The notes beneath the pieces were generated by a model. The model saw only the letters and a program-made list of their open reading frames with translations. It did not search any database and had not been told where the DNA came from. Below, piece by piece: positions 1-64,000 of a DNA stretch of 64,000 nt. Position 1 is the stretch's first letter. Each line of letters starts with the position of its first letter. The DNA is taken from the NCBI GenBank assembly GCA_017465885.1, contig JAFTVG010000031.1, forward strand, positions 1 through 64,000, given 5' to 3'. Source of the DNA: Clostridia bacterium. Lineage in GTDB: Bacteria; Bacillota; Clostridia; Oscillospirales; CAG-272. The translations under genes and the position numbers were made by a program.

Positions 1-2
1 AC

Positions 3-1166
3 GGCACCTGCGGCGTGGGCGGCTCATTGGATGACGATGAGATCATAGGCGTACTCAAACGCGCTTGTTCCTCCGTGGACGGATACAAAGATCCGCAAAA
101 CGCTGTCAACGACGTGGTGCTGGTCGCCGCCGTTAAGGAAAAGCTGAAATTCACCGACGAGGATATGGCGCAGCTGAAAGATAATTTCCTCGCTCTGTCC
201 GGCTTTGATAAGGTAGCAGATCTGCTGAACCTCACAATGCCCGGAGTGGGCGGCAGCGATATGGCAAGTATTGCTGCGGATATCGTTCAGAACGGAAAGC
301 CCGGTCTCGGCTTCCTTAACCCTATCCCCGACAGTATCGGCGGCTTCGCGCAGGGGCTTATTATCAACGGCATATTCGTCTCTTGGGAGGAATTTCAGCG
401 TGACAAGGACAAGTACAAGGATATCGTAAATATGTCACAGGCAAACGCCCGTTTGCGTGCCTACTACGGACGCGTCGATGAATTGGTGCGGGATGCCATG
501 AGCGATAAAGGCGTGTGGACGATCAGTATCACCGATCAGCAGGTGGTGGAGGGGAAAATAAACCAGATCTATGATTATACCGTCCCCAAGATCTTTACGG
601 CAGATATCGAGCTTATAAAGGACGACGGCAGTTACGGCAATATCGACGGCACCTACACAGGTCACTTCGAACTGAAAATGGATACCGAGCTTACCGATTA
701 CGACAACCGCCGCCACATCCTCTATGCTGATTATATGAACAAGAGCCAGCAAAAACTCCCGGGAGAAAAGATTAGCTGGTCGGGGGTTTCGGTGCAGGTG
801 AACAAGCCCACCGAATCAAAGACCACGTTGGAGGGAGAAAACGTCTCGGTATCGCTTAGCCTGCCGTCAGGAACCAACCGCACCATCTTTGAGCTGCCGC
901 TGGACACTACCGCGCTTGAGCAGACGGAGTATGGATACATCGAGGACATCGTTTACACCATCCGCGGAACATATAGGGACGTGGTCTATACTCATATCGT
1001 CACTGAGATCAAGGACGACAGCGGCTTCCAGTACCATCACGATTACAACGAGGCGGTGGCGCCGGGTATTCCGCCGGTCAGTACTGAAAATGAGGACAGC
1101 TACCAAGCCCCCACCGATGTCCGTCCTTATATAACTCTAACCCTTGTAATAGATATGCTTGGATAA
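3..1166 (+). CDS. Hypothetical protein, 5'-truncated by the window edge
   Basis: The reading frame is open from the first complete codon and has no convincing start; the GTG at 15 lacks a ribosome binding site, so the gene probably begins outside the window. About 388 codons are visible. I see no membrane segment or catalytic motif. The first ~150 residues look helical; the rest is rich in beta-prone and charged stretches, suggesting extended or Ig-like modules. The stop lies 17 bases before a lipoprotein gene with a good ribosome binding site, so the two are probably co-transcribed. I do not recognise the family. The nearby recombinase remnant makes carriage on a decayed mobile element possible. 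Confidence 0.6.
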   Translation, partial: GTCGVGGSLDDDEIIGVLKRACSSVDGYKDPQNAVNDVVLVAAVKEKLKFTDEDMAQLKDNFLALSGFDKVADLLNLTMPGVGGSDMASIAADIVQNGKPGLGFLNPIPDSIGGFAQGLIINGIFVSWEEFQRDKDKYKDIVNMSQANARLRAYYGRVDELVRDAMSDKGVWTISITDQQVVEGKINQIYDYTVPKIFTADIELIKDDGSYGNIDGTYTGHFELKMDTELTDYDNRRHILYADYMNKSQQKLPGEKISWSGVSVQVNKPTESKTTLEGENVSVSLSLPSGTNRTIFELPLDTTALEQTEYGYIEDIVYTIRGTYRDVVYTHIVTEIKDDSGFQYHHDYNEAVAPGIPPVSTENEDSYQAPTDVRPYITLTLVIDMLG

Positions 1167-1183
1167 TTAAGGAGGAAAACAAT

Positions 1184-1903
1184 ATGAAACTCACGAAACT
1201 TTTAGCCTTGTTGCTGGCTCTGACCTTGGTGTTCACCTTGGCGGCTTGCGGCAACAGCAATAACAACGATCCTTCGGGAAGTCAGCAAGGCACCAATGCG
1301 CCGCTGAACCGAGAGGATGATACTTCATCCACCGATAATCAGGGCGGCGGAAACAATTCGTCCAATGCAGGCAATATCGACATCGGCTCCATCATGAGTG
1401 GAAATGGCTCAACGGACACCGTATACGGTCAATTGGATGAAGCCAGCAAACAGCAGATTATTTCCGATCTTGCAAAGGACGGCTATAAAGCCTCCTTCGG
1501 CGCAGACGGCAGTATGACCATTGTCGATCCCGACGGCACAACCGTTGTACAGAAGCCTGACGGCACTTGGGTAATTAAGGACGAGGACGGCGGCGAAGGA
1601 CAGCTCGGCGGTGATTGGCCGGATAATGAATTTACCAAACTCATCCCCAAGCCCGATTTTGAATTGTTTGCCGCCAATACCGAAACCGACAGCTTCACGG
1701 TTGCTTTCAAAAGTGCAACCGTTGAGCAGATCAAGGATTATGCCGCAAAAGTCAAGGCAGCAGGCTTTAACATCAATGAAGAAGTTGAAGATCAGGAAGT
1801 GATGGGAATGGTGATCTACAGCTTTACTGCTGAAAATGCAGACGGTTACACGATTGAGATCACTTCCGCAAACGGCACAAGCGCTTTAACTATCAGTAAA
1901 TAA
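1184..1903 (+). CDS. Small secreted lipoprotein of unknown function
   Basis: The 239-residue product has a typical type II signal peptide: two lysines, a leucine-rich core and the lipobox LAAC with Cys at about residue 22. A low-complexity Asn/Ser/Gly/Asp linker to about residue 70 follows, then a soluble domain. The start is set by AAGGAGG about 8 bases upstream. The middle contains a GADGSMTIVDPDGTTVVQ-type strand-turn pattern (residues ~103-130), and the last 80 residues resemble small alpha/beta domains of Clostridial lipoproteins. It is expected on the outer face of the membrane. No enzymatic motif is visible. It sits 17 bases after the upstream gene, and a recombinase fragment begins directly after its stop. 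Confidence 0.75.
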   Translation: MKLTKLLALLLALTLVFTLAACGNSNNNDPSGSQQGTNAPLNREDDTSSTDNQGGGNNSSNAGNIDIGSIMSGNGSTDTVYGQLDEASKQQIISDLAKDGYKASFGADGSMTIVDPDGTTVVQKPDGTWVIKDEDGGEGQLGGDWPDNEFTKLIPKPDFELFAANTETDSFTVAFKSATVEQIKDYAAKVKAAGFNINEEVEDQEVMGMVIYSFTAENADGYTIEITSANGTSALTISK

Positions 1904-1904
1904 A

Positions 1905-2143
1905 ACCATTGACAAACTAACACCCGAAATCGTGCGCCTGTTTATCGCAAGGATCGAGATCGGAGAACGCACTGTAAAATACTCACGGCACTCCGCTCAA
2001 AAATCCGAATCATTTACCGTGACATCGGTGAATGGGATTACGACGATGCGGCAGAAGCCGAACAGCAACAACCGCAGATCGTAGCAGTGACCGTAGCACA
2101 ACCGGAACTGCTCCCGCATAAACAACCGCACAATGCGGGATAA
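1905..2143 (+). pseudogene. C-terminal remnant of a large serine recombinase, frameshifted
   Basis: Directly after the lipoprotein stop the DNA encodes LTPEIVRLFIARIEIGERT followed by KYSRHSAQ. After a one-base slip in the A-run near 2000 it continues as IRIIYRDIGEW and a Gln/Glu-rich tail to the TAA at 2141-2143. This matches what I know of the extreme C-terminus (DUF4368-like) of large serine recombinases in Tn4451/Tn5397-type and related Clostridial elements. The catalytic domain, DNA-binding domain and start codon are absent, so it is a fragment broken both by truncation and by a frameshift. It suggests a mobile element once ended here. Confidence 0.75.
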
Positions 2144-2148
2144 ACGCA

Positions 2149-2183
2149 GTAACGGCGGATGACTAACCGCCATCCGCCGTTAC
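2149..2183. repeat. Perfect 13-bp inverted repeat after the recombinase remnant
   Basis: GTAACGGCGGATG (2149-2161) is followed after nine bases by its exact complement (2171-2183). No T-run follows, so it is not a clear intrinsic terminator. Its place just behind the recombinase stub suggests part of the end of the decayed element. The next 75 bases hold nothing I can identify. Confidence 0.6.
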
Positions 2184-2258
2184 CACACCTACATACTGTC
2201 AGAAAATGTCCCTATGAACACTAACAGAAGGACTTTCGGCTAATTTTTAACGATAACC

Positions 2259-2339
2259 CATTTCACCTAACGGTGAAACATTTCACCTAACGGTGAAATA
2301 AAAAACAGTAGGTCGATACGATTGTATCAATCTACTGTT
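2259..2339. repeat. Hairpin array A (two short units plus terminal hairpin)
   Basis: A 20-base unit is repeated exactly twice in tandem (2259-2278 and 2279-2298). Each copy contains the palindrome TTTCACC-TAAC-GGTGAAA. A longer A-flanked hairpin follows at 2304-2339, with arms AACAGTAG and CTACTGTT. The order (short hairpins, then terminal hairpin, then the 29-base repeat at 2346) matches arrays B and C further right, but this copy is shorter and has no four-helix-bundle gene on its left. It reads as the truncated remains of a third cassette. Confidence 0.7.
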
Positions 2340-2345
2340 CCTTAT

Positions 2346-2374
2346 TTGTGTTTGGTGACCGAAATAGATGACAT
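2346..2374. repeat. 29-base direct repeat, left copy
   Basis: This 29-base sequence contains GTGTTTGGTGACCG and TAGATGACAT and matches 3694-3722 except for three bases between those two parts (AAA here, TTT there). Both copies lie between the stop codon of a small minus-strand membrane protein gene and a terminal hairpin, so the sequence marks the 3' boundary of each cassette. Confidence 0.8.
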
Positions 2375-2940
2375 CAATTCTTATATTCAAAAATATCTGT
2401 ATGATAAGCAACAACAATCTCGCCCGTGTCCTTTTTCGTCACGACGATTAGCGTATCGCCGCGATGTGTTGTATGGTAAATATCCGAGTCGTGCTTGCGA
2501 AGCCTTTTATTCCAACGGTAAAGCTCCTTGGGAATACGCCAGCTTTTTCCGTTTTCAAAACGAACAATATAGTTGTTGATCTGCTCGGTACGTCGGTGAC
2601 GAATAGATCCGCCGGTCTCTGCCTTATAGTGTTCTTCGGCGGTACTGTGTACGACCTCTGTCGTTATAATATAATCATTGATAGTGACATTTTTAATTTG
2701 ATTTTTCAGACGAAGATGATTAAATATAGCGGAGCATATTAAAAAAACGATCAGCGCAAGTAAAAACCAAAGAATAAAGATTGGATATACAAATTCTATT
2801 GCAACCAAAAGAATGGCAATTATAATGGCTGGAATCGTGAAGCGTTTATAAGATTTTTCCAATTCTTTGGGCGGATTTTTGATTTCGTCAACAATATCTT
2901 TTTCCATTTCAACGTTTGTTATAATTTGTTTTTTTGCCAT
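2374..2940 (-). CDS. Two-helix membrane protein, payload gene of cassette 2
   Basis: This 188-residue protein has an N-terminal cytosolic segment of ~30 residues, two adjacent hydrophobic helices (residues ~33-75) and a C-terminal soluble domain of ~110 residues rich in beta strands (YIITTEVV, YIVRFENG, TLIVVTKK). The chosen ATG has a GGTGGGGG ribosome binding site. An in-frame ATG eight codons upstream (2964) has an even better AAAGGAG, so the product may begin MIMKGGGN. Its promoter lies in the conserved block that separates it from the upstream four-helix-bundle gene. I do not recognise the family; the topology resembles small bPH- or YcxB-like membrane proteins, but that is only shape. 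Composition is AT-rich. Confidence 0.65.
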   Translation of the reverse strand: MAKKQIITNVEMEKDIVDEIKNPPKELEKSYKRFTIPAIIIAILLVAIEFVYPIFILWFLLALIVFLICSAIFNHLRLKNQIKNVTINDYIITTEVVHSTAEEHYKAETGGSIRHRRTEQINNYIVRFENGKSWRIPKELYRWNKRLRKHDSDIYHTTHRGDTLIVVTKKDTGEIVVAYHTDIFEYKN

Positions 2941-2961
2941 ATTGCCCCCACCTTTCATTAT

Positions 2962-3047
2962 CATTTTCGTTCTCCTTTCGGGTGGCAAACACATTATACC
3001 GAAAGAGAGTGCAAATGCAAGAAAACAAATTGAAAATTATTTGTTAG
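2962..3047 (-). repeat. Conserved intergenic block of cassette 2
   Basis: The roughly 86 bases from the 3' end of the four-helix-bundle gene to the payload ribosome binding site align without gaps to 4024-4109, with about four fifths of bases identical by hand count. The block includes the upstream stop codon, the -35 and -10 boxes, the motif CGAAAGGAGAACGAAA and an ATG. Confidence 0.8.
2993..3020 (-). promoter_or_regulatory. Sigma-A promoter for the cassette 2 payload
   Basis: On the minus strand TTGCAT (3020-3015) and TATAAT (2998-2993) are separated by 16 bases. The same boxes and spacing occur in the second cassette. Confidence 0.75.
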
Positions 3048-3393
3048 CATTTTGCTTTGCCGTTTGAATAGACCGAACAAGCAAAAATCTTATAGTTGAA
3101 CAGTTCTTATCAAGCACTTTATGCCTTGCTTCATCTATATATTCGCTTCTCCAAAGCATTTCAAGCCATTTGCTCGTTTCGTTTGTTTCTTTGAGCGCGA
3201 TTTCAAGCTTTGCAATAAAATCGGCGCGGCTATGGGCGTATTTGCTTTCGGCAATATTTGCGCAAATACTAGTCGCGCTTCTGCCGATTTGATTTGAGAT
3301 AACGGTTTCGTGCTTTGAGCGTAACTCTTTTGCCAGCCTCAAGACTTCTACGGATAATTCCATAGACAGATCCCCGAGCTTATCCTCTCTCAT
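3037..3393 (-). CDS. Four-helix-bundle protein (S23/IVP/Avd-like), cassette 2
   Basis: This 118-residue, almost entirely helical protein is of the family annotated as four helix bundle protein or 23S rRNA intervening-sequence protein, which also includes the Avd accessory protein of diversity-generating retroelements. The hallmark central motif is present: NQIGRSATSICANIAES (residues ~35-51) followed by DFIAKLEIALKETNET. It is clearly homologous to the protein at 4099-4461. The ATG at 3393 is preferred over the GTG two codons earlier because AAGGTGG lies 8 bases upstream. There is no reverse transcriptase, template repeat or rRNA gene nearby, so neither known family context applies. Its role is unknown; RNA or DNA hairpin binding would be an inference. 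Confidence 0.85.
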   Translation of the reverse strand: MREDKLGDLSMELSVEVLRLAKELRSKHETVISNQIGRSATSICANIAESKYAHSRADFIAKLEIALKETNETSKWLEMLWRSEYIDEARHKVLDKNCSTIRFLLVRSIQTAKQNANK

Positions 3394-3417
3394 AACCACA
3401 CCACCTTTCCAAATTTG

Positions 3418-3446
3418 ATTATATCATAATTACGGTTGAAAATCAA
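3418..3446 (-). promoter_or_regulatory. Promoter for the cassette 2 four-helix-bundle gene
   Basis: TTGATT (3446-3441) and TATAAT (3423-3418) on the minus strand have a 17-base spacer. The promoter lies between the gene and hairpin array B, so the array is outside the transcript starting here. Confidence 0.7.
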
Positions 3447-3485
3447 CTATAAATCAGCAATCCAAGCGAACGGGTACGATTCCGT

Positions 3486-3695
3486 TTGCGCGAAGCGCAA
3501 CATCGTTTACGCCGCAGGCGTAACATCATTGGGCGATAGCCCACATCATTTGCGACTTGTTGCAACCTCGTTCATTTGTGCCGCGAGCGGCAATGATGTT
3601 CTCGCTTCGCTCGAAATGATGTTGACCTTCGGTCAAATGATGTTGTGCCTTACGGCACAAATGAAAAAATCCAACTCTTACGAGTTGGATTTTTT
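3486..3695. repeat. Hairpin array B with complementary linkers
   Basis: About eight short hairpins stand in a row: TTGCGC-GAA-GCGCAA, TTACGCC-GCA-GGCGTAA, TGGGC-GATA-GCCCA, imperfect central ones, TTGACC-TTC-GGTCAA, TTGTGCC-TTAC-GGCACAA, and a terminal A/T-flanked hairpin at 3664-3695. In the left half the linkers read ACATCATT or close variants; in the right half they read AATGATGT, the exact complement. The array as a whole is therefore self-complementary at two levels. The terminal hairpin, with A-run and T-run flanks, could terminate transcription in either direction. Confidence 0.85.
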
Positions 3696-3722
3696 GTGTT
3701 TGGTGACCGTTTTAGATGACAT
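3694..3722. repeat. 29-base direct repeat, right copy
   Basis: Second copy of the sequence at 2346-2374, differing at three central positions. It starts inside the T-run of the terminal hairpin of array B and ends 2 bases before the stop codon of the 92-residue membrane protein gene. Confidence 0.8.
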
Positions 3723-3724
3723 GA

Positions 3725-4003
3725 TTATCTTTTTAGGATTTTAAAAACAATTCCGATCAGAACATTCATTAAAATAACACCAACAGAAATTACCATTGCA
3801 TAAATTCCCATTGTTTTTAAAACAGGTAATTCTGTAAAGAAACACGCCAATCCGGAGATAAAAATAATGAATATGATGCCTAAAAATATATGCAGTAATT
3901 TTTTTGATTTGAACTTCGGTGAAATTGCAGTCATAAGTTTGAGATAATTTCCTATGATCCATTCTCCTGCTATATCAAATATGGCCTCTAAAACATATAT
4001 CAT
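3725..4003 (-). CDS. Small membrane protein, payload gene of cassette 1
   Basis: This 92-residue protein has an amphipathic N-terminus, a basic patch (KFKSKK, ~residues 30-35) and two strong hydrophobic helices (~37-57 and ~65-88), ending in lysine/arginine. It is probably a two-pass inner-membrane protein. It is unrelated in sequence to the payload of cassette 2 but occupies the same slot behind the same conserved promoter block. Its ATG overlaps the stop of an eight-codon leader (ATGA), which suggests translational coupling; AAGGCGG lies just upstream. I do not recognise the family. AT-rich composition fits acquisition by transfer. Confidence 0.6.
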   Translation of the reverse strand: MIYVLEAIFDIAGEWIIGNYLKLMTAISPKFKSKKLLHIFLGIIFIIFISGLACFFTELPVLKTMGIYAMVISVGVILMNVLIGIVFKILKR

Positions 4004-4026
4004 TTTCTACCGCCTTTCGTCGTCAT
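4000..4026 (-). CDS. Possible eight-codon leader peptide MTTKGGRK
   Basis: ATG at 4026 follows a GAAAGTAGAACG sequence and reads MTTKGGRK, then TGA overlapping the ATG of the membrane protein gene. In cassette 2 the same position reads MIMKGGGN but stays in frame with the payload, so there the eight residues may be its N-terminus. The shared K-G-G may merely reflect a conserved ribosome binding site (AAAGGYGG). Confidence 0.35.
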   Translation of the reverse strand: MTTKGGRK

Positions 4027-4109
4027 TTTCGTTCTACTTTCGGGTGATAACACCATTATACCGAAAGAAAGCGAGAATGCAAGATGAATTTTTGAAAATT
4101 ATTTGTTAC
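4024..4109 (-). repeat. Conserved intergenic block of cassette 1
   Basis: Ungapped counterpart of 2962-3047. It spans the stop codon of the four-helix-bundle gene, the payload promoter and the start of the short leader. Confidence 0.8.
4055..4082 (-). promoter_or_regulatory. Sigma-A promoter for the cassette 1 payload
   Basis: TTGCAT (4082-4077) and TATAAT (4060-4055) on the minus strand have the same 16-base spacer as in cassette 2. Confidence 0.75.
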
Positions 4110-4461
4110 TTTGATTTGCCTTTGTTGTGTTGAGTGAAGAAATCAACATTCTACAGATTTGTCCGCATTGATTTTGCAGAGGTTTATAAACATTTTCGGG
4201 AATATAATCCGTTTCAAAAAGTAATTCCATCCAATATTCAGTTTCGTAGCACTCTTTTTGCGCAATCTCCAATTTTGATATAAAATCCTTCGTTCCTTGC
4301 GCATATTGTGCCTCGTGTATATTTGCTCCGATAGAAGTTCCCGAGCGCAAAAGCTGATTTGTCAGAACCGACTCTTTCATATTCGTCTTTATATCTCGGC
4401 AAAGAAAAACGATCTGCTTCGCAAACTCTTTGGATTTATCCCTTAAAATACTTTCTGCCAT
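4099..4461 (-). CDS. Four-helix-bundle protein (S23/IVP/Avd-like), cassette 1
   Basis: This 120-residue helical protein is homologous to the one at 3037-3393. The core reads LTNQLLRSGTSIGANIHEA (residues ~35-53) followed by DFISKLEIAQKECYETEYW. Both proteins end in similar Lys/Asn/Gln-rich tails. The ATG at 4461 is chosen because GAGGTG lies 6 bases upstream; earlier ATG and GTG codons overlap that site. The gene has its own promoter and sits just left of hairpin array C, exactly as its paralogue sits left of array B. Function is unknown. Family members are known as small oligomeric helical bundles that bind nucleic acid in the Avd case. Confidence 0.85.
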   Translation of the reverse strand: MAESILRDKSKEFAKQIVFLCRDIKTNMKESVLTNQLLRSGTSIGANIHEAQYAQGTKDFISKLEIAQKECYETEYWMELLFETDYIPENVYKPLQNQCGQICRMLISSLNTTKANQSNK

Positions 4462-4479
4462 TATCATCACCTCGAATAT

Positions 4480-4508
4480 AGTATATCACAAAAGTTATGA
4501 GTTGTAAA
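4480..4508 (-). promoter_or_regulatory. Promoter for the cassette 1 four-helix-bundle gene
   Basis: TTTACA (4508-4503) and TATACT (4485-4480) on the minus strand are 17 bases apart, between array C and the gene. Confidence 0.65.
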
Positions 4509-4513
4509 GAGTT

Positions 4514-4726
4514 TTAGTGATATGCTTCGCTTGCGCTCAGCGTGATATTTTTGCTTTGCAAAAGTGATATTGCTCTACTTCATTCCGCAGTGATATTATA
4601 TTCGCCCCCAAAACTCGCGAAGCGAATATCACTCGGCGTAAGCCGAATATCACTGCGAAGCAATATAACTCGCCGAAGGCGAATATAACTGAAAAACTCC
4701 ATCTTGCAAAGCAAGATGGAGTTTTT
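4514..4726. repeat. Hairpin array C with complementary linkers, abutting tRNA-Gln
   Basis: Four left linkers carry GTGATAT or GTGATATT and four right linkers read AATATCACT or AATATAACT, again complementary between halves. Hairpins between them include TTTTGC-TTT-GCAAAA, TCGGC-GTAA-GCCGA and TCGCC-GAA-GGCGA. The terminal hairpin (4692-4726; arms ACTCCATCTTGC and GCAAGATGGAGT, flanked by A5 and T5) ends one base from the encoded CCA of the tRNA, so it also serves as the tRNA's intrinsic terminator. Same design as array B with unrelated bases. Confidence 0.85.
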
Positions 4727-4727
4727 C

Positions 4728-4803
4728 TGGCTGCGGCACTAGGATTCGAACCTAGGTAATGACGGAGTCAGAGTCCGTTGCCTTACCGCTTGGCGATGCC
4801 GCA
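4728..4803 (-). tRNA. tRNA-Gln (anticodon CUG)
   Basis: The minus strand folds as a standard cloverleaf of 76 bases with encoded CCA. The acceptor stem is TGCGGCA/TGCCGCA, the anticodon loop CTCTGAC is closed by ACGGA/TCCGT, the T-loop is TTCGAAT, and the discriminator base is G. The anticodon CUG reads CAG codons. A near-perfect promoter lies upstream and a symmetric terminator hairpin directly downstream. Confidence 0.93.
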
Positions 4804-4823
4804 TTGTTTTCGTCAGCGTTGCT

Positions 4824-4852
4824 ATTATAGCAGAACATTGTCGAAATGTCAA
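4824..4852 (-). promoter_or_regulatory. Consensus promoter for tRNA-Gln
   Basis: TTGACA (4852-4847) and TATAAT (4829-4824) on the minus strand with a 17-base spacer, about 20 bases before the tRNA. Confidence 0.9.
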
Positions 4853-5031
4853 CACCTTTTTCAAAGTTTATTATAAGAATTTTTCAGGCGATTTATGCGC
4901 AGTTTTTTGTGCAACTTTCACAGAAAATCACTCAGTCTTGAAGGCTCGTCTGCCAAACGATTCCTTTTTTTGTAAAAGCTTCGTTTCCCCTTCTTCCTCG
5001 GCATTTTTCGGCATCCTCCGCCATTTCCCTC

Positions 5032-5060
5032 TTTACATCACCGCCCATCTGTGCTATACT
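5032..5060 (+). promoter_or_regulatory. Promoter for the NlpC/P60-like lipoprotein gene
   Basis: TTTACA and TATACT with a 17-base spacer, 35 bases before the start codon. Between it and the tRNA promoter (4853-5031) I see nothing else. Confidence 0.6.
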
Positions 5061-5095
5061 TAGGTATACTTGATCCGTGCTAAGGAGGTGTTCAG

Positions 5096-6406
5096 ATGAA
5101 TAGGTTCGCTTTTCGGGCAAAGACTTCTCTTCTGCCCGTTCTTGCCCTGCTTTTGGCGCTCCTCCTTTTGTCGGGGTGTCTGCCCGATCGCCGACCCGCA
5201 GGAACGCAGAGCCTCCCTTCTCTAAGCGCCCCCCTTTCCCCTGCGTCCTCCCACAGTGAACCACTGCCCCCATCTTCCGATAGTACATCCAAAGCCCCGT
5301 CTTCTGCGGGTAAAAGCCCCTCTCCCTCAACGTCGTTGCCGCCGCTCTCTTCCCCTGAAGAAGACCAACGCCCCTGCGGACAATATCTCGGCATCGCACC
5401 CTCCGACACCGCGGGCAAAAACGGGCTTACCTACCTTTTCCTCATCGATGGGGTGAAGACCCCTCTCAAGCTTTTGGAAAGCGAGGGCTATCCTCTCCAA
5501 AACCGGCTGAAGATCGGATACCGCTATCTTCTTACCGTTGAAAAGGAAACGGTCCTACATATTGAAGACGCCGACCACCCCTTGACCCCTCCGACCCTCC
5601 CGCCCGTTTCGGTCACTGCGGGAAGAAAGACGCTTAAGAACCTTCTTTCCACCGCTCTTTTGCCTATGGGAAACGCTCTGTACGTTTACGGCGGCGGCTG
5701 GAGCTGGCAGGACGTGGGCGGAGCTTTGCAAAGCTCTGCCATCGGCGTTTCGCCCTATTGGAGCACCTTTTTTAACGAACGGGATGCTTCCTACTCCTAC
5801 AAAGCACCAAACGGTCAGGAGCAGACCGTCTATTATCCCCAAAACGGCATCAACAACTACTATTTCGCCGGCTTAGACTGCTCGGGATATCTGGGTTGGG
5901 TGTGCTACAACACGTTATATAGCGAAGACGGACTTGCAAGCTTCGTGGTCTCCTCCACCAAATTCGCCGAAAATCTGAAAAACAACGGGCTGGGTACGCT
6001 CTCCTATACTCTTGACGACCTCGCCCCCGGAGACATCGTCAGCATCAAGGGGCACGTCTGGCTTTGCATCGGCAAATGTAGCGACGGCAGTATCGTCATT
6101 GCCCACAGCACCCCCTCCATATCCCGACAGGGCTTTTCGGGGGGCGGTGTACAGCTTTCCGCTATTGGAAACGACAAAGGCTGTCAGGCATATCAGCTTG
6201 CCGATCACTATATGAAAAATTATTTTCCTCACTGGTACGAGCGCTATCCCGCCGTTCTCTGCAGTCCTGCGACCTATAAAAGCATCTCACCCCAAAGCGG
6301 AGGGCGCTTTTCCTTTGACCTGACCGGTCAGCACGGATTTACCGACCCCGAGGGCATCTCCTCTCTTGATGCTCAAAGCGTGCTTGCTCTGCTTTTCGGA
6401 GAATGA
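5096..6406 (+). CDS. Lipoprotein with C-terminal NlpC/P60-like cysteine peptidase domain
   Basis: The 436-residue protein has a lipoprotein signal (hydrophobic stretch ending LLSGC, Cys ~28), then a Pro/Ser-rich spacer to ~residue 95, a small beta domain, and a papain-like domain. The domain carries LDCSGY (Cys ~261), GHVWLCIG (His ~320) and an IAHS segment (His ~336), the Cys-His-His arrangement of NlpC/P60 cell-wall endopeptidases. It would act outside the membrane on peptidoglycan stem peptides. AAGGAGGTG lies ahead of the ATG. It is monocistronic in appearance. The YYPQNGINNYYFAG insert before the Cys is longer than in short NlpC/P60 domains. Confidence 0.82.
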   Translation: MNRFAFRAKTSLLPVLALLLALLLLSGCLPDRRPAGTQSLPSLSAPLSPASSHSEPLPPSSDSTSKAPSSAGKSPSPSTSLPPLSSPEEDQRPCGQYLGIAPSDTAGKNGLTYLFLIDGVKTPLKLLESEGYPLQNRLKIGYRYLLTVEKETVLHIEDADHPLTPPTLPPVSVTAGRKTLKNLLSTALLPMGNALYVYGGGWSWQDVGGALQSSAIGVSPYWSTFFNERDASYSYKAPNGQEQTVYYPQNGINNYYFAGLDCSGYLGWVCYNTLYSEDGLASFVVSSTKFAENLKNNGLGTLSYTLDDLAPGDIVSIKGHVWLCIGKCSDGSIVIAHSTPSISRQGFSGGGVQLSAIGNDKGCQAYQLADHYMKNYFPHWYERYPAVLCSPATYKSISPQSGGRFSFDLTGQHGFTDPEGISSLDAQSVLALLFGE

Positions 6407-6416
6407 GCGGTGCGCC

Positions 6417-6445
6417 TTGACAAACTGCAGAAACTATGATATACT
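6417..6445 (+). promoter_or_regulatory. Promoter for the esterase gene
   Basis: TTGACA and TATACT with a 17-base spacer, starting 11 bases after the preceding stop codon. The start of transcription at ~6452 rules out the ATGs upstream of 6480 as translation starts. Confidence 0.85.
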
Positions 6446-6479
6446 AATCAAAATAAAACGATCCGAAGGTGGTATCATC

Positions 6480-7796
6480 ATGAAAAGAGTAACAAGCATC
6501 CTTTTATGCGTTTTGATGATGGCGTTGGCGCTCTGCCCCTGCTTTTCCTTTACTGCTTCGGCAGATGAGGTGAAGGACGCTCCCATCATCGACTACAAGT
6601 CGGTTGAAAAGTTCTTTAACGACTCCAAAAACAGCGTAACTGCCGTTTTCAAATCCTCCGCAGGAACTTCTCTTCCCTATCGTATGTACGTTCCCGCCGA
6701 TTACGACCCCTCAAAGAGCTATCCTCTGGTGCTGTCCTTCCACGGCGCCGGCGAAAGAGGCACCGATAACACCCATATTTTCCGCGGCGGCTCCATTATG
6801 CAGAGACTCCTTCATCCCAATGAAAGAAAGAATCATCCCTGCATCATCCTGGCACCCCAATGCAATCCCGCTTCCCAGTGGGTGCTCTCCCCTTGGGATC
6901 CCGGCACCTACGATCACACCAAGATCCAGAAGAGCCCCTATATGGCGGCGGCTGAGGAGCTTTTGGAGCAGGTTTTGGACCAATACTCCGTGGACCAGTC
7001 AAGACTGTACGTTTCAGGCATTTCCATGGGCGGCTTTGGCACTTGGGATATCATTTCCAGAAATCCCGACAAGTTTGCGGCTGCCATCCCGATCTGCGGC
7101 GGTACTGACGAGAGCTATCTTGAAGGGCTGAAGGGCTTCCCCATCCGCACCTTCCACGCTGTGGACGACCCCATCGTTTCCTGTGTCGGCACAAAGAAAG
7201 CAAACGAGATCTTAAGCGGTCAGGGCGATTTCAAGTATACTGAGTATTCCAGCGGCGGTCACCTTATCTGGGACAAGGCACACAAGACCGGTGATCTGAC
7301 CGATTGGCTGTTTGCACAGTCTCTTGACAGCGTAAAGACTACCTACGTAAGCGACGAGAACCTGACCTTAAAGGGCAGCGAAACCGCCACCCCCGGCGGT
7401 GCACTCACCGTTGAATATGAAGCCAAGGAAGGCTTCGCTCTGAAGTCCATCACCTACAGAGGCAAGGAGATCGCCTTTACCGACGCCAAAGCAGGCTCCG
7501 TGACCGTTGAAGGATACACCGGCGGTAAGATCATCGCCGTCAGCCAGCCCGCAGAGGACGATGATCCCGTTGTGGAGCCCTCCCTGCCCGTGGTGACCCC
7601 CGAAGAATCCAAGCCCCTTGATGAAAGCGTCCCCCAGCAGACTTCACCCGAAGTGAGCCCCTCCAACCCTGCTGAGGAAGAAAAGAACGTTTCTCTTCTC
7701 GGTACGGGCGCCATCATCGGCATCGTTGCTGCCGTTGCGGCTGCCGTGGCAGTGGTCGTCGTGGTGATCATCGTGGTAATAAAGAAAAAGAAATAA
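6480..7796 (+). CDS. Surface-anchored alpha/beta-hydrolase (phospholipase/esterase-like)
   Basis: The 438-residue protein has a Sec signal peptide (cleavage after ~FTASA), an alpha/beta-hydrolase domain, a short beta domain, a Pro/Ser/Glu linker and a C-terminal membrane helix followed by KKKK. The nucleophile elbow is GISMGG (Ser ~182), with an Asp in VDDP (~229) and a His in GGHL (~261); LSFHGAGERG forms the oxyanion-loop region. This is the layout of the predicted phospholipase/carboxylesterase and PHB-depolymerase-like families. It is inferred to hydrolyse esters outside the cell while tethered to the membrane. The start follows AAGGTGG and fits the promoter at 6417. Confidence 0.82.
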   Translation: MKRVTSILLCVLMMALALCPCFSFTASADEVKDAPIIDYKSVEKFFNDSKNSVTAVFKSSAGTSLPYRMYVPADYDPSKSYPLVLSFHGAGERGTDNTHIFRGGSIMQRLLHPNERKNHPCIILAPQCNPASQWVLSPWDPGTYDHTKIQKSPYMAAAEELLEQVLDQYSVDQSRLYVSGISMGGFGTWDIISRNPDKFAAAIPICGGTDESYLEGLKGFPIRTFHAVDDPIVSCVGTKKANEILSGQGDFKYTEYSSGGHLIWDKAHKTGDLTDWLFAQSLDSVKTTYVSDENLTLKGSETATPGGALTVEYEAKEGFALKSITYRGKEIAFTDAKAGSVTVEGYTGGKIIAVSQPAEDDDPVVEPSLPVVTPEESKPLDESVPQQTSPEVSPSNPAEEEKNVSLLGTGAIIGIVAAVAAAVAVVVVVIIVVIKKKK

Positions 7797-7811
7797 ACGT
7801 CCAACGTTTCT

Positions 7812-7846
7812 GTTGCGGTAAGGTCGCTCCTTACCGCAACTTTTTT
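7812..7846 (+). terminator. Intrinsic terminator after the esterase gene
   Basis: GTTGCGGTAAGG and CCTTACCGCAAC pair perfectly around a five-base loop and are followed by six T residues. Confidence 0.9.
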
Positions 7847-7920
7847 ATCATAAACGCCGTTACGAAACCTGTTTTTCCCACTTTTTTTCTTGTATAGCGC
7901 TCTTTTTCCCCTTCATATTC

Positions 7921-7949
7921 TTGACAGTTTCTTTTGATTGTGATATAAT
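7921..7949 (+). promoter_or_regulatory. Consensus promoter for the MBL hydrolase-gltX-glnS group
   Basis: TTGACA and TATAAT with a 17-base spacer, 60 bases before the GTG start at 8010. Confidence 0.88.
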
Positions 7950-8009
7950 GAATTGTTAGTTGTATCCGCTATCAAGTATTGAACCAAATATAAAAAGGAG
8001 GGTTACACC

Positions 8010-8615
8010 GTGCAGGTCTTCACTCTGCCCTTAGGGGCACTTCAGACCAACTGCTATATTCTTGCATCTGAGAAAAAGGCGCTGGTGATCGACCCTGCGG
8101 ACGCTCACTTTCAGATCCTTGCCCTTCTGCAAAAGGAGGGTCTTACCCTTGAGGGGATCCTGCTCACCCACTGTCATTTCGACCATATGGGAGGGGTAGA
8201 CGCTCTTGCAGAGGCAAGCGGCGCTCCTCTTTTCTGTCCCGAAAAGGATGCCGTGGGACTGACAGACGAAAACAGAAACGCCTCCCGCTGTTTTGGTGAA
8301 GGGCTGTCGATAAAGACCGCGCCCGCCCGCCTTTTAAAGGAAGGCGACCGCATATCGCTTGGAAATGAGGAACTGACCGTTTTGGAAACGCCCGGGCACA
8401 CATCGGGAAGCGTTTGCTATCTTGCAGAGGACCTTCTCATCAGCGGCGACACCCTCTTTTTCAGAGGCTACGGCAGGACCGATCTGCCCTCGGGCAGCGA
8501 CGGAATGCTGTTACGCTCCCTAAGACGGCTGTTTTGCCTTGAAGACCGCACCGTTTATCCCGGTCACGGTCCTTCAACCACCCTTTTGAAGGAAAAGAAT
8601 TTTTACGGCCTTTGA
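8010..8615 (+). CDS. MBL-fold metallo-hydrolase (GloB/YcbL-like)
   Basis: This 201-residue protein has the binuclear metal motif THCHFDHMGG (residues ~53-62), a second histidine in ETPGHTSGS, the aspartate of ISGDTLF and a final PGHG, in the order seen in glyoxalase II-type hydrolases. Without the C-terminal helical domain of true GloB, it belongs to the shorter YcbL-like group of cytosolic thioester or related hydrolases; the substrate cannot be read from sequence. It starts at GTG, positioned by AAGGAGG 9 bases upstream. It is the first gene behind a consensus promoter, with gltX 43 bases downstream. Confidence 0.85.
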   Translation: MQVFTLPLGALQTNCYILASEKKALVIDPADAHFQILALLQKEGLTLEGILLTHCHFDHMGGVDALAEASGAPLFCPEKDAVGLTDENRNASRCFGEGLSIKTAPARLLKEGDRISLGNEELTVLETPGHTSGSVCYLAEDLLISGDTLFFRGYGRTDLPSGSDGMLLRSLRRLFCLEDRTVYPGHGPSTTLLKEKNFYGL

Positions 8616-8658
8616 ACTGCCATTGAATATAACTGAAATTTATATAGACGAGGTAACC

Positions 8659-10329
8659 ATGGACTATCAACTTTTAGCAGATCTGCTCTTCCCGAGCGTC
8701 ACCAAAACAAGAGAAGAGCTTGAAAAGGAATATCCGGCAAGAAGCCTGCCCGAGGGAGCAAAGGTCACCCGTTTTGCACCCAGCCCCACAGGCTTCGTGC
8801 ATTTCGGCGGACTCTTTCCCGCAACGGTGGGTGAACGCCTTGCCCATCAGTCGGGCGGCGTGTTTTACCTGCGCATTGAGGACACCGATGCCAAAAGAGA
8901 GGTGCCCGGTGCGGCAGAGGGTCTGGTGAAGACCCTTGCCAACTACGGCGTCAGCTTCGACGAGGGCATGACCCTTGAGGGCGAAAAGGGGGCTTACGGT
9001 CCTTACAAGCAGAGCCTTCGCCGTGACATCTACCATGTATACGCCAAGGAGCTGGTGGTGAAAGGACTTGCTTATCCCTGCTTCTCCTCCGAGGAGGACC
9101 TGGAGGCTTTAAAGCAGGTAAACAAAAAGGAAGAGCTGAAAAATACCGACTGGAGCGAGGCGGAAGCCCAAAGAAAGGCCGAGCAGATGGAGGCAAGAGC
9201 CATCACCCTTGAAGAGGTGAAGGCACATCTTGAAAAGGGCGATCCCTTTGTTTTAAGACTTCTTTCGGGGGGAGACAAGGACAAGAAGATCCGCTTCACC
9301 GACCTGATCAAGGGCAATCTGGAATTCCCCGAAAACGACGAGGACTTCGTGCTCTTAAAGTCCGACGGCATCCCCACCTACCACTTTGCCCACGCGGTGG
9401 ACGATCATCTGATGGGCACCACCCACGTCATCCGCGGTGAGGAATGGCTTCCCAGCCTTGCAAAGCACATTCAGCTCTTTACCTTCCTCGGCTTCAAGCT
9501 GCCCAAGTATATGCACATCGCGCAGATCATGCGCCTTGACGAAAACGGCAACAAGAAGAAGCTTTCCAAGAGAGATATGGGCGCCAATCTGGACGATTAC
9601 AGCAGAATGGGCTACTGTGCCGAAAGCGTTTGCGAATACGTGATGACCCTGCTCAACTCCAACTACGAGGAGTGGCACGCCAAGAATCCCGAGCTTCCCT
9701 ACACCGACTTCCCCTTCTCCATCAAAAAGATGTCTGTTTCGGGATGTTTGTTTGACTTTGACAAATTGAACGACGTTTCCAAAAACGTGCTTTCCCGTAT
9801 GACGGCAGAGCACGTCTACGATCTGACCCTTGCCTGGGCAAAGGAAAACGATCCTGCTTTTGCAGAGCTTCTTGCAAGTGACGCCGTCTACGCCACCTCG
9901 ATCCTCTCTATCGGCAGAGGAGGCAAGAAGCCGAGAAAGGACTTCGCGCGGCTGTCTGAGGTGAAGGACTATATGGGCTTCTTCTACGATGAGCTCTTTG
10001 AAATCAAGGATGCTCTGCCCGAGCAGTTCTCAAAAGAAGACGTGAAGGCCTGCATTGCCGACTTTGCAGAAAGTTACGACGAAAGCCTTGACAACACCGG
10101 TTGGTTTGACTCGGTGAAGGCCGTTGCCGAAAGACAGGGCTTCTGCCCCGACGTGAAGGCGTATAAGCAATCTCCCGAAAGCTACAAGGGACACGTGGGC
10201 GACGTTTCGTCCTTCATCCGTCTTGCCATCACCGGCAAGCTCAACTCCCCCGATCTTTACACCGTGATGCAGATCTTAGGCAAGGAACGTTCTCTTGCAC
10301 GCCTTGATGCATTCACCCAAAGCCTTTAA
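8659..10329 (+). CDS. gltX: Glutamyl-tRNA synthetase
   Basis: The 556-residue class I synthetase charges tRNA-Glu with glutamate. The HIGH-type signature appears as APSPTGFVHFGG (His ~47) and the KMSKS-type as KKLSKRDMG (~300). The start MDYQLLADLLFP is chosen because GACGAGG lies 7 bases upstream; the in-frame ATG at 8623 has no ribosome binding site. The protein is longer than the ~490 residues of typical bacterial GluRS but matches the ~550-residue form common in Clostridia. glnS follows 18 bases downstream, so both are probably translated from one message. A GlnRS gene next door suggests GluRS need not misacylate tRNA-Gln. Confidence 0.93.
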   Translation: MDYQLLADLLFPSVTKTREELEKEYPARSLPEGAKVTRFAPSPTGFVHFGGLFPATVGERLAHQSGGVFYLRIEDTDAKREVPGAAEGLVKTLANYGVSFDEGMTLEGEKGAYGPYKQSLRRDIYHVYAKELVVKGLAYPCFSSEEDLEALKQVNKKEELKNTDWSEAEAQRKAEQMEARAITLEEVKAHLEKGDPFVLRLLSGGDKDKKIRFTDLIKGNLEFPENDEDFVLLKSDGIPTYHFAHAVDDHLMGTTHVIRGEEWLPSLAKHIQLFTFLGFKLPKYMHIAQIMRLDENGNKKKLSKRDMGANLDDYSRMGYCAESVCEYVMTLLNSNYEEWHAKNPELPYTDFPFSIKKMSVSGCLFDFDKLNDVSKNVLSRMTAEHVYDLTLAWAKENDPAFAELLASDAVYATSILSIGRGGKKPRKDFARLSEVKDYMGFFYDELFEIKDALPEQFSKEDVKACIADFAESYDESLDNTGWFDSVKAVAERQGFCPDVKAYKQSPESYKGHVGDVSSFIRLAITGKLNSPDLYTVMQILGKERSLARLDAFTQSL

Positions 10330-10347
10330 AAGAAAGGATCCACCGAA

Positions 10348-12015
10348 ATGGAAGAATTGACCAGCAACTTTATATTCGATATCATCGACGAAGATCTAAG
10401 AAACGATCCCGACTTAAAGATCCAGACCCGCTTCCCTCCCGAGCCCAACGGCTATCTGCACATCGGCTCGGCAAAGGCGATCATGATCAACTTTGAGACC
10501 GCAAAGAAGTACGGCGGTAAGTTCAATCTGCGCTACGACGACACCAACCCCACCAAGGAGGACGTGGAGTACGTGGACTCCATCTTTGAGGACATCACCT
10601 GGCTCATCGGCGAAGAGCCAAACGGCGGTATCTTCTACGGCTCCGACTACTTCCCTCTCTGCTTTGAATACGCCGTCAAGCTCATCAAGGAGGGCAAGGC
10701 CTACGTTTGCGATCTTTCCAAGGAGGACGTGATCAAGTATCAGGGCACCGACCGCTCCGAAGGAAGCCGCGTTTCGCCCTACAGAGATCGTTCGGTAGAG
10801 GAAAACTTAGACCTCTTCTACCGTATGAAGGCGGGCGAGTTCCCCGAGGGCTCAAGAACCCTGAGAGCCAAGATCGATCCCAACTCCCCCAACACCTATC
10901 TGCGCGATCCCATCATCTACAGAATCAAATTCTGTCACCATCACCGTCAGGGAGACGAATGGTGCATCTATCCTATGTACGATTTCGCCCATCCCATTCA
11001 GGACGCCACCGAGGGCATCACCCACTCCCTTTGCTCGCTGGAATTTGAAAACCACCGTCCCCTTTACGACTGGGTGGTTGACAACATCGGCTTTGAAAAG
11101 AAGCCCAAGCAGAGAGAATTTGCCCGTCTGAACGTGACCTCCACCGTGATGTCCAAGAGATATTTAAGATATCTTGTGGAAAACGGGCTGGTTGACGGCT
11201 GGGACGATCCCCGACTTCCTACCATCCACGCTCTGCGCCGCCGCGGCTATACCCCCTCCTCCATTATGGACTTCGTCAAAAAGGCGGGCGTTTCCAAGGC
11301 AGAAAACCTGGTGGATATCCGTATGCTGGAGGCTTGCATCCGCGACGAATTAAACGAGCAGGCTGAAAGAAGAGTGTGCGTACTCAACCCCATCAAGGTG
11401 GTCATCACCAACTTTGAGGACGACAGAGAGGAAGTTTTCGAGCTGCCCAACCACCCTCAGCACCCCGAAATGGGCACGAGAGCCGTGAAGTTCACCAAGG
11501 AGTTATATATCGACGCCGAGGACTTTGCCGCAGTTCCTCCCCCCAAGTTCTTCAGAATGAAGCCCGAGGGAGAGGTCAGACTGATGGGTGCTTATATCGT
11601 GAAGTGTAACGAAGTGATCTATAACGAGGACGGCTCGGTGAAGGAGCTGCGTTGCACCGCCGATCTGGAAAGCGGAAACGGCAACCCCATCGACGGCAGA
11701 AAGATCAAGGGCACCATCCATTGGGTGTCTGCAAAGTATGCAAAGGACGTGACGGTCAAGCTATATAACCGTCTGTTCACCCTTGAAAATATGGCAGACG
11801 CCGAGACCGACGAAAACGGTCACGCCCTTTATAACAACTACCTCAACCCCGAATCGCTGATCACCGTGGAGCACGCCAAGGCGGAGCCCTCCCTTGATAA
11901 CAGCAAGGTGGGTGAGCGCTTCCAGTTCGTTCGTACCGGCTACTTCTGCAAGGACAGCAAGTACGAAAATACCTTTAACAGAATCGTTCCTTTGAAGGAT
12001 TCCTTTAAGGGCTGA
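10348..12015 (+). CDS. glnS: Glutaminyl-tRNA synthetase
   Basis: This 555-residue class I enzyme couples glutamine to tRNA-Gln. RFPPEPNGYLHIGSAKA (residues ~28-44) is the GlnRS-specific form of the HIGH motif and VMSKRYL (~268) replaces KMSKS; the C-terminal ~200 residues form the two beta-barrels that read the anticodon. AAAGGATC precedes the ATG. It forms an operon with gltX. Many Bacillota lack GlnRS and use GatCAB; possession of GlnRS is common in Clostridia and ancestrally attributed to transfer. A tRNA-Gln gene lies 5.5 kb to the left. Confidence 0.96.
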   Translation: MEELTSNFIFDIIDEDLRNDPDLKIQTRFPPEPNGYLHIGSAKAIMINFETAKKYGGKFNLRYDDTNPTKEDVEYVDSIFEDITWLIGEEPNGGIFYGSDYFPLCFEYAVKLIKEGKAYVCDLSKEDVIKYQGTDRSEGSRVSPYRDRSVEENLDLFYRMKAGEFPEGSRTLRAKIDPNSPNTYLRDPIIYRIKFCHHHRQGDEWCIYPMYDFAHPIQDATEGITHSLCSLEFENHRPLYDWVVDNIGFEKKPKQREFARLNVTSTVMSKRYLRYLVENGLVDGWDDPRLPTIHALRRRGYTPSSIMDFVKKAGVSKAENLVDIRMLEACIRDELNEQAERRVCVLNPIKVVITNFEDDREEVFELPNHPQHPEMGTRAVKFTKELYIDAEDFAAVPPPKFFRMKPEGEVRLMGAYIVKCNEVIYNEDGSVKELRCTADLESGNGNPIDGRKIKGTIHWVSAKYAKDVTVKLYNRLFTLENMADAETDENGHALYNNYLNPESLITVEHAKAEPSLDNSKVGERFQFVRTGYFCKDSKYENTFNRIVPLKDSFKG

Positions 12016-12031
12016 TGATGCTTCAATGAAA

Positions 12032-12059
12032 ACGGGCGTCTCCAAACGGAGGCGCCCGT
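12032..12059 (+). terminator. Hairpin after glnS
   Basis: ACGGGCGTCTCC and GGAGGCGCCCGT form a 12-bp stem with one G-T pair. The T-run after it is weak, so it may only be part of the end signal; a second hairpin at 12211-12240 has a better T tract. Confidence 0.6.
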
Positions 12060-12079
12060 CAATTTGTAAAAATAACAAT

Positions 12080-12134
12080 TTGGGGCTTTGCCCCAACCCC
12101 CATTTAGGGGACTTTTTGTAAAAAGCCCCCTAAA
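12080..12134. repeat. REP-like pair of inverted repeats
   Basis: Two palindromes stand side by side: TTGGGGC-TTT-GCCCCAA (12080-12096) and a longer one with arms TTTAGGGG and CCCCCTAAA around an inner CTTTTT/AAAAAG stem (12103-12134). They lie between a gene end and a convergent gene end, the usual place of repetitive extragenic palindromes. No ORF is supported here. Confidence 0.55.
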
Positions 12135-12210
12135 AACCCTCAAAAACTTTGGAAGAATGGGTGTTTTTAAACCTTGCCTTCTTTTGAAAGAAGTTTATCG
12201 ACACGCTTGC

Positions 12211-12240
12211 GGGTGTCTCCTTTCGGAGACACCCGTATTT
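12211..12240. terminator. Hairpin between convergent genes
   Basis: GGGTGTCTCC-TTTC-GGAGACACCC followed by GTATTTTTAT on the plus strand. It can stop plus-strand transcription and could also form in transcripts of the minus-strand gene ending at 12260. Confidence 0.65.
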
Positions 12241-12259
12241 TTATATCTTGTCTTGTTAT

Positions 12260-13096
12260 TTACTTTTTCTTGCATTCACACCCGGGCACGGTCACGGGAT
12301 AAGGCGAGGAGCAAAAGCTGGAAACGGGAAAGGACATCCTTTCAAAGATGCGGCAGGGGTCCTCTTCATCGGAGATCACGCACTCCTTGTCGGGAATGCA
12401 GTATTCGTCAGCCGACACGATAAACTGACCGGGGCGCTCCACACGGATCAGCGAGAAAAAGCCCAGCGAAACGTAAAGATGCTTGCAAAGCCCCGGATGA
12501 TCCACAAGACCGCCGTTTAACTGACAGCAAACGGTTTTGGGCAGCTCCTCCACGGTGGGACAGCAGCAACAACAGCTACAGGTACAGGGCTCCTTGACCT
12601 TTGCCGACAGCACGATGGGATCAACCAGCTCCAAAACCACGGTGGGCTTGTTGCTTCCTTCCTCATAATCGCACTGCTCTGCACAAAATCCTCCCTCAAG
12701 AGGAGTGGTCTTGAAGACACGGGCGCACCCTTCTCCGCCGTAAAGCACCACCTTTTTTTCGGCAACGGCAACGCCCTCAATCTCCTGCACCTTACCGGGG
12801 CAGAGGCAGACGTCGATCAGCAGCTTGGTGTAGATGCGGATGGTGACCTGATAAAAGCCCTTATTGAACTGAATGGGGTCTGCCTGAATGTTGACGCAGA
12901 CAACCTTTGTGTCCTTGACTTTAACGTTTCCCGATTTTTCGATAACGTCCTGACCGAAGTCGGTAAGAAATACACGCACGTCCTCGTAGCAATCCTTATC
13001 GCGGCAGCTGTCGAGAATGCGCATGGAATCTATGCACACGCTGTTTCGGCGATCGTCCTTATTGCCGCCAAAGCAGGAGCTTCTGTTATCAATCAT
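12260..13096 (-). CDS. Cysteine-rich protein, possibly a spore-coat component
   Basis: The 278-residue protein contains about 26 cysteines, including a CTCSCCCCC run near residue 170, and no signal peptide or membrane helix. The N-terminal segment RILDSCRDKDCYEDVRVFLTD is one I know from uncharacterised Clostridial proteins of similar length. Several repeated beta-rich stretches (VVLELVDPIVLS, YVSLGFFSLIRVERP) suggest a structural protein stabilised by disulfides or metal. A sigma-K-like promoter is visible upstream, which would fit expression in the mother cell, but this is inference. AAAGGGG precedes the ATG. No enzymatic motif is seen. Confidence 0.7.
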   Translation of the reverse strand: MIDNRSSCFGGNKDDRRNSVCIDSMRILDSCRDKDCYEDVRVFLTDFGQDVIEKSGNVKVKDTKVVCVNIQADPIQFNKGFYQVTIRIYTKLLIDVCLCPGKVQEIEGVAVAEKKVVLYGGEGCARVFKTTPLEGGFCAEQCDYEEGSNKPTVVLELVDPIVLSAKVKEPCTCSCCCCCPTVEELPKTVCCQLNGGLVDHPGLCKHLYVSLGFFSLIRVERPGQFIVSADEYCIPDKECVISDEEDPCRIFERMSFPVSSFCSSPYPVTVPGCECKKK

Positions 13097-13150
13097 TTGT
13101 ATTTTCCCCTTTGATAGGTTTTAAAACGGGGCAAAGCGCCTCGTCTATAC

Positions 13151-13177
13151 CATTGTATGCACCCGCGGAGATTGTGT
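13151..13177 (-). promoter_or_regulatory. Sigma-K-like promoter for the cysteine-rich protein gene
   Basis: On the minus strand AC (13177-13176), then 16 bases, then CATACAATG (13159-13151). This fits the known sigma-K pattern AC-N16-CATANNNTA at all but the last base, and CATACAAT also fits the related sigma-E -10 box. No good sigma-A boxes are seen here. Confidence 0.4.
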
Positions 13178-13184
13178 TCTGAAA

Positions 13185-13235
13185 GAAAAACGCACCTCGA
13201 AGACGGTAGTAGATCTTCGGGTGCGCTTTCTTTTT
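13185..13235 (-). terminator. Terminator of the ABC exporter operon
   Basis: On the minus strand a long hairpin (CGCACCCGAAGA pairing with TCTTCGAGGTGCG) is followed by TTTTTC. Confidence 0.85.
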
Positions 13236-13245
13236 GGAGGTGTAT

Positions 13246-15069
13246 TCAAGAGGCAGAAGCTTCCTTCTTTTTGTAGTTTTTAGACTGTACCTCAAACATT
13301 TCGGCGTATTTGCCTCCCTTTTCAAGAAGGGCATCGTGTGCGCCGCTTTCGATCAGTCTGCCGCCATCGAACATATAGATGGTGTCCGACATTCTGGTGG
13401 TGGACAGACGGTGGGGTATGAAAATCACCGTTTGCCCCTGCAGATTTTCGGCGATAGAATGGTTTAAGGCATACTCTGCCCCCGGGTCAAGAGCGGCAGA
13501 GGGCTCGTCCATAATGATCAGCTCATAGGGGCGCACGAAGGTTCTGGCAATCGCCACCTTTTGCGCCTCGCCTCCAGAAAGATTGACTCCGTCATCGTCA
13601 AATTCCTTGGTCAGCATGGTGTCTATCCCCTTTTCAAGGTCGGATAGCTTGTTTTCAAAGGTAATGCGGGAAAGCGCCTCTAATACCGCGCGCCGATCCT
13701 CTTCACTCCTTACGGGACGTCCCAGCACGTTTTCCGCGATGGTTGCCGAAAAGAGCTTGAAATCCTGAAAGACGGCGCCGATCCGATCTCTATACTCCTT
13801 CAGATCGTAAAGACGAATATCGGTACCGTTTAGAAGGATCTGCCCTTCCGTCGGATCGTAGAAGCGGAGAAGAAGCTTGATGAGGGTGGTCTTTCCTGCG
13901 CCGTTATAGCCGACAAGAGCGATCTTTTCTCCTTTTTTGATCGAAAGGTTCACGTTCTTTAAAACGTAGTCGCCATCCTCGGTATACTTGAAAGAAATGT
14001 TTTTCATTTCAAGGCTTTCAAAAGCACCAACTGGCAGGTCGCCCGAGCGGACGGTGGGCACGTAGTCCATAAACTTTCTGTACTTCTCGATGTATAAAGA
14101 ATTCTCCGAAAAGCCGTTGAAGTAGCGGCCGAAGTTGTCAAACATATGGCCGATCCGCCAGAATTGGCTGATGACGATGGCAAAATCGCCCACCGTCACG
14201 CCGCCTCCTTCGGAAAAAAGCCCTACTGTCATAATGACGAAGATGATGCACTCGGGAATGATACTCAGTGCTGTAGACAGCCAATCCAAAAGATAATACT
14301 TTTTATTGTAGCGAAGATTGACCTGAAGCTCGTCCTCCTTTGCCCGATCGTATTCGGAAATCAGGTTGCCCGAAAGCCCGGTGGTACGCAGCTCCTTTGC
14401 AAAATCCGAAAGGTGAAAGATGCGGTTGACGTATGCCGCTTTTCTTCCAAGAGGCTTTTGCTCCTCTGCCCTTCTTTCCCCAAGCTTGATCCACTGCTTG
14501 TTGAGCAGGAAGTTTAAAAGCGAGCGCAAAAGCAGAAGAAGCACCACCCAGATATTCACCGTCATCATGATCACAAGGGTGGAGCCAAGGGAAATGATGA
14601 AGGAAATGAAGCCCTGCAGGTTTTCAAGCACCTTCACCGCCCTGCCCTCCGACTCGTCCATTGCCCAGACGAAATCATTATAGAAGTTGGGATCGTCAAA
14701 GCAGGCAAGATCCGCTTCCATCGCCTTGTGGAAGATCTCCTCGTGCATTCTGTAATGCAGGCGATTGACCATCCAGGGACGGAAATACAGATAGTTAAGT
14801 CTGCCGTAGGACCAGCGCAGGAAGATGGCGCCAAGACCAAGAGCAAAAAGGGGAATGAAGGCTTCAAAGGGCTCGCCTCTTTCAAGGGCGTTTAAGACCA
14901 GGGGCAGAAAGAGCATTTCCACCGAGTTTGCCGCCCCGTAAAAGATGCCCTGCCCGATCATCAGAAGGACGAGCTGAGGGGAGTGCTTGGAAATCTTCCC
15001 GATCATTTTCAGGTTGTTTGCCGCGATCCTTTTAAGTGATTGCTTTTTCTTTTTCTCGTTCTTAGGCAT
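13246..15069 (-). CDS. ABC exporter half-transporter, second subunit
   Basis: This 607-residue protein joins six predicted membrane helices (residues ~30-310) to an ATPase domain: Walker A GYNGAGKT (~386), signature LSGGEAQKVAIAR and Walker B IIMDEPSAALDP. It is probably one half of a heterodimeric exporter of the MsbA/LmrA type; the substrate is unknown. The start ATGCCTAAG at 15069 overlaps the stop of the upstream partner by 8 bases, with AGGGGAGGAG ahead, so translation is coupled. Upstream in-frame starts lie inside the partner gene. A strong terminator follows. Confidence 0.88.
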   Translation of the reverse strand: MPKNEKKKKQSLKRIAANNLKMIGKISKHSPQLVLLMIGQGIFYGAANSVEMLFLPLVLNALERGEPFEAFIPLFALGLGAIFLRWSYGRLNYLYFRPWMVNRLHYRMHEEIFHKAMEADLACFDDPNFYNDFVWAMDESEGRAVKVLENLQGFISFIISLGSTLVIMMTVNIWVVLLLLLRSLLNFLLNKQWIKLGERRAEEQKPLGRKAAYVNRIFHLSDFAKELRTTGLSGNLISEYDRAKEDELQVNLRYNKKYYLLDWLSTALSIIPECIIFVIMTVGLFSEGGGVTVGDFAIVISQFWRIGHMFDNFGRYFNGFSENSLYIEKYRKFMDYVPTVRSGDLPVGAFESLEMKNISFKYTEDGDYVLKNVNLSIKKGEKIALVGYNGAGKTTLIKLLLRFYDPTEGQILLNGTDIRLYDLKEYRDRIGAVFQDFKLFSATIAENVLGRPVRSEEDRRAVLEALSRITFENKLSDLEKGIDTMLTKEFDDDGVNLSGGEAQKVAIARTFVRPYELIIMDEPSAALDPGAEYALNHSIAENLQGQTVIFIPHRLSTTRMSDTIYMFDGGRLIESGAHDALLEKGGKYAEMFEVQSKNYKKKEASAS

Positions 15070-16915
15070 TCTCCTCCCCTCCTTCCTCATCGTCAAAGTA
15101 GTTTTCTGCCTGCTTCTTGAAGAGATCGGCGTATACGCCGTTCTTTAAAAGCAGTTCCTCGTGACTGCCGCTTTCCACAAGCACGCCCTTATCCATCACC
15201 AGGATCTTGTCTGCTAAAACAGCAGAGGACAAACGGTGGGAGATAAACAGCACGCCCTTGTCTTCGGTGGCGCGGATCATACTTTCAAAGACCTTGTATT
15301 CGGCAATGGGGTCAAGGGCTGAGGAGGGCTCGTCTAAGATCGCCATCGGCGCTTTGGAGGCAAAGACCGCCGCAAGCTGGACCTTTTGGGATTCACCACC
15401 CGACAGCACCGCGCCGTCGGCGTCAAACTCCTTGGTCAAAACGGTGTTTACCCCCTTGGGCAGACTGTCGATCTTTTCAAGCACGCCGCTTTCCTTCAGC
15501 GCCTCCCTCACCGTAATGAGGTCCTCCTTTCCCACCTCGCCCCGCATCACGTTTTCGGCAACCGTCATGGAAAAGCATTTGTAGTCCTGAAAGAGCACCG
15601 AAAAGAGGGCACGGTAGGTGGAAAGGCGCAGGTCTCTGATGTCCACGCCGTCAAGGGTGATCCGCCCTTGCGTCGGCTCGTATAACCGCAGAAGGAGTTT
15701 GACAATGGTGCTTTTGCCCGCTCCGTTGCATCCTACCAAAGCAAGACGCTCACCGGGAGCAAGGGAAAAGCTGACGTTTTTTAACACCTGCAGGTCGCTT
15801 CCCGTATAGGAAAAGCTGACGTTTTCAAAGCGGATGACCCCTGCCTTTGCCGCAGGCAACGAGGGATCCTCGGCAATCTTGGGCTGATACTCCAAAAAGT
15901 CCTTCATATCCCTTATGAACAAGGCGTGCTCCGAAAAGGCTGAGATATCGGTGACAGCACGGTTTAAGTTCCATCCCAGCATAGAAATGGCGTTGATGGT
16001 GACCGCACAGTCGCCCACCAGCATATTCCCCGTGACCACCGTTTGAAAGACCGCGTAGACGGCACTGCCCACCGTGGAGATGGCATCCCCCGAAAACTCA
16101 CCGATGAAGCCGAGAATCGTTCTCTTCCATCCGTGCTTAAAAAGCACCTTTTTGTATCTGCCGTAAAGGGCGCGGAAGCTCTCGATCTGGGCGTCCTCCA
16201 TATGAGCAAGGCGCATTTCCTTGGCATAGTCGGCAAGGTAGAAGGTACGGCGTATGTAGTTCTTCCTGCGGTCGATGGGCTTTTGATCTGCCACGTATTT
16301 GTAGTAGACGGCAAGCTCCTTCTTACGCAAAAGCCCGAAGAGGATGGGGAAAATGGCAAAGACCATTAAAACGGGGTCGATTATGGCAAGCAGAGTGCCG
16401 TTGGTCAAAAAGGACACGGCCGTCCACACCACGTCGCCCAGCGACCCCTGCACCGCGAAGACTCTGCCCGCCGCCTCGTCCATCGCCTTCACGTATTTAT
16501 CGTAAAAGTCGGGCCGCTCGTAGCAGTCAAGATCTGCGGCAAGGGACTTTTCAAACAGGGTCTTTTGGATGGAGGTGACGATCCTTTTGTCCCACTTGGG
16601 CAAAACGAAATAGCAAAAGGCGTCTCTTGCCATATCGGTCAAAAGGAAACCTCCGTATAAGGCGACAATGGCGATCAGCACCGTTTTCAGGTCTGCCGTG
16701 CCCTGCTGAAAGCTGTTGAGCACAAATCGAAGCAGCCAGGATTCGATGAGGAAATTCAGCACACCCCAATAACAGTTGCTGAACACTTCAAAGGCGATCC
16801 GCCCGGGTGCAGACCTATGTAAGATCTTCAGCGCCCACAGATTGTAGCGGACGATCTGCCAAAAAGACAGAGCGTCCTTATCCTTTTTCTTCTTGTCTTT
16901 TTTCTTTTTCTGCAT
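15062..16915 (-). CDS. ABC exporter half-transporter, first subunit
   Basis: The 617-residue protein has a lysine-rich N-terminus, six predicted membrane helices and an ATPase domain with Walker A GCNGAGKS (~394), signature LSGGESQKVQLAA and Walker B MAILDEPSSALDP. It lacks the usual IARA after the signature (LAAVFA instead), while its partner has IART, so the two nucleotide sites probably differ as in many heterodimeric exporters. Start ATG follows AAAGGAGTGAG. It is the first gene of a two-gene operon whose promoter carries a palindrome, which suggests repressor control and perhaps a drug or peptide substrate. Confidence 0.88.
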   Translation of the reverse strand: MQKKKKDKKKKDKDALSFWQIVRYNLWALKILHRSAPGRIAFEVFSNCYWGVLNFLIESWLLRFVLNSFQQGTADLKTVLIAIVALYGGFLLTDMARDAFCYFVLPKWDKRIVTSIQKTLFEKSLAADLDCYERPDFYDKYVKAMDEAAGRVFAVQGSLGDVVWTAVSFLTNGTLLAIIDPVLMVFAIFPILFGLLRKKELAVYYKYVADQKPIDRRKNYIRRTFYLADYAKEMRLAHMEDAQIESFRALYGRYKKVLFKHGWKRTILGFIGEFSGDAISTVGSAVYAVFQTVVTGNMLVGDCAVTINAISMLGWNLNRAVTDISAFSEHALFIRDMKDFLEYQPKIAEDPSLPAAKAGVIRFENVSFSYTGSDLQVLKNVSFSLAPGERLALVGCNGAGKSTIVKLLLRLYEPTQGRITLDGVDIRDLRLSTYRALFSVLFQDYKCFSMTVAENVMRGEVGKEDLITVREALKESGVLEKIDSLPKGVNTVLTKEFDADGAVLSGGESQKVQLAAVFASKAPMAILDEPSSALDPIAEYKVFESMIRATEDKGVLFISHRLSSAVLADKILVMDKGVLVESGSHEELLLKNGVYADLFKKQAENYFDDEEGGEENA

Positions 16916-17020
16916 ATTCTCACTCCTTTCTCAGAATATCCTTAGTATAGGACTTCGGTGTGTTGAGGTCCTTATCAACTTGTTTTCAACTTGTAAAAGC
17001 GCGCTTTAAGCTCCAAAAAC

Positions 17021-17049
17021 AGTATACTATGGTTTATGGGGAAAGTCAA
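17021..17049 (-). promoter_or_regulatory. Promoter of the ABC exporter operon
   Basis: TTGACT (17049-17044) and TATACT (17026-17021) on the minus strand, spacer 17. The leader to the ATG at 16915 is about 100 bases. Other sequence up to 17170 shows nothing further. Confidence 0.7.
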
Positions 17050-17050
17050 T

Positions 17051-17063
17051 CAACCGTTGGTTG
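17051..17063. promoter_or_regulatory. Candidate operator palindrome
   Basis: CAACC-GTT-GGTTG is a perfect palindrome abutting the -35 box of the ABC exporter promoter, a position typical of a MarR- or TetR-family binding site. No regulator gene lies next to it. Confidence 0.4.
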
Positions 17064-17171
17064 TCATGCATTCTCGGTTGTGTTGAACTTTTTATGCAGC
17101 TATATTCTATCAAAAAGACCGATCCTCTGCAATACTCATCTTTTGTCCGCCCTCCCGTTTCTTTTATCCGC

Positions 17172-17204
17172 AAAAAAAGATCCCGCAGTTTTCTGCAGGA
17201 TCTT
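17172..17204 (-). terminator. Terminator of the P-loop protein gene
   Basis: On the minus strand a hairpin with arms AAGATCC and GGATCTT around CTGC/GCAG is followed by a run of T residues. Confidence 0.75.
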
Positions 17205-17218
17205 GATTTTATATATGA

Positions 17219-17629
17219 TTAAGCGATATATGCGCGTACAGCTTCGGGAACGTCCTCTACTGCGATGGAGCTGGTCATTACCAGGTTCACTTCCTGAGCC
17301 TCAGCCAGCTTTGCAACCTTCTTTACGAAGTACTCGAAGGAGTCAACGTCGTTGTTGCAGATCTTCAAAGCAGAGTCAACGAAGATGTCCTTGGCGTCGT
17401 GGTCGCTGGCGATGATGCCTGCAACGAAGCCGAAAAGACCGTCTGCATCTGCAATGTGATACTCGTCGGTGTTGATCAGACGCGCGCGATAGGTGATCTC
17501 ATGGATGAGCTTGGTGCCCTTTTCAATGCAAACGACCGTGCCCTTGGATGCATCCACGGTGGTGTTTGCCATTTCTATAAGAGTCTTGGTCTTTCCGGAA
17601 CCCTTCAGACCAACAAAAATTTTAACCAT
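17219..17629 (-). CDS. Small P-loop ATP-binding protein
   Basis: The 136-residue cytosolic protein opens with VKIFVGLKGSGKTKT, a clean Walker A at residues ~7-14. A Walker B-like stretch DIFVDSAL (~80) and an NLVMTSS sensor-like strand follow, giving a minimal thymidine-kinase-like or RecA-like fold. It is too short for thymidine kinase and lacks the zinc cysteines. I know similar uncharacterised proteins from Clostridia. The start at 17629 is chosen because the Walker A must lie close to the N-terminus and the promoter -10 is at 17663; the upstream in-frame ATG lies within the likely leader. Function unknown. Confidence 0.75.
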   Translation of the reverse strand: MVKIFVGLKGSGKTKTLIEMANTTVDASKGTVVCIEKGTKLIHEITYRARLINTDEYHIADADGLFGFVAGIIASDHDAKDIFVDSALKICNNDVDSFEYFVKKVAKLAEAQEVNLVMTSSIAVEDVPEAVRAYIA

Positions 17630-17662
17630 AATTAAAGCCTCCGTAGGTTTTTTAGTAATCCT

Positions 17663-17691
17663 ATTATACAAGAATACGAGAAATATTTCAA
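17663..17691 (-). promoter_or_regulatory. Promoter of the P-loop protein gene
   Basis: TTGAAA (17691-17686) and TATAAT (17668-17663) on the minus strand, spacer 17. Confidence 0.8.
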
Positions 17692-17709
17692 GTGTTTTTT
17701 TGAAGTTTT

Positions 17710-19056
17710 TTACATTTTTTCTGCAAGCTTTGCACGAATTTCGTCAAACTGCGCACCGGGCTTGCCGAGAAGAGCAAACATATTCTTTTTGTACCCTTCC
17801 ACACCGGGCTGATCGAAGGGGTTGACGCCCAGCATATAGCCCGAAACGGCGCAGGCAAGCTCGAAGAAGAAGACGGCGTAACCGAAATCGTATGCCGAGC
17901 GGCTGTCGATCTCCAGCACAATATTGGGCACGTCACCCTCGGTGTGCGCCATGGCGGTCGCCATAAAAGCGGTACGATTCACGTCGTGCAGATCCTTGTT
18001 TGCAATGAAGTTCAGTCCGTCGCAGTCGCTTGCATCAAAGGGAACGGTGACCTTGTGTGCGGGGGTCTTTAAGTCGATGACCGTTTCAAAGAGCACGGGG
18101 GTGCCGTCCTGAATGAACTGACCCAGCGAATGCAGGTCGGTGGTAAAGCAGACCGATGCGGGGAAAATACCCTTCTTCCCTTTACCCTCGCTCTCGCCGT
18201 AAAGCTGCTTCCACCACTCTGCCGTCATATTCAGAGAAGGCTCGTAGGAGGCAAGCACCTCCACCTTTCTGCCCTTTGCATACAGAATATTGCGGATCGC
18301 GGCGTATTTCAGGCAGTCGTTTTCACAAAGGCTGTCATTTGCGGTATAGGCAGTGCGGGCATCAAGAGCACCGGAGATCATTTCGTCGATATCGATGCCT
18401 GCGCAGGCGATGGGCAAAAGGCCCACGGGGCTGAGCACCGAGAATCTGCCGCCCACGTCGTCGGGAACGACGAAGGTCTCGTAGCCCTTTTCGGTGGAAA
18501 ACTCCTTGAGCTTCCCTCTTGCCTTGTCGGTGGTAACGAAGATGCGCTCTGATGCCTTCTCACCGTACTTGTTTTCCATCCACTCTCTGAAAATGCGGAA
18601 GGCGATGGCGGGCTCGGTGGTGGTGCCCGACTTGGAGATCACATTCAAGCAGACCTCCTTGCCCTCCAGCAGCTCCAGCGTTTCGGTAATGGTGGAGGCG
18701 CTCAGATCCTTGCCGACGAAATAGATCTCGGGGGCACCGTTCTTCTTTGCAAAGGCATTATAGTTGGTACCAAGACAATATTCGATCGCCGCTCTTGCTC
18801 CAAGATAGGAGCCGCCGATGCCGATGACCACAAGAGCGTCGCACATCCCCTTGATCTTTTCTGCGGCAGACTTGATGCGTGCATATTCTTCCTTATCGGG
18901 AACGTCGGGCAGATATCTCCAGCCAAGAAAATCGTTGCCCGCACCGTCACCCTTGATGACGGTAGCAAGTGCCTTTGCCGCACTCTCTTCTACCTGTTTA
19001 TACTCCTCTGCGGTAACAAATCCCTGCAGATACTGTTCGGATACTCTAAGTGACAT
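17710..19056 (-). CDS. pgi: Glucose-6-phosphate isomerase
   Basis: This 448-residue cytosolic enzyme interconverts glucose 6-phosphate and fructose 6-phosphate in glycolysis and gluconeogenesis. Seen motifs are [11 protein letters not shown] and [17 protein letters not shown] (sugar-phosphate binding), [17 protein letters not shown] (PGI signature) and a C-terminal [14 protein letters not shown]. Length matches the shorter Gram-positive PGI. It is monocistronic, with a good promoter directly upstream. The distance to the next minus-strand gene is only ~40 bases and contains that gene's promoter. Confidence 0.96.
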
Positions 19057-19089
19057 AAGTAAACCATCCTTCTGTTTTCTATCTCATAT

Positions 19090-19118
19090 ATTATACCCTC
19101 TTCCGTCTCCGATTTCAA
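19090..19118 (-). promoter_or_regulatory. Promoter of pgi
   Basis: TTGAAA (19118-19113) and TATAAT (19095-19090) on the minus strand, spacer 17, about 34 bases before the start codon. Confidence 0.82.
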
Positions 19119-19127
19119 GGGTTTTTC

Positions 19128-20273
19128 TTAAAATAATGTGTAATATTCAAATAATTTTGCAAAAATATCGAAAAAGCTCAGTCTTTTCACCTCTTCTGCC
19201 GCGCAAATATCTGCCCTGCCGATCTCCTTTCCGTCAAGCATCCATCTCACCGTCCCCACAGACTGCCCCTTGCTTACGGGAGCACCGATCTCTTCGGGCA
19301 AAACGATCTCCTCCTTTACCCTGCTCTTTTCTCCCTTTTGAAGCACCACCGATAGCCCCTCATAGCATAGCGCCACCTCCGTCTTTTTGCCTCCGATCAC
19401 CTTCAGGGGAGAAAGCGCCGCCTCGGGTGACCTATAGCGCTCAAAGTTTGCAAAGCCGTAATCAAGGAGCTTTACGGCAGTGGCGTTTCGCTCGTTTGAG
19501 GTGGGCGATGCCATCACCACGGCGATGAGCTGCATCCCCTCTCTTTTTGCAGTGGCGGAAATGCAAAATTTTGCCCTTGAGGTGTATCCTGTCTTCAAGC
19601 CGTTTGCCCCCTTATAAAAACGGATGAGACGGTTGGTGTTGGTCAGCCCGAAGGCACCGTTTCGCACGGTATCCATCCAAATGCAGGTATATTCAAGGAT
19701 CTTTTCGTGTTTCAAAAGCTCCCTTGACATCGTGGCTATATCGCGTGCAGAGGTCACGTGGTTTTCGGTGGTGTCGTCAAGTCCGTTCACGTTTTCAAAA
19801 TGGGTCGCCGTCATCTTCAGCTCCTCTGCCCGCTGATTCATTTTTTCAACGAACCCTTCAAGCGATCCCGCCGTATGCTCTGCAAGTGCCGCCGCGGCAT
19901 CGTTTGCCGAGGAGACCACCACACACTTCACCATCTCCTCCACCGTCATCTGCTCGCCTGCCTCCAAATAGACCTGAGAGCCTCCCATAGACGCCGCCCG
20001 CTCGCTGACCGACACCTCCTCTTCAAGGGAGATCTTCCCCTCCTTCACCGCCTCCATCACCAAAAGCAAGGTCATAATTTTGGTAACCGATGCGGGAGGC
20101 AGTGCCTCGTCTGCATTTTGCTCGTAAAGCACCCTTCCGCTTTCCGCCTCCATCAAGATCACACTTTTTGCCTCTGTTTCAAGGACGACCTCACCGTGCA
20201 CCGCCACAGAAAGACCCGTTATAGAAAAAAGCGCAAGAATCAGGCAAAGCATCCGCTTAAACCAACCGTTCAT
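19128..20273 (-). CDS. D-alanyl-D-alanine carboxypeptidase (S11, DacF-like)
   Basis: The 381-residue secreted penicillin-binding protein trims the terminal D-Ala of peptidoglycan stem peptides. It shows a signal peptide (residues ~5-27) and the three active-site motifs SVTK (~62), SAN (~122) and KTG (~229). A C-terminal beta domain (PBP5_C type) and a short tail ending in hydrophobic YYTLF follow, possibly for membrane contact. The start at 20273 is chosen because AAAGGATG lies 8 bases ahead; the ATG four codons earlier overlaps that site. The membrane protein gene just upstream ends 24 bases away, so they may share a message. Confidence 0.9.
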   Translation of the reverse strand: MNGWFKRMLCLILALFSITGLSVAVHGEVVLETEAKSVILMEAESGRVLYEQNADEALPPASVTKIMTLLLVMEAVKEGKISLEEEVSVSERAASMGGSQVYLEAGEQMTVEEMVKCVVVSSANDAAAALAEHTAGSLEGFVEKMNQRAEELKMTATHFENVNGLDDTTENHVTSARDIATMSRELLKHEKILEYTCIWMDTVRNGAFGLTNTNRLIRFYKGANGLKTGYTSRAKFCISATAKREGMQLIAVVMASPTSNERNATAVKLLDYGFANFERYRSPEAALSPLKVIGGKKTEVALCYEGLSVVLQKGEKSRVKEEIVLPEEIGAPVSKGQSVGTVRWMLDGKEIGRADICAAEEVKRLSFFDIFAKLFEYYTLF

Positions 20274-20297
20274 CAAAAACACCATCCTTTCCTATCC

Positions 20298-20795
20298 TCA
20301 ATTCAAGATCGCCGCCGAAAAGGTCAGCCAGAGAAAAAAGAGCAAGCCAAGTCCGCAAAGTCCGGCAAATGCTGTAGGCAAAACACCGATCCTCAGGCAC
20401 TCACGCACCGTCATCAGCGTGAGAAGCAGTGCCATTATCAGCATAAAAAGACCGAAGATCAAAGCCGCCGTTTTAAAGAAGGAAATATACCAAAGCAAGG
20501 AAAACACCATCGTCATGATCCCGAACAACAGCGCCGTCAAAGCTTTGCACCTCTTCATATGCTCGCAGATCAATCCAAGCGTATAGCCAAGCAGTGTAAA
20601 AAAGAGCAGGACCGCCGCAAAGAACAGCAGGGGGGGAGGCGCGTGGCGCGGCATCAGCAACAGCTTGTAAATATAAAAATTTCCGCAAGCCACCATTACG
20701 ATCAGCTCAAGCATCGCTCCCACTCCTCCAAGAAGGAGGGCAAAGCCCGATTTAAAGCACGAAAGCTCGCTCTTCACACCCTTCAACAGATCCAT
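20298..20795 (-). CDS. Four-helix integral membrane protein, unknown
   Basis: The 165-residue protein has a short cytosolic N-terminus and four hydrophobic helices (about residues 18-42, 53-75, 85-112 and 122-160) with few charges between them. No family motif is visible. AGGAAGAGAACG precedes the ATG at 20795; an in-frame ATG ten codons earlier lacks a site. It lies 24 bases upstream of the carboxypeptidase gene in the same direction, so a link to envelope metabolism is possible by context only. Confidence 0.7.
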   Translation of the reverse strand: MDLLKGVKSELSCFKSGFALLLGGVGAMLELIVMVACGNFYIYKLLLMPRHAPPPLLFFAAVLLFFTLLGYTLGLICEHMKRCKALTALLFGIMTMVFSLLWYISFFKTAALIFGLFMLIMALLLTLMTVRECLRIGVLPTAFAGLCGLGLLFFLWLTFSAAILN

Positions 20796-20870
20796 CGTTC
20801 TCTTCCTTTCAGCGTACTGCTTCACTATATGAAAAAACAGCGCTGTTCATGAATTTTCCATCGTATCAAC

Positions 20871-20917
20871 AAAAAAACAGCCATGACGAACAAATCCGTT
20901 CGTCATAGCTGTTTTTC
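20871..20917 (-). terminator. Terminator after the class A PBP gene
   Basis: Arms ACAGCCATGACGAAC and GTTCGTCATAGCTGT pair with one mismatch and are flanked by A7 and T5, so the signal works in both directions. It separates the PBP gene from the membrane protein gene. Confidence 0.88.
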
Positions 20918-20956
20918 AAATGATCGTTTTTACTCTTTCAAGCACGCCCTTTGCTC

Positions 20957-23509
20957 TTATTCCTCTCTTTCAAGCTCAGGAGGAAGTGCCGCCAGGGGGG
21001 CAGTGGACACGGGGATCACCGCAGAAGAGCTGTGGACCGTACAGAATTTTGCATAAGTGGAGATGATGCCGCCGTAAGTGCCGTTCCCTTTATCGTAAAA
21101 GACGTATCTTTCGTCGCTTCTGTAGGCGTACACGCCGTTCTCATAGCGATATTTTGCCGACTCAGTGACCACGATATTCACGTTTTTGCAGGTGGAATCG
21201 GGACAATTTGCCGTAGCAATGCCGCCGCCCGAGCAATAACGGACGATGGTATGGCAGTTGCAGTAGCCGTCAGGCATATTGTCCACGGTGAAGTAGCCGG
21301 TAAGCACCCGCGAGCCTCTGCTGTCTGTCTTGCAAAGATCGGTGGACAGCAAACCGCAATCGGCACAGAAATTCAGGGTAAGAACGCCGGGATCGATCAC
21401 GTCGCTATAGGTCTTGGCGATCTTATTGCCCTGCTGATCCACCTTGTAGTTGTAGCTTCCGTCTGCGTTCTTGGTAAACACCCGATCGTTGTGGATCTCG
21501 GTCATACAATAGTCCCAGATCTTCATAGCAGGGTTGCCCGAGAAGCCGCTGACGCTCTGCGGCTTTTCATAACCAAACCAAACGCCGCCAAGATAATAGG
21601 GGGTAAAGCCCACAAACCAACGGTCGTTGTTCTTGCTGGTGGTACCGGTCTTGCCCGAGGTAAAGACGTTGTTCTTCAGCTTCACCGAGGAGCCCGTGCC
21701 GTTGACCATAACGTTATTGAGCATCTTGGTCATAATCGAAGCGTTTTCCTTGGTCATAGCGATCTCGGTATCCAACTCGTTGTCGATGAGCACCTCGCCG
21801 TCGGTGTCAAGGATCTTCAGTACCGCTCTGGGCTCACAGTACACACCGTCGTTGGTGAACATGGTGTATCCGCCCACCAGCTCTCTGACCGTCACACCGT
21901 AGGTCACACCACCAAGTGCCAGAGCGGCGATGGTCACGTCGTTGACCATCTGTCCGTTGACCACCTCGTTGTTATAGAGGGTGGTGATATGCAGCTTTTC
22001 GGTAAGGAAATCGTAGGAATTCTGAAGCCCCAGCTCATCCACCAGCTTTACGGCAATGGTGTTGACCGAGCGGGTGATGGCGTTGATGATGGGGGTAAGG
22101 CCTCTGTAGCCAACGGGAGAGTTTTTGGGCCATCCCGTACCATCCTCTCTGTATTCATAAGGAGAATCGTCGAAAATGGTGCTGTAATTGATGATGCCCG
22201 CCTCAAGGGAGGGTCCGTACACCGCTAAAGGCTTCATCGAAGAACCGGGCTGACGGGTGGCTTGGGTGGCAAAATTGAAAACTCTGCTCTTGGTCTTCTC
22301 TCCTCTGCCGCCTACCAGTCCCAAAATATTGCCGTTTGTGGGATCAAGGACCACCATTGCCGCCTGGGGCTTGACCATACCGGGCGTAGCACCGATCACT
22401 CCGTCGATGATGTCTGTGTTCTTGAAGATCTCCTCTAACGTTTTTTGAATGTCTGCATCCATCGCGATCACGATCTTCAAGCCGCTGGTATAAAGCATCT
22501 GCTCCGCCACGCTGTAGGTCACCTCGTAATGCTCCATCAAAAGTCCGATGGTGTCCTCGATGACCACGTCTGCATACCAGGAGGATGCGTTTGAGGAGAA
22601 GCTGTCCTCGCCCGAGCTATCTGGATCCTCGTCCTCCTCCGGCTCGTAGATGGTCAGCTCTTTTCCGTACGCCGCATCAAATTCAGCCTGGGTGATCTTG
22701 CCCTGTTCCAGCATATTGGCAAGGATCCTGTCACGACGCTCGATGTTGTTTTCGGGATGAAGCTTGGGATCCCATCTGGAGGGATTCTGGGTGATCGCCG
22801 CAATGGCAGCACACTCGATTAACTCAAGCTCCGAAACCGGCTTGCCGAAATAGGTATACGATGCTGCCTGCACGCCGTTACAGCCTTGAGAGAGGTAGAT
22901 GGTGTTCAGATACATCTCCAAGATCTGTTCCTTGCTGTACTGCTTTTCCAGATTCAGGGCGCGGAAGATCTCCTCGATCTTACGCTGAGGGGTATTGTCG
23001 TCCTCGCCCGTGATGTTTTTGATCAACTGCTGGGTCAGGGTGGAGCCGCCCGTGTCTGCCTGCCCCACGACGAACTGCGCCGTTGCATATGCCGTTCTGA
23101 TCCAGTCTACGCCATTATGGTCAAAGAAGCGTTTGTCCTCCTCCGCCACGTACGCGTCGATCAGATTCTGCGGTATATCCACGTAATCGACCCACACTCT
23201 GTTCTCGCTGGCATAAAGCTTTTCATCCTCCAGCTCGTCAAGATTACCCGTGCCGTCGTCTATGAAGATCTGGGAGGTCTGCTTCTGCTCTGAGGCAAGA
23301 AGCTCAAATTCCTCTACCGTAGAGTCCACGTAGCTTGAAAGATAGAGGGCAAAGGTTGTGCCAAAGATCAGGCCGCAGATCGTTCCCACCAGCAGGACGG
23401 TGACAAGCACGCACAGAATGGCAGAAAAAACGATCTTTACGCCCTTGAACAAAAAGCTAAAGGCATCCAGCAATTCTCTTGGCCAATTGATTTTCTTTCT
23501 CTTCTTCAT
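20957..23509 (-). CDS. Class A penicillin-binding protein (PBP1A family)
   Basis: This 850-residue bifunctional enzyme polymerises and cross-links peptidoglycan. It has a basic cytosolic start, one membrane helix (~27-60), a GT51 glycosyltransferase domain (EDKRFFDHNGVDW, then GGSTLTQQLIKN), and a transpeptidase domain with SMKP (in PGSSMKPLAV), SVN and KTG (SGKTGTTSKN). A C-terminal extension of ~130 residues has several cysteines (CADCGL, DLCKT, CNCHT, ANCPDSTCK) that may form disulfides or a metal site outside the cell. The start is set by AGGAGAAAGG; the upstream in-frame ATG lacks a site. Confidence 0.93.
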   Translation of the reverse strand: MKKRKKINWPRELLDAFSFLFKGVKIVFSAILCVLVTVLLVGTICGLIFGTTFALYLSSYVDSTVEEFELLASEQKQTSQIFIDDGTGNLDELEDEKLYASENRVWVDYVDIPQNLIDAYVAEEDKRFFDHNGVDWIRTAYATAQFVVGQADTGGSTLTQQLIKNITGEDDNTPQRKIEEIFRALNLEKQYSKEQILEMYLNTIYLSQGCNGVQAASYTYFGKPVSELELIECAAIAAITQNPSRWDPKLHPENNIERRDRILANMLEQGKITQAEFDAAYGKELTIYEPEEDEDPDSSGEDSFSSNASSWYADVVIEDTIGLLMEHYEVTYSVAEQMLYTSGLKIVIAMDADIQKTLEEIFKNTDIIDGVIGATPGMVKPQAAMVVLDPTNGNILGLVGGRGEKTKSRVFNFATQATRQPGSSMKPLAVYGPSLEAGIINYSTIFDDSPYEYREDGTGWPKNSPVGYRGLTPIINAITRSVNTIAVKLVDELGLQNSYDFLTEKLHITTLYNNEVVNGQMVNDVTIAALALGGVTYGVTVRELVGGYTMFTNDGVYCEPRAVLKILDTDGEVLIDNELDTEIAMTKENASIMTKMLNNVMVNGTGSSVKLKNNVFTSGKTGTTSKNNDRWFVGFTPYYLGGVWFGYEKPQSVSGFSGNPAMKIWDYCMTEIHNDRVFTKNADGSYNYKVDQQGNKIAKTYSDVIDPGVLTLNFCADCGLLSTDLCKTDSRGSRVLTGYFTVDNMPDGYCNCHTIVRYCSGGGIATANCPDSTCKNVNIVVTESAKYRYENGVYAYRSDERYVFYDKGNGTYGGIISTYAKFCTVHSSSAVIPVSTAPLAALPPELEREE

Positions 23510-23584
23510 TTTTGACCTTTCTCCTGCTTTGCAGGCTGTTCCGCACTTGAATGAGCCGTTCTTTGAGTGCAAGCGGACAAAATT

Positions 23585-26500
23585 TTATTTGAGTACCACG
23601 TTTTCATCCCCTGCCAGCTGTCTCAATACCGAAAGCCAATAGGGGGAGGGCGAAACGCGCTTGCCGCTGTCCTTATAGGATGCGGTGGCGCGGTCATAAT
23701 AGATACAAGGGAGCGGTCCCTCAAAAATAGACACCAAAGCGTCTATTCGTTTGTCGGTTTCTTCTCTTCCCGTCAGACGGATATACAGCTTTGCGGCTTT
23801 TTTTGGCTGAGGTTTTTCCGCAGATCCCGTTGCGGGAGCACCGGTCTTACTCTGCAAAGCATCCGTTTCCTGCCGTTGCTCCGTTGCGGGGGGAGCAGTT
23901 GGCTTTTGAACCGTGCTTCCCATCCTTCTTGTAAACTCACCGTCGTCAAGAAGGGGGATCAGATCGGAGACGACCACCTTTGCGGGGTCATCCTCCTTGA
24001 AGCTGAGTCTGCCCTCAATATAAACAGCCGTGCCCGTTTTTACCCCGTCCTTTACCTCCTCCAGCACCTTTTCAAAGAGGAGCAGGTCGATGGCACCGTG
24101 GGCATCCTCCAAGGTGGCTGTGGCATATTTTTTGCCCGATTTGGCGTTGCGCACCGAAACGGAGGACAGCATCCCGCACAGGCTCAGTCTTTCGCCGTCC
24201 TTTTTCGTGCCCTCTTCAAGGCAGGCGTTCAGCAAGGATAACGGCTCGGAGCCCATTGCTTCGATGTTTTTTTGGTACTTTGAAAGGGGGTGTCCCGAGA
24301 ACCACATTCCCGTCAGCTCCTTTTCGGTCTGCAGGCGTTGCTCCAGAGGATATTCGTTGATGGGCGGATAGGTAAAAGATTCTTCTGTTAGAAGCGCTCC
24401 GCCCATGGAAAAGAGATCCAACTGCCCGTCTGCCGAGCGCTGCTTTTTGTCCTGCGCAAGACCGATCAGCTCGTCCAGCGCCTCGGTCATTCTGCTGCGA
24501 TAAACACCGCAAAAGTCCAGTGCACCCGCACCGATCAGTGCCAAAAGCTGTCCCTTGTTCATTCCTGCGCCGAGCGTACGCTCAATAAGGTCGGACAGCG
24601 AGGTGAATTTTCCCTCTTTTCGTTTTTCGATCAAAGAGCCCGCATAGCCCACACCCACGTTTTTGATGCCCAAAAGTCCAAAACGGATCTTCCCTTCTAC
24701 TGCTGTAAAATAAAGACCGCTTTCGTTAATGTCCGGGGGCAGGACGGGAATGTTCTTTTTTTCAAGCCAGCCGATATATTCGGCGGTCTTGCCCGCATCG
24801 CCGCACACCGAGGAAAGGAGAGCAGACATATATTCTGCGGGATAATGCGCCTTTAAATAGGCGGTTCTATAGGAAACGAAGGCATATGCCGCCGCGTGGC
24901 TCTTGTTGAAGGCATAGCTTGCAAAGGACGCCATTCTGTCAAACAGTGCGTTTGCCGCATCCCCGTCGATCTTGTTTTTAAGCGCGCCCTCGATAAAGCC
25001 GCTTCGTTCCTTTTCAAGATCGTCCGCCTTTTTCTTTGCCATCGCACGGCGTACCACGTCTGCTCTGCCGTAGGAATAGCCCGCTACGCGGCGGAAGATC
25101 TGCATTACCTGCTCCTGATAGACGATACATCCCGAGGTCTCGTCAAGGATGTCTGCAAGGAGCGGAATATCGTATTGGGGCGTTTTCCCACTGTTTCTTG
25201 CCTCAAGAAGCGCGGGAATAGAGTCCATCGGTCCGGGTCTGTAGAGGGCAATAGCAAGCATCAGATCCTCTGCTTGACAGGGCTTCATTGATACCAGAAG
25301 CCGTTTCATTCCCGCCGACTCCAGCTGAAAGATGCCTTCGGTCTGACCGGAGGCGATGAGCGCGTAGGTCTGCTCATCGTCAAGGGGCTGATCCTCCACG
25401 CGGAAGGAAGGTTCTTTTTTACGGATCTGACGGCAGGCATCCTCGATGACCGTCAGATAACGCAGTGCCAGAAAGTCAAATTTCAAAAGACCCAGCCTTG
25501 CCACCGTGTCCATATCATATTGGGTGATGGGTACGTCTGAAGAGGTGGCAAGAGGCATATAGTGGCAGACCGGCTCCTTGGTGATCACCACGCCCGAGGC
25601 GTGGGTGGTCATATTGCGGGGCATTCCCTCCACTGCCATTGCCTTGTCAAGAAGCTGAGAAACGGTCAGACGCTCCTCGTAAAGCTTTTTGAGCTCCGCG
25701 CCCTTCAGCGCCTCCTTCACCGTCATATCCATTCGGTGGGGGATGAGCTTTGCTACGGCATCCACCTCGTTATAGGATAATCCCATCACTCTGCCCACGT
25801 CTCTGACAGCCGCTCTGGCACCAAGAGTACCAAAGGCGCCGATCTGGGAAACGTGATCCTTGCCGTACTTTTTTGAAACGTAGGCAATGACCTCGTCACG
25901 GCGGTCGTAGCAGAAATCCACGTCGAAATCGGGCATACTCACCCGTTCGGGATTGAGAAAACGTTCAAACAAAAGATTATAACGGATGGAATCGATCTCG
26001 GTGATACCGATGAGGTAGGCGATCAGGCTTCCCGCACCCGAGCCTCTTCCGGGACCGACGGGGATGCCCTTGCTTTTTGCATAATTCACGAAATCCCAGA
26101 CGATCAGATAGTAGTCGCAATAGCCCATCTTCTCGATCATCATCATTTCGTAGATCATCCGCATCTTGTAATCGTTTACAGAGTGACCCTCCAGACACAG
26201 CTTTCCTGCCGCTTCCTTTTCCTTCAGTCCCTTTTCGGCAAGCTCCTTTAAAAATGCCGCCGACTTCACCCCTTCGGGCAAGGGATATACGGGAAGATGT
26301 CTTTTGGTGAAATCAAAATCAAAGCTGCACCGATCTGCGATCAAGGCGGTATTTTCAAGAGCATCGGGATAGGCAGGAAAGAGTGCTCGCATCTCTTCTT
26401 CGCTCTTTAAATAGAACTCGTCCTTTTCAAAGCCGAAGGGTCTGCCCTCCTTCAATTCTCTGCCGGTCTTCACGCACATCAAAAGCGCCTGGGTGTCCGC

Positions 26501-27133
26501 ATCGCTTTTGTGGATATAGTGGGCGTCGTTGGTGGCAACCAGAGGGATCCCCGTTTCACGGTGTAAAGATAACAGCCCCTCAAGAGCCTTTTTCTCCTCT
26601 TCGATCCCGTGATCCTGCACCTCAAGGAAGAAATTGCCCTTGCCAAACAGCCCTTCATAGGCAAGCGCCTCCCTTTTGGCATCCTCATAGCGATCGTCTG
26701 TGAGAAGTGCGGGAATCCTGCCCGCGATGCAGGCGGAAAGGGCGATGAGTCCCTCGTGATGCTCCTTTAAAAGACGGTCGTCCACTCTCGGACGGCTGTA
26801 AAAGCCATCAACGTACCCTGCCGACACCAAAAGGCAGAGATTTCTGTAGCCCTGCTCGTTTTCGCAAAGCAGAACCAGATGGTGATACTTTTCTTCTCTG
26901 TTCTTTTTTTCAATGCCGTCGGGTGCCACGTAGACCTCGCACCCAATGATGGGCTTTACCCCCTCTTTTTTACACGCCTCATAAAAGGCAACGGCACCGA
27001 ACATATTGCCGTGGTCGGTGATGGCAAGGGCGGTCTGTCCCATAGACCTTGCCGCCTTCGGCAGGTCGTCGGTCCTGCAGGCACCGTCTAACATACTGTA
27101 TTCACTGTGCACATGCAAATGTACGAACGCCAT
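23585..27133 (-). CDS. dnaE: DNA polymerase III alpha subunit (DnaE type)
   Basis: The 1,182-residue replicative polymerase subunit starts with the PHP domain (FVHLHVHSEYSMLDG), has the catalytic aspartates in PDFDVDFCYDRR (~395-406), then helix-hairpin-helix (GAGALDFCG), an OB domain (LSLCGMLSSV) and a short C-terminal domain after a Pro/Ala/Thr-rich linker near residue 1,110. Bacillota usually have this enzyme plus PolC. The start ATGGCGTTC is preferred because GGAGAGGGC lies 5-12 bases upstream and the PHP histidines must be near the N-terminus. whiA lies 47 bases upstream on the same strand. Confidence 0.95.
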   Translation of the reverse strand: MAFVHLHVHSEYSMLDGACRTDDLPKAARSMGQTALAITDHGNMFGAVAFYEACKKEGVKPIIGCEVYVAPDGIEKKNREEKYHHLVLLCENEQGYRNLCLLVSAGYVDGFYSRPRVDDRLLKEHHEGLIALSACIAGRIPALLTDDRYEDAKREALAYEGLFGKGNFFLEVQDHGIEEEKKALEGLLSLHRETGIPLVATNDAHYIHKSDADTQALLMCVKTGRELKEGRPFGFEKDEFYLKSEEEMRALFPAYPDALENTALIADRCSFDFDFTKRHLPVYPLPEGVKSAAFLKELAEKGLKEKEAAGKLCLEGHSVNDYKMRMIYEMMMIEKMGYCDYYLIVWDFVNYAKSKGIPVGPGRGSGAGSLIAYLIGITEIDSIRYNLLFERFLNPERVSMPDFDVDFCYDRRDEVIAYVSKKYGKDHVSQIGAFGTLGARAAVRDVGRVMGLSYNEVDAVAKLIPHRMDMTVKEALKGAELKKLYEERLTVSQLLDKAMAVEGMPRNMTTHASGVVITKEPVCHYMPLATSSDVPITQYDMDTVARLGLLKFDFLALRYLTVIEDACRQIRKKEPSFRVEDQPLDDEQTYALIASGQTEGIFQLESAGMKRLLVSMKPCQAEDLMLAIALYRPGPMDSIPALLEARNSGKTPQYDIPLLADILDETSGCIVYQEQVMQIFRRVAGYSYGRADVVRRAMAKKKADDLEKERSGFIEGALKNKIDGDAANALFDRMASFASYAFNKSHAAAYAFVSYRTAYLKAHYPAEYMSALLSSVCGDAGKTAEYIGWLEKKNIPVLPPDINESGLYFTAVEGKIRFGLLGIKNVGVGYAGSLIEKRKEGKFTSLSDLIERTLGAGMNKGQLLALIGAGALDFCGVYRSRMTEALDELIGLAQDKKQRSADGQLDLFSMGGALLTEESFTYPPINEYPLEQRLQTEKELTGMWFSGHPLSKYQKNIEAMGSEPLSLLNACLEEGTKKDGERLSLCGMLSSVSVRNAKSGKKYATATLEDAHGAIDLLLFEKVLEEVKDGVKTGTAVYIEGRLSFKEDDPAKVVVSDLIPLLDDGEFTRRMGSTVQKPTAPPATEQRQETDALQSKTGAPATGSAEKPQPKKAAKLYIRLTGREETDKRIDALVSIFEGPLPCIYYDRATASYKDSGKRVSPSPYWLSVLRQLAGDENVVLK

Positions 27134-27179
27134 TTTGCCCTCTCCTTCCTTTTTTGCGGGCATCTGCCCGCTCTTTCTA

Positions 27180-28112
27180 TTATGTGCCCTCCTCGGGCTC
27201 TTTTTTCAGTTTTTCGTAATGCTCTGCGATCTTTTTGAGTCTGTGGTTAACCCCTGATTTGGTAATCGGCGGGTCGTGCAGCTCTGCAAGCTCGATAAGC
27301 GAGCTTTCGGGATGCTCCTCCCGCAGCTGCGCCGTGATCTGAAGCTCCTTTCCCATCAGCTCAAAGATCCCCGCCTCTTTTAGAGCGCGGATCATTCTGA
27401 TCTGCTCCTGCGCCTTGCCCGTCATTTTGAAAATGTTTGCCGCGTCGCAGTTGGAGCGGCGATTCTGGGCGTTGCGGATATCCTTCATGATCTTCACTTC
27501 CATAATGGCAAGTGCCGCCGAGGAAGCTCCGATGCTGGTGAGAAAGTCCTCCACGTTTTCGCTTTCCTTGATATAAACCACGTGGCTGGTCTTTCTGCGC
27601 GCGTATTTGGGCGAAAGACCGTACTTTTCAAGAAGCTCCACGATGGTGCTGGCAAGGTAGGCGTTTTCAAAGATCAACTCAAGACGGTATCCGGCATTGG
27701 GATCTGTGATGGTTCCCGCCGTTAAAAACGCCCCCCGCAAAAAGAGTCTGAAGCAATCCTCACAGTGAAACATTGAGGGACAAACAGCTCCCTCCCAATC
27801 CTTTTCGGGAGCATAATCGGAAAACAACGTCTTCAGATCCTCTCTTGCCGAAACGGTGAGCTTATAGCTGTTGACCTTTCCCTCGCCCGCCTTTTTTTCG
27901 CTGACGTAAAGATTGCCCTGCACACCGTACAGCTCCTTTAAAAGATGGAGGATCAGATGTGCAGTCTTTTCGTTTTCGGTGACCAGTCGGATCTTTTCGG
28001 GCAAAAAGACGTTGCCCGACAAAAGCATTCCGTAAAGAAGTGCCTTTTTACAGCACTTGCTTTTACAAGCCAGTGCGCACAGGTCGTTTTTGGTATCCTG
28101 ACAAAAGGACAC
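27180..28112 (-). CDS. whiA: DNA-binding regulator WhiA
   Basis: The 310-residue protein has an N-terminal pair of degenerate LAGLIDADG homing-endonuclease-like domains (RGAFLTAGTITDPNAGYRLEL) and a C-terminal helix-turn-helix with ELAELHDPPITKSGVNHRLKKI. WhiA controls sporulation in actinomycetes and is linked to cell division and chromosome segregation in Bacillus. Translation begins at GTG, placed by AAGGAGGGAAG. In many Bacillota it follows rapZ (yvcJ) and yvcK; here those are absent and murB and dnaE flank it, a rearranged neighbourhood. Confidence 0.93.
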   Translation of the reverse strand: MSFCQDTKNDLCALACKSKCCKKALLYGMLLSGNVFLPEKIRLVTENEKTAHLILHLLKELYGVQGNLYVSEKKAGEGKVNSYKLTVSAREDLKTLFSDYAPEKDWEGAVCPSMFHCEDCFRLFLRGAFLTAGTITDPNAGYRLELIFENAYLASTIVELLEKYGLSPKYARRKTSHVVYIKESENVEDFLTSIGASSAALAIMEVKIMKDIRNAQNRRSNCDAANIFKMTGKAQEQIRMIRALKEAGIFELMGKELQITAQLREEHPESSLIELAELHDPPITKSGVNHRLKKIAEHYEKLKKEPEEGT

Positions 28113-28141
28113 AGTCTCTTCCCTCCTCCTTACGGCATAGA

Positions 28142-29056
28142 TTAAAAGTAAATGATCTCTCTTTCGATGTGAATGCCGTATTTTTCATAGATCCGCTCTT
28201 CGATCATCGCCATCAGCTCCTTGACCTGCGCGGCAGTGGCAGAGCCCTTGTTGATCACGAAGCCCGCGTGCTTTTCTGACACGGCGGCATCTCCCACCGC
28301 CGTTCCCTTCAAGCCCACCTCGTCGATGAGCTTGGCGGTGAAGTATCCTGGATACCTTTTGAAGGCACTTCCGGCACTGGGATATTCAAGGGGCTGCTTG
28401 GATCTGCGGCGCTCCATATAGTCGTCCATCCTTGCCCTGATGGTAAGGGGATCGTCCTCCTTCAGATCCATCCGCACGCCCAAAACAATCAGATCATCCT
28501 GCTTTTTATAAACGCTGTTTCTGTAAGCAAACTCGTGCTCGTCCTCTCTGAAATAGCCAAGACCCTTGTAGGTTCTGTCGTAGTAGCGGCTTTCCACCAC
28601 CACCTCGGCAAGCTCGTGATCGTAGGCTCCTGCGTTCATATACACGCCCCCGCCAAGGCTTCCGGGAATACCGTAGGCAAATTCCAGACCCGAAAGTCCC
28701 TTTTTTGCCGCCTCGAGAGCCAGTGCGGAAAGGGATGCTCCCGCGCCCGCTCTTAAGATCGTCCCCTCAAAGGATACCCTGCAAAGATTGCGGGTGAAGA
28801 GGATCGCACCCTCAAAGCCCTCGTCGGGAAAGAGGATGTTGGAGCCGCTCCCCACCACTCTTAAGGGCATCATAGCAAATTCGGCTGCCTCAAGCGATGC
28901 GATCACGCCCTGTTCGCAATTGGGATAGACGGCAAAGCTGACCGGTCCGCCGATGCGGAAGGTGCTGCAGCTCGACAGCGGCTTATCAACCTGATAGGTG
29001 AGAAGTCCTTGGCTTACCGCTTCATCCAGCTTCTTTAAAAAGGCTTTCTTTAACAC
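28142..29056 (-). CDS. murB: UDP-N-acetylenolpyruvoylglucosamine reductase
   Basis: This 304-residue flavoenzyme makes UDP-MurNAc, the second step committed to peptidoglycan. FAD-binding segments RVVGSGSNILFPDEGF and GIPGSLGGGVYMNAGAYDHE and the substrate segment YPSAGSAFKR (catalytic Ser) are clear, with a C-terminal ERIYEKYGI block. The start is the GTG at 29056, with AAGGAG 8 bases before it; longer in-frame starts lie within the end of tyrS. It is part of a minus-strand run tyrS-murB-whiA-dnaE with short gaps. Confidence 0.94.
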   Translation of the reverse strand: MLKKAFLKKLDEAVSQGLLTYQVDKPLSSCSTFRIGGPVSFAVYPNCEQGVIASLEAAEFAMMPLRVVGSGSNILFPDEGFEGAILFTRNLCRVSFEGTILRAGAGASLSALALEAAKKGLSGLEFAYGIPGSLGGGVYMNAGAYDHELAEVVVESRYYDRTYKGLGYFREDEHEFAYRNSVYKKQDDLIVLGVRMDLKEDDPLTIRARMDDYMERRRSKQPLEYPSAGSAFKRYPGYFTAKLIDEVGLKGTAVGDAAVSEKHAGFVINKGSATAAQVKELMAMIEERIYEKYGIHIEREIIYF

Positions 29057-29096
29057 GGGCTTTCTCCTTTTCAATCTTTTTTCGTTTACTGCTATC

Positions 29097-30320
29097 TTAT
29101 GCAAGAACGAATCTGTGGAACACCTTCTTGCCCTTGCGGACCACCACGTCACCTTCAAATGCCTCTAAAGACAAGGTGGCGTCAAAGGCTTCTACCTTGG
29201 CGTCGTTCAATGCCACGCCGCCCTGCTGGATGAGACGTCTTGCCTCACCCTTGGAGGGAGCAAGCTTGGAGCACACCAGCATATCGATCACGGTGATCTT
29301 TCCGTCGGTAAACTGCTCTGCACGAAGGGTGGTGGTGGGCATATTCTCGCTGATTGCGGCACCCGAGAAGACTGCTCTTGCGGCATCTCTTGCCTTGTCT
29401 GCCTCTTGCTTGCCGTGCACCAGCGCGGTCAGCTCGTATGCCAGGATCTCCTTTGCCTCGTTGATGCGGCTGCCCTCCCAGCTTTCCATTGCTTCGATCT
29501 CTTCGATGGGCAGGAAGGTGAGCATCTTTAAGCACTTGATCACATCTGCGTCGTTGACGTTTCTCCAATACTGGAAGAATTCGTAGGGAGGAGTCTTGTT
29601 GGCGTCAAGCCACACGGCACCCTTCTGAGTCTTACCCATCTTCTTGCCCTCGGAGTTGAGCAGCAGGGTGATGGTCATAGCGTGGGCGTCCTTGCCCAGC
29701 TTTCTTCTGATGAGTTCAGTACCGCCCAGCATATTTGACCACTGGTCGTCACCTCCGAACTGCATATTGCAGCCGTACTTCTGATAGAGCATATAGAAGT
29801 CGTAGGACTGCATGATCATATAGTTGAATTCAAGGAAGGAAAGCCCCTTCTCCATTCTCTGCTTGTAGCACTCAGCCGACAGCATTCTGTTCACCGAGAA
29901 GCAGCTGCCCACCTCGCGCAGAACCTGAACGTAGTTCAGATCAAGCAGCCAGTCGGCATTGTTGACCATCATTGCCTTGCCTTCGGAGAAGTCGATGAAG
30001 CGGCTCATCTGTTCCTTGAAGCATTCGCAGTTGTGCTTGATGGTCTCCTCGGTCATCATCTGACGCATATCGGTTCTGCCGGAGGGGTCACCGATCATAG
30101 CAGTACCGCCGCCAATGAGGGCGATGGGCTTATTGCCTGCCATCTGCAATCTCTTCATCAGGCAGAGCGCCATAAAGTGACCTACGTGCAGGCTGTCTGC
30201 GGTAGGGTCAAAGCCGATGTAGAACACCGCCTTGCCCTCGTTTACCATATTTCTGATCTCCTCTTCGTTGGTTACCTGAGCGATCAGACCTCTTCTGACC
30301 AGTTCTTCGTAAAGTTGCAT
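29097..30320 (-). CDS. tyrS: Tyrosyl-tRNA synthetase
   Basis: The 407-residue class I synthetase has the HIGH-type motif DSLHVGHFMAL (~43-53), tyrosine-pocket residues in YDFYMLYQKYGCNMQFGGDDQW, a KMSKS-type loop KKMGKTQKG, and a C-terminal S4 RNA-binding domain (KGEARRLIQQGGVALND). This is the TyrS form with KMGKT rather than TyrZ. AAAGGATACG precedes the ATG. I see no T-box leader in the 42 bases between it and recN, so it is probably not T-box regulated at this site. Confidence 0.96.
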   Translation of the reverse strand: MQLYEELVRRGLIAQVTNEEEIRNMVNEGKAVFYIGFDPTADSLHVGHFMALCLMKRLQMAGNKPIALIGGGTAMIGDPSGRTDMRQMMTEETIKHNCECFKEQMSRFIDFSEGKAMMVNNADWLLDLNYVQVLREVGSCFSVNRMLSAECYKQRMEKGLSFLEFNYMIMQSYDFYMLYQKYGCNMQFGGDDQWSNMLGGTELIRRKLGKDAHAMTITLLLNSEGKKMGKTQKGAVWLDANKTPPYEFFQYWRNVNDADVIKCLKMLTFLPIEEIEAMESWEGSRINEAKEILAYELTALVHGKQEADKARDAARAVFSGAAISENMPTTTLRAEQFTDGKITVIDMLVCSKLAPSKGEARRLIQQGGVALNDAKVEAFDATLSLEAFEGDVVVRKGKKVFHRFVLA

Positions 30321-30362
30321 TTTTGTCGTATCCTTTCGTTTTAAACGTTTTTGTTGGTTGAT

Positions 30363-32072
30363 TTATCCGTTTTCACGGTTTTTCTGTCCGTCCTTCAACA
30401 GCTCCTCTGCGCCGTCAAGGATGGCTTTCGTAATATTGATGCCTCCCATAATACGGGCAAGCTCGTTTATTCTCTGCTCATCGTCCAGCTTCTTGACCTC
30501 CGTGCGGTTTCTGCCATCTACCTCATTCTTGCTGATCTTGAAATGACTGTGACCGCAGGCGGCAACCTGAGCCGAGTGGGTGATGCAAAAGACCTGGGTG
30601 TACCCGCCGATCTGCCGCAGCTTGATGCCGATCTTCTGAGAGGTCTTGCCCGAGATACCGGTATCGATCTCGTCAAAGACCAGCGAGGGGGTGGACTCCT
30701 TGTCGGCAAGTGCCACCTTCAAGCCAAGCATAATACGGGAAAGCTCGCCGCCCGAGGCGATCTCCGAAAGCGGCTTCGGCTTTTCTCCCGGATTGGTGAC
30801 GATCATAAAAGCCACCTCGTCATATCCGCTTGCACTGAGCTTTGGGGAACCCTTGTCGGTCAGCATCTGACCGATGTCAATGCTGAATTCCACCTTTTCA
30901 AGGTCAAGATAGCGTACCTGTTCGTTTACCGCCCTTTCAAGCTGTCCCGCTCCCGATCTGCGCATTTCGGACAGGATCGATGCCTGCTTGCGCGCCGCCA
31001 TCACCGCTTCCTCAAGCTCGTCCTTCAGCTCGGCAATCTGCCGCTCCCTCTCGGCGTATTCGGCAAGCTTTTGCTTTGCCTGCTCCTCGTAGGCGATCAC
31101 TTGGGAAAGCTCCCCGCCGTACTTCTTTTTCAACGCCTTGATCAGATCCAAGCGATCCTCGATGCGGTTTAATTCCTCGGTGGGATTGTCGGTGCACAGC
31201 TCGCAAACGCTGTACGCTCCTCTTGCAATCTCCTCAAGCTCCAGCTTGCAGGCTGTCAGTCGTGCGATATACTCTTCGCTCTCGGGCAAAGCCTCTGAAA
31301 GCTGCTCAAGCGCCGTGGAGGCGATCTCGATCAGATCTCCTGCCGATCCGCCTTTTTCGTTTTTATAAAGAGCCCTGTAAACGATGCGCGACTGCTTTGC
31401 CAGCTTTTGCGCATCTCTGACCACCTTTTTGCGGTTTTCAAGCTCTTCGTCCTCTCCTTCCTTCAGCTTTGCCTCGGAGATCTCCTTAATGGCGGTCTTC
31501 AAGCTCTTTACCGTTTGATCCTTCTGCCCTTCTTCCTTGATCAGAGCGGAAAGACGGCTCTTTAAGCTGATAGAACGGGTATATTCTTCCTTATAGCGGG
31601 CGATCTGCTCCTCGTTTCCGCAAAAGCGGTCAAGAAGGGTGATGTGCGTTTCGCTTTTCAAAAGGGTCTGGGTATCATGCTGACCGTGTATGCCCAGCAG
31701 GATCTGTCCTGCCGCCTTCAGCTTGCCCAAAGGCACCGCTCTGCCATTGATCTTGCATCCGTTCTTGCCTTCCGCGGTCAGACTTCTTAAAAGAAGCAGC
31801 TCGCCGTTTTCGTCGGGCGTGATGCCCTCCTCCTCCAGCCGCCTCAGGCTGTATGGGTCGATGTCGCAAAACAGCCCTTCTACCAGCGCCTCTTTTTCAC
31901 CGCTTCTGATCAGATCCTTGTCGGTCTTGGCTCCGAGAAGCATCCTCACCGATCCGATGATGATGGATTTGCCCGCGCCCGTTTCGCCCGTGAGCACGGT
32001 AAATCCCGTTGAAAAATCCAGGTCAAGCTGTTTGATAACCGCTATGTTTTCTATGTGTAACGCCGAGAGCAC
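30363..32072 (-). CDS. recN: DNA repair protein RecN
   Basis: This 569-residue SMC-like ATPase acts early in double-strand-break repair. It has Walker A GETGAGKSIIIG (~30-41), long coiled-coil arms (about residues 150-400), the ABC signature ASGGELSRIMLGLK and Walker B PSLVFDEIDTGISG. It follows argR by 36 bases in the conserved Bacillota order ispA-tlyA-nadK-argR-recN, suggesting one operon. Confidence 0.96.
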   Translation of the reverse strand: MLSALHIENIAVIKQLDLDFSTGFTVLTGETGAGKSIIIGSVRMLLGAKTDKDLIRSGEKEALVEGLFCDIDPYSLRRLEEEGITPDENGELLLLRSLTAEGKNGCKINGRAVPLGKLKAAGQILLGIHGQHDTQTLLKSETHITLLDRFCGNEEQIARYKEEYTRSISLKSRLSALIKEEGQKDQTVKSLKTAIKEISEAKLKEGEDEELENRKKVVRDAQKLAKQSRIVYRALYKNEKGGSAGDLIEIASTALEQLSEALPESEEYIARLTACKLELEEIARGAYSVCELCTDNPTEELNRIEDRLDLIKALKKKYGGELSQVIAYEEQAKQKLAEYAERERQIAELKDELEEAVMAARKQASILSEMRRSGAGQLERAVNEQVRYLDLEKVEFSIDIGQMLTDKGSPKLSASGYDEVAFMIVTNPGEKPKPLSEIASGGELSRIMLGLKVALADKESTPSLVFDEIDTGISGKTSQKIGIKLRQIGGYTQVFCITHSAQVAACGHSHFKISKNEVDGRNRTEVKKLDDEQRINELARIMGGINITKAILDGAEELLKDGQKNRENG

Positions 32073-32108
32073 CGTCTCACCCCGCTTTCTCTTCGATATA
32101 TTCCAAGC

Positions 32109-32564
32109 TCATCTGCCTGCGATGATGGTGGAGATCTTGCTTTCGATCAGCTCGCCTGCCACCTCGTCGGAAACGGCTACGAAAATGGTATCGTCTCCTG
32201 CAATGGTGCCGTAAATGCAGTTCATCTGCAAAGAGTCCACCGCCGCTGCCGCCGCCATTGCCATACCGTTATAGGTCCTGACCACCACCAGATTGCCCGC
32301 ACGCTTCACCGAAACCACCGTTTCCCGCAGGATGGTGTGGAATTTGGCGTTGGGCTTGCCCTCCTCAATAATGGAGGAGGCATATTTGTAATGTCCGCCG
32401 TCGGTGGCGATCTTGATGAGCTTCAGCTCCTTGATGTCTCGGGACACCGTTGCCTGCGTCGCCTTGAAGCCTAACGCCTTTAAGCGGGCAATCAGCTCCT
32501 CCTGCGTTTCCACGTCGTGGTCGGTGATGATCTCTAAGATCTGCTTTTGTCTGCTGTTTTTCAT
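32109..32564 (-). CDS. argR: Arginine repressor
   Basis: The 151-residue protein has an N-terminal winged helix (QKQILEIITDHDVETQEEL, ATQATVSRDIKELKLIKI) and a C-terminal arginine-binding hexamerisation domain containing GTIAGDDTIFVAV. It represses arginine biosynthesis and activates catabolism with arginine as corepressor. No arg genes are in the window; the position between nadK and recN is the usual one in Bacillota. Confidence 0.95.
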   Translation of the reverse strand: MKNSRQKQILEIITDHDVETQEELIARLKALGFKATQATVSRDIKELKLIKIATDGGHYKYASSIIEEGKPNAKFHTILRETVVSVKRAGNLVVVRTYNGMAMAAAAAVDSLQMNCIYGTIAGDDTIFVAVSDEVAGELIESKISTIIAGR

Positions 32565-32600
32565 ATAGTGCTTCGGGGCTGTTTGCCCGTCCTTTCTTTG

Positions 32601-33407
32601 TCAGTTCATCATTTTTGCCCGCAGGGTATCGTAAAAGCCCTTGTCGGTCAATCTGACGAAGCGTGCTCCATAGGGGCTTTGCTCCACCGTCAGCTCCCTT
32701 CCCGCCTCTAAGATCCGCTCTCTGCACCCGTCAAGGGCGCAAAGCATACTGCGGGAAAGCCTGTCCGTATTTTTGATCCTCAGAACGCTGTTTGAAGAAA
32801 AGATCAGCGGTCTTGCGGTGAAGGAATGGGCGCATACGGGGGTCAGACAGAAGCAGGAAAGCGAGGGATCCACCACACTTCCCCCTGCAGAAAGCGAATA
32901 AGCGGTGGAGCCTGTGGGAGTTGCCACGATCATCCCATCACATCTGTAATTGCCCACGCTTCGGTCGTTGCAAAAGACCTCTGTTTCCACGACACCCGCC
33001 ACTCCGTTTTTAGATACCACCAGATCGTTTAGAGCGTAGCCCGTCTCCCCTTCAAGGGTAACCTTCAGCATCATCCGCTCCTCCACGGTATAGTCGCCCG
33101 AAAGCACTCTGTCGATGAGCAGAAAATCCAACCGATCCATCTCCGCAAGATAGCCCAGATGCCCGTAATTGACGCCTAAAATAGGAGTGCCATATGCCGC
33201 CGCCCGCTCTGCCGCGTGAATGATGGCGCCGTCTCCTCCAAGCACAAAGGCAAGATCGGCTTTATAGGGTGCCTCATCCTCGCATCCGCAGCAAAAGGGC
33301 TCGTAAAGGGTGGCGTCCGCTCCGCGGAAGCGCAGATACTCCATCAGCTCACCCGCGGCTCTTTTGTCCTTTTCCTCTATTCTGCCCAAGATCACCGCTA
33401 TTTTCAT
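32601..33407 (-). CDS. nadK: NAD kinase
   Basis: The 268-residue cytosolic enzyme phosphorylates NAD to NADP. FVLGGDGAIIHAAERAA is the GGDG motif; NYGHLGYLAEMD and GMIVATPTGSTAYSLSAGGSVV complete the active site. It sits between tlyA and argR with gaps of about 36 bases, in the standard order. Confidence 0.95.
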   Translation of the reverse strand: MKIAVILGRIEEKDKRAAGELMEYLRFRGADATLYEPFCCGCEDEAPYKADLAFVLGGDGAIIHAAERAAAYGTPILGVNYGHLGYLAEMDRLDFLLIDRVLSGDYTVEERMMLKVTLEGETGYALNDLVVSKNGVAGVVETEVFCNDRSVGNYRCDGMIVATPTGSTAYSLSAGGSVVDPSLSCFCLTPVCAHSFTARPLIFSSNSVLRIKNTDRLSRSMLCALDGCRERILEAGRELTVEQSPYGARFVRLTDKGFYDTLRAKMMN

Positions 33408-33443
33408 CGGCGGATCCTCCCATACTCGCCAAGCCTCTTCCGC

Positions 33444-34223
33444 TCAGCGGTCGTTATCGTATACAACGGCATGGATCTTCTTCTCATCCACACCTTTTTG
33501 CCCTTCCAGTCTGAAAAGAGCGATGTATTCTCTGTTGCCGTCTCCCCCCTCGATGGGCGAGCGGCAAAGATCCTCCATCAAAAAGCCTGTCTGCTCTGCC
33601 TTTTGCTGTAATTCTCCGATCACCCGCAGGTGATCCTTTAAATCGGTCACGATCCCCTTTTTGGACAGCGCCGCTCTGCCCGCCTCAAATTGGGGCTTGA
33701 TAAGTGATAAGAAGGGCGCGCCCTCCTTCATCACACTCTTCAGCGGTTCATAGATCAGACTTTGCGAAATGAAGGACAGATCGGAAACGGCAAGCTCCAC
33801 CTGCTCGGGCAGGGTGTCGGCGCAAAGATCTCTTGCGTTAAACTGCTCGATAGAAACGACCCGCGGATCGCTTTTTAAGGTGGGGTGAAGCTGGTCTCTT
33901 CCCACGTCAAGGGCGTAGACCTTTTTGGCGCCCTGCTCCAAAAGGCAATGGGTAAATCCTCCCGTAGAGGCACCCACGTCAAGGCAGGTCAAGCCTGCAG
34001 GATCAAAAGCAAAGGCGCGAAGCGCCCCCAAAAGCTTCAACCCTCCTCTGCTGACATAGGGAAAGGCGAGCCCCAGCAGCTCCACTTCCTTCCCTTCCAC
34101 CTCGAGAGAGGGCTTTGATGCGGGGGTGCCGTTTACAAGCACCAGCCCCTCCTTGATGCAATATACCGCCTTTTGTCTTGAGGGAACAAGCCCCCTCGTT
34201 ACAAGGTATTGGTCAAGGCGCAT
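33444..34223 (-). CDS. tlyA: TlyA-family rRNA 2'-O-methyltransferase
   Basis: The 259-residue protein combines an N-terminal S4 RNA-binding domain (MRLDQYLVTRGLVPSRQKA) with an FtsJ-like methyltransferase domain (SAM motif CLDVGASTGGFTHCLLEQGA at ~84-103). Family members methylate 16S and/or 23S rRNA in actinobacteria; names such as hemolysin TlyA are historical. It starts 1 base after the stop of ispA, so translation is coupled. Confidence 0.93.
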   Translation of the reverse strand: MRLDQYLVTRGLVPSRQKAVYCIKEGLVLVNGTPASKPSLEVEGKEVELLGLAFPYVSRGGLKLLGALRAFAFDPAGLTCLDVGASTGGFTHCLLEQGAKKVYALDVGRDQLHPTLKSDPRVVSIEQFNARDLCADTLPEQVELAVSDLSFISQSLIYEPLKSVMKEGAPFLSLIKPQFEAGRAALSKKGIVTDLKDHLRVIGELQQKAEQTGFLMEDLCRSPIEGGDGNREYIALFRLEGQKGVDEKKIHAVVYDNDR

Positions 34224-34224
34224 C

Positions 34225-35103
34225 TTACTTCTTTCTCGTCAGAGAACGCAAAGCAAATTCCACAAGATATTCGCTTCCCTCGTAGTCCTTGACAGCATCT
34301 ACCGCCTCGTTGATGAGCGTCTCCGCCTTGTCAAAGGCGCCGTCCCTTCCAAGCAGGGTCACGTAGGTGGTCTTTCTGTTCTTCACGTCACTCAGTGCAT
34401 TCTTACCAAGGTCGCGGGTGGACACCGAAACGTCCAAAATATCATCCACGATCTGGAATGCCGCACCGAAATTCTTTGCATAGACGCGGGCGGCGGCGAC
34501 TGCCTTTTCATCCGCCCCTGCCGCAATGCATCCAAGCTCACAAGCCGCCAGGAGCAGGTCACCCGTCTTTTTGCCGTTGATTCTGTCAAGATCCTCGGTG
34601 CCCACCGGCATATCCTCGTTGCGGATGTCCTCGTCCTGTCCGCCGACCATACCCAGATACCCGCTCTTGTTTGCCAGAAGCGCCACTGCACGGGCGTTCT
34701 GCTCTGCACTTAAAGCTGTATTGCCCGCGATCAAGGCAAACGCCTCGGTAAGCAGTGCATCCCCTGCCAGCATCGCGATGGCTTCGCCGTACACTCTGTG
34801 GTTGGTGGGTCTGCCGCGGCGCAGATCGTCGTTATCCATACAGGGCAGATCGTCATGAATGAGTGAATAGGTATGCACGCATTCCACGGCACAAGCATAA
34901 GGAAGCGCCTGCTCCTCGCCGCCGCCGAAAAGCTTACAGAATTCCAGCGTCAGATGGGGACGAACTCTCTTGCCCGGTGCCAAAAGCGAATAGCGCATGC
35001 TCTTGATCAGATCCGAATTCCCGTGAACTGCAGGATAACGGCGGTCAAACTCCTCCATGATCAATTGTGCGTGCTTCTCAAGTCTTACGTCTTTTTCCGA
35101 CAT
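34225..35103 (-). CDS. ispA: Farnesyl diphosphate synthase (polyprenyl synthetase)
   Basis: The 292-residue prenyl transferase condenses IPP with DMAPP and GPP. Both aspartate-rich motifs are present: HDDLPCMDND (~87) and VDDILDV (~219). The two residues before the first motif are Ile-His, while chain length is set mainly upstream (CVHTYSLIH), consistent with FPP. It is the first gene of the ispA-tlyA-nadK-argR-recN run; the usual partners xseA, xseB and dxs are not adjacent. A good promoter lies upstream. Confidence 0.92.
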   Translation of the reverse strand: MSEKDVRLEKHAQLIMEEFDRRYPAVHGNSDLIKSMRYSLLAPGKRVRPHLTLEFCKLFGGGEEQALPYACAVECVHTYSLIHDDLPCMDNDDLRRGRPTNHRVYGEAIAMLAGDALLTEAFALIAGNTALSAEQNARAVALLANKSGYLGMVGGQDEDIRNEDMPVGTEDLDRINGKKTGDLLLAACELGCIAAGADEKAVAAARVYAKNFGAAFQIVDDILDVSVSTRDLGKNALSDVKNRKTTYVTLLGRDGAFDKAETLINEAVDAVKDYEGSEYLVEFALRSLTRKK

Positions 35104-35170
35104 CTCTAATCCTCCCTACGGATATGATTTATATACGGGGCGCAAACTACCCCTTATAATTTCTCTATAC

Positions 35171-35199
35171 ATTATACATAATATTTGCATAAAAGTCAA
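35171..35199 (-). promoter_or_regulatory. Promoter of the ispA-recN operon
   Basis: TTGACT (35199-35194) and TATAAT (35176-35171) on the minus strand, spacer 17. Nothing else is evident between here and the divergent promoter at 35325. Confidence 0.82.
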
Positions 35200-35324
35200 C
35201 ACCAAAGCGTCATTTCCACCCCTTTAAAAGAGTGAATTTTCTGTGTCTTTTCATCCCTGTCCGCCAACCGGCAAAAAGCAGAAAAAAAGGGGGATGAAGA
35301 AACGAAAAAACTCTTCTTTCCCTC

Positions 35325-35353
35325 TTGAAAAAAGGCGCAGGATGTAGTATAAT
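35325..35353 (+). promoter_or_regulatory. Promoter of the 143-residue membrane protein gene
   Basis: TTGAAA and TATAAT with a 17-base spacer, 32 bases before the ATG. Confidence 0.82.
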
Positions 35354-35385
35354 AGCAGAAACGCAAAAACAAACGAGGTCTTAAA

Positions 35386-35817
35386 ATGAAAAAAGGTTCT
35401 GCCGCACTTTCATTCTTTCTTTCAAAATTTCTTCTGCCTGCCACGGGGCTCTTTACCCTGCTGACCCTTGCCTTTTCTCTGTCCTTTAACACCAGAGGAC
35501 TGACCAGAGAAAAGATCTGGGTCATTGCCTTTCTTGCATTCGGCATTGCGGCGGCAAATCTGATCTGCTACATCAAAAAATTCAGCTTATATTTCAAGGT
35601 ATCCACCCACTTTATCGCTCTTTGCGGCGTGCTGATCGCCACCATGTATCTGACCGGATATATGAAGACGGGATCTTGGGTGGTGGTACTGGTGGGCTTC
35701 GTTCTGCTCTATGCGCTGATCTGCCCCATCTTCATCATCAGGGAGCTAAGAAAGCAGAAAAAGGAAAAAACGCAGAAGAGCTACACCTCCCTTTACGACC
35801 ACATTGAAAAAAAATAA
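35386..35817 (+). CDS. Four-helix membrane protein (DUF3021-like shape)
   Basis: This 143-residue protein has four hydrophobic helices (about residues 10-33, 45-62, 75-92 and 97-118) and a lysine-rich cytosolic tail. Size and topology resemble DUF3021-type proteins, but I see no diagnostic motif. Start ATG follows a weak GAGGTC site. It stands alone between a divergent promoter region and a bidirectional terminator. Function unknown. Confidence 0.75.
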   Translation: MKKGSAALSFFLSKFLLPATGLFTLLTLAFSLSFNTRGLTREKIWVIAFLAFGIAAANLICYIKKFSLYFKVSTHFIALCGVLIATMYLTGYMKTGSWVVVLVGFVLLYALICPIFIIRELRKQKKEKTQKSYTSLYDHIEKK

Positions 35818-35835
35818 GCACGAAACAACAAAATG

Positions 35836-35876
35836 AAAAGATCCGTTTCCGGAACGACACCGGAGACGGATCTTTT
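35836..35876. terminator. Bidirectional terminator between convergent genes
   Basis: AAAAGATCCGTTTCCGG and CCGGAGACGGATCTTTT form a long stem with one mismatch and A/T flanks. It serves the plus-strand membrane protein gene and the minus-strand met operon. Confidence 0.9.
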
Positions 35877-35896
35877 GTTATTTGTTTTTTTGCCGA

Positions 35897-36607
35897 TCAT
35901 TTCAAACGCTTATCCAGCTTCACCGCAAGCTTGGTACCAATGGACTGGAAGACCTGGACCATGACGATCAGCAGGATCACCGCGATGACCATGGTGGGGA
36001 ATTTGTAGCGGTAGTAGCCGTAATCGATGGCGATCTTACCAAGACCTCCGCCGCCAATGGCGCCGCTCATTGCCGAATACCCGAGAATGGTGGTCAAAGC
36101 GATGGTGACGTTGGAGATCAGCGAGGGAACGCTTTCGGGCAGCATCACCTTGACGATGATCTGCAGGGGCGAAGCACCCATACTCTGCGCCGCCTCGATG
36201 ATGTTGGGATTCACCTCACGAAGAGATCCTTCCACAAGTCGTGCGATAAAGGGGAATGCCGCAAAAACGAGGGGCACCACCGTTGCCATCGTGCCCACAG
36301 ACGTGCCCACGATCATTCTGGAAATGGGAATGACCATGATCATCAGAATGAGGAAAGGGACCGAGCGAAGCAGGTTGATGAGGACGTTGAGGGTCGCCAT
36401 TACGGGACGAGGAAGGGGCAACACGCCGTTTTTGTCGCCTGCAACCAGCAAAACGCCCAAAGGCAGTCCGATGACAAGTGCAAAAAAGGTAGAAAGCAGG
36501 GTGACGTAAAAGGTCTCCCAGATGGCAAGAGGAATGCCGTTGGGGTCAAGGAGGATCTCAAGGGCTTCCTTCCATTTCTCAAGGTCAAAAAGCGAATCGT
36601 AATTCAT
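35897..36607 (-). CDS. metI: Methionine ABC transporter permease
   Basis: The 236-residue membrane subunit of the MetNIQ importer has five to six hydrophobic segments and the EAA-type loop with EAAQSMGASPLQIIVKVMLPES, which contacts the ATPase. It follows metN by 3 bases and ends the operon. Together with MetN and MetQ it imports methionine. Confidence 0.93.
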   Translation of the reverse strand: MNYDSLFDLEKWKEALEILLDPNGIPLAIWETFYVTLLSTFFALVIGLPLGVLLVAGDKNGVLPLPRPVMATLNVLINLLRSVPFLILMIMVIPISRMIVGTSVGTMATVVPLVFAAFPFIARLVEGSLREVNPNIIEAAQSMGASPLQIIVKVMLPESVPSLISNVTIALTTILGYSAMSGAIGGGGLGKIAIDYGYYRYKFPTMVIAVILLIVMVQVFQSIGTKLAVKLDKRLK

Positions 36608-36610
36608 TCC

Positions 36611-37609
36611 TCACACCTCCTCCACGATCACGTCCGAAACGCCCTGCAGATACTCCAGAGCTTGCATATACTTCTCTTCTCCGCCGGGCACGCCCAAAAG
36701 CATGGTGCCGTACACCTTATCGTCCACGCATCTGGTGGTTGCCGACAGGATGTTGGTCAAGATCTTCTTTTCTGCCGCCATGGTGGCGATCAACGGAGTT
36801 CCCGCAGAGTGGGCACCGTTGAAGATCAGGCGGATGCGCTTTTCATTTGCCGGGTTGGAGACCATTTCGTCTGCGCCGTTGGGGAAGACAAGACGTCTTG
36901 CCGCCGCAGACTTCGGACTTGAGAAGACGGTGCCCACAAGTCCTTCCTCCGCAACCTCGCCGCCGTCAAGAATGGCGACCTTATTGCAGATCTCCTGCAC
37001 CACGCTCATCTGGTGGGTGATGACCACCACGGTAATGCCTAATTTTTTATTGATATCCTTGATCAACTCAAGGATGGAGTGGGTGGTATTGGGGTCAAGG
37101 GCAGAGGTCGCCTCATCGCAAAGCAGGACCTTGGGGTTGGTTGCCAGCGCTCTTGCAATGGCAACTCTTTGCTGTTGGCCTCCCGAAAGCTGTGCGGGAT
37201 ATGCCTTTGCCTTGTCGGGCAGTCCCACCAGCTCCAAAAGCTCCATCGCCTTTTTCTTAGCGTCGGCAGACTTCATTCCCGCCAGCTCCATGGGGAAGCA
37301 AACGTTCTTTAAGCAGTTTCTCTGCATCAGCAGGTTGAAGCCCTGAAAGATCATGGTGATCTCTCTTCTTGCTTCTCTGAGCCCCTTTGCCGACAGCGAG
37401 CCCATGTCCTTTCCGTCGATGATCACGCTTCCTTCGCTCGGTCTTTCAAGCATATTGATGCAACGCACCAGCGTGCTCTTTCCCGCACCGCTCATACCGA
37501 TGATACCGTAGATATCGCCGTCCTCAATGGTGAGATCAATATTCTTCAGTGCCTCCACCTTGCCGCCGGCGGTCTGAAAGGTTTTTGACAGTTTTACGAT
37601 TTCGATCAT
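36611..37609 (-). CDS. metN: Methionine ABC transporter ATP-binding subunit
   Basis: The 332-residue ATPase has Walker A GMSGAGKS (~38-45), signature LSGGQQQRVAIARAL, Walker B VLLCDEATSALDP and a C-terminal NIL/ACT-like domain (from ~250) that in this family senses methionine and inhibits transport. The segment QTAGGKVEALKNIDL near the N-terminus is typical of MetN. It lies between metQ and metI. Confidence 0.94.
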   Translation of the reverse strand: MIEIVKLSKTFQTAGGKVEALKNIDLTIEDGDIYGIIGMSGAGKSTLVRCINMLERPSEGSVIIDGKDMGSLSAKGLREARREITMIFQGFNLLMQRNCLKNVCFPMELAGMKSADAKKKAMELLELVGLPDKAKAYPAQLSGGQQQRVAIARALATNPKVLLCDEATSALDPNTTHSILELIKDINKKLGITVVVITHQMSVVQEICNKVAILDGGEVAEEGLVGTVFSSPKSAAARRLVFPNGADEMVSNPANEKRIRLIFNGAHSAGTPLIATMAAEKKILTNILSATTRCVDDKVYGTMLLGVPGGEEKYMQALEYLQGVSDVIVEEV

Positions 37610-37653
37610 TTCTTTTGCCTTTCTTCCCTTTCGGGAAAAATCAGAAGGTTTTC

Positions 37654-37693
37654 AAAAAACAGACAAGCACGGGTCGCCTTCCGGCAACCCGTG
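37654..37693 (-). terminator. Partial terminator between metQ and metN
   Basis: Minus-strand hairpin CACGGGTTGCC-GGAA-GGCGACCCGTG followed after ~8 bases by TTTTTTG. Its place between the binding-protein gene and the ATPase gene fits the usual tuning that makes more MetQ than MetN/MetI. Confidence 0.65.
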
Positions 37694-37708
37694 TCGTGCA
37701 AATCGATA

Positions 37709-38569
37709 TTACTTCAGCTCAGCCAGAGTCTTGCCCTCTGCACCGTAAAGACCCATAGGCTCAACGTGTACGCCAAGGATGTTTACGATGTGGGTATTGT
37801 TCTGTGCATTGAAGTCGTCCAGATAAGGAACGTGCTGGAAGTAGTTGCAGTCTACGTCGCCGTTTTCAACAACCAGGTTGGGCTGAACGTAGTCGGTGAA
37901 CTCTCTGATCTCCAGGGTGATGTTCTTTGCTGCAAGGATGGTCTTTGCAATGGCAAGGATCTCAGCGTGGGGAGTGGGGGATGCTGCAACGGAGATCTTG
38001 GTGCCTGCCAGTGCCTCGTAGTCGATGGCTGCATCGTAGCCGTCGCCGGGGTTTTCAACAACGCTTACAACAGATCCGCCGTAGGTGTTCTTGATGTAGT
38101 CGGCAACCTGCTGGCTCTTTAAAGCTGCAGCAAGAGCCTGGAACTTGGGAGCGGTCTCGTTGCCTTCCTTTACGCACAGGATGTTTACGTATGCAGATGC
38201 CGAGCCCTCCAGAGCCAGAGCGTCCTCAGCGGGGTTCAGCTCTGCCTGAACTGCAAAGTTGGTGTTGATCACTGCATAGTCGATCTTGGGGTCTTCAAGA
38301 GCCTGGGGCAGCTGAGCAGCTTCCATTTCCTTGAACTCGATGTTCTTGGGGTTGGAGGTGATATCGCGGATGGTAGCGGTGATGCCTGCTGCGTCGTCCA
38401 GCTCGATGATGCCCTGAGCTTCCAGCAGAAGAAGTGCTCTTGCTTCGTTGGTGGTGTCGTTGGGGATGGCGATCACGATCTTACCGTCGTCGCCGTTGCA
38501 GGATGCGAATACTACGAGAGAGGTGAGCAGTACTGCCAGCACTGCAAGGATGGATACGATTCTTTTCAT
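37709..38569 (-). CDS. metQ: Methionine-binding lipoprotein MetQ
   Basis: This 286-residue lipoprotein (lipobox VFASC, Cys ~24) belongs to the NlpA/MetQ family. It has IAIPNDTTNEARALLLLEAQG near the N-terminus, the DYAVINTNFAVQAELNP segment, and FTDYVQPNLVVENGDVDCNYFQHVPYLD with the sequence repeated in reverse domain order. Compared with canonical members, blocks such as the C-terminal VTPHAEILAI and YVQPN appear late and others early, so see the finding on apparent domain order. It binds methionine outside the cell and hands it to MetI. AAGGAGAAAC precedes the ATG. Its long leader carries a methionine-rich peptide and terminator. Confidence 0.9.
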   Translation of the reverse strand: MKRIVSILAVLAVLLTSLVVFASCNGDDGKIVIAIPNDTTNEARALLLLEAQGIIELDDAAGITATIRDITSNPKNIEFKEMEAAQLPQALEDPKIDYAVINTNFAVQAELNPAEDALALEGSASAYVNILCVKEGNETAPKFQALAAALKSQQVADYIKNTYGGSVVSVVENPGDGYDAAIDYEALAGTKISVAASPTPHAEILAIAKTILAAKNITLEIREFTDYVQPNLVVENGDVDCNYFQHVPYLDDFNAQNNTHIVNILGVHVEPMGLYGAEGKTLAELK

Positions 38570-38680
38570 GGTTTGGTTTCTCCTTAAAATTTTAAATGTG
38601 AAATGTGTTTGAATGTGTGATTTGTTTTGATCGCGGCTGCGCCGCGGGTATAAAGCGTTTTCTATGTAGGGTACGAAGGC
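38570..38680 (-). other. Untranslated region before metQ
   Basis: On the minus strand this region contains a CGCGGC-GCA-GCCGCG hairpin (about 38632-38647), then an A/C-rich single-stranded stretch and the metQ ribosome binding site AAGGAG. No SAM riboswitch core is seen here. Confidence 0.5.
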
Positions 38681-38737
38681 TCACATTCGCGACCACAAGC
38701 AAGTGACGCCTCTGACCTTGGAAACGGAGAACTTCAT
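38681..38737 (-). CDS. 18-residue peptide between the attenuator and metQ
   Basis: ATG at 38737 follows a very strong GAAGGAGG site and reads MKFSVSKVRGVTCLWSRM, ending in TGA. It lies after the leader terminator, so it is translated only from transcripts that read through. It may be a second leader, a translational regulator of the downstream mRNA or a free peptide. It has one cysteine, one tryptophan and four basic residues and shows no export signal. It is too short to classify; the ribosome binding site is the main evidence. Confidence 0.45.
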   Translation of the reverse strand: MKFSVSKVRGVTCLWSRM

Positions 38738-38777
38738 TTGTGTTCCTCCTTCTTTCAGTTTGCATTTTCGGTTACGG

Positions 38778-38806
38778 AAAAAAAAACGGGAAGCCCGCGG
38801 GCTTCC
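38778..38806 (-). terminator. Leader terminator of the methionine transport operon
   Basis: On the minus strand the 18-base palindrome GGAAGCCCGCGGGCTTCC is followed by C, G-rich junction and nine T residues: a strong intrinsic terminator placed 41 bases after the leader peptide stop and before metQ. Parts of the leader (CGGGC in codons 27-29) can pair with GCCCG in its left arm, so an alternative antiterminator fold is possible. Confidence 0.88.
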
Positions 38807-38846
38807 TTCAAATAACCGGGATCAGAATAAACTGATCAACGTTTTT

Positions 38847-38942
38847 TCAGGATAAGTGCCCGGGAAAAACAGCGCAGGAAAGCATGCACATGGGACGCAT
38901 GTACATCATATTCATGGACATCTCGATGCGTACGTTTTTCAT
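38847..38942 (-). CDS. Methionine-rich leader peptide of the metQNI operon
   Basis: The 31-codon ORF begins MKNVRIEMSMNMMYMRPM, continues CMLSC and ends in TGA. Eight of 31 residues are Met, with seven Met codons among codons 8-20. It has a good AAAGGAG site 8 bases upstream, lies about 25 bases from the predicted transcription start and is followed by a strong terminator. This is the classic design of a ribosome-mediated transcription attenuator sensing charged tRNA-Met. The operon behind it encodes a methionine importer, which fits. The peptide itself is not expected to have another role. Confidence 0.8.
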   Translation of the reverse strand: MKNVRIEMSMNMMYMRPMCMLSCAVFPGHLS

Positions 38943-38972
38943 ATCGGCACTCCTTTCAAAAACTATGGGCAT

Positions 38973-39001
38973 ATCATAGCACACAAATCCCGCGCTGTCA
39001 A
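38973..39001 (-). promoter_or_regulatory. Promoter of the metQNI leader and operon
   Basis: TTGACA (39001-38996) and TATGAT (38978-38973) on the minus strand, spacer 17. The predicted start near 38966 gives a short untranslated stretch before the leader peptide. The following ~130 bases to the divergent promoter at 39133 are AT-rich and hold nothing I recognise. Confidence 0.88.
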
Positions 39002-39132
39002 TAGTTTTTTTGAATTTTTTTGAAAAATTATGAACTTTTTGTGATGAACCGTTTTTTTATGCATCATTCCTCCTTTTCCCCCGCCTTCCCCATTGTTTTT
39101 TGAAAAAATATGCAGATTTTTTCAAAAAACGC

Positions 39133-39161
39133 TTGCTTTTTCCCTCAAACTGTGATATACT
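39133..39161 (+). promoter_or_regulatory. Promoter of the polar amino acid transport operon
   Basis: TTGCTT and TATACT with a 17-base spacer, 55 bases before the ATG. A small hairpin (GGTCGG/CCGACG region, 39168-39184) lies in the leader. Confidence 0.7.
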
Positions 39162-39215
39162 TCCTCGGTCGGTCTTCCGACGACAGAGTATATCAACTTT
39201 TTTAAGGAGAAAAAC

Positions 39216-40049
39216 ATGAAAAAGATTCTTGCACTTGTGCTGGCAGCTCTGATGATGCTGTCCGCAACCCTGGTATTCGCTTCCTGCGATACCCCTTCCA
39301 CCACCGACAACAAGGGTGCCGCTCCCTCTGCATCCGAAGAGTCCGCTTCCGATGAGGCTGACGGCACTGACGGAGAAAAGCAGGTTCTGAAGATGGCTAC
39401 CAACGCTTACTTCCCTCCCTACGAGTACTACGAGGGCGACAAGATCGTTGGTATCGACGCTGAGATCGCTGCTGCCATCGCCGAAAAGCTGGGCATGGAG
39501 CTGGTGATCGAGGATATGGCGTTCGACTCCATCCTGACCGCTGTTGAAAACGGCTCGGTTGACTTCGGTATGGCAGGTATGACCGTAAACCCCGACAGAC
39601 TCAAGAGCGTCAACTTCACCATTTCCTACGCTAAGGGCGTTCAGGTCGTTATCGTTAAGGAAGATTCCCCCATCACCACCGTCGACGATCTGTTTGCTGA
39701 CGGCGCAACCTACAAGGTAGGCGTTCAGACCGGTACCACCGGCGACAGCTACTCCTCCTCTGACTTCGGCGATGCACGCGTTTCCAGATACGTTTCCGGT
39801 AACGAGGCTGTTGCTGCTCTTCTGCGCGGCGACGTTGACTGCGTGATCATCGACAACCAGCCCGCAAAGTCCTACGTTGCAAACAACGAGGGCACCAAGA
39901 TCCTTGCTACCTCCTACGCTGACGAGGACTACGCTATCTGCGTTTCCAAGACCAACGAGGCTCTGCTTGAAAAGCTGGACACCGCGATCTACGCCCTCAT
40001 CGAGGACGGCACCATCGCAGGTATCGTTGCAAAGTACATCAAGGAATAA
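39216..40049 (+). CDS. Polar amino acid ABC transporter substrate-binding lipoprotein
   Basis: This 277-residue lipoprotein (lipobox VFASC, Cys ~25) is a family 3 solute-binding protein: ATNAYFPPYEYYEGDKIVGIDAEIAAAIAEKLG at the ligand cleft, GMTVNPDRLKSVNF, and KVGVQTGTTGDSY are typical. It captures an amino acid such as glutamine, arginine or cystine; the exact ligand cannot be read. AAGGAG precedes the ATG. It is the first gene of an operon with a permease and an ATPase; a partial terminator follows it. Confidence 0.92.
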   Translation: MKKILALVLAALMMLSATLVFASCDTPSTTDNKGAAPSASEESASDEADGTDGEKQVLKMATNAYFPPYEYYEGDKIVGIDAEIAAAIAEKLGMELVIEDMAFDSILTAVENGSVDFGMAGMTVNPDRLKSVNFTISYAKGVQVVIVKEDSPITTVDDLFADGATYKVGVQTGTTGDSYSSSDFGDARVSRYVSGNEAVAALLRGDVDCVIIDNQPAKSYVANNEGTKILATSYADEDYAICVSKTNEALLEKLDTAIYALIEDGTIAGIVAKYIKE

Positions 40050-40074
40050 TTTCCCAAGGAATCATTTCCACCCC

Positions 40075-40106
40075 GGGGTTGTTCGGACTTCAGAACAACC
40101 CCTTTT
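40075..40106 (+). terminator. Partial terminator between binding protein and permease genes
   Basis: GGGGTTGTTC and GAACAACCCC enclose an eight-base loop and are followed by TTTT. The short T-run suggests leaky termination that lowers expression of the downstream genes. Confidence 0.75.
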
Positions 40107-40144
40107 ACCTTTAAATACTTACGAAAGGACGGCAGAGCACGTAT

Positions 40145-41554
40145 ATGAATATGAAAAAGAAGCCGAGCCTGATTACCATTATCACAGCCGTCATTCTCAG
40201 CCTGGCGCTTCTTGGCGGTGTGATCTTCCTTGGTGCAGAGCTGATCATCGAGCTTGGCGACAGAAGCCCTGCTAAGCAGATCACCACGCAGCAGGCAGAG
40301 ACCCTGATAAACGACACCCTTGCAAAGCTCCCTGCCGCCACTGCATCGGGCACCAAATTCGTCAAGGAACAGATCAAATTCAAGGTTACCGATATCTCCT
40401 ACGGTGACTACAAGGACATCCACATCACCTGCAGCTACGAGACCATCGGCGCAGGCGATGCCTTCCTGAAATATAAAAACGAGATCCTGACCGATGCCTA
40501 CGCCTACTATACCGAGCAAGGAAGCTCCTCTATCAACGCCACCGCCCTGCAGATCGCCTTCAAGGATCGGGTGTGCGGTGCCATTATGGAGGCAGAGCCC
40601 ATCAAGGACAGCCTGACCCTGACGGCGTATGAGCTGGCAGACGGCAGTCTTTCGGTGCACCTTTCCGATCAAACGGTAGACGCCCTTTACGGCGGTCTTC
40701 TTTCGGCACAGAAAAATCTGAACGACACCAAATTCATCAACATCGACGGCAGACAGGTGGACATCACCAATTTAACCACCCTGCGCACAGGAATGATGAA
40801 CCTGATCGCCTTCAAGAACTACGACAGCGAGGTGCCCGAAACGTCAGGCTGGCTGATCGCGGCTCTGAGCGACTTTGCCGATGAGTTTTACAGAAACTTC
40901 ATCGAAAAGGATCGTTGGCAGTACATCGTCAAGGGTCTGGGAACGACCCTTGCCATCACCGGATGTGCCATGCTGATCGGTGTGGTTCTCGGCTTCCTTG
41001 TTGCCGTGACCCGCGTTTCCCACGACAAAAACGGCTCCTTCCCCATCCTCAACGCCCTCTGTCAGGGATACCTGTCGCTGATCCGCGGCACCCCTGTTAT
41101 GGTCCAGCTGCTCATCATTTATTTCGTTCTCCTTGCACCCTTGCAGATCAACAAATTCATTGCCGCAGTCATCTGCTTCGGCATCAACTCGGGTGCATAC
41201 GTAGCCGAAATCGTGCGTGGCGGCATCATGTCTGTGGACGGCGGACAGATCGAGGCAGGCCGAAGCCTTGGACTCAGCTATCCCCAGACGATGCTCTCCA
41301 TCGTCTTCCCCCAGGCGTTCAAGGCAGTGCTTCCCTCTCTGGCAAACGAGTTTATCGTGCTGCTTAAAGAAACCTCGGTCGCCTTCTACATCGGCGTGGC
41401 AGACCTGACTCAAAGCGGTATCCTGATCCGCTCCATCACCTTCAGTAACTTTATGCCCCTGGTTGCCATCGCGGTCATTTATTGGATCATGGTGGTCATC
41501 CTGACAAAGCTTGTATCGCTTCTTGAAAGGAGATTAAGACAAAGTGAACGCTGA
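40145..41554 (+). CDS. Amino acid ABC permease with a large extracytoplasmic N-terminal domain
   Basis: The 469-residue protein has a first membrane helix (~8-32), about 200 residues predicted outside the cell, and then a complete His/Glu/Gln/Arg-type permease domain from ~residue 255 ([40 protein letters not shown] as EAA loop). Ordinary permeases of this family have ~220 residues. The extra domain lacks the family 3 binding-protein hallmarks and contains paired segments ([29 protein letters not shown]). It may aid docking of the binding protein; this is inference. Confidence 0.87.
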
Positions 41555-42302
41555 ACAAAAGGTACAGAACAACGAAGTAATGATCTCCGTAAAGGATTTA
41601 AAGAAGAACTTCGGCAAGCTTGAGGTGCTCAAGGGCATCGACTGCGACATCAAAAAGGGTGAGGTCGTCTGTGTCATCGGACCCTCGGGCTCGGGAAAAA
41701 GCACCTTTTTAAGATGCCTCAACCTGCTGGAGGAGCCCAACGGCGGAAGCATCTGCTTCAAGGGCACCGACATCACCGCTAAAGGCACCAACATCAACAA
41801 GTACCGTCAGAAGCTTGGAATGGTCTTCCAGCAGTTCAATCTCTTCCCCCATATGACCATTTTAAAAAACCTGACCTTTGCTCCCGTCAAGCTTGGAAAA
41901 ATGAGTAAGGCTGAGGCTGAGGAAAAGGCAATGCAGCTCCTTGCAAGAGTGGGTCTTGCCGACAGAGCAGACGCCTATCCCGCACAGCTTTCGGGCGGAC
42001 AAAAGCAGAGAGTTGCCATCGTCAGAGCCCTTTGCATGAGCCCCGAGGTCCTGCTCTTTGACGAGCCCACCTCCGCCCTTGACCCCGAAATGGTGGGCGA
42101 GGTGCTGGACGTTATGAAGGATCTTGCAAAGTCGGGTATGACCATGGTGGTAGTTACCCACGAAATGGGATTTGCAAAGGAAGTGGGCGATCGGGTGATC
42201 TTTATGGACGAAGGATACATCGTGGAGGAAGGCATTCCTTCCGAAGTATTCAGCGCACCTAAAAGCGAACGTCTGCGGAGCTTCTTATCCAAGGTTTTAT
42301 GA
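41544..42302 (+). CDS. Polar amino acid ABC transporter ATP-binding protein
   Basis: The 252-residue ATPase has Walker A GPSGSGKS (~44-51), Q-loop [11 protein letters not shown], signature [15 protein letters not shown] and Walker [14 protein letters not shown], the GlnQ/ArtM type. It starts at GTG, overlapping the permease gene by 11 bases, with GAAAGGAG upstream, so translation is coupled. It energises uptake of the ligand of the binding protein at 39216. Confidence 0.94.
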
Positions 42303-42357
42303 GCTTTCACAGCAAACCTTGTCATTTGGCAGGGAAAAACATTGTACAGAATGCACA

Positions 42358-42397
42358 AAAAGAGAGGCGCGTCAACAGATGCACCTCTCTTTTTTTG
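42358..42397 (+). terminator. Terminator of the amino acid transport operon
   Basis: AGAGAGGCGCG and TGCACCTCTCT form a stem around TCAACAGA and are followed by seven T residues. Confidence 0.88.
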
Positions 42398-42436
42398 TGG
42401 AATATTGACAAAATTACAAAATTGTTAAAAAACTAT

Positions 42437-42465
42437 TTGCATTTTTGCCAAAACTGTGCTACAAT
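42437..42465 (+). promoter_or_regulatory. Promoter of the HU gene
   Basis: TTGCAT and TACAAT with a 17-base spacer, 69 bases before the ATG. Confidence 0.75.
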
Positions 42466-42533
42466 ATGTGCGCAACACTAAAAAACAAAATGCAAAATCC
42501 CCATATAATCACTCAAAAGAGGAGAAAAAACAT

Positions 42534-42809
42534 ATGAATAAGAAGGAAATCGTATCTGCAGTGGCAGAAAAAGCAAATTTAAGCAAAAAGGACGCAGAGG
42601 CGGCGATCAACGCTGCTTTGGCAGTTATCACCGAAGAGCTGGCAAAAGGAAATGAAGTACAGTTCACCGGATTCGGCTCCTTCTGCGTGAAGACCCGCGC
42701 TCCCCGCGATGGCAAAAATCCCCGCACGGGAGAGGTGATCTCCATTCCCGAAACCAAGGCACCCGTCTTCAAGGCAGGCAAAGCCTTAAAGGATGCCGTG
42801 GCAGAATAA
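42534..42809 (+). CDS. HU-family nucleoid protein
   Basis: This 91-residue DNA-bending protein has the HU signature: NKKEIVSAVAEKANLSKKDA at the N-terminus, FTGFGSFCVKTRAPRDGKNPRTGE forming the beta arms and FKAGKALKDAV at the end. It forms dimers that compact DNA. The ATG at 42534 is set by AGAGGAG; earlier in-frame ATGs precede the likely transcription start region and lack a site. A cysteine in the core strand is unusual but harmless. Confidence 0.96.
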   Translation: MNKKEIVSAVAEKANLSKKDAEAAINAALAVITEELAKGNEVQFTGFGSFCVKTRAPRDGKNPRTGEVISIPETKAPVFKAGKALKDAVAE

Positions 42810-42820
42810 GCAGTCCCTTT

Positions 42821-42859
42821 GCGGTGCCTGACGAAAGTGGGGCACCGCTTCCCTTTTTT
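42821..42859 (+). terminator. Terminator of the HU gene
   Basis: GCGGTGCC and GGCACCGC around a 12-base loop, then TTCCCTTTTTTC. Confidence 0.82.
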
Positions 42860-42886
42860 CAGAAAACAACAGAAAGGAGGTCCTTT

Positions 42887-45154
42887 ATGCGCGAATTGAT
42901 CTCAAATATCAAGGAAGGTGTCAAAAGCCGTCCGCTGGGCTGCTCCTGCTGTCTGCTGATGCTTTCCTCCGCCCTTCTGCTTTTTGCTCCGTCAGCACTC
43001 AAGCTCTCTTTGCTGATCCTTGCCTTCATCGCCCTGCCCCCATTGCTCTTCATCGCAAGAAAGGTCGGCAAAGCAAAAACGTGCGCCCTCTTTTTTGCAG
43101 TTCTCCTCCTGATCCTCGGCACATCCTGTACCTCCTGCCTTTTGGGCTACGATCTGTTTGACCGCAGGGTGGAAGAGCTTGCAAAGCAGCAGGAGTCGGT
43201 TCAAGTCGAGGGCTATCCCTCCAAAACAGTCTACGAAAATGATCTTTCCTGCTGTTATCTCATAAAGATCACCAAGCTTGACGGCAAACGGGTGTTTGGC
43301 GTGACCGTTCTTGCACAGTTTTCCCCCGATGAGCGCCCGGCTCTCTTCAAGATGCTGAAGGGCTCGGGCAGTCTTGATCTGCCGCAAAGCACCGACCCTT
43401 CCTTTGACAGCGCCTCCTACTATAAAAGCAAGGGGATCTTTGCCCTGCTTTCCTTTAAAGAATACGATCAAACGGAGAAGAGACCACTTGACCCGGGCTA
43501 TCCCCTTCTAAAGATGCAAAGCAAGGTCAGCGAGCATATAGACGACCTGCTTTCCGAATCCGCCGCCCCCTTGGTTAAGGCTCTGCTTCTTGGCGACAAA
43601 AGCCGGCTTTCCACCCCCTTGAAGCGGGATTTCAAAACGCTGGGGCTTTCTCATCTGCTGGCAGTCAGCGGACTGCATCTCTCCGTTCTTTTCGGAATGT
43701 GGAGCTTTCTGTTTACGAAGCTGCGCATCCCCTTGAAGGTGCGCTGTTTTCTGCTCATTCCTCTCATCCTGCTCTTTTGTGCACTTTGCTCCTTTTCGCT
43801 GTCGGTGGTGCGGGCGGCAGTGATGCTCATCCTCCTGCTTCTTTCAAGGATCGTGAATGAGGACAGCGACTCCCTCACCTCCCTGCTTTTTGCGGGAGGA
43901 CTTATCGTCCTTCTTTCTCCCTTTTCGGTCTTTGACGTGGGCTTTTTGCTTTCCTTCTTTGCCACCTTCGGCATTTTGCAGGTCAACCCGCTCCTTCTGA
44001 AAAAGAAGATGAAGGAAAAGAAGGTACGCAGGGCTTCAAGAGCGCTCTTCAACGGTCTTGCCGTATCTATAGCGGCACAGGTCGCCGTTTTGCCCATCGT
44101 CTATCTGTCCTTTGGCAGTATCAGTGTGCTCTCCCCCGTTGCCACCCTGCTTTTTGCCCCTTTCGTCTCTCTTTTGCTCTATTTGGCTCCTCTCGCGCTG
44201 TTGCTCTTTTTCATCCCCGGGCTTTCCTCCCTTCTCGTCTTTTTGACCAACGGCCTGTGTCAGGTCATTCTGAGGATGGCGTCTGCCGCCCGTTACGTCA
44301 AAGAGGGGCTTGCAACCACCGACAGACCGCTTCTTGCAGGCTTTTTGGTGATCTTGACCTTGATCGCCGCCTTCTTTTTCCTCACGAAGCATAAAAAGAG
44401 AGTCGCAGCCGCACTTTGCGCCGGCTATCTGCTCTTTTGCGCTCTTTGTCCCCTCTTGCCCCTCCTTGATCCGCCCCGCACTCTTATCGACGTAAACGGC
44501 AAAAACGATCTGCTGATCCTTTACGAGGGCGGAGAAAGTCTACTCATCGACCTATCGGACGGAAGCAAGAAGAGCCTGCGTCTCTCCCTCCATCTTTTAA
44601 AAGAGCAGACGGGCGATCTTAATCCCGACGGACTGTTGCTTACCCACTACCATCAGCGGCATCTGTCCTCCTTTGCGGAGCTGTGTGAGGGCTACTACCC
44701 CCGCCGTCTTTATCTCACCCCGCCGCAAAACGAAAAGGAAGCCGCCGTTTACCAAGGACTGTGTGACCTTGCCATGGAGGAGCAGGTGGAGGTGGTCCTC
44801 CTTGAGCCTTCCCAAGCCCTGAGCGTCAGATCCTTTACGATCAAGGACCTCTCCCGCAGCTATATCAAGCGCTCCACTCATCCCGTGCTGTCCTTCACCC
44901 TGATCGAGGGCTCAAAGGCACTAACCTATCTTTCTGCCTCCGCTCCCGAGAACCCGATACCAAGCCCGCAAAGCCTCCTTTATCTGGGCGTGCACGGACC
45001 CGTGATCAAAAAGTCCCTTCAAAAGGAGCTGACCGAAGGACGCGCTCTGCTCTTTGCCTCAAAGGATACGGCAGAAGCGTACGGCTGTCCCGGCGGGCAG
45101 ATCGCCAACGGCTCGCTTCTTTTTGAGCAGCACTTGAGCAGTGCATCCAAATAG
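42887..45154 (+). CDS. comEC: ComEC/Rec2 family competence membrane channel
   Basis: The 755-residue protein carries the layout of the DNA-uptake channel: N-terminal helices, an OB-like ComEC domain (~95-215), the competence helix bundle (LGDKSRLSTPLKRDFKTLGLSHLLAVSGLHLSVLFG) and a C-terminal MBL-like domain. In the MBL domain the metal motif reads THYHQRH instead of THxHxDH, and the second half shows no clear metal ligands, so the nuclease part is probably degenerate. AAAGGAGG precedes the ATG. Other competence genes are not in the window. Confidence 0.88.
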   Translation: MRELISNIKEGVKSRPLGCSCCLLMLSSALLLFAPSALKLSLLILAFIALPPLLFIARKVGKAKTCALFFAVLLLILGTSCTSCLLGYDLFDRRVEELAKQQESVQVEGYPSKTVYENDLSCCYLIKITKLDGKRVFGVTVLAQFSPDERPALFKMLKGSGSLDLPQSTDPSFDSASYYKSKGIFALLSFKEYDQTEKRPLDPGYPLLKMQSKVSEHIDDLLSESAAPLVKALLLGDKSRLSTPLKRDFKTLGLSHLLAVSGLHLSVLFGMWSFLFTKLRIPLKVRCFLLIPLILLFCALCSFSLSVVRAAVMLILLLLSRIVNEDSDSLTSLLFAGGLIVLLSPFSVFDVGFLLSFFATFGILQVNPLLLKKKMKEKKVRRASRALFNGLAVSIAAQVAVLPIVYLSFGSISVLSPVATLLFAPFVSLLLYLAPLALLLFFIPGLSSLLVFLTNGLCQVILRMASAARYVKEGLATTDRPLLAGFLVILTLIAAFFFLTKHKKRVAAALCAGYLLFCALCPLLPLLDPPRTLIDVNGKNDLLILYEGGESLLIDLSDGSKKSLRLSLHLLKEQTGDLNPDGLLLTHYHQRHLSSFAELCEGYYPRRLYLTPPQNEKEAAVYQGLCDLAMEEQVEVVLLEPSQALSVRSFTIKDLSRSYIKRSTHPVLSFTLIEGSKALTYLSASAPENPIPSPQSLLYLGVHGPVIKKSLQKELTEGRALLFASKDTAEAYGCPGGQIANGSLLFEQHLSSASK

Positions 45155-45155
45155 C

Positions 45156-45200
45156 AAAACAAGGTGTGTCTTCCCGGTTTTGAAGACACACCTTGTTTTT
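45156..45200. terminator. Bidirectional terminator between comEC and the ABC ATPase gene
   Basis: AAAACAAGGTGTGTCTTC and GAAGACACACCTTGTTTT pair perfectly around eight bases and have A- and T-rich flanks. Confidence 0.93.
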
Positions 45201-46110
45201 ATGCTTTCATATTGCCGTCGAATACCCACAAATAGTAATCCTCCAAGGTGGGCACGGCGGGCTTGGCTTTCTCTGAGGGCGGAGCTTCCGAAAGAATGCG
45301 GCATCGGATGCCCTCCTCGGTATTCGCAATATTCACCACGTGAAAGTCCTGCTGAAAGCAGGACAGCTCTTGCTCGCTTGCGGGAACCTCAAAGACTTTT
45401 CCCTGCATTTTGGATGCCAGCGCCGCAGGGGATGCCCGATCCACGATCACGCCCTTTTTCAAAAAGATCGCTTCCTTGGCAATAAACTCAACGTCCGATA
45501 CCACGTGGGTGGCAATGATCACGATCTTATTCAGCGCAATGCGGGAAATGTAGTTGCGAATGGCAATACGCTGTTTGGGATCGAGTCCCGCCGTGGGCTC
45601 ATCAAGAATGAGGATCTGCGGATCGCCCAGCACCGCCTGCGCCAAAGCAAGACGCTGCTTCATACCGCCTGAAAAGGTGGCGATCCTGCGGTGCGCCACG
45701 TCGGAAAGCTCCACAGCCTCAAGAATCTCCTCGATCCTTGCCGCAATATAATCCTTGCGCGCTCTTCCCTTCAAATGCCCGCCCACGTTTTTTAACGTTG
45801 CGATGTACCATAAAAAGCGCTCTGCGGTGAAGCTTCCGTGCATTCCCGGATACTGAGGCATAAATCCCAGCTTCTCTCTGAAGCGGACGCCCATCTTCAA
45901 AACGTCCTCCCCCTCCCGACTGCCGTCGCTGTAGCGGATGGTCCCGCCGTCAGCCTTCAAATTGTCGGTAAGAATATTCATCAAGGTACTTTTTCCAGAG
46001 CCGTTGGGTCCTAAAAGGGCATAAATGCCCGGGGTCAGATCGATGGAAAAGTCGATCAACGCTTTGGTTCTTCCGTAGCTTTTGGAGACCTTATCAAATT
46101 GCAAAAGCAT
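45199..46110 (-). CDS. ABC transporter ATP-binding protein (ABC-2 partner)
   Basis: The 303-residue ATPase has Walker A GPNGSGKS (~35-42), signature FSGGMKQRLALAQAV, Walker B ILILDEPTAGLDP and a C-terminal ~80-residue regulatory extension. This is the type that pairs with ABC-2 permeases in drug, lantibiotic or polysaccharide export. It begins directly after the stop of the permease gene (no gap), so the pair is coupled. The stop codon overlaps the T-run of the terminator shared with comEC. Confidence 0.9.
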   Translation of the reverse strand: MLLQFDKVSKSYGRTKALIDFSIDLTPGIYALLGPNGSGKSTLMNILTDNLKADGGTIRYSDGSREGEDVLKMGVRFREKLGFMPQYPGMHGSFTAERFLWYIATLKNVGGHLKGRARKDYIAARIEEILEAVELSDVAHRRIATFSGGMKQRLALAQAVLGDPQILILDEPTAGLDPKQRIAIRNYISRIALNKIVIIATHVVSDVEFIAKEAIFLKKGVIVDRASPAALASKMQGKVFEVPASEQELSCFQQDFHVVNIANTEEGIRCRILSEAPPSEKAKPAVPTLEDYYLWVFDGNMKA

Positions 46111-48435
46111 TTATTTTCCTCCCTTCCCGACGCGTACAAAAGAATACACGGTGAATAAAGCGGTCAGTCCCGCTGATATAACGAAAAACAAAGCAAAGGT
46201 CCAAAGGGATGCGGATGCTTTCAGAGACTCTGAAAACAGTCTGTCAACATCCTGCAGCATCGTAAAATCAAGAACGCTTGCAACGAAATGAGGAACGAAC
46301 AATCCCGTCAACACCACGGCATAAGTCAAGACCGTCTTCTTGACGTGATAGGCAAGAAAAAAGATGACCATTGACAACAGCATCGTTCCCACAAAGGAAA
46401 GGAGAGTGACAAGCAGGGTGTATTGCAGGACGGTCAGCTCTGCGGGAGCGCCCGTATAGCGGGCGATGCTGAACAGCTTTCCAGATAAAAGCGGCAACCT
46501 GTAATTCTTCGTCAAAAAGTAAACGTCGATCCCCTTAAAGATCCAGAACGCCGCTGCGGTCAAAGACAGACTGCAGATCAGCTTTTTTACCGCCAATGAA
46601 ACGCGTCCCTTTCCGGTCGTTTGCACGATCGTATAAATGGGACTGCTCATCTGCGTAGTCTCAAACTCATTGAGATAAAACCGAGTGCACATCACGCAAA
46701 GCAAGAGCAAAAGCAGAAAATCCACGCCCTGCCGGGCAAGCTGCAGATAGCCCGTGTCGTAAAGGAAGTCGCCGTAAACACCCGTTTTAGCGTACTGCCT
46801 CTCCAAATACCGTCCCTGATCGATCAGCCGCTCCACCACCCGCTCCTTGGAGGGGGCGGCGTTATATTGCTTAACGAAGGCTTCAAATTCCGTTGCGGAC
46901 AGCATTCCCGCAAAGAATTCCTGTTGCTTTTGGTTAAAGCTTGCCTGGATCAGCCGGAGTGACTCAAGCTCCTGCCTCAGATACTCCATTTTTTGCGGAG
47001 TATACTGCCCCTCCAGCTCTTCAAGATAGTCCTTATAAATATCATCGCTCAGACTCTTATACGGCTCAAAATACGACTGCGATGCAAAGACCTTGGCAAC
47101 GATCATCAGGACCAAAAGGACAGCCATCCACCTATGCTTGAAAAGCTCGTAAAGGGACAGCGACACGGTGCGTATCCTCCATCCTGCTCCTCGGGTGCTC
47201 TTAAGCTTGCCTTGCACCTTTTTCATCAACGTTGCCCGATCAAGCTTCAGGATGCCAAAGCGCCTTGGCGGGCTTCTTCGCGCAGACAAAATCAGGACCG
47301 CCGCGGGGCACAGCACGAGAAGCAGGGCTGTGGAGAGCAGGATAATGGGCACGAGATCCACCGATCTTGAAAAGAGCTCCACGGTGCGGAAGCGCACCAT
47401 AAGCTTTCCGGGATCATAAAGAGAACGCAGATTGAAGGAAGCCCATTGACCGTGGATGGCGACCTCAAGAATGGAGATCCGATAGCTCAGCCAGATCACA
47501 AACAAGCCTGTGCCAAAGCCGAAAAGATAGCTTTTCACAAAGGAGCAAACGGTAAAAAGAATCACGCCGTACGCCGTGACCGCCAGCACCTTGTAAGCCA
47601 GGGACAGAAGAAACGCCGTCATAATGCTGACGTCATAGGGAAAAAACTCAAAGATCGTCACCGACTGTACGGCATTTTTCGCCGTTGAAAAGCCGGAAAA
47701 GGATGCCACCGCCGCAAAGGAAGAAAGGACGAACAGCAGGGTCAGCAAAAAAGATACGACCATCAGCACCAGATATTTGGCAAAAGCCTGCGTGGTTCTG
47801 CCGTGGCGGGTAGGGGAGCCGATGGCGGGAAAGCCCAGCTTGTGATCGGAAACCGCAAGGCTGACCGAAAGCAGAGTCATTGCGGCAATGACCAAGAAAA
47901 ACTCCGAATTGTAGGTAAAATAGCTGTTCCAGCCTTCCACCGGCGTGCAATCGATCACAACGCTTTCATTCAGCGCCGAATAAAGCGCCAAAAGCTGTTC
48001 GTTATAGCGGTAAATATAGCTATCCGTGATGCCGCTCATCAAAGCAATATTATCAAGCTGCATTTCGATCTGCAAGGTCAGCAGCGTCAGCTTTTCGTGA
48101 TAGATGTCGTTGGCATAAAGGACGGCGTGGGCATCCCGAAAAAGCTGATAGTCGGAATACCGCTCATCGCCGTACTCATACTGTGGTGAGGCGCGTCCCT
48201 CATCCACGTCGGTCACGTTGCGCCGGTACTCCTTTAAAAATCGGGCAGGATCCTCTCTATGAAGTGCATAGACCTGCTCTATATACGTATAATACTCGGC
48301 ATTCTTTTGCTGATCCTTTGCATATGAATAGGCAAAAAAAGCGTTTGCAACCAGCAAAAGAGCAAGAAAGATCCGCATAAATCTGCCTGAAAAGAGCTTT
48401 TGAAGCTCATAGGGGATCAGTCTGAATATAGCCAT
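46111..48435 (-). CDS. Large ABC-2 type permease
   Basis: This 774-residue membrane protein shows two similar halves, each starting with a cytosolic amphipathic stretch (YELQKLFSGRFMRIFLALL and LYELFKHRWMAVLLVLM), one helix, a ~150-residue extracytoplasmic loop and about five helices. It therefore looks like a fused pair of ABC-2 permeases. The start is set by GGGAGGTG; an in-frame ATG 28 codons earlier falls within the upstream hairpin. The ATPase gene follows immediately. The substrate is unknown; peptide or lipid export or bacitracin-type resistance would be guesses. Confidence 0.8.
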   Translation of the reverse strand: MAIFRLIPYELQKLFSGRFMRIFLALLLVANAFFAYSYAKDQQKNAEYYTYIEQVYALHREDPARFLKEYRRNVTDVDEGRASPQYEYGDERYSDYQLFRDAHAVLYANDIYHEKLTLLTLQIEMQLDNIALMSGITDSYIYRYNEQLLALYSALNESVVIDCTPVEGWNSYFTYNSEFFLVIAAMTLLSVSLAVSDHKLGFPAIGSPTRHGRTTQAFAKYLVLMVVSFLLTLLFVLSSFAAVASFSGFSTAKNAVQSVTIFEFFPYDVSIMTAFLLSLAYKVLAVTAYGVILFTVCSFVKSYLFGFGTGLFVIWLSYRISILEVAIHGQWASFNLRSLYDPGKLMVRFRTVELFSRSVDLVPIILLSTALLLVLCPAAVLILSARRSPPRRFGILKLDRATLMKKVQGKLKSTRGAGWRIRTVSLSLYELFKHRWMAVLLVLMIVAKVFASQSYFEPYKSLSDDIYKDYLEELEGQYTPQKMEYLRQELESLRLIQASFNQKQQEFFAGMLSATEFEAFVKQYNAAPSKERVVERLIDQGRYLERQYAKTGVYGDFLYDTGYLQLARQGVDFLLLLLLCVMCTRFYLNEFETTQMSSPIYTIVQTTGKGRVSLAVKKLICSLSLTAAAFWIFKGIDVYFLTKNYRLPLLSGKLFSIARYTGAPAELTVLQYTLLVTLLSFVGTMLLSMVIFFLAYHVKKTVLTYAVVLTGLFVPHFVASVLDFTMLQDVDRLFSESLKASASLWTFALFFVISAGLTALFTVYSFVRVGKGGK

Positions 48436-48457
48436 ATGCTCACCTCCCGAGGTGTGT

Positions 48458-48517
48458 AAAAAAATGCACCGACAAGGAACAAGCACCAAAATCAGCGGTT
48501 GTTCCTGTATCGGTGCC
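48458..48517 (-). terminator. Hairpin between the lipoprotein and ABC permease genes
   Basis: On the minus strand GGCACCGATACAGGAACAA pairs with TTGTTCCTTGTCGGTGC around a 16-base loop and is followed by seven T residues, so transcription from the lipoprotein gene should mostly stop here. The hairpin is unusually long for a simple terminator. Confidence 0.8.
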
Positions 48518-48545
48518 ATTTTAAGACCTCCAAATGGGTCAAGGC

Positions 48546-49796
48546 TTAAAACTTAAAGGGGAAGTCTATTTCCTCTCCCGTTTTCAAATTGGTCAGCGTT
48601 TTGTATTGCTTCACGAGCTCTCCCGATTCGGTATAGTCGGTCACCTTACAGACAAGCCAATCGTCGGACATCGTATGAAGGCTCTTGGTTTGTAAGGGAT
48701 TTTCGGAGAGATCATAAACCGTATTCGTCTTTCCGCTTCGAGTATCAAACACAAGAAGCTTCTTCAAATAATTAACGTCGTTTCTTTCAAAGACGGCATA
48801 CGCTGTCGAATAGTAGAAAATCTGTTCTCCATTCACGCCCCAGGAGGCAACGTAGACCTTTTCGGCGATCAGCTCGCCTTCACCCGACAAATCGGTCAGC
48901 GGCTTTCTGAGCACATCGACAACCGCAAACTCTTTTTCAAAAACCTCATCGACTTCCGTTTGTCCGGTATAATAGAGATAACCGTTAAAAATGCAGGGCG
49001 GCATCTTAACGGAGGGCAGATCCTCAAGAAGAAGCTCCCTATTTTCATAGTTCAGATCGCTGCGGTATAGTCTGCCGTAATCCCACGCAAAAGAGTAAAG
49101 CTTGCCGTCCACCACACCAAGCAAAGACGACCTGCCCGCTTCGGGAAAGTCCATCTTTTTGGGTGTGCCGCCATTTTTGTTGACGGTATAGTGAACGTAT
49201 CCCACCTCTTCGCCCTCGAATTGGATGAAATAGATCGTGTCTCCGTAAAGATAAAAGCTATAGATACTCTCTCCCAACTCATCGGTGATCACCGTCATTT
49301 TACCCGTTCCTGTATTATAGGAAACAAGTCTATTGATTTCTTTACGGACCGGTTTGTTGTCGATCGTTTCGGTGAATATCTTTTCTGAAACGACGATCAA
49401 AACGGGCAGTCCGTTATTCTTTGCTGTGGCTTGCTCGTCCACCAATAGAATACGCCCGCTCCCGTTTGCAAAGGGATTTTCACTTGCCTCGGCAAGAAAA
49501 TTGTTGTAAACGGGCAACGGCTGCTTTTGTACGTTGTTCAGGTTTTGATAGCAGAGGGTCGATTTTGTGAAATCATAGTAATAAAAGACGTTATTAAAAA
49601 AATACCCTCCATACCCTGCAGAAAGAAAGCGATCTTCGGGTATTACGGGAACAGGGAGGCTTTCCTGATCGGTAACAGTGGCAGATTCGATATCAGAAGG
49701 AGCAGACGGTTCGGTTTTATTCGTTTTTGAGCACCCGGAAAAACAGAAAAGCACCGAAATCAACGCAAAAACGAATGATAAAATGCGTTTTTTCAT
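48546..49796 (-). CDS. Lipoprotein with beta-propeller-like repeats (DUF5050-like)
   Basis: The 416-residue protein has a lipoprotein signal (FCFSGC, Cys ~22) and repeated strand-turn units such as YYYDFTKSTL, GDTIYFIQFEG, DGKLYSFAWDYGRLYRSDL, NGYLYYTGQ and GEQIFYYSTAYA, as in DUF5050/TolB-like propellers. It would be anchored outside the membrane. No catalytic motif is visible. AAAGGAG precedes the ATG. It lies upstream of the ABC-2 genes but is separated by a strong terminator, so a functional link is uncertain. Confidence 0.75.
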   Translation of the reverse strand: MKKRILSFVFALISVLFCFSGCSKTNKTEPSAPSDIESATVTDQESLPVPVIPEDRFLSAGYGGYFFNNVFYYYDFTKSTLCYQNLNNVQKQPLPVYNNFLAEASENPFANGSGRILLVDEQATAKNNGLPVLIVVSEKIFTETIDNKPVRKEINRLVSYNTGTGKMTVITDELGESIYSFYLYGDTIYFIQFEGEEVGYVHYTVNKNGGTPKKMDFPEAGRSSLLGVVDGKLYSFAWDYGRLYRSDLNYENRELLLEDLPSVKMPPCIFNGYLYYTGQTEVDEVFEKEFAVVDVLRKPLTDLSGEGELIAEKVYVASWGVNGEQIFYYSTAYAVFERNDVNYLKKLLVFDTRSGKTNTVYDLSENPLQTKSLHTMSDDWLVCKVTDYTESGELVKQYKTLTNLKTGEEIDFPFKF

Positions 49797-49904
49797 AATA
49801 TTTCTCTCCTTTGAGGTATCGTGGGTTTTGCGGATTACCGGCAAAACCCACGACAGACACTAATAAAAATCAAAGACAACAGTATATTTAGGGCTATCGC
49901 TATA

Positions 49905-50060
49905 TTATTCAACGGAGGTTATTGACAATTCCCACTGGTAAATCACACACACAGCGGGATTGTTCACATTGGCACCCACCGGCGCAAATGTGTACCACGC
50001 CGTTATAGCGTTTACTTTAGTGTCTAAAATGACAACAGCCCATCGGACACACCTCCACAT
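49905..50060 (-). CDS. Doubtful 51-codon ORF behind a consensus promoter
   Basis: The frame reads MWRCVRWAVVILD and ends YQWELSITSVE. It lies 45 bases behind a perfect promoter but its ATG has no ribosome binding site. The only good site (GGAGGTG at ~50056-50050) serves a different frame that stops after MGCCHFRH. The peptide has no signal sequence. Either a small protein with an unusual start or a non-coding RNA may be made here. From 49797 to 49904 I see nothing supported. Confidence 0.25.
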   Translation of the reverse strand: MWRCVRWAVVILDTKVNAITAWYTFAPVGANVNNPAVCVIYQWELSITSVE

Positions 50061-50062
50061 AC

Positions 50063-50087
50063 GTATTTTTTGAAATTCAAAAAATAC
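50063..50087. repeat. Perfect 12-bp inverted repeat in the leader of the small transcript
   Basis: GTATTTTTTGAA and TTCAAAAAATAC flank a single base. It lies just downstream of the minus-strand promoter at 50106-50134, in operator position. Confidence 0.55.
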
Positions 50088-50105
50088 AGTTTCTTTATCA
50101 ACTAA

Positions 50106-50134
50106 ATTATAACACGAGGCTTCCTTTTTGTCAA
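50106..50134 (-). promoter_or_regulatory. Consensus promoter with no obvious gene
   Basis: TTGACA (50134-50129) and TATAAT (50111-50106) on the minus strand with a 17-base spacer, as strong as the tRNA promoter. Confidence 0.85.
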
Positions 50135-50279
50135 CCATTTATTGTAAAAAACCTTGGAAATAAGAGCGTTCCTTGTTCTAAGGTACCTTTTTTCGGGTGA
50201 CTTTTTCCTATACAGTATATTTTTTCGGTTGGAGCAGATACTATAAAAAATGAAGTTTACCCCACAGAAAGGCAAGTCT

Positions 50280-53200
50280 ATGATCGGGAACGCAACCTTA
50301 AAAAACGTTTTAAAGAAGTATCCTGCCCTGCAAAGCCATTACCGCTTTTTTTCTGCCGCCCAAAACGCGGTGTCCAATCGGCTGTTGAAGAAAAGGAGGA
50401 TGCGCACCTTTGCCGGGAGGCTTGCATCCGAAATGGAGGGCTTTTCCCCTCAGGCAAAGAGCAAGGATTTTCTTGAAGAGATGCTTGATCGTACCTTTCG
50501 GAAAACGCCCCCGTCCGACGAGCTTTTGCATCTGCTGGCAGATCTGATCCCCTTTGCTCTTCTCTGTTTTCTTGCAGAAAAGAAGAGCGATGAGGAGGCA
50601 GAGGAACGATGGCAAAGGGCAGTGATCCTTTTTGAGGGCTATTTGCGCCTTGACCAGAGGCAGCTTTACCTGTGCTATTCTGCTGTCCACCGCATTTTAT
50701 TGCAGAGAGGACTGTTTTGCTATGGCGACAGCGACGAGCAGACCCGGGACGCCATCAGACGAATGGTCTACCGCTACGCCAAGCGCCACGGCATCAAGGA
50801 TCGGGAGGCAGCGACGACCGTTCCCGCCGACTATATGAAGAGAGAGCTGGCAGAGCGGCGGCGGTATTTCAGAAATCTGATCGTTTTGATGCCCCTCCTG
50901 CTTTTTGCTCTTGCACTGATCTATTGCGGACTTCTCCCTTCCCTGCTTCTCCTTCTGCCCATCTTCACCCTTTGCTGCGAGATGATCTTTGCCGCCGCTT
51001 CGCTTTGCGTCACCCCCGATCCCATCTTCAAGTTGAAAAACGCCCCCATCGATCAGCCTGTTCTGGTGGTCATCACCACCCTGCTGACAAGCAAGGAGGA
51101 GATCGTCCGCCTTGCCGAGCGTCTTGAGGTGATGTACTTTCAAAACCCCGAAAAAAAGGCTTGCTTTGGCATTCTCGCCGATTTCAAGGATGGCAAAAAC
51201 AGAGAAGAGCCCTCCGACGAGCTTCTTGAAAAAGAGGCGTTTGATGCCATCACCCGCTTAAACCGTCAGCACGGGCAAAAATTTTGTCTTTTCATCCGTC
51301 AAAGAAGCTATGCACCCGCCGACAAGATCTATATGGGGTGGGAAAGAAAAAGAGGAGCTCTCATCGAGCTGGTACGGCTGATCAAGGGAGAGCGTCACAG
51401 CTTTAGGCGGATCGTTGCGCCAAAGGAGCTTCTTTCAAGGTGCGCCTACATTCTCACCCTGGACGCCGACACCGATCTGCGCATCGGTGCCCTTTCCACC
51501 ATGTACGCCGCTATGCGCCATCCCGAAAACCGACCCGTTATCAAAAACGGCATCGTCGTTGAAGGCTACGGCGTGCTTCAGCCCCGTATGGTCAGCTCGG
51601 TGCGCTCTGCCGCGCGAACCCCCTTTGCCCTGCTTCATTCGGGAGGCGGGGGACTTGACAGCTACCGCAACGCCCTTTTTGATTTCTACCAAAGCGTCTT
51701 TGGCAAGGGTGCCTTTTGCGGAAAGGGAATGTTTGACGTGGACGCCTTTTATCAGGTGATCAACGATGCCTTTCCCGAAGGACAGATCCTCAGCCACGAT
51801 CTGCTGGAGGGCACAAGACTGCGGTGCGGATATCTTTCCGAGCTGGCATTGACCGATGCCACCCCCGCCGGCGCGCTTTCCTATTTTGCCCGCCAGCACC
51901 GCTGGCTACGCGGTGATCTGCAAGCCCTTCCTTTTGCCTTCAAGCGTGTTCAAAGCGGACAAGGAAAGGTGAAAAATCCCATCGACCGTCTTTCCCGCTT
52001 TATGATCCTTTCTAACGTCACAAGGCTTTTAACGCCCGTTTTTGCCCTGCTTGCCTTGCTTTTCTCCACCCTCCTACGCGAATCCACCTGCGGCGTTTTC
52101 CTCTTTTTTTCCCTTGCCTATCTGCTCTTCCCCGCCGTCCTCACCCTCCTTCGCAGTGCCCGTTACGTCGGAAGACGCTTTTATTCCTCTGTGATGCAGA
52201 GCGCCTGGCACAGTCTTTGCCGCACCCTTTTTGCTCTTTGCGGACTTGCCTATGATGCCCAGCTTTCGCTTGACGCTCTGCTGCGCGTACTGTTTCGCAA
52301 GCTGATCTCAGGCAAAAAGCTTCTTGAGTGGGTCACCGCTGACCAGGGAGAGCGAAAATACAAGAACGCTTCACAAACGATGCTCCTGCTTTTGTATCTG
52401 AAAAAGGCTCTTCCATCGGTTTTGGCAGGTCTTTTTATGGTGCTGTGGTCAGAGGGCGGGCCGGTACGCCTTCTTGGACTGAGCTTTGTCCTCTTTCCCC
52501 TGCTTTGCTATCTCTTCAGCCGACCTTACAAAAAAAGAAGGACGATTTCAAAAGAGGAGGAAAAGACCCTTTTGAAATACGTTGATGCCTCCTTCTCCTT
52601 TTTCGAGCAGTTTGTCGGCGAAAAAAGCCGTCATCTGCCTCCCGACAACTATCAGGAAATGCCCGTACCCCGTCTTGCCAAGCGCACCTCCCCCACAAAC
52701 ATCGCCCTTTATCTCAGCTCTTGTATGGCTATGGCGGATCTGGGCTTGAGAGGGCGGGAGGAAATGACCCTGCGGATGGAACAGACTGCCGACACCCTGC
52801 TTGCTCTGCCCAAATACCGAGGGCATCTATACAATTGGTACCACACCGAAAGCGGGGAGCCTCTCGGCACGCCCTATATCTCCACGGTGGACAGCGGCAA
52901 CCTTGCCCTCTGCCTGCTGTCCTTGAAGATGGGGCTTGACCCCAAAGACCCAAGGCAGGCACGCTTAAAGGAAAAGCTGGAGCTTCTCCTTCGGGAAATG
53001 GATTTTTCCTTCCTTTACCGAAGGGACAGAGGGCTTCTCTGCATCGGATACGATCCCGTGGAGGAAAGACAGAGCGAAGGGTGCTACGATCTGCTGGCAA
53101 GCGAGGCACGTTCTGCTTATTTTTACGCCATTGCAAAGGGACAGATCGACGTGGAAAGCTGGGGGCGGCTGGGCAGACCCATCACGGTCAAGGAGGGGCA

Positions 53201-56200
53201 CCCCGGAATCTTATCCTGGTCGGGCACTGCCTTTGAATATTTTATGCCCGTCCTTTTTCTGCCTCTTGAAGAAAATACCCTGCTTTACGAGGCGCTCTGC
53301 TTTGCCCTTTACGAGCAGTCAAGAGACCGCCTTGACGGACTTTGGGGACGGTCTGAGTCCTGCTATTTCGCCTTTGACGACATGATGAACTATCAATACC
53401 GCGCATTTGGATGCCAAAGCCTCGCTCTTGACCCCGAAACGGCAAAGCATCGGGTCTTGGCTCCCTACGCCTCCTTTCTCGCCCTCTGCCTTGCGCCAAG
53501 CCAATCCATCGGCAATCTGAAGCGTTTTGAAAAGGCAGGGGCTTACGGCGGCTGCGGCTTTTACGAGGCGGTGGATTTCACCCCCGACCGAGTGGGCAGA
53601 GGCAACGCCGTGATCAGATGCTATATGGCACACCACGTGGGAATGAGCATCACCGCCGCCGCAAACGCCCTGCTTGACGGAATTTTCAGTCGGCGCACCC
53701 TGCTTGACGGTCAGATGCGCAGTGCCGAGGAGCTTTTGTTTGAGCGCGTGCCCGCCGATGCACCGGTGACCCGCATCAAGTCCCCTTCGTCAAAACGCCT
53801 CCATCAGCCCCGCTCTCTGCCCCATATCCTCCCATCCGACTTCGGATCCTTTGGGGAAAACGCCCTTCTTTATAGCGGTTCCACCGCCGTTTGCGCATCG
53901 GACAAGGGAGGCTTTTCCTTGAGCTTCGACGGCATCGCGCTCACCGTACCCTCTTACGGCACGACAAGCAAGCCTGCCATCACACTTTGCGGAAAGGGAT
54001 TTGAATCAAGCCTTGAAGACAGCACCTTTCTCTTTGACGGGCGAGCCCTGCGCTATGAGCTTCCAATGAAAAAGGATGGGATGAAGCTGTCTATCAGCCC
54101 CTCGAAGGAGGGAGGCGTTCTCTTCCGTTTTAACAAGCCTCGGGGAGAAGAAGGGCGGCTTCGCATCCTTCTTCCCCTGGCACTTTGCACGAAAGAGGAA
54201 TACCAAAGTCACCCTGCCTTTTCAGGGCTCTCGGTGGAATGCTTTTACGATGGCAGGCAAAAGATCCTCTACTTCAAGAAGAGACCGAAGCGGCAGGAAG
54301 ACCGACCCTTGTATTTTGCTCTGACGATGACGCTCCCTTATCGCTTTTTTACGAAAAAAGAGGAAAAAGACAGCAGTGAACGATCGTTCACTCTCTTGAA
54401 TCAAGGGGAGATCCTGCCCTGCCGAGTACCCTTTGTTCTTTTGGATTGTGCTCTTTCGGCGCAAGAGCAGCAGTTTGCCCTGCTTTGTGCCGCAGGCTAT
54501 TCAAGAAGGGAGGTACAAAGGCGTTTGGAGCTGCTTTTGTCGGAGGAAAGGATCGCCATTGCGCGAAAGAGCGGGTCAAAGAGACTGCTTCAAAAAGCGC
54601 CCCGCCCCCTCCTTGACCGTACTCTTTTTCTATATTCCTCCCTTCTTCTTGAAGGACTGCTTCACCCCCGCAAAAGGCGCACCGATCTGCCCTGCTATCC
54701 AATTGCCGATCTTTGGCGCTACGGTATCTCGGGAGATCTGCCTGTTTTTACCTTTCTCTTACCCCGAGAGCTCTTGTCGGACAGTCAGAAAAAAGCCGTG
54801 ACACAGCTGCTTAAGGCACACCGATACCTTTCCTTTGGCGGCGTGCAATTTGATATGGTTTTCCTGCGCACGGAGGAGGAAAGTTACTTTTCACCCGCAA
54901 AAAAAGAGCTTGTTTCACTGGTGGAGGGAGTATCCGGCAAGGGGCTTTCGGGTCATCGGGGAGGTGTGCATCTGCTGTTTGATCGGGATGCCGAAAACGT
55001 CCTGCCCTCCTTTTCAACCGTCTTTTTATTCCTTGAGCGGGACTGTCTTTTTCCGCAGATCAAGAAAGCCTTCTGCTCCTGCCTTGAGCCGGAGGACGGT
55101 CATACGCCCCTGACGGTAATGCAGGGCGAGGCAATAAAGGGCAAGGAGCGGGAGCTGCTCGGCTTGCCCTGCGGCTCCTTTACAGACGGCGGATTTTCTG
55201 TAAACAAAAGGCAAAAATCGGGCGTTCCTTTCAGCGCGATCTACGCTTCCGCCCAGTTCGGCACATTGGTGACCGATCGTTCACTTGGCTTCACCTGGTT
55301 TCGTAACAGCGGAGAATTCCGTTTGACGCCCTTCTTGGGCAGCGAGGATGCCCTTCCCACGGGCGAGCGATTGCTTTTGACGGTGGACGGACTGCTCTTC
55401 GACCTTGCCGCCTGCGCTTTTGACGTGCAATTTCAAAAAGGATGCGCTCTTTACTGCGGCAGTGCGGGGGTGATCGACTATCGTCTTTACGCCGGGGTCG
55501 ATCCCTCGCTTCCCGTGAAGGTGGTGGTGCTGACCGTTAAAAACCGCTCCCCCCTTCCCGTTGCCCTCACGATGGACTATGCGCTGACCCCCTGCCTTGG
55601 CAAGCAGCCCGACGGATTGATCTGCGAAAAGCGGGTGGGAGACACCCTCTTTTTCAAGCGCTCCGCCGTCCGTGAGCCTGCCGATCTCGGTTTGTATCTT
55701 TCAAGCAGTCATTCCACCCTCACTCTGCCTGCGGGCGGGGAGCAAAGTGCGCTGTTTTTGCTTGGCAGCGTGCATTTGAAAAACGATCGGTGCTATTATC
55801 ACGTAAAGAGCCGATTTGCCACCCCCGAAGATGGTTTTGCGGCATTTTCTCGCTATGCAGAGGAGGAGAGCGCCTTTTCCTCCCCCTTCACCCTCGACTG
55901 CGGCGAGCCTGCTCTTTCCCTTTATCTGAACGATTGTCTGCCCCGACAGATCAGACGATGCAGACTTTTTGCACGCACCGGCTTTTATCAGCCGGGCGGT
56001 GCGTACGGCTTCCGTGATCAGCTGCAGGACGCTCTGGGGCTGCTTTACCACGATCCCCGCCTTTTGGAGCGTCAGATCTACCGCTGTGCCGCCCATCAGT
56101 ATTATAACGGTGACGTCCAGCATTGGTGGCATCCTCTCTCCTATGACTCTGCCCTTCCCACCGATCCCGGTGTACGCACCGAATGCTCGGACGATCTGCT

Positions 56201-57347
56201 CTGGCTCCCCCTTTGTCTTTCTCTTTATATCGAGGCAACGGGCAACGCCGCCATTCTTGAAAGGCAGATCTCCTATCTGTCCTCTCCTCCCTTAAAAGAA
56301 GGAGAAGAACGCTACGAGCGTCCCCAAAGGACCACCAGAAAGGAATCGCTTTACGATCACGCCCTGCGGGCTCTTTGTCTTGTAAACCAGCGAAGATCCG
56401 CCCGCGGGCTTTGCAGAATGGGAAGCTGCGACTGGAACGACGGTCTATCGGAGGTCAAAGGGGAAAGCGTCTGGCTGACACAGTTTTATCTGCTCTGCCT
56501 GCAGAGCTTCTCTCCCCTTTTTAAGGGTGAGGACCGATGCTTCTTCAAGGAGGTGCAAGCCGAGCTTTCCTCGGCTCTTGACAGGTACTGCAAGGAAAAC
56601 GATCGCTTTTTGCGCGCCTTTTTTGAGGACGGCTCCCCCCTTGGAAGCCAAAACGGCTCTTACTGTCAGATCGATCTGCTTCCCCAGGCATTCGCCGTCT
56701 TTCTTGATCCGTGCGACCTCTTTGCAAAAAAGGCGATCAATAGTGCCTATACGCTGCTTTGGCAGAAAAACGAGGGACTTTTCAGACTCTTTGCGCCTTC
56801 CTATGATCATGAAGAGCCCTTTCCCGGGTATTTGGGCGGCTATTGTCCCGGCTTTCGGGAAAACGGCGGGCAGTATACCCACGCCGCCGTGTGGGGGGCG
56901 ATGGCGTTGCTTCTGGCAGGAGATCACCCCAAAGGCTTTGAGGTGCTACGAGGCATCAATCCCATCACCCTTTGGCAAAAGGAGCATCCCGTTTACGCCC
57001 TGGAGCCCTACTGCCTTGCGGGTGACGTCTATTTTGCAAAGGGTCTTGAGGGCAGAGGGGGATGGAGCCACTATACCGGCTCTGCCGGATGGTACCTGAC
57101 GGCGCTTCTTTGCTTGCTTTTGGGCTATCGGGAGCATTCCGATTTCTTCACCCTCACCCCTCGTCTTTGCGAGGATTTTCAGGGCTTTACCCTGACCGTC
57201 AGAAAAAAACAGACCGAATACCGCATTCAGGTAACCTTTGCAGAGCAAAACGAGATCATTCTTGACGGCAAGAGGGCACAAAACAGATTTTTCTTTGATA
57301 AAGGCAGGCATAACGTGAAAATACTCTTGCAAAAAGAGAAAAAATAG
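50280..57347 (+). CDS. Cyclic beta-1,2-glucan synthase-like glycosyltransferase (GT84-GH94)
   Basis: This giant 2,355-residue protein has the module order of NdvB/Cgs. A helical N-terminus and two membrane helices (~200-245) come first, then a GT84 glycosyltransferase domain with the acidic metal motif DADTD (~394) and QHRWLRGD (~537), more membrane helices (~575-760), a glycoamylase-like domain (NYQEMPVPRLAKRTSPTNIA, ~795), beta-sandwich domains and a C-terminal GH94 phosphorylase-like domain with GFRDQLQD (Asp ~1914) and RTECSDDLLWLP. Known relatives make and trim cyclic beta-1,2-glucan at the membrane. Known alphaproteobacterial forms are nearer 2,800 residues. The ATG at 50280 has AAAGG upstream; an ATG at 50250 is an alternative. 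Confidence 0.88.
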   Translation: MIGNATLKNVLKKYPALQSHYRFFSAAQNAVSNRLLKKRRMRTFAGRLASEMEGFSPQAKSKDFLEEMLDRTFRKTPPSDELLHLLADLIPFALLCFLAEKKSDEEAEERWQRAVILFEGYLRLDQRQLYLCYSAVHRILLQRGLFCYGDSDEQTRDAIRRMVYRYAKRHGIKDREAATTVPADYMKRELAERRRYFRNLIVLMPLLLFALALIYCGLLPSLLLLLPIFTLCCEMIFAAASLCVTPDPIFKLKNAPIDQPVLVVITTLLTSKEEIVRLAERLEVMYFQNPEKKACFGILADFKDGKNREEPSDELLEKEAFDAITRLNRQHGQKFCLFIRQRSYAPADKIYMGWERKRGALIELVRLIKGERHSFRRIVAPKELLSRCAYILTLDADTDLRIGALSTMYAAMRHPENRPVIKNGIVVEGYGVLQPRMVSSVRSAARTPFALLHSGGGGLDSYRNALFDFYQSVFGKGAFCGKGMFDVDAFYQVINDAFPEGQILSHDLLEGTRLRCGYLSELALTDATPAGALSYFARQHRWLRGDLQALPFAFKRVQSGQGKVKNPIDRLSRFMILSNVTRLLTPVFALLALLFSTLLRESTCGVFLFFSLAYLLFPAVLTLLRSARYVGRRFYSSVMQSAWHSLCRTLFALCGLAYDAQLSLDALLRVLFRKLISGKKLLEWVTADQGERKYKNASQTMLLLLYLKKALPSVLAGLFMVLWSEGGPVRLLGLSFVLFPLLCYLFSRPYKKRRTISKEEEKTLLKYVDASFSFFEQFVGEKSRHLPPDNYQEMPVPRLAKRTSPTNIALYLSSCMAMADLGLRGREEMTLRMEQTADTLLALPKYRGHLYNWYHTESGEPLGTPYISTVDSGNLALCLLSLKMGLDPKDPRQARLKEKLELLLREMDFSFLYRRDRGLLCIGYDPVEERQSEGCYDLLASEARSAYFYAIAKGQIDVESWGRLGRPITVKEGHPGILSWSGTAFEYFMPVLFLPLEENTLLYEALCFALYEQSRDRLDGLWGRSESCYFAFDDMMNYQYRAFGCQSLALDPETAKHRVLAPYASFLALCLAPSQSIGNLKRFEKAGAYGGCGFYEAVDFTPDRVGRGNAVIRCYMAHHVGMSITAAANALLDGIFSRRTLLDGQMRSAEELLFERVPADAPVTRIKSPSSKRLHQPRSLPHILPSDFGSFGENALLYSGSTAVCASDKGGFSLSFDGIALTVPSYGTTSKPAITLCGKGFESSLEDSTFLFDGRALRYELPMKKDGMKLSISPSKEGGVLFRFNKPRGEEGRLRILLPLALCTKEEYQSHPAFSGLSVECFYDGRQKILYFKKRPKRQEDRPLYFALTMTLPYRFFTKKEEKDSSERSFTLLNQGEILPCRVPFVLLDCALSAQEQQFALLCAAGYSRREVQRRLELLLSEERIAIARKSGSKRLLQKAPRPLLDRTLFLYSSLLLEGLLHPRKRRTDLPCYPIADLWRYGISGDLPVFTFLLPRELLSDSQKKAVTQLLKAHRYLSFGGVQFDMVFLRTEEESYFSPAKKELVSLVEGVSGKGLSGHRGGVHLLFDRDAENVLPSFSTVFLFLERDCLFPQIKKAFCSCLEPEDGHTPLTVMQGEAIKGKERELLGLPCGSFTDGGFSVNKRQKSGVPFSAIYASAQFGTLVTDRSLGFTWFRNSGEFRLTPFLGSEDALPTGERLLLTVDGLLFDLAACAFDVQFQKGCALYCGSAGVIDYRLYAGVDPSLPVKVVVLTVKNRSPLPVALTMDYALTPCLGKQPDGLICEKRVGDTLFFKRSAVREPADLGLYLSSSHSTLTLPAGGEQSALFLLGSVHLKNDRCYYHVKSRFATPEDGFAAFSRYAEEESAFSSPFTLDCGEPALSLYLNDCLPRQIRRCRLFARTGFYQPGGAYGFRDQLQDALGLLYHDPRLLERQIYRCAAHQYYNGDVQHWWHPLSYDSALPTDPGVRTECSDDLLWLPLCLSLYIEATGNAAILERQISYLSSPPLKEGEERYERPQRTTRKESLYDHALRALCLVNQRRSARGLCRMGSCDWNDGLSEVKGESVWLTQFYLLCLQSFSPLFKGEDRCFFKEVQAELSSALDRYCKENDRFLRAFFEDGSPLGSQNGSYCQIDLLPQAFAVFLDPCDLFAKKAINSAYTLLWQKNEGLFRLFAPSYDHEEPFPGYLGGYCPGFRENGGQYTHAAVWGAMALLLAGDHPKGFEVLRGINPITLWQKEHPVYALEPYCLAGDVYFAKGLEGRGGWSHYTGSAGWYLTALLCLLLGYREHSDFFTLTPRLCEDFQGFTLTVRKKQTEYRIQVTFAEQNEIILDGKRAQNRFFFDKGRHNVKILLQKEKK

Positions 57348-57355
57348 TGTACAAT
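57327..57355 (+). promoter_or_regulatory. Promoter of the yfmF-yfmH-lgt-folD operon
   Basis: TTGCAA and TACAAT with a 17-base spacer, overlapping the end of the glucan synthase gene. Confidence 0.78.
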
Positions 57356-57397
57356 GTAAGTTGGAATTATATTGAGCGAAAGGAGGGGACTTAGAAG

Positions 57398-58678
57398 ATG
57401 AAGACCCTTATCATTAAGGATGGTATCCGTCTTCACGCCTTTGAAGAACGGCGGTTCAAAAGCGAATATCTGTCTATGAATTTTCTTTGCCCCTCCCACC
57501 TTTGCCCCGTGGGTGAATCGGTGCTGTTGCCCTCTGTAATGGCACAAAGCAACGCCCGCTATCCCGACAATATGCTTTTTAACAAGGCTTTGGAGGAAAG
57601 CTACAACACCTCCTTTGCCTGCAGGATGTTCCGTATGGGCGACACCCGCGTTCAGCCCTTTGCGGTCAGCTGGCTTTCCGACCGTTTCGTTCCCGACGGC
57701 TTTGGCACGGAGGACTTCGCTCTGGGCTTTTTAAAGGACACCCTGCTTTTCCCCCGACTTGAAGGGGGTGCTTTTCCCGCAGAGGAGCTGGCAAAGCAGA
57801 CCCGCAACCGCATTGACGATCTGCACGCCGAAAAGAACAACAAGCAGCGCTACGCCATCAAAAAGTGCGTCCGTCTGATGTGTCAGGGAGACCCCTTCGC
57901 CACACCTCTGGGCGGAACCGAGCAGATCCTTGCCGAGGTGAGCCCGCAAAGTCTTTACGGATACTATACCGATCTTCTTGAAAAAGCCCCCATTGAGCTT
58001 TACTATTTCGGCAGAAGACCCGCCGAGCAGATGGCAGAACGGATCTCTTCCCTTTTTGCCCCCATCATAAAGCCCAAAGAGCGGGTCTTTCCCGACAGGC
58101 TTTGCCTTCCCGCCAAAGAGCCCAATCGGGTAAGCGAGCGGGCAAACGCCCAGCAATCGGTGCTGTGTATAGGCTACAAGACCGAGGTGACCCTGAATCA
58201 TCCCCTTCACCCCGCTCAGGTGGTGATGAAGGAGATCTTATCCGATTCGCCCGTCAGTCTGCTGTTTACAAACGTCAGAGAAAAGGAGAGCATCTGCTAC
58301 TACTGCTCCGCCCTTTCCGAAACGGGCAAGGGACTCTTCCTCATCAGCGCAGGCATTGACCGAAAAAACGCCTCGCGGGCGGAGGATGCCATCGCGGCAC
58401 AGATCGAGGCTTTGAAAAAAGGAGAATTCCCAGACGATCTGATCGCCCTTGCCAAAAGGGCGCTGATCAGCGCCTACAAGGATCTTTACGACAGTCCCGC
58501 CCATCTTGAAGGGTGGTACTTGCGAAGAGCCCTTACGGGCAGATGGGATTCGCCCCTGGATATGGCAAAGCAGGTGGAAATGGTAAGCAAGGAGCAGATC
58601 GTTGCCTGCGCCGAGGCGCTCAGGCTCGACACCGTCTTTCTTCTTGACGGACAGAAGGGAGGAGAGAGCGATGATTGA
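57398..58678 (+). CDS. yfmF: M16-like protein YfmF (EF-P modification-associated)
   Basis: The 426-residue protein has the M16 insulinase-like fold but no HxxEH zinc motif in its first domain, as expected for YfmF. The phrase VLLPSVMAQSNARYPDNMLFNKALEESYN occupies the place of the active site. In Bacillus, YfmF and YfmH are linked to 5-aminopentanol modification of elongation factor P. AAAGGAGGG precedes the ATG. Its stop overlaps the start of yfmH by 8 bases, so the pair is coupled and probably forms a heterodimer. Confidence 0.9.
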   Translation: MKTLIIKDGIRLHAFEERRFKSEYLSMNFLCPSHLCPVGESVLLPSVMAQSNARYPDNMLFNKALEESYNTSFACRMFRMGDTRVQPFAVSWLSDRFVPDGFGTEDFALGFLKDTLLFPRLEGGAFPAEELAKQTRNRIDDLHAEKNNKQRYAIKKCVRLMCQGDPFATPLGGTEQILAEVSPQSLYGYYTDLLEKAPIELYYFGRRPAEQMAERISSLFAPIIKPKERVFPDRLCLPAKEPNRVSERANAQQSVLCIGYKTEVTLNHPLHPAQVVMKEILSDSPVSLLFTNVREKESICYYCSALSETGKGLFLISAGIDRKNASRAEDAIAAQIEALKKGEFPDDLIALAKRALISAYKDLYDSPAHLEGWYLRRALTGRWDSPLDMAKQVEMVSKEQIVACAEALRLDTVFLLDGQKGGESDD

Positions 58679-59969
58679 TCTTCAGAAAAAGACCTTTCCC
58701 GCAATTGACGAGGAATTGTTCACCTTTACCCACAAAAGCGGACTGCGGGTCTATTACGTAAACAAGGACTTTCGCAATACATACGCCGTTTTGGGCGTGA
58801 ACTTCGGCTCTGTGGACGAGCAGTTTGAGGTGAAGGGTGCCCCCCTTCCCTGCGGTATTGCCCATTTCTTAGAGCACAAAATGTTTGAAAACCCCGACGG
58901 CGAGGATACCTTTTTGAAGTTTTCCCGCCTTTCGGCAAACGCCAACGCCTACACCTCCCACGAGCGCACCTGCTACCTCTTTTCCGCCTCCGAGCAGGTG
59001 GAGGAAGGGCTGGGGGTCCTTCTTGAAAGCGTGTTCACCCCCTATTTCACCGAGGAAAACGTGAATAAGGAAAAGGGCATCGTGATCGAGGAGATCAATA
59101 TGTATATGGACGATCCGGGGGACGCCCTTTACCGTGCCCTTTTGCGGGGGCTTTACGAGCAATGCCCCGTAAAGGACAACATCTGCGGAACGGCGGGCTC
59201 GGTGAAAAAAATGAGCGCGGAGCGTCTTTACGATGCCTACGAGCGCTACTACCGTCCCGACAATATGGTGCTTTCCATCTGCGGAAAATGCGACCTTGAG
59301 GCGGTAAACGCCACCCTTGACCGTCTGCTTCCAAGCCCTCCGAAGGGTGCCCTTCAAGAAAAGGTCTACCCGAAGGAGCCTGCCCACTGCCACCGCAGGT
59401 CGGTGCGCATCTACAGAGACGTTTCCACCCCCATGGTGGGCATCGGTGTGAAGGTCCCCCACTTTGAAGGGGAGGCTGAAGAGCGCATTCGCCGCTTTGC
59501 CGCCATGTGCGTTCTGTCGCAAGCCCTCTTTTCCCCCGCGGCAAGTTTCGTGGGCGCGCTGAAGGAGGAAAACGTCGTCCCCGACGAGCCCTCCTTTGAG
59601 CTTTCCGACCGCGCGGGCTTTGCCCATCTGCTGTTCTTTGCAGACAGCTACGAGCCCCGACGTCTCTTTGCTCTCTTTGACCGCAAGGTGAAGGAGATCC
59701 TTGAAAGAGGCTTTGAGGAAGAGCTGTTTTTGAGATGCAAGAGGGTGCTTTACGCCGAGCATCTTGAGGACTTCAACTCCACCGAGGAGTGTGCCACCCT
59801 ATATCTCGGCGACGCCCTGGAGGGATGCGCGGGCATCGACTACGCAAGGATCTTAAGCGAGGTGACCTTAGAGCAGGTCAACGAGCTGGCAAAAGAATTA
59901 CTGAAAAAGGAGCGGATCTGCAAATGCCGTCTGCTTCCCTATCCATCAAAAAAGGAGAATGAACAATGA
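58671..59969 (+). CDS. yfmH: M16 zinc peptidase-like protein YfmH
   Basis: This 432-residue partner of YfmF retains the M16 zinc site: HFLEHKMFE (HxxEH, ~66-70) with the distal glutamate in EKGIVIEEINMY. It would be the catalytic member of the YfmF/YfmH pair. The start ATGATTGATC overlaps the yfmF stop and has GGGAGGAG upstream. Its own stop overlaps the lgt start as ATGA. Confidence 0.92.
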   Translation: MIDLQKKTFPAIDEELFTFTHKSGLRVYYVNKDFRNTYAVLGVNFGSVDEQFEVKGAPLPCGIAHFLEHKMFENPDGEDTFLKFSRLSANANAYTSHERTCYLFSASEQVEEGLGVLLESVFTPYFTEENVNKEKGIVIEEINMYMDDPGDALYRALLRGLYEQCPVKDNICGTAGSVKKMSAERLYDAYERYYRPDNMVLSICGKCDLEAVNATLDRLLPSPPKGALQEKVYPKEPAHCHRRSVRIYRDVSTPMVGIGVKVPHFEGEAEERIRRFAAMCVLSQALFSPAASFVGALKEENVVPDEPSFELSDRAGFAHLLFFADSYEPRRLFALFDRKVKEILERGFEEELFLRCKRVLYAEHLEDFNSTEECATLYLGDALEGCAGIDYARILSEVTLEQVNELAKELLKKERICKCRLLPYPSKKENEQ

Positions 59970-61108
59970 GTGCCATCTTAAATGCAATCCTGTCGTTTTT
60001 TGAAAGCATCGGGTTGATCTACGATCCCTCCATCGCCCCCCAATTTTCAAGCTACGGCAAACCCTTCTATATGTCCTTTGAGGGACTTGGTATCGGCTGG
60101 TTCAAAATGAACCCCGTTGCCATTCCCGTCGGAAACGGCATCCGTTGGTACGGGATTTTGATCACCCTGGGCATCATTCTGGCGGTACTGTACGTGACCT
60201 ACCGCTCAAAGCAGTGGAAATACAATTTCGACGATCTGCTGGACTGCGTGCTGGTGGTGGTGCCCGTAGGCGTGCTTGGTGCAAGACTCTTTTACGTCTT
60301 CACCGCCGACGGCTTCGATCTTTCCGAGTGGTACCGCATCTGGGACGGCGGACTTGCCATCTACGGCGGCATCATCGGCGGCGCTCTTGCGGTGGTTTCA
60401 ATGTGTCTGATCAAGAAGATGAGAATGCTTCGTCTGATGGACTGTACCGCCCCCGCCGTAATGATCGCACAAAGCCTGGGCAGATGGGGCAATTTCTGTA
60501 ACGGCGAGGCGTTCGGCGCACCTTATAAGGGACTTTTCAGAATGGGGCTTTCTCATAGCGCCGACGGCTCGGGTGCCTTTTACGTTCACCCCACCTTCCT
60601 TTACGAGTCGATGTGGAATCTACTCGGCTTCATTCTCATCAACCTGCTTTATAAAAAGAAAAGGTTCGACGGTCAGATCACCTTGATGTATCTCGGCTGG
60701 TACGGTCTTGGCAGATTCTTCATCGAGCTGCTCCGTCAGGACAGCCTTGACATCACCTTCGGCTCGCAAAGCCTGCGCATCTCCTCGGTCATCGGATTCC
60801 TTTGCTTCGTGATCTGCACGGTGCTGATCATCGTCTTCGCCGTAAGACCCAAGAGCCCCGCGCTCTCTATGCCCTCCTATTACCCCGGCTCCAAGAGATA
60901 CGCCGAGGTGACCGGTCAGGTGACGGAAAACGAAAACGCAGAGCAGAGCGAACAGGAGCAGGCTGAGGCTGATGGCAACGAAAAGCCCGAAGGCGAAGCA
61001 CAAAACGAAGAAAATGCTCCCGAAAAGGATCAAATTGGCGCAGAAAACGAAGAAAACATCCAAGAACCCGCTGCGGAAAGTGACGAAACCGCAGATCCCG
61101 AACAGTAA
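59966..61108 (+). CDS. lgt: Prolipoprotein diacylglyceryl transferase with an acidic tail
   Basis: The 380-residue membrane enzyme attaches diacylglycerol to the lipobox cysteine of prelipoproteins. Hallmarks are IRWYGILI, WDGGLAIYGGIIGG, and GRWGNFCNGEAFG (Lgt signature with catalytic Arg/Asn/Glu), with about seven membrane helices. The last ~70 residues are an extra Glu/Asn/Gln-rich, strongly acidic tail not needed by the family. It is the enzyme that would act on the lipoproteins encoded in this window. Its start overlaps the yfmH stop (ATGA). Confidence 0.94.
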   Translation: MSAILNAILSFFESIGLIYDPSIAPQFSSYGKPFYMSFEGLGIGWFKMNPVAIPVGNGIRWYGILITLGIILAVLYVTYRSKQWKYNFDDLLDCVLVVVPVGVLGARLFYVFTADGFDLSEWYRIWDGGLAIYGGIIGGALAVVSMCLIKKMRMLRLMDCTAPAVMIAQSLGRWGNFCNGEAFGAPYKGLFRMGLSHSADGSGAFYVHPTFLYESMWNLLGFILINLLYKKKRFDGQITLMYLGWYGLGRFFIELLRQDSLDITFGSQSLRISSVIGFLCFVICTVLIIVFAVRPKSPALSMPSYYPGSKRYAEVTGQVTENENAEQSEQEQAEADGNEKPEGEAQNEENAPEKDQIGAENEENIQEPAAESDETADPEQ

Positions 61109-61156
61109 ACGAAGGATAAGAAACGATAAAACGAACAAGTGAAAGGAAGAACAAAT

Positions 61157-62011
61157 ATGGCTACCATTATCAGCGGAAAAGAGCTTTCCTTACAGATCAG
61201 AGGCGAAATTGCAGAAAAAGCAAAGCAGTTTGAAGAGCAAAACGGCCGCCTGCCCGGTCTTGCGGTGATCATCGTGGGTGAAAATCCCGCCTCCAAGGTG
61301 TACGTGAGAAACAAGCACCGCGCCTGCGGCGAGTGCGGAATGTATTCCGAGGTCATCGAGCTGCCCGAGCAGACCCCTGAGGAGGAGCTGCTTGCAGTCA
61401 TCGACGAATTAAACGGCAGAAGCGAGATCGACGGCATTCTGGTTCAGCTTCCCCTGCCCCGCCACATCAAGGAAAGCGTGGTCATCAACCGCATCAGCCC
61501 CGAAAAGGACGTGGACGTTTTCCACCCCGTAAACGTGGGCAGACTGACCACCGGCAACTACACCCTCGCTCCCTGCACCCCCGCGGGCGTCGTTGAGATG
61601 CTGGTGCGCAGCGGCGTGGAGATCAAGGGCAAAAAGTGCGTGGTGGTGGGCAGAAGCAACATCGTTGGCAAGCCCCTTGCCCTGCTTTTGCTTGAAAAGA
61701 ACGGTACCGTTACCGTTTGCCACTCCAGAACCGCCGATCTGAAGGCAGAATGCCTTGAGGCAGACATTCTGGTTGCCGCCATCGGCAAGCCCAAATTCAT
61801 CACCGCCGATATGGTCAAGCCCGGTGCCGTGGTGGTGGACGTGGGCATCAACAGAAACGAAGAGGGCAAGCTTTGCGGCGACGTGGACTATGAAAACGTG
61901 GAGCCTCTCTGCTCCTACATCACCCCCGTTCCCGGCGGCGTTGGACCCATGACCATCACCATGCTGATGAAAAACACCCTTCTTGCCGCAGAAGAGCGCG
62001 CCAAGGGCTAA
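61157..62011 (+). CDS. folD: Methylenetetrahydrofolate dehydrogenase/cyclohydrolase
   Basis: The 284-residue bifunctional enzyme interconverts 5,10-methylene-, methenyl- and 10-formyl-tetrahydrofolate with NADP. Motifs include VGENPASKVYVRNKHRACGE (catalytic Lys), GILVQLPLPRHI, and VVGRSNIVGKPLALLLL, ending with PVPGGVGPMTITMLMKNTL. The start is the ATG at 61157 with GAAAGGA 8 bases upstream; a GTG six codons earlier overlaps that site. It is within the operon from yfmF onwards. Confidence 0.95.
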   Translation: MATIISGKELSLQIRGEIAEKAKQFEEQNGRLPGLAVIIVGENPASKVYVRNKHRACGECGMYSEVIELPEQTPEEELLAVIDELNGRSEIDGILVQLPLPRHIKESVVINRISPEKDVDVFHPVNVGRLTTGNYTLAPCTPAGVVEMLVRSGVEIKGKKCVVVGRSNIVGKPLALLLLEKNGTVTVCHSRTADLKAECLEADILVAAIGKPKFITADMVKPGAVVVDVGINRNEEGKLCGDVDYENVEPLCSYITPVPGGVGPMTITMLMKNTLLAAEERAKG

Positions 62012-62023
62012 AAGAGGTCTATC

Positions 62024-63070
62024 TTGGAAACAACACAAAAACGCTTCCCCCTTTGGGGAGCATTGCTTATTGACCTTGGATGTCTTTTGGTCTTAGCAGG
62101 ACTTTTGACCTCCTATTTCGTCTTTTTACCCGTTACGGCGGTGGGTACTTACGTGGAGCATACCGTCCCCTTTTCCTCCTTCAATCTGCCCGTTTCGGGA
62201 GAAGGCGTGGAGGAACAGTTAAAAGGCTTGGTGCTTTCAGGTAAAAGCGGTGAGGCTCAAAGGCAGGTCATAGGGGTGTTTGCCGATGACGAAAAGCAGC
62301 TTGTTTTAACCAAAAACGAGCTGGGGGAGGGTGATAAAAAGATCACCTTCTACGCCGCAGATCTCTTCGTTGTCAGCGCGGAGGTCCTGAAAACCAACGT
62401 TTCGGTGGACGAGGACAACGAGGTGGAAAACCGCCCCGTTCTGAGCCAATCCAAGGACGTCAATGCCCTTTTTGCCATCACGGGCGACACCTTCAGTATG
62501 TCCAAGGACGGGGTGATCATCCGCAACGGGTATCTTTACAGAGACGATCTGCGCACCTATAACGACATCGGTGTGCTTTGCGCCGACGGCACTCTGCGCA
62601 TCGTAGAAAAGCGGGACTATCTCACCATCGAGGACATCGTGAATATGGGGGTATGGCAGGCGTGGACCTTCGGTCCCTCTCTGCTTGACGAGGATGGAAC
62701 TCCCAAAAGGAAATTCAACATCGCAGGCTCTCATCTTTCCGATCTGGAGGAGGAGCATCCCCGCACCGCTATGGGAATGGTAAAGCCCGGTCATTACGTT
62801 TTCGTGATGGTTGACGGCAGAGACGTGGGCTATTCCAAGGGCGCCACCTTCCCCGAGCTTGCAGAGATCATGGTAAACGAGGGCTGCACCGTCGCATACA
62901 ATCTGGACGGCGGCAGATCTGCGGTGATGACCTACGCCGAGGACGGCAAGCAGGCGGTGGTAAACAAGCCCTACAAGAACGGCAGAGGGATCAGCGACAT
63001 CGTCTACATTCCCCTTGACAAGGTATTAACCGGCGAAACGCCTCAGGAAGGAGCATCCGATAATGAATAA
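62024..63070 (+). CDS. Membrane-anchored phosphodiester glycosidase family protein (NAGPA-like)
   Basis: The 348-residue protein starts at TTG (AAAGAGGTC upstream). It has one N-terminal membrane helix (~8-35) and an extracytoplasmic domain with ALFAITGDTFSMSKDGVIIRNG, HPRTAMGMVKPGHYVFVMVDGRD and CTVAYNLDGGRSAVM, the pattern of the phosphodiester glycosidase (DUF2233/NAGPA) family, where GD, D and DGG residues build the active site. In Bacillus the relative YoqF/YngK-type roles involve cell-wall sugars; the substrate here is unknown. Confidence 0.87.
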   Translation: METTQKRFPLWGALLIDLGCLLVLAGLLTSYFVFLPVTAVGTYVEHTVPFSSFNLPVSGEGVEEQLKGLVLSGKSGEAQRQVIGVFADDEKQLVLTKNELGEGDKKITFYAADLFVVSAEVLKTNVSVDEDNEVENRPVLSQSKDVNALFAITGDTFSMSKDGVIIRNGYLYRDDLRTYNDIGVLCADGTLRIVEKRDYLTIEDIVNMGVWQAWTFGPSLLDEDGTPKRKFNIAGSHLSDLEEEHPRTAMGMVKPGHYVFVMVDGRDVGYSKGATFPELAEIMVNEGCTVAYNLDGGRSAVMTYAEDGKQAVVNKPYKNGRGISDIVYIPLDKVLTGETPQEGASDNE

Positions 63071-63281
63071 ATTCTTCAAGATCTTCAAGGCGGTCTTTCC
63101 CCATTTTCAGCTGGTGATGTCTGTTTTACTCATCACTCAGTGGATCCTGACCCTCTTTAACCCCAATCTCGGGCTTTTGAGCATGAACAACATCGTCGCC
63201 TGCCTGGAGCTCCTGCTCTTTTTTGCGGTATCCCTTCTCGGCGGGATCGTGTACATCGTTGATTTTTACAGAAAAAAATGA
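63063..63281 (+). CDS. Small two-helix membrane protein
   Basis: The 72-residue protein has a basic start and two hydrophobic helices (~14-33 and ~42-66). Its ATG overlaps the end of the preceding gene by 8 bases, which supports it being real and co-translated. A terminator follows. No family recognised. Confidence 0.65.
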   Translation: MNKFFKIFKAVFPHFQLVMSVLLITQWILTLFNPNLGLLSMNNIVACLELLLFFAVSLLGGIVYIVDFYRKK

Positions 63282-63299
63282 CCAGATCGGCGTTTTTTG

Positions 63300-63327
63300 G
63301 CGGATGCCCCGGGCGTCCGCTTTTTTT
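63300..63327 (+). terminator. Terminator of the yfmF-folD operon
   Basis: GCGGATGCCC and GGGCGTCCGC form a GC-rich hairpin followed by seven T residues. Confidence 0.88.
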
Positions 63328-63348
63328 AGGTAAATTTTAAAGACGATA

Positions 63349-63377
63349 TTGCATTTTTTCTTGTTTTTTGGTATAAT
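63349..63377 (+). promoter_or_regulatory. Promoter of aspS
   Basis: TTGCAT and TATAAT with a 17-base spacer, 51 bases before the ATG. Confidence 0.8.
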
Positions 63378-63428
63378 GAAAAGGATGAGTTGAAAATACG
63401 CGCCGATAAGGCGGATTGGAGTATAATT

Positions 63429-64000
63429 ATGGCTGAATTTTTAACCGAACAGGATAAGCGCACCCATTATTGCGGACAGATCTCTTCGGCAGATGTTGGC
63501 AACGAGGTCTGCGTGATGGGTTGGGCTCAGAGACAAAGAGACCTTGGGGCTCTGATCTTCATCGACCTGCGTGACCGCACCGGCATCGTACAGCTGGCTT
63601 TTGACACCGAAAGCGACAAGGAGATCTTCGACAAGGCCTTCACCGTCAGAGCAGAATTCGTTCTGGTGGCAAAGGGCGTGGTGAGAAGAAGAGGCGAGGG
63701 CGCGATCAACAAGAATATCCCCACCGGTGAAGTGGAGATCTTCGTGAAGGAATTAAAGATCCTTTCTGCCGCACAGACCCCTCCTTTCGAGGTTTCCGAC
63801 AGCAAGAAGGTCAAGGACGAGACGGCGCTCAAGTACCGTTATCTCGACCTGAAGAGACCCGAGCTGCAAAAGAACATCAAGATGCGCCACGATATTGCAA
63901 GAGTGGCAAGAGAATACTATTACGAAAACGGCTTCTATGAGATCGAGACGCCTATGATGATCAAGTCCACTCCCGAGGGTGCACGCGACTATCTCATCCC
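63429..64000 (+). CDS. aspS: Aspartyl-tRNA synthetase, 3'-truncated by the window edge
   Basis: The first 190 residues are visible. They contain the N-terminal anticodon-binding OB fold (VCVMGWAQRQRDLGALIFIDLRDRTGIVQLAF, the pattern of bacterial AspRS) and the class II motif 1 region beginning RYLDLKRPELQKNIKMRHDI and YYYENGFYEIETPMM. The ATG has only a weak site (GGAG 10 bases upstream). It has its own promoter behind the terminator of the preceding operon. Confidence 0.94.
   Translation, partial: MAEFLTEQDKRTHYCGQISSADVGNEVCVMGWAQRQRDLGALIFIDLRDRTGIVQLAFDTESDKEIFDKAFTVRAEFVLVAKGVVRRRGEGAINKNIPTGEVEIFVKELKILSAAQTPPFEVSDSKKVKDETALKYRYLDLKRPELQKNIKMRHDIARVAREYYYENGFYEIETPMMIKSTPEGARDYLI

Follow-up and report, generated by a model that had tools for sequence, protein, structure and literature searches.

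What controls the methionine importer operon metQNI in a member of the Clostridia when the usual methionine regulators are missing from its upstream region? Methionine genes in Bacillota are usually under the control of SAM-I (S-box) riboswitches or Met T-boxes, both of which act, as is proposed here for the leader, by premature transcription termination; neither is found at the metQNI leader of the window, the whole stretch of 64,000 nucleotides that was analysed. The first-pass annotation had seen no such element at the site and Rfam agrees, with no match to a SAM riboswitch or a T-box at the gathering score or at any E-value up to 10. Covariance models likewise gave no SAM riboswitch or T-box match at 20 relative loci. 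Elsewhere in the same genome (a 1.92-Mb assembly, about 81% complete) SAM riboswitches are present, one of them upstream of metK. A different use of this element was observed in genome G000, where two SAM riboswitches (L062 on contig C37 and L063 on contig C7) precede small, mutually similar proteins of unassigned function (about 104–120 aa, motif VYL.DE.T..QF), an odd setting for a SAM riboswitch.

All elements of the leader are located on the minus strand, in the intergenic region that separates metQNI from a divergent amino-acid ABC operon. The promoter (TTGACA, a 17-nt spacer and TATGAT; 38973–39001, 11/12) carries a TG before the −10 box (extended −10); a consensus promoter had been claimed here, its strand unstated. 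The Shine–Dalgarno (SD) sequence of the leader, AAAGGAG (38956–38950), together with GGAGUGCC (38953–38946), the 5′ strand of a helix named P1, forms strand 1 (38946–38956), identified from the sequence, the MFE fold and a test of own versus swapped partners. It is followed by the Met leader ORF, MKNVRIEMSMNMMYMRPMCMLSCAVFPGHLS (38847–38942), with 31 codons, a TGA stop at 38849–38847, homologues in the genus and 46 distinct counterparts in the wider set. The putative regulatory Met codons are numbers 8, 10, 12, 13, 15, 18 and 20 (38883–38921), part of which are taken in by a hairpin of the form AUG-UGC/CGC/UAC-AUG. Strand 2, CCGGGCACUUAUCCUG (38848–38863), has as alternative partners the SD strand of the leader or the 5′ arm of the intrinsic terminator. 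This terminator (38778–38806) consists of GGAAGCC CGCG GGCUUCC (38806–38789), CG and U9, and its 5′ arm is strand 3. The reading frame with its good ribosome binding site and seven Met codons, as well as the terminator with nine T residues, were thus all present as first annotated.

The genes behind the leader were annotated as a methionine importer, an assignment upheld by Pfam and NCBIfam: metQ (37709–38569, minus strand) encodes a methionine-binding lipoprotein (PF03180), metN (36611–37609, minus strand) an ATPase with a C-terminal NIL domain (PF00005 and PF09383; top match TIGR02314), and metI (35897–36607, minus strand) a permease (PF00528; top match PRK10782 MetI, 209.9 bits against a cut-off of 212). 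MetQ, MetN and MetI are the best NCBIfam models in each case, though with scores under the strict NCBIfam cut-offs. The divergent operon (39216–42302, plus strand) comprises a binding protein, a permease and an ATPase, all identified solely by inspection of their sequences, and the specificity of this transporter, which shares the intergenic region, may relate to sulfur amino acids. In another part of the window, a Gut-1 sRNA family match in Rfam adjoins a tRNA gene (4621–4691 and 4731–4803, both on the minus strand).

The metQNI leader is very probably, judging from its sequence and that of its relatives, a ribosome-mediated transcription attenuator whose input is the amount of charged elongator Met-tRNA available. 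The features of such a device are present: a short leader ORF that lies ahead of the operon and has a promoter and an SD; a conserved run of the codon for the operon's amino acid, the rest diverging; an intrinsic terminator between the leader and the first gene; a strand past the regulatory codons with complementarity to the 5′ arm of the terminator; and a co-evolving strand 1:strand 2 protector in which, unlike trp, strand 1 is the SD/start region. In the proposed mechanism, strand 1 would be this region, strand 2 the late leader, and strands 3 and 4 the 5′ and 3′ arms of the terminator. When methionine is plentiful, the ribosome would pass the Met codons, reach the stop and mask strand 2, so that the terminator folds and metQNI is off. 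When methionine is short, the ribosome would stall on the AUG run while a following ribosome occupies the leader start; strand 2, left free, would pair with the terminator 5′ arm and RNA polymerase would read through into metQNI. If the leader is untranslated, strand 2 would pair with its own SD (P1) and the terminator would form. The location of the Met run at codons 8–20 would leave space for the second ribosome. We infer that the leader responds to methionine, which way it responds, that uncharged Met-tRNA causes the stalling and that a second ribosome is required.

The conservation of the leader supports this proposal. Met-rich leaders, 46 of them distinct, were found upstream of metQ in many genera of Clostridia. 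The peptide of the window recurs in two congeners with identities of 97% and 72%. Divergent leaders are widespread: 19 of the family's 30 best metQ loci have one. In a second collection, made up of 80 named metQ loci whose titles are nearly all from Clostridia or relatives, an SD-preceded Met-rich short ORF occurred in 33 upstream regions, compared with 7/1140 random windows and 4/80 antisense sequences, which is far above chance; the leader is missing from the other 47, more than half. Its carriers include an isolate, Oscillibacter sp. ER4. The leader peptides have no counterpart among the NCBIfam and Pfam models, nor did the plasmid collection yield a match to the leader. Several of the leaderless metQ loci (L033, L054, L055, L057, L058 and L060) display, just before the promoter, a palindrome like TATAGATT-NN-ATCTATA, which is frequent among such loci and is possibly a transcription-factor operator in place of an attenuator.

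Conservation of the Met codons in orthologous leaders had been named beforehand as a test that could refute the annotation; they are kept in frame across the 46 leaders while the other residues diverge. Every leader has 5–9 in-frame Met codons per 15-codon window, and in 42 non-redundant leaders AUG occurs 313 times in frame, against 13 and 3 in the two remaining frames. Within the same 42, the best 15-residue window is 45.9% Met, a figure inflated because the window was picked for its Met content, and the remainder 3.2%. Nearly every gap between leaders has a length divisible by three. Mean column identity of the peptides is 37%, and beyond the Met positions there is no fixed sequence. A promoter with at least 10/12 matches lies within 110 nt upstream in 40/40 leaders (5% in antisense), and a terminator-like hairpin follows each of the 46, 11–49 nt past the stop codon, those at L035, L076 and L139 scoring weakly.

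The RNA of these leaders carries a second layer of conservation. In predicted folds, P1 joins the SD and the spacer to a segment some 30 nt past the last Met codon; inside it, the Met codons fold into a hairpin of the AUG-UGC-AUG type. Across 41 leaders, the SD strand pairs with the 3′ part with a probability of 0.67, versus 0.39 for shuffled 3′ parts (p 6e-11), and it fits its own strand 2 better than swapped partners (z −8.4, 0 of 50,000 permutations). Near-duplicates were dropped, which controls for shared ancestry in part but does not eliminate it. The P1 pairing was replicated in 15 leaders known from the peptide profile only (p 6e-5; swapped test in 12, p 0.049). The complementarity between CGGGC in the leader and GCCCG in the terminator, pointed out in the first-pass annotation, is real, CCGGGCACUUAUCC pairing with GGAAGCCCG. 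Throughout the set, the complementarity of strand 2 to the terminator 5′ arm exceeds that of shuffles (mean z −0.70, t-test p about 1e-4) and also that of swapped partners (p 0.011–0.013), a pairing that is weak per locus and significant across the leaders. No such link was detected between the terminator arm and the SD strand in the swapped-partner test (p 0.16). Taken alone, the window's own sequence stays within its shuffles (P1 0.62 versus 0.55; strand 2:3 p 0.125), and the support for both pairings in the window is comparative. The attenuator interpretation of the first-pass annotation is supported by in-frame Met codons, terminator-like hairpins and antiterminator complementarity, with an addition to the earlier picture, from which it was absent: the rival strand for the antiterminator segment is the ribosome-binding site of the leader.

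RNAalifold, applied to a MAFFT alignment of 39 leaders, gave no more than one short hairpin, since the 3′ strands fail to align. The codons within the inner hairpin show a bias of their own: Cys between two Mets is encoded by UGC in a ratio of 44:1 (49:22 at other positions), with CGC and UAC as the alternating codons. These positions therefore appear to serve the RNA hairpin and do not imply cysteine sensing, which was set aside as a candidate.

Whether the proposed strands can switch depends on how the folding is modelled. In equilibrium folds of the complete leader with masked ribosomes, the terminator is favoured in the majority of relatives, even when a ribosome is stalled, and the decision for antitermination must therefore be kinetic. 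Attenuator decisions are generally held to be kinetic. A nascent-RNA model was considered, in which the RNA ends at the terminator loop and the mean pairing probability of strand 3 with strand 2 is read over 40 leaders. With the Met run and the start each occupied by a ribosome, antiterminator pairing was 0.69 (0.87 in the window); with a ribosome at the stop it was 0.25 (0.14), and with no ribosomes 0.41 (0.54). A stalled ribosome alone gave 0.42, no rise over the 0.41 of the ribosome-free RNA, which means that the occupied start matters in the model. As to the suggestion that stalling frees the 3′ part of the leader for the terminator, to be checked by computing alternative folds, the folds give no support for switching at equilibrium, and the nascent-RNA model gives it with an occupied start.

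The same data bear on other ways in which a Met-rich leader could work. The peptide itself could arrest the ribosome: free methionine, SAM or a metal (copper, for example) would induce a stall in the tunnel, and this stall, not uncharged Met-tRNA, would switch the terminator. Residues recur after the Met run (A-x-F-S-like), M-C-M is a recurring motif, and Met/Cys motifs can bind Cu(I). Against this, peptides with a mean column identity of 37% contain nothing fixed beyond their Met positions, the UGC preference of the Cys codons and their alternation with CGC and UAC point to RNA pairing and not to peptide chemistry, and the genes downstream are methionine genes, not metal genes; we regard peptide arrest as very unlikely. 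It is scarcely credible that the element is a ligand- or protein-binding, riboswitch-like RNA whose ORF arises spuriously from an AUG-rich hairpin: conservation of P1 and of the AUG-UGC-AUG hairpin would be expected of it, but not the concentration of AUGs in a single frame, the gaps in multiples of three, the SD and start codon or the Met runs outside the hairpin, and no Rfam riboswitch matches the site at E ≤ 10.

The dependence of modelled switching on start-site occupancy, together with an SD embedded in the co-evolving P1, raises the further idea that P1 gates the ribosome-binding site of the leader and that the switch mainly reads the supply of fMet-tRNA through the rate of initiation, the internal AUGs being secondary. 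Sensing of fMet-tRNA has a proposed precedent in the streptococcal fthC uORF (PMC11109978). A switch of this type would leave unexplained why every leader holds 5–9 in-frame Met codons in a 15-codon window, and we consider it highly improbable.

Whole genomes from the family, the order and the class were scanned with a peptide profile based on alignment A3, which holds 27 leaders. The profile returned 17 non-training matches at E ≤ 1e-3, and 16 of the 17 were upstream of methionine genes. These extend beyond the metQNI of the first-pass annotation to metY and metN: leaders were found before metQ (L148, L152), before metY, encoding O-acetylhomoserine sulfhydrylase (L146, L147, L154, L155, L171, L173–L176), and before metN (L165, L168, L169, L170, L172). 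HMM searches confirmed MetN at L168 and L172 and MetY at L173, and the remaining genes were assigned by resemblance to these three. Some genomes contain two leaders, before metQ and metY in G134 and G479 and before metY and metN in G026. L149 (E 9e-4), L150 and L151 (E 6e-3) were rejected as chance matches lacking the leader anatomy.

A second short ORF, absent from the first-pass annotation, lies between the terminator and metQ (38681–38737, minus strand). It reads MKFSVSKVRGVTCLWSRM, has 18 codons and a GGAGG, and contains the motif CGAATGTG, an 8-mer that occurs in 20/46 Met-leader loci versus 1/46 in antisense. The typical peptide, located between the terminator and the gene, is M..xFEKLVRANFRFGRMC. 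Besides the window, it was observed upstream of metQ at L040, L046, L076, L086, L094, L115, L119 and others, upstream of metY at L146, L147 and L154, and also at metQ loci without a Met leader. Its nucleotides seem to be conserved beyond the peptide because the codons read Arg-Met and then Cys or stop. No NCBIfam or Pfam model matches it, and no paper on it was found in the literature search.

The closest parallels to the metQNI leader are the long-known ribosome-mediated attenuators of Proteobacteria (the leader peptides of trp, his, leu, thr and ilv), in which a short ORF likewise abounds in codons for the amino acid under control and competing strands are likewise combined with an intrinsic terminator. 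The metQNI leader differs from them in its Met codon, its host in the Clostridia and its strand 1, which is its own SD/start and not the codon run. For trp, termination is the default without leader translation (PMC1183508), and the default proposed for metQNI agrees. The same logic is found in Gram-positive bacteria that otherwise use T-boxes, in the leucine-rich leader attenuator that precedes ilv in S. aureus (PMC5794164) and in the histidine leaders before hisS/hisZ in bacilli (PMC2965389). The metQNI leader is distinguished from these by its amino acid and by unrelated leader sequences. We know of no RBS-paired strand 1 in the Leu or His leader attenuators of Bacillota. For methionine supply, sensing via fMet-tRNA has been suggested for the fthC uORF motif of Streptococcus, whose description in the relevant passages of PMC11109978 includes no Met-codon run, unlike the metQNI leader. 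Actinobacterial cys leader peptides, suggested to sense sulfur amino acids, are cysteine runs without evident terminators, whereas the metQNI leader joins a Met run to a terminator; the same survey of Actinobacteria lists no leader peptide for methionine (PMC1262725). In an incomplete search, no report of a methionine leader-peptide attenuator was found, and an earlier mention is possible in Lopatovskaya et al. (2010), a large attenuator survey as cited in PMC4833913.

At first sight, a leader peptide that attenuates in response to methionine contradicts itself: any leader has to begin with Met, and starvation should reduce initiation as well. The existence of a Met-run leader family across many genera suggests that bacteria have solved this apparent contradiction, and the RBS-paired strand suggests how. 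More tentatively, these leaders may define a class of Met attenuators with their own RBS as a competing strand, in which the rate of initiation (fMet-tRNA) and elongation at Met codons (Met-tRNA) would be joined in one switch and which would govern a small regulon of metQNI, metN and metY across Clostridia, beside SAM riboswitches. The attenuator would give these cells a methionine sensor at the level of tRNA alongside their sensors at the level of SAM, which raises the question of when each of them is used, and it would provide a likely function for small ORFs in many uncultured gut Clostridia.
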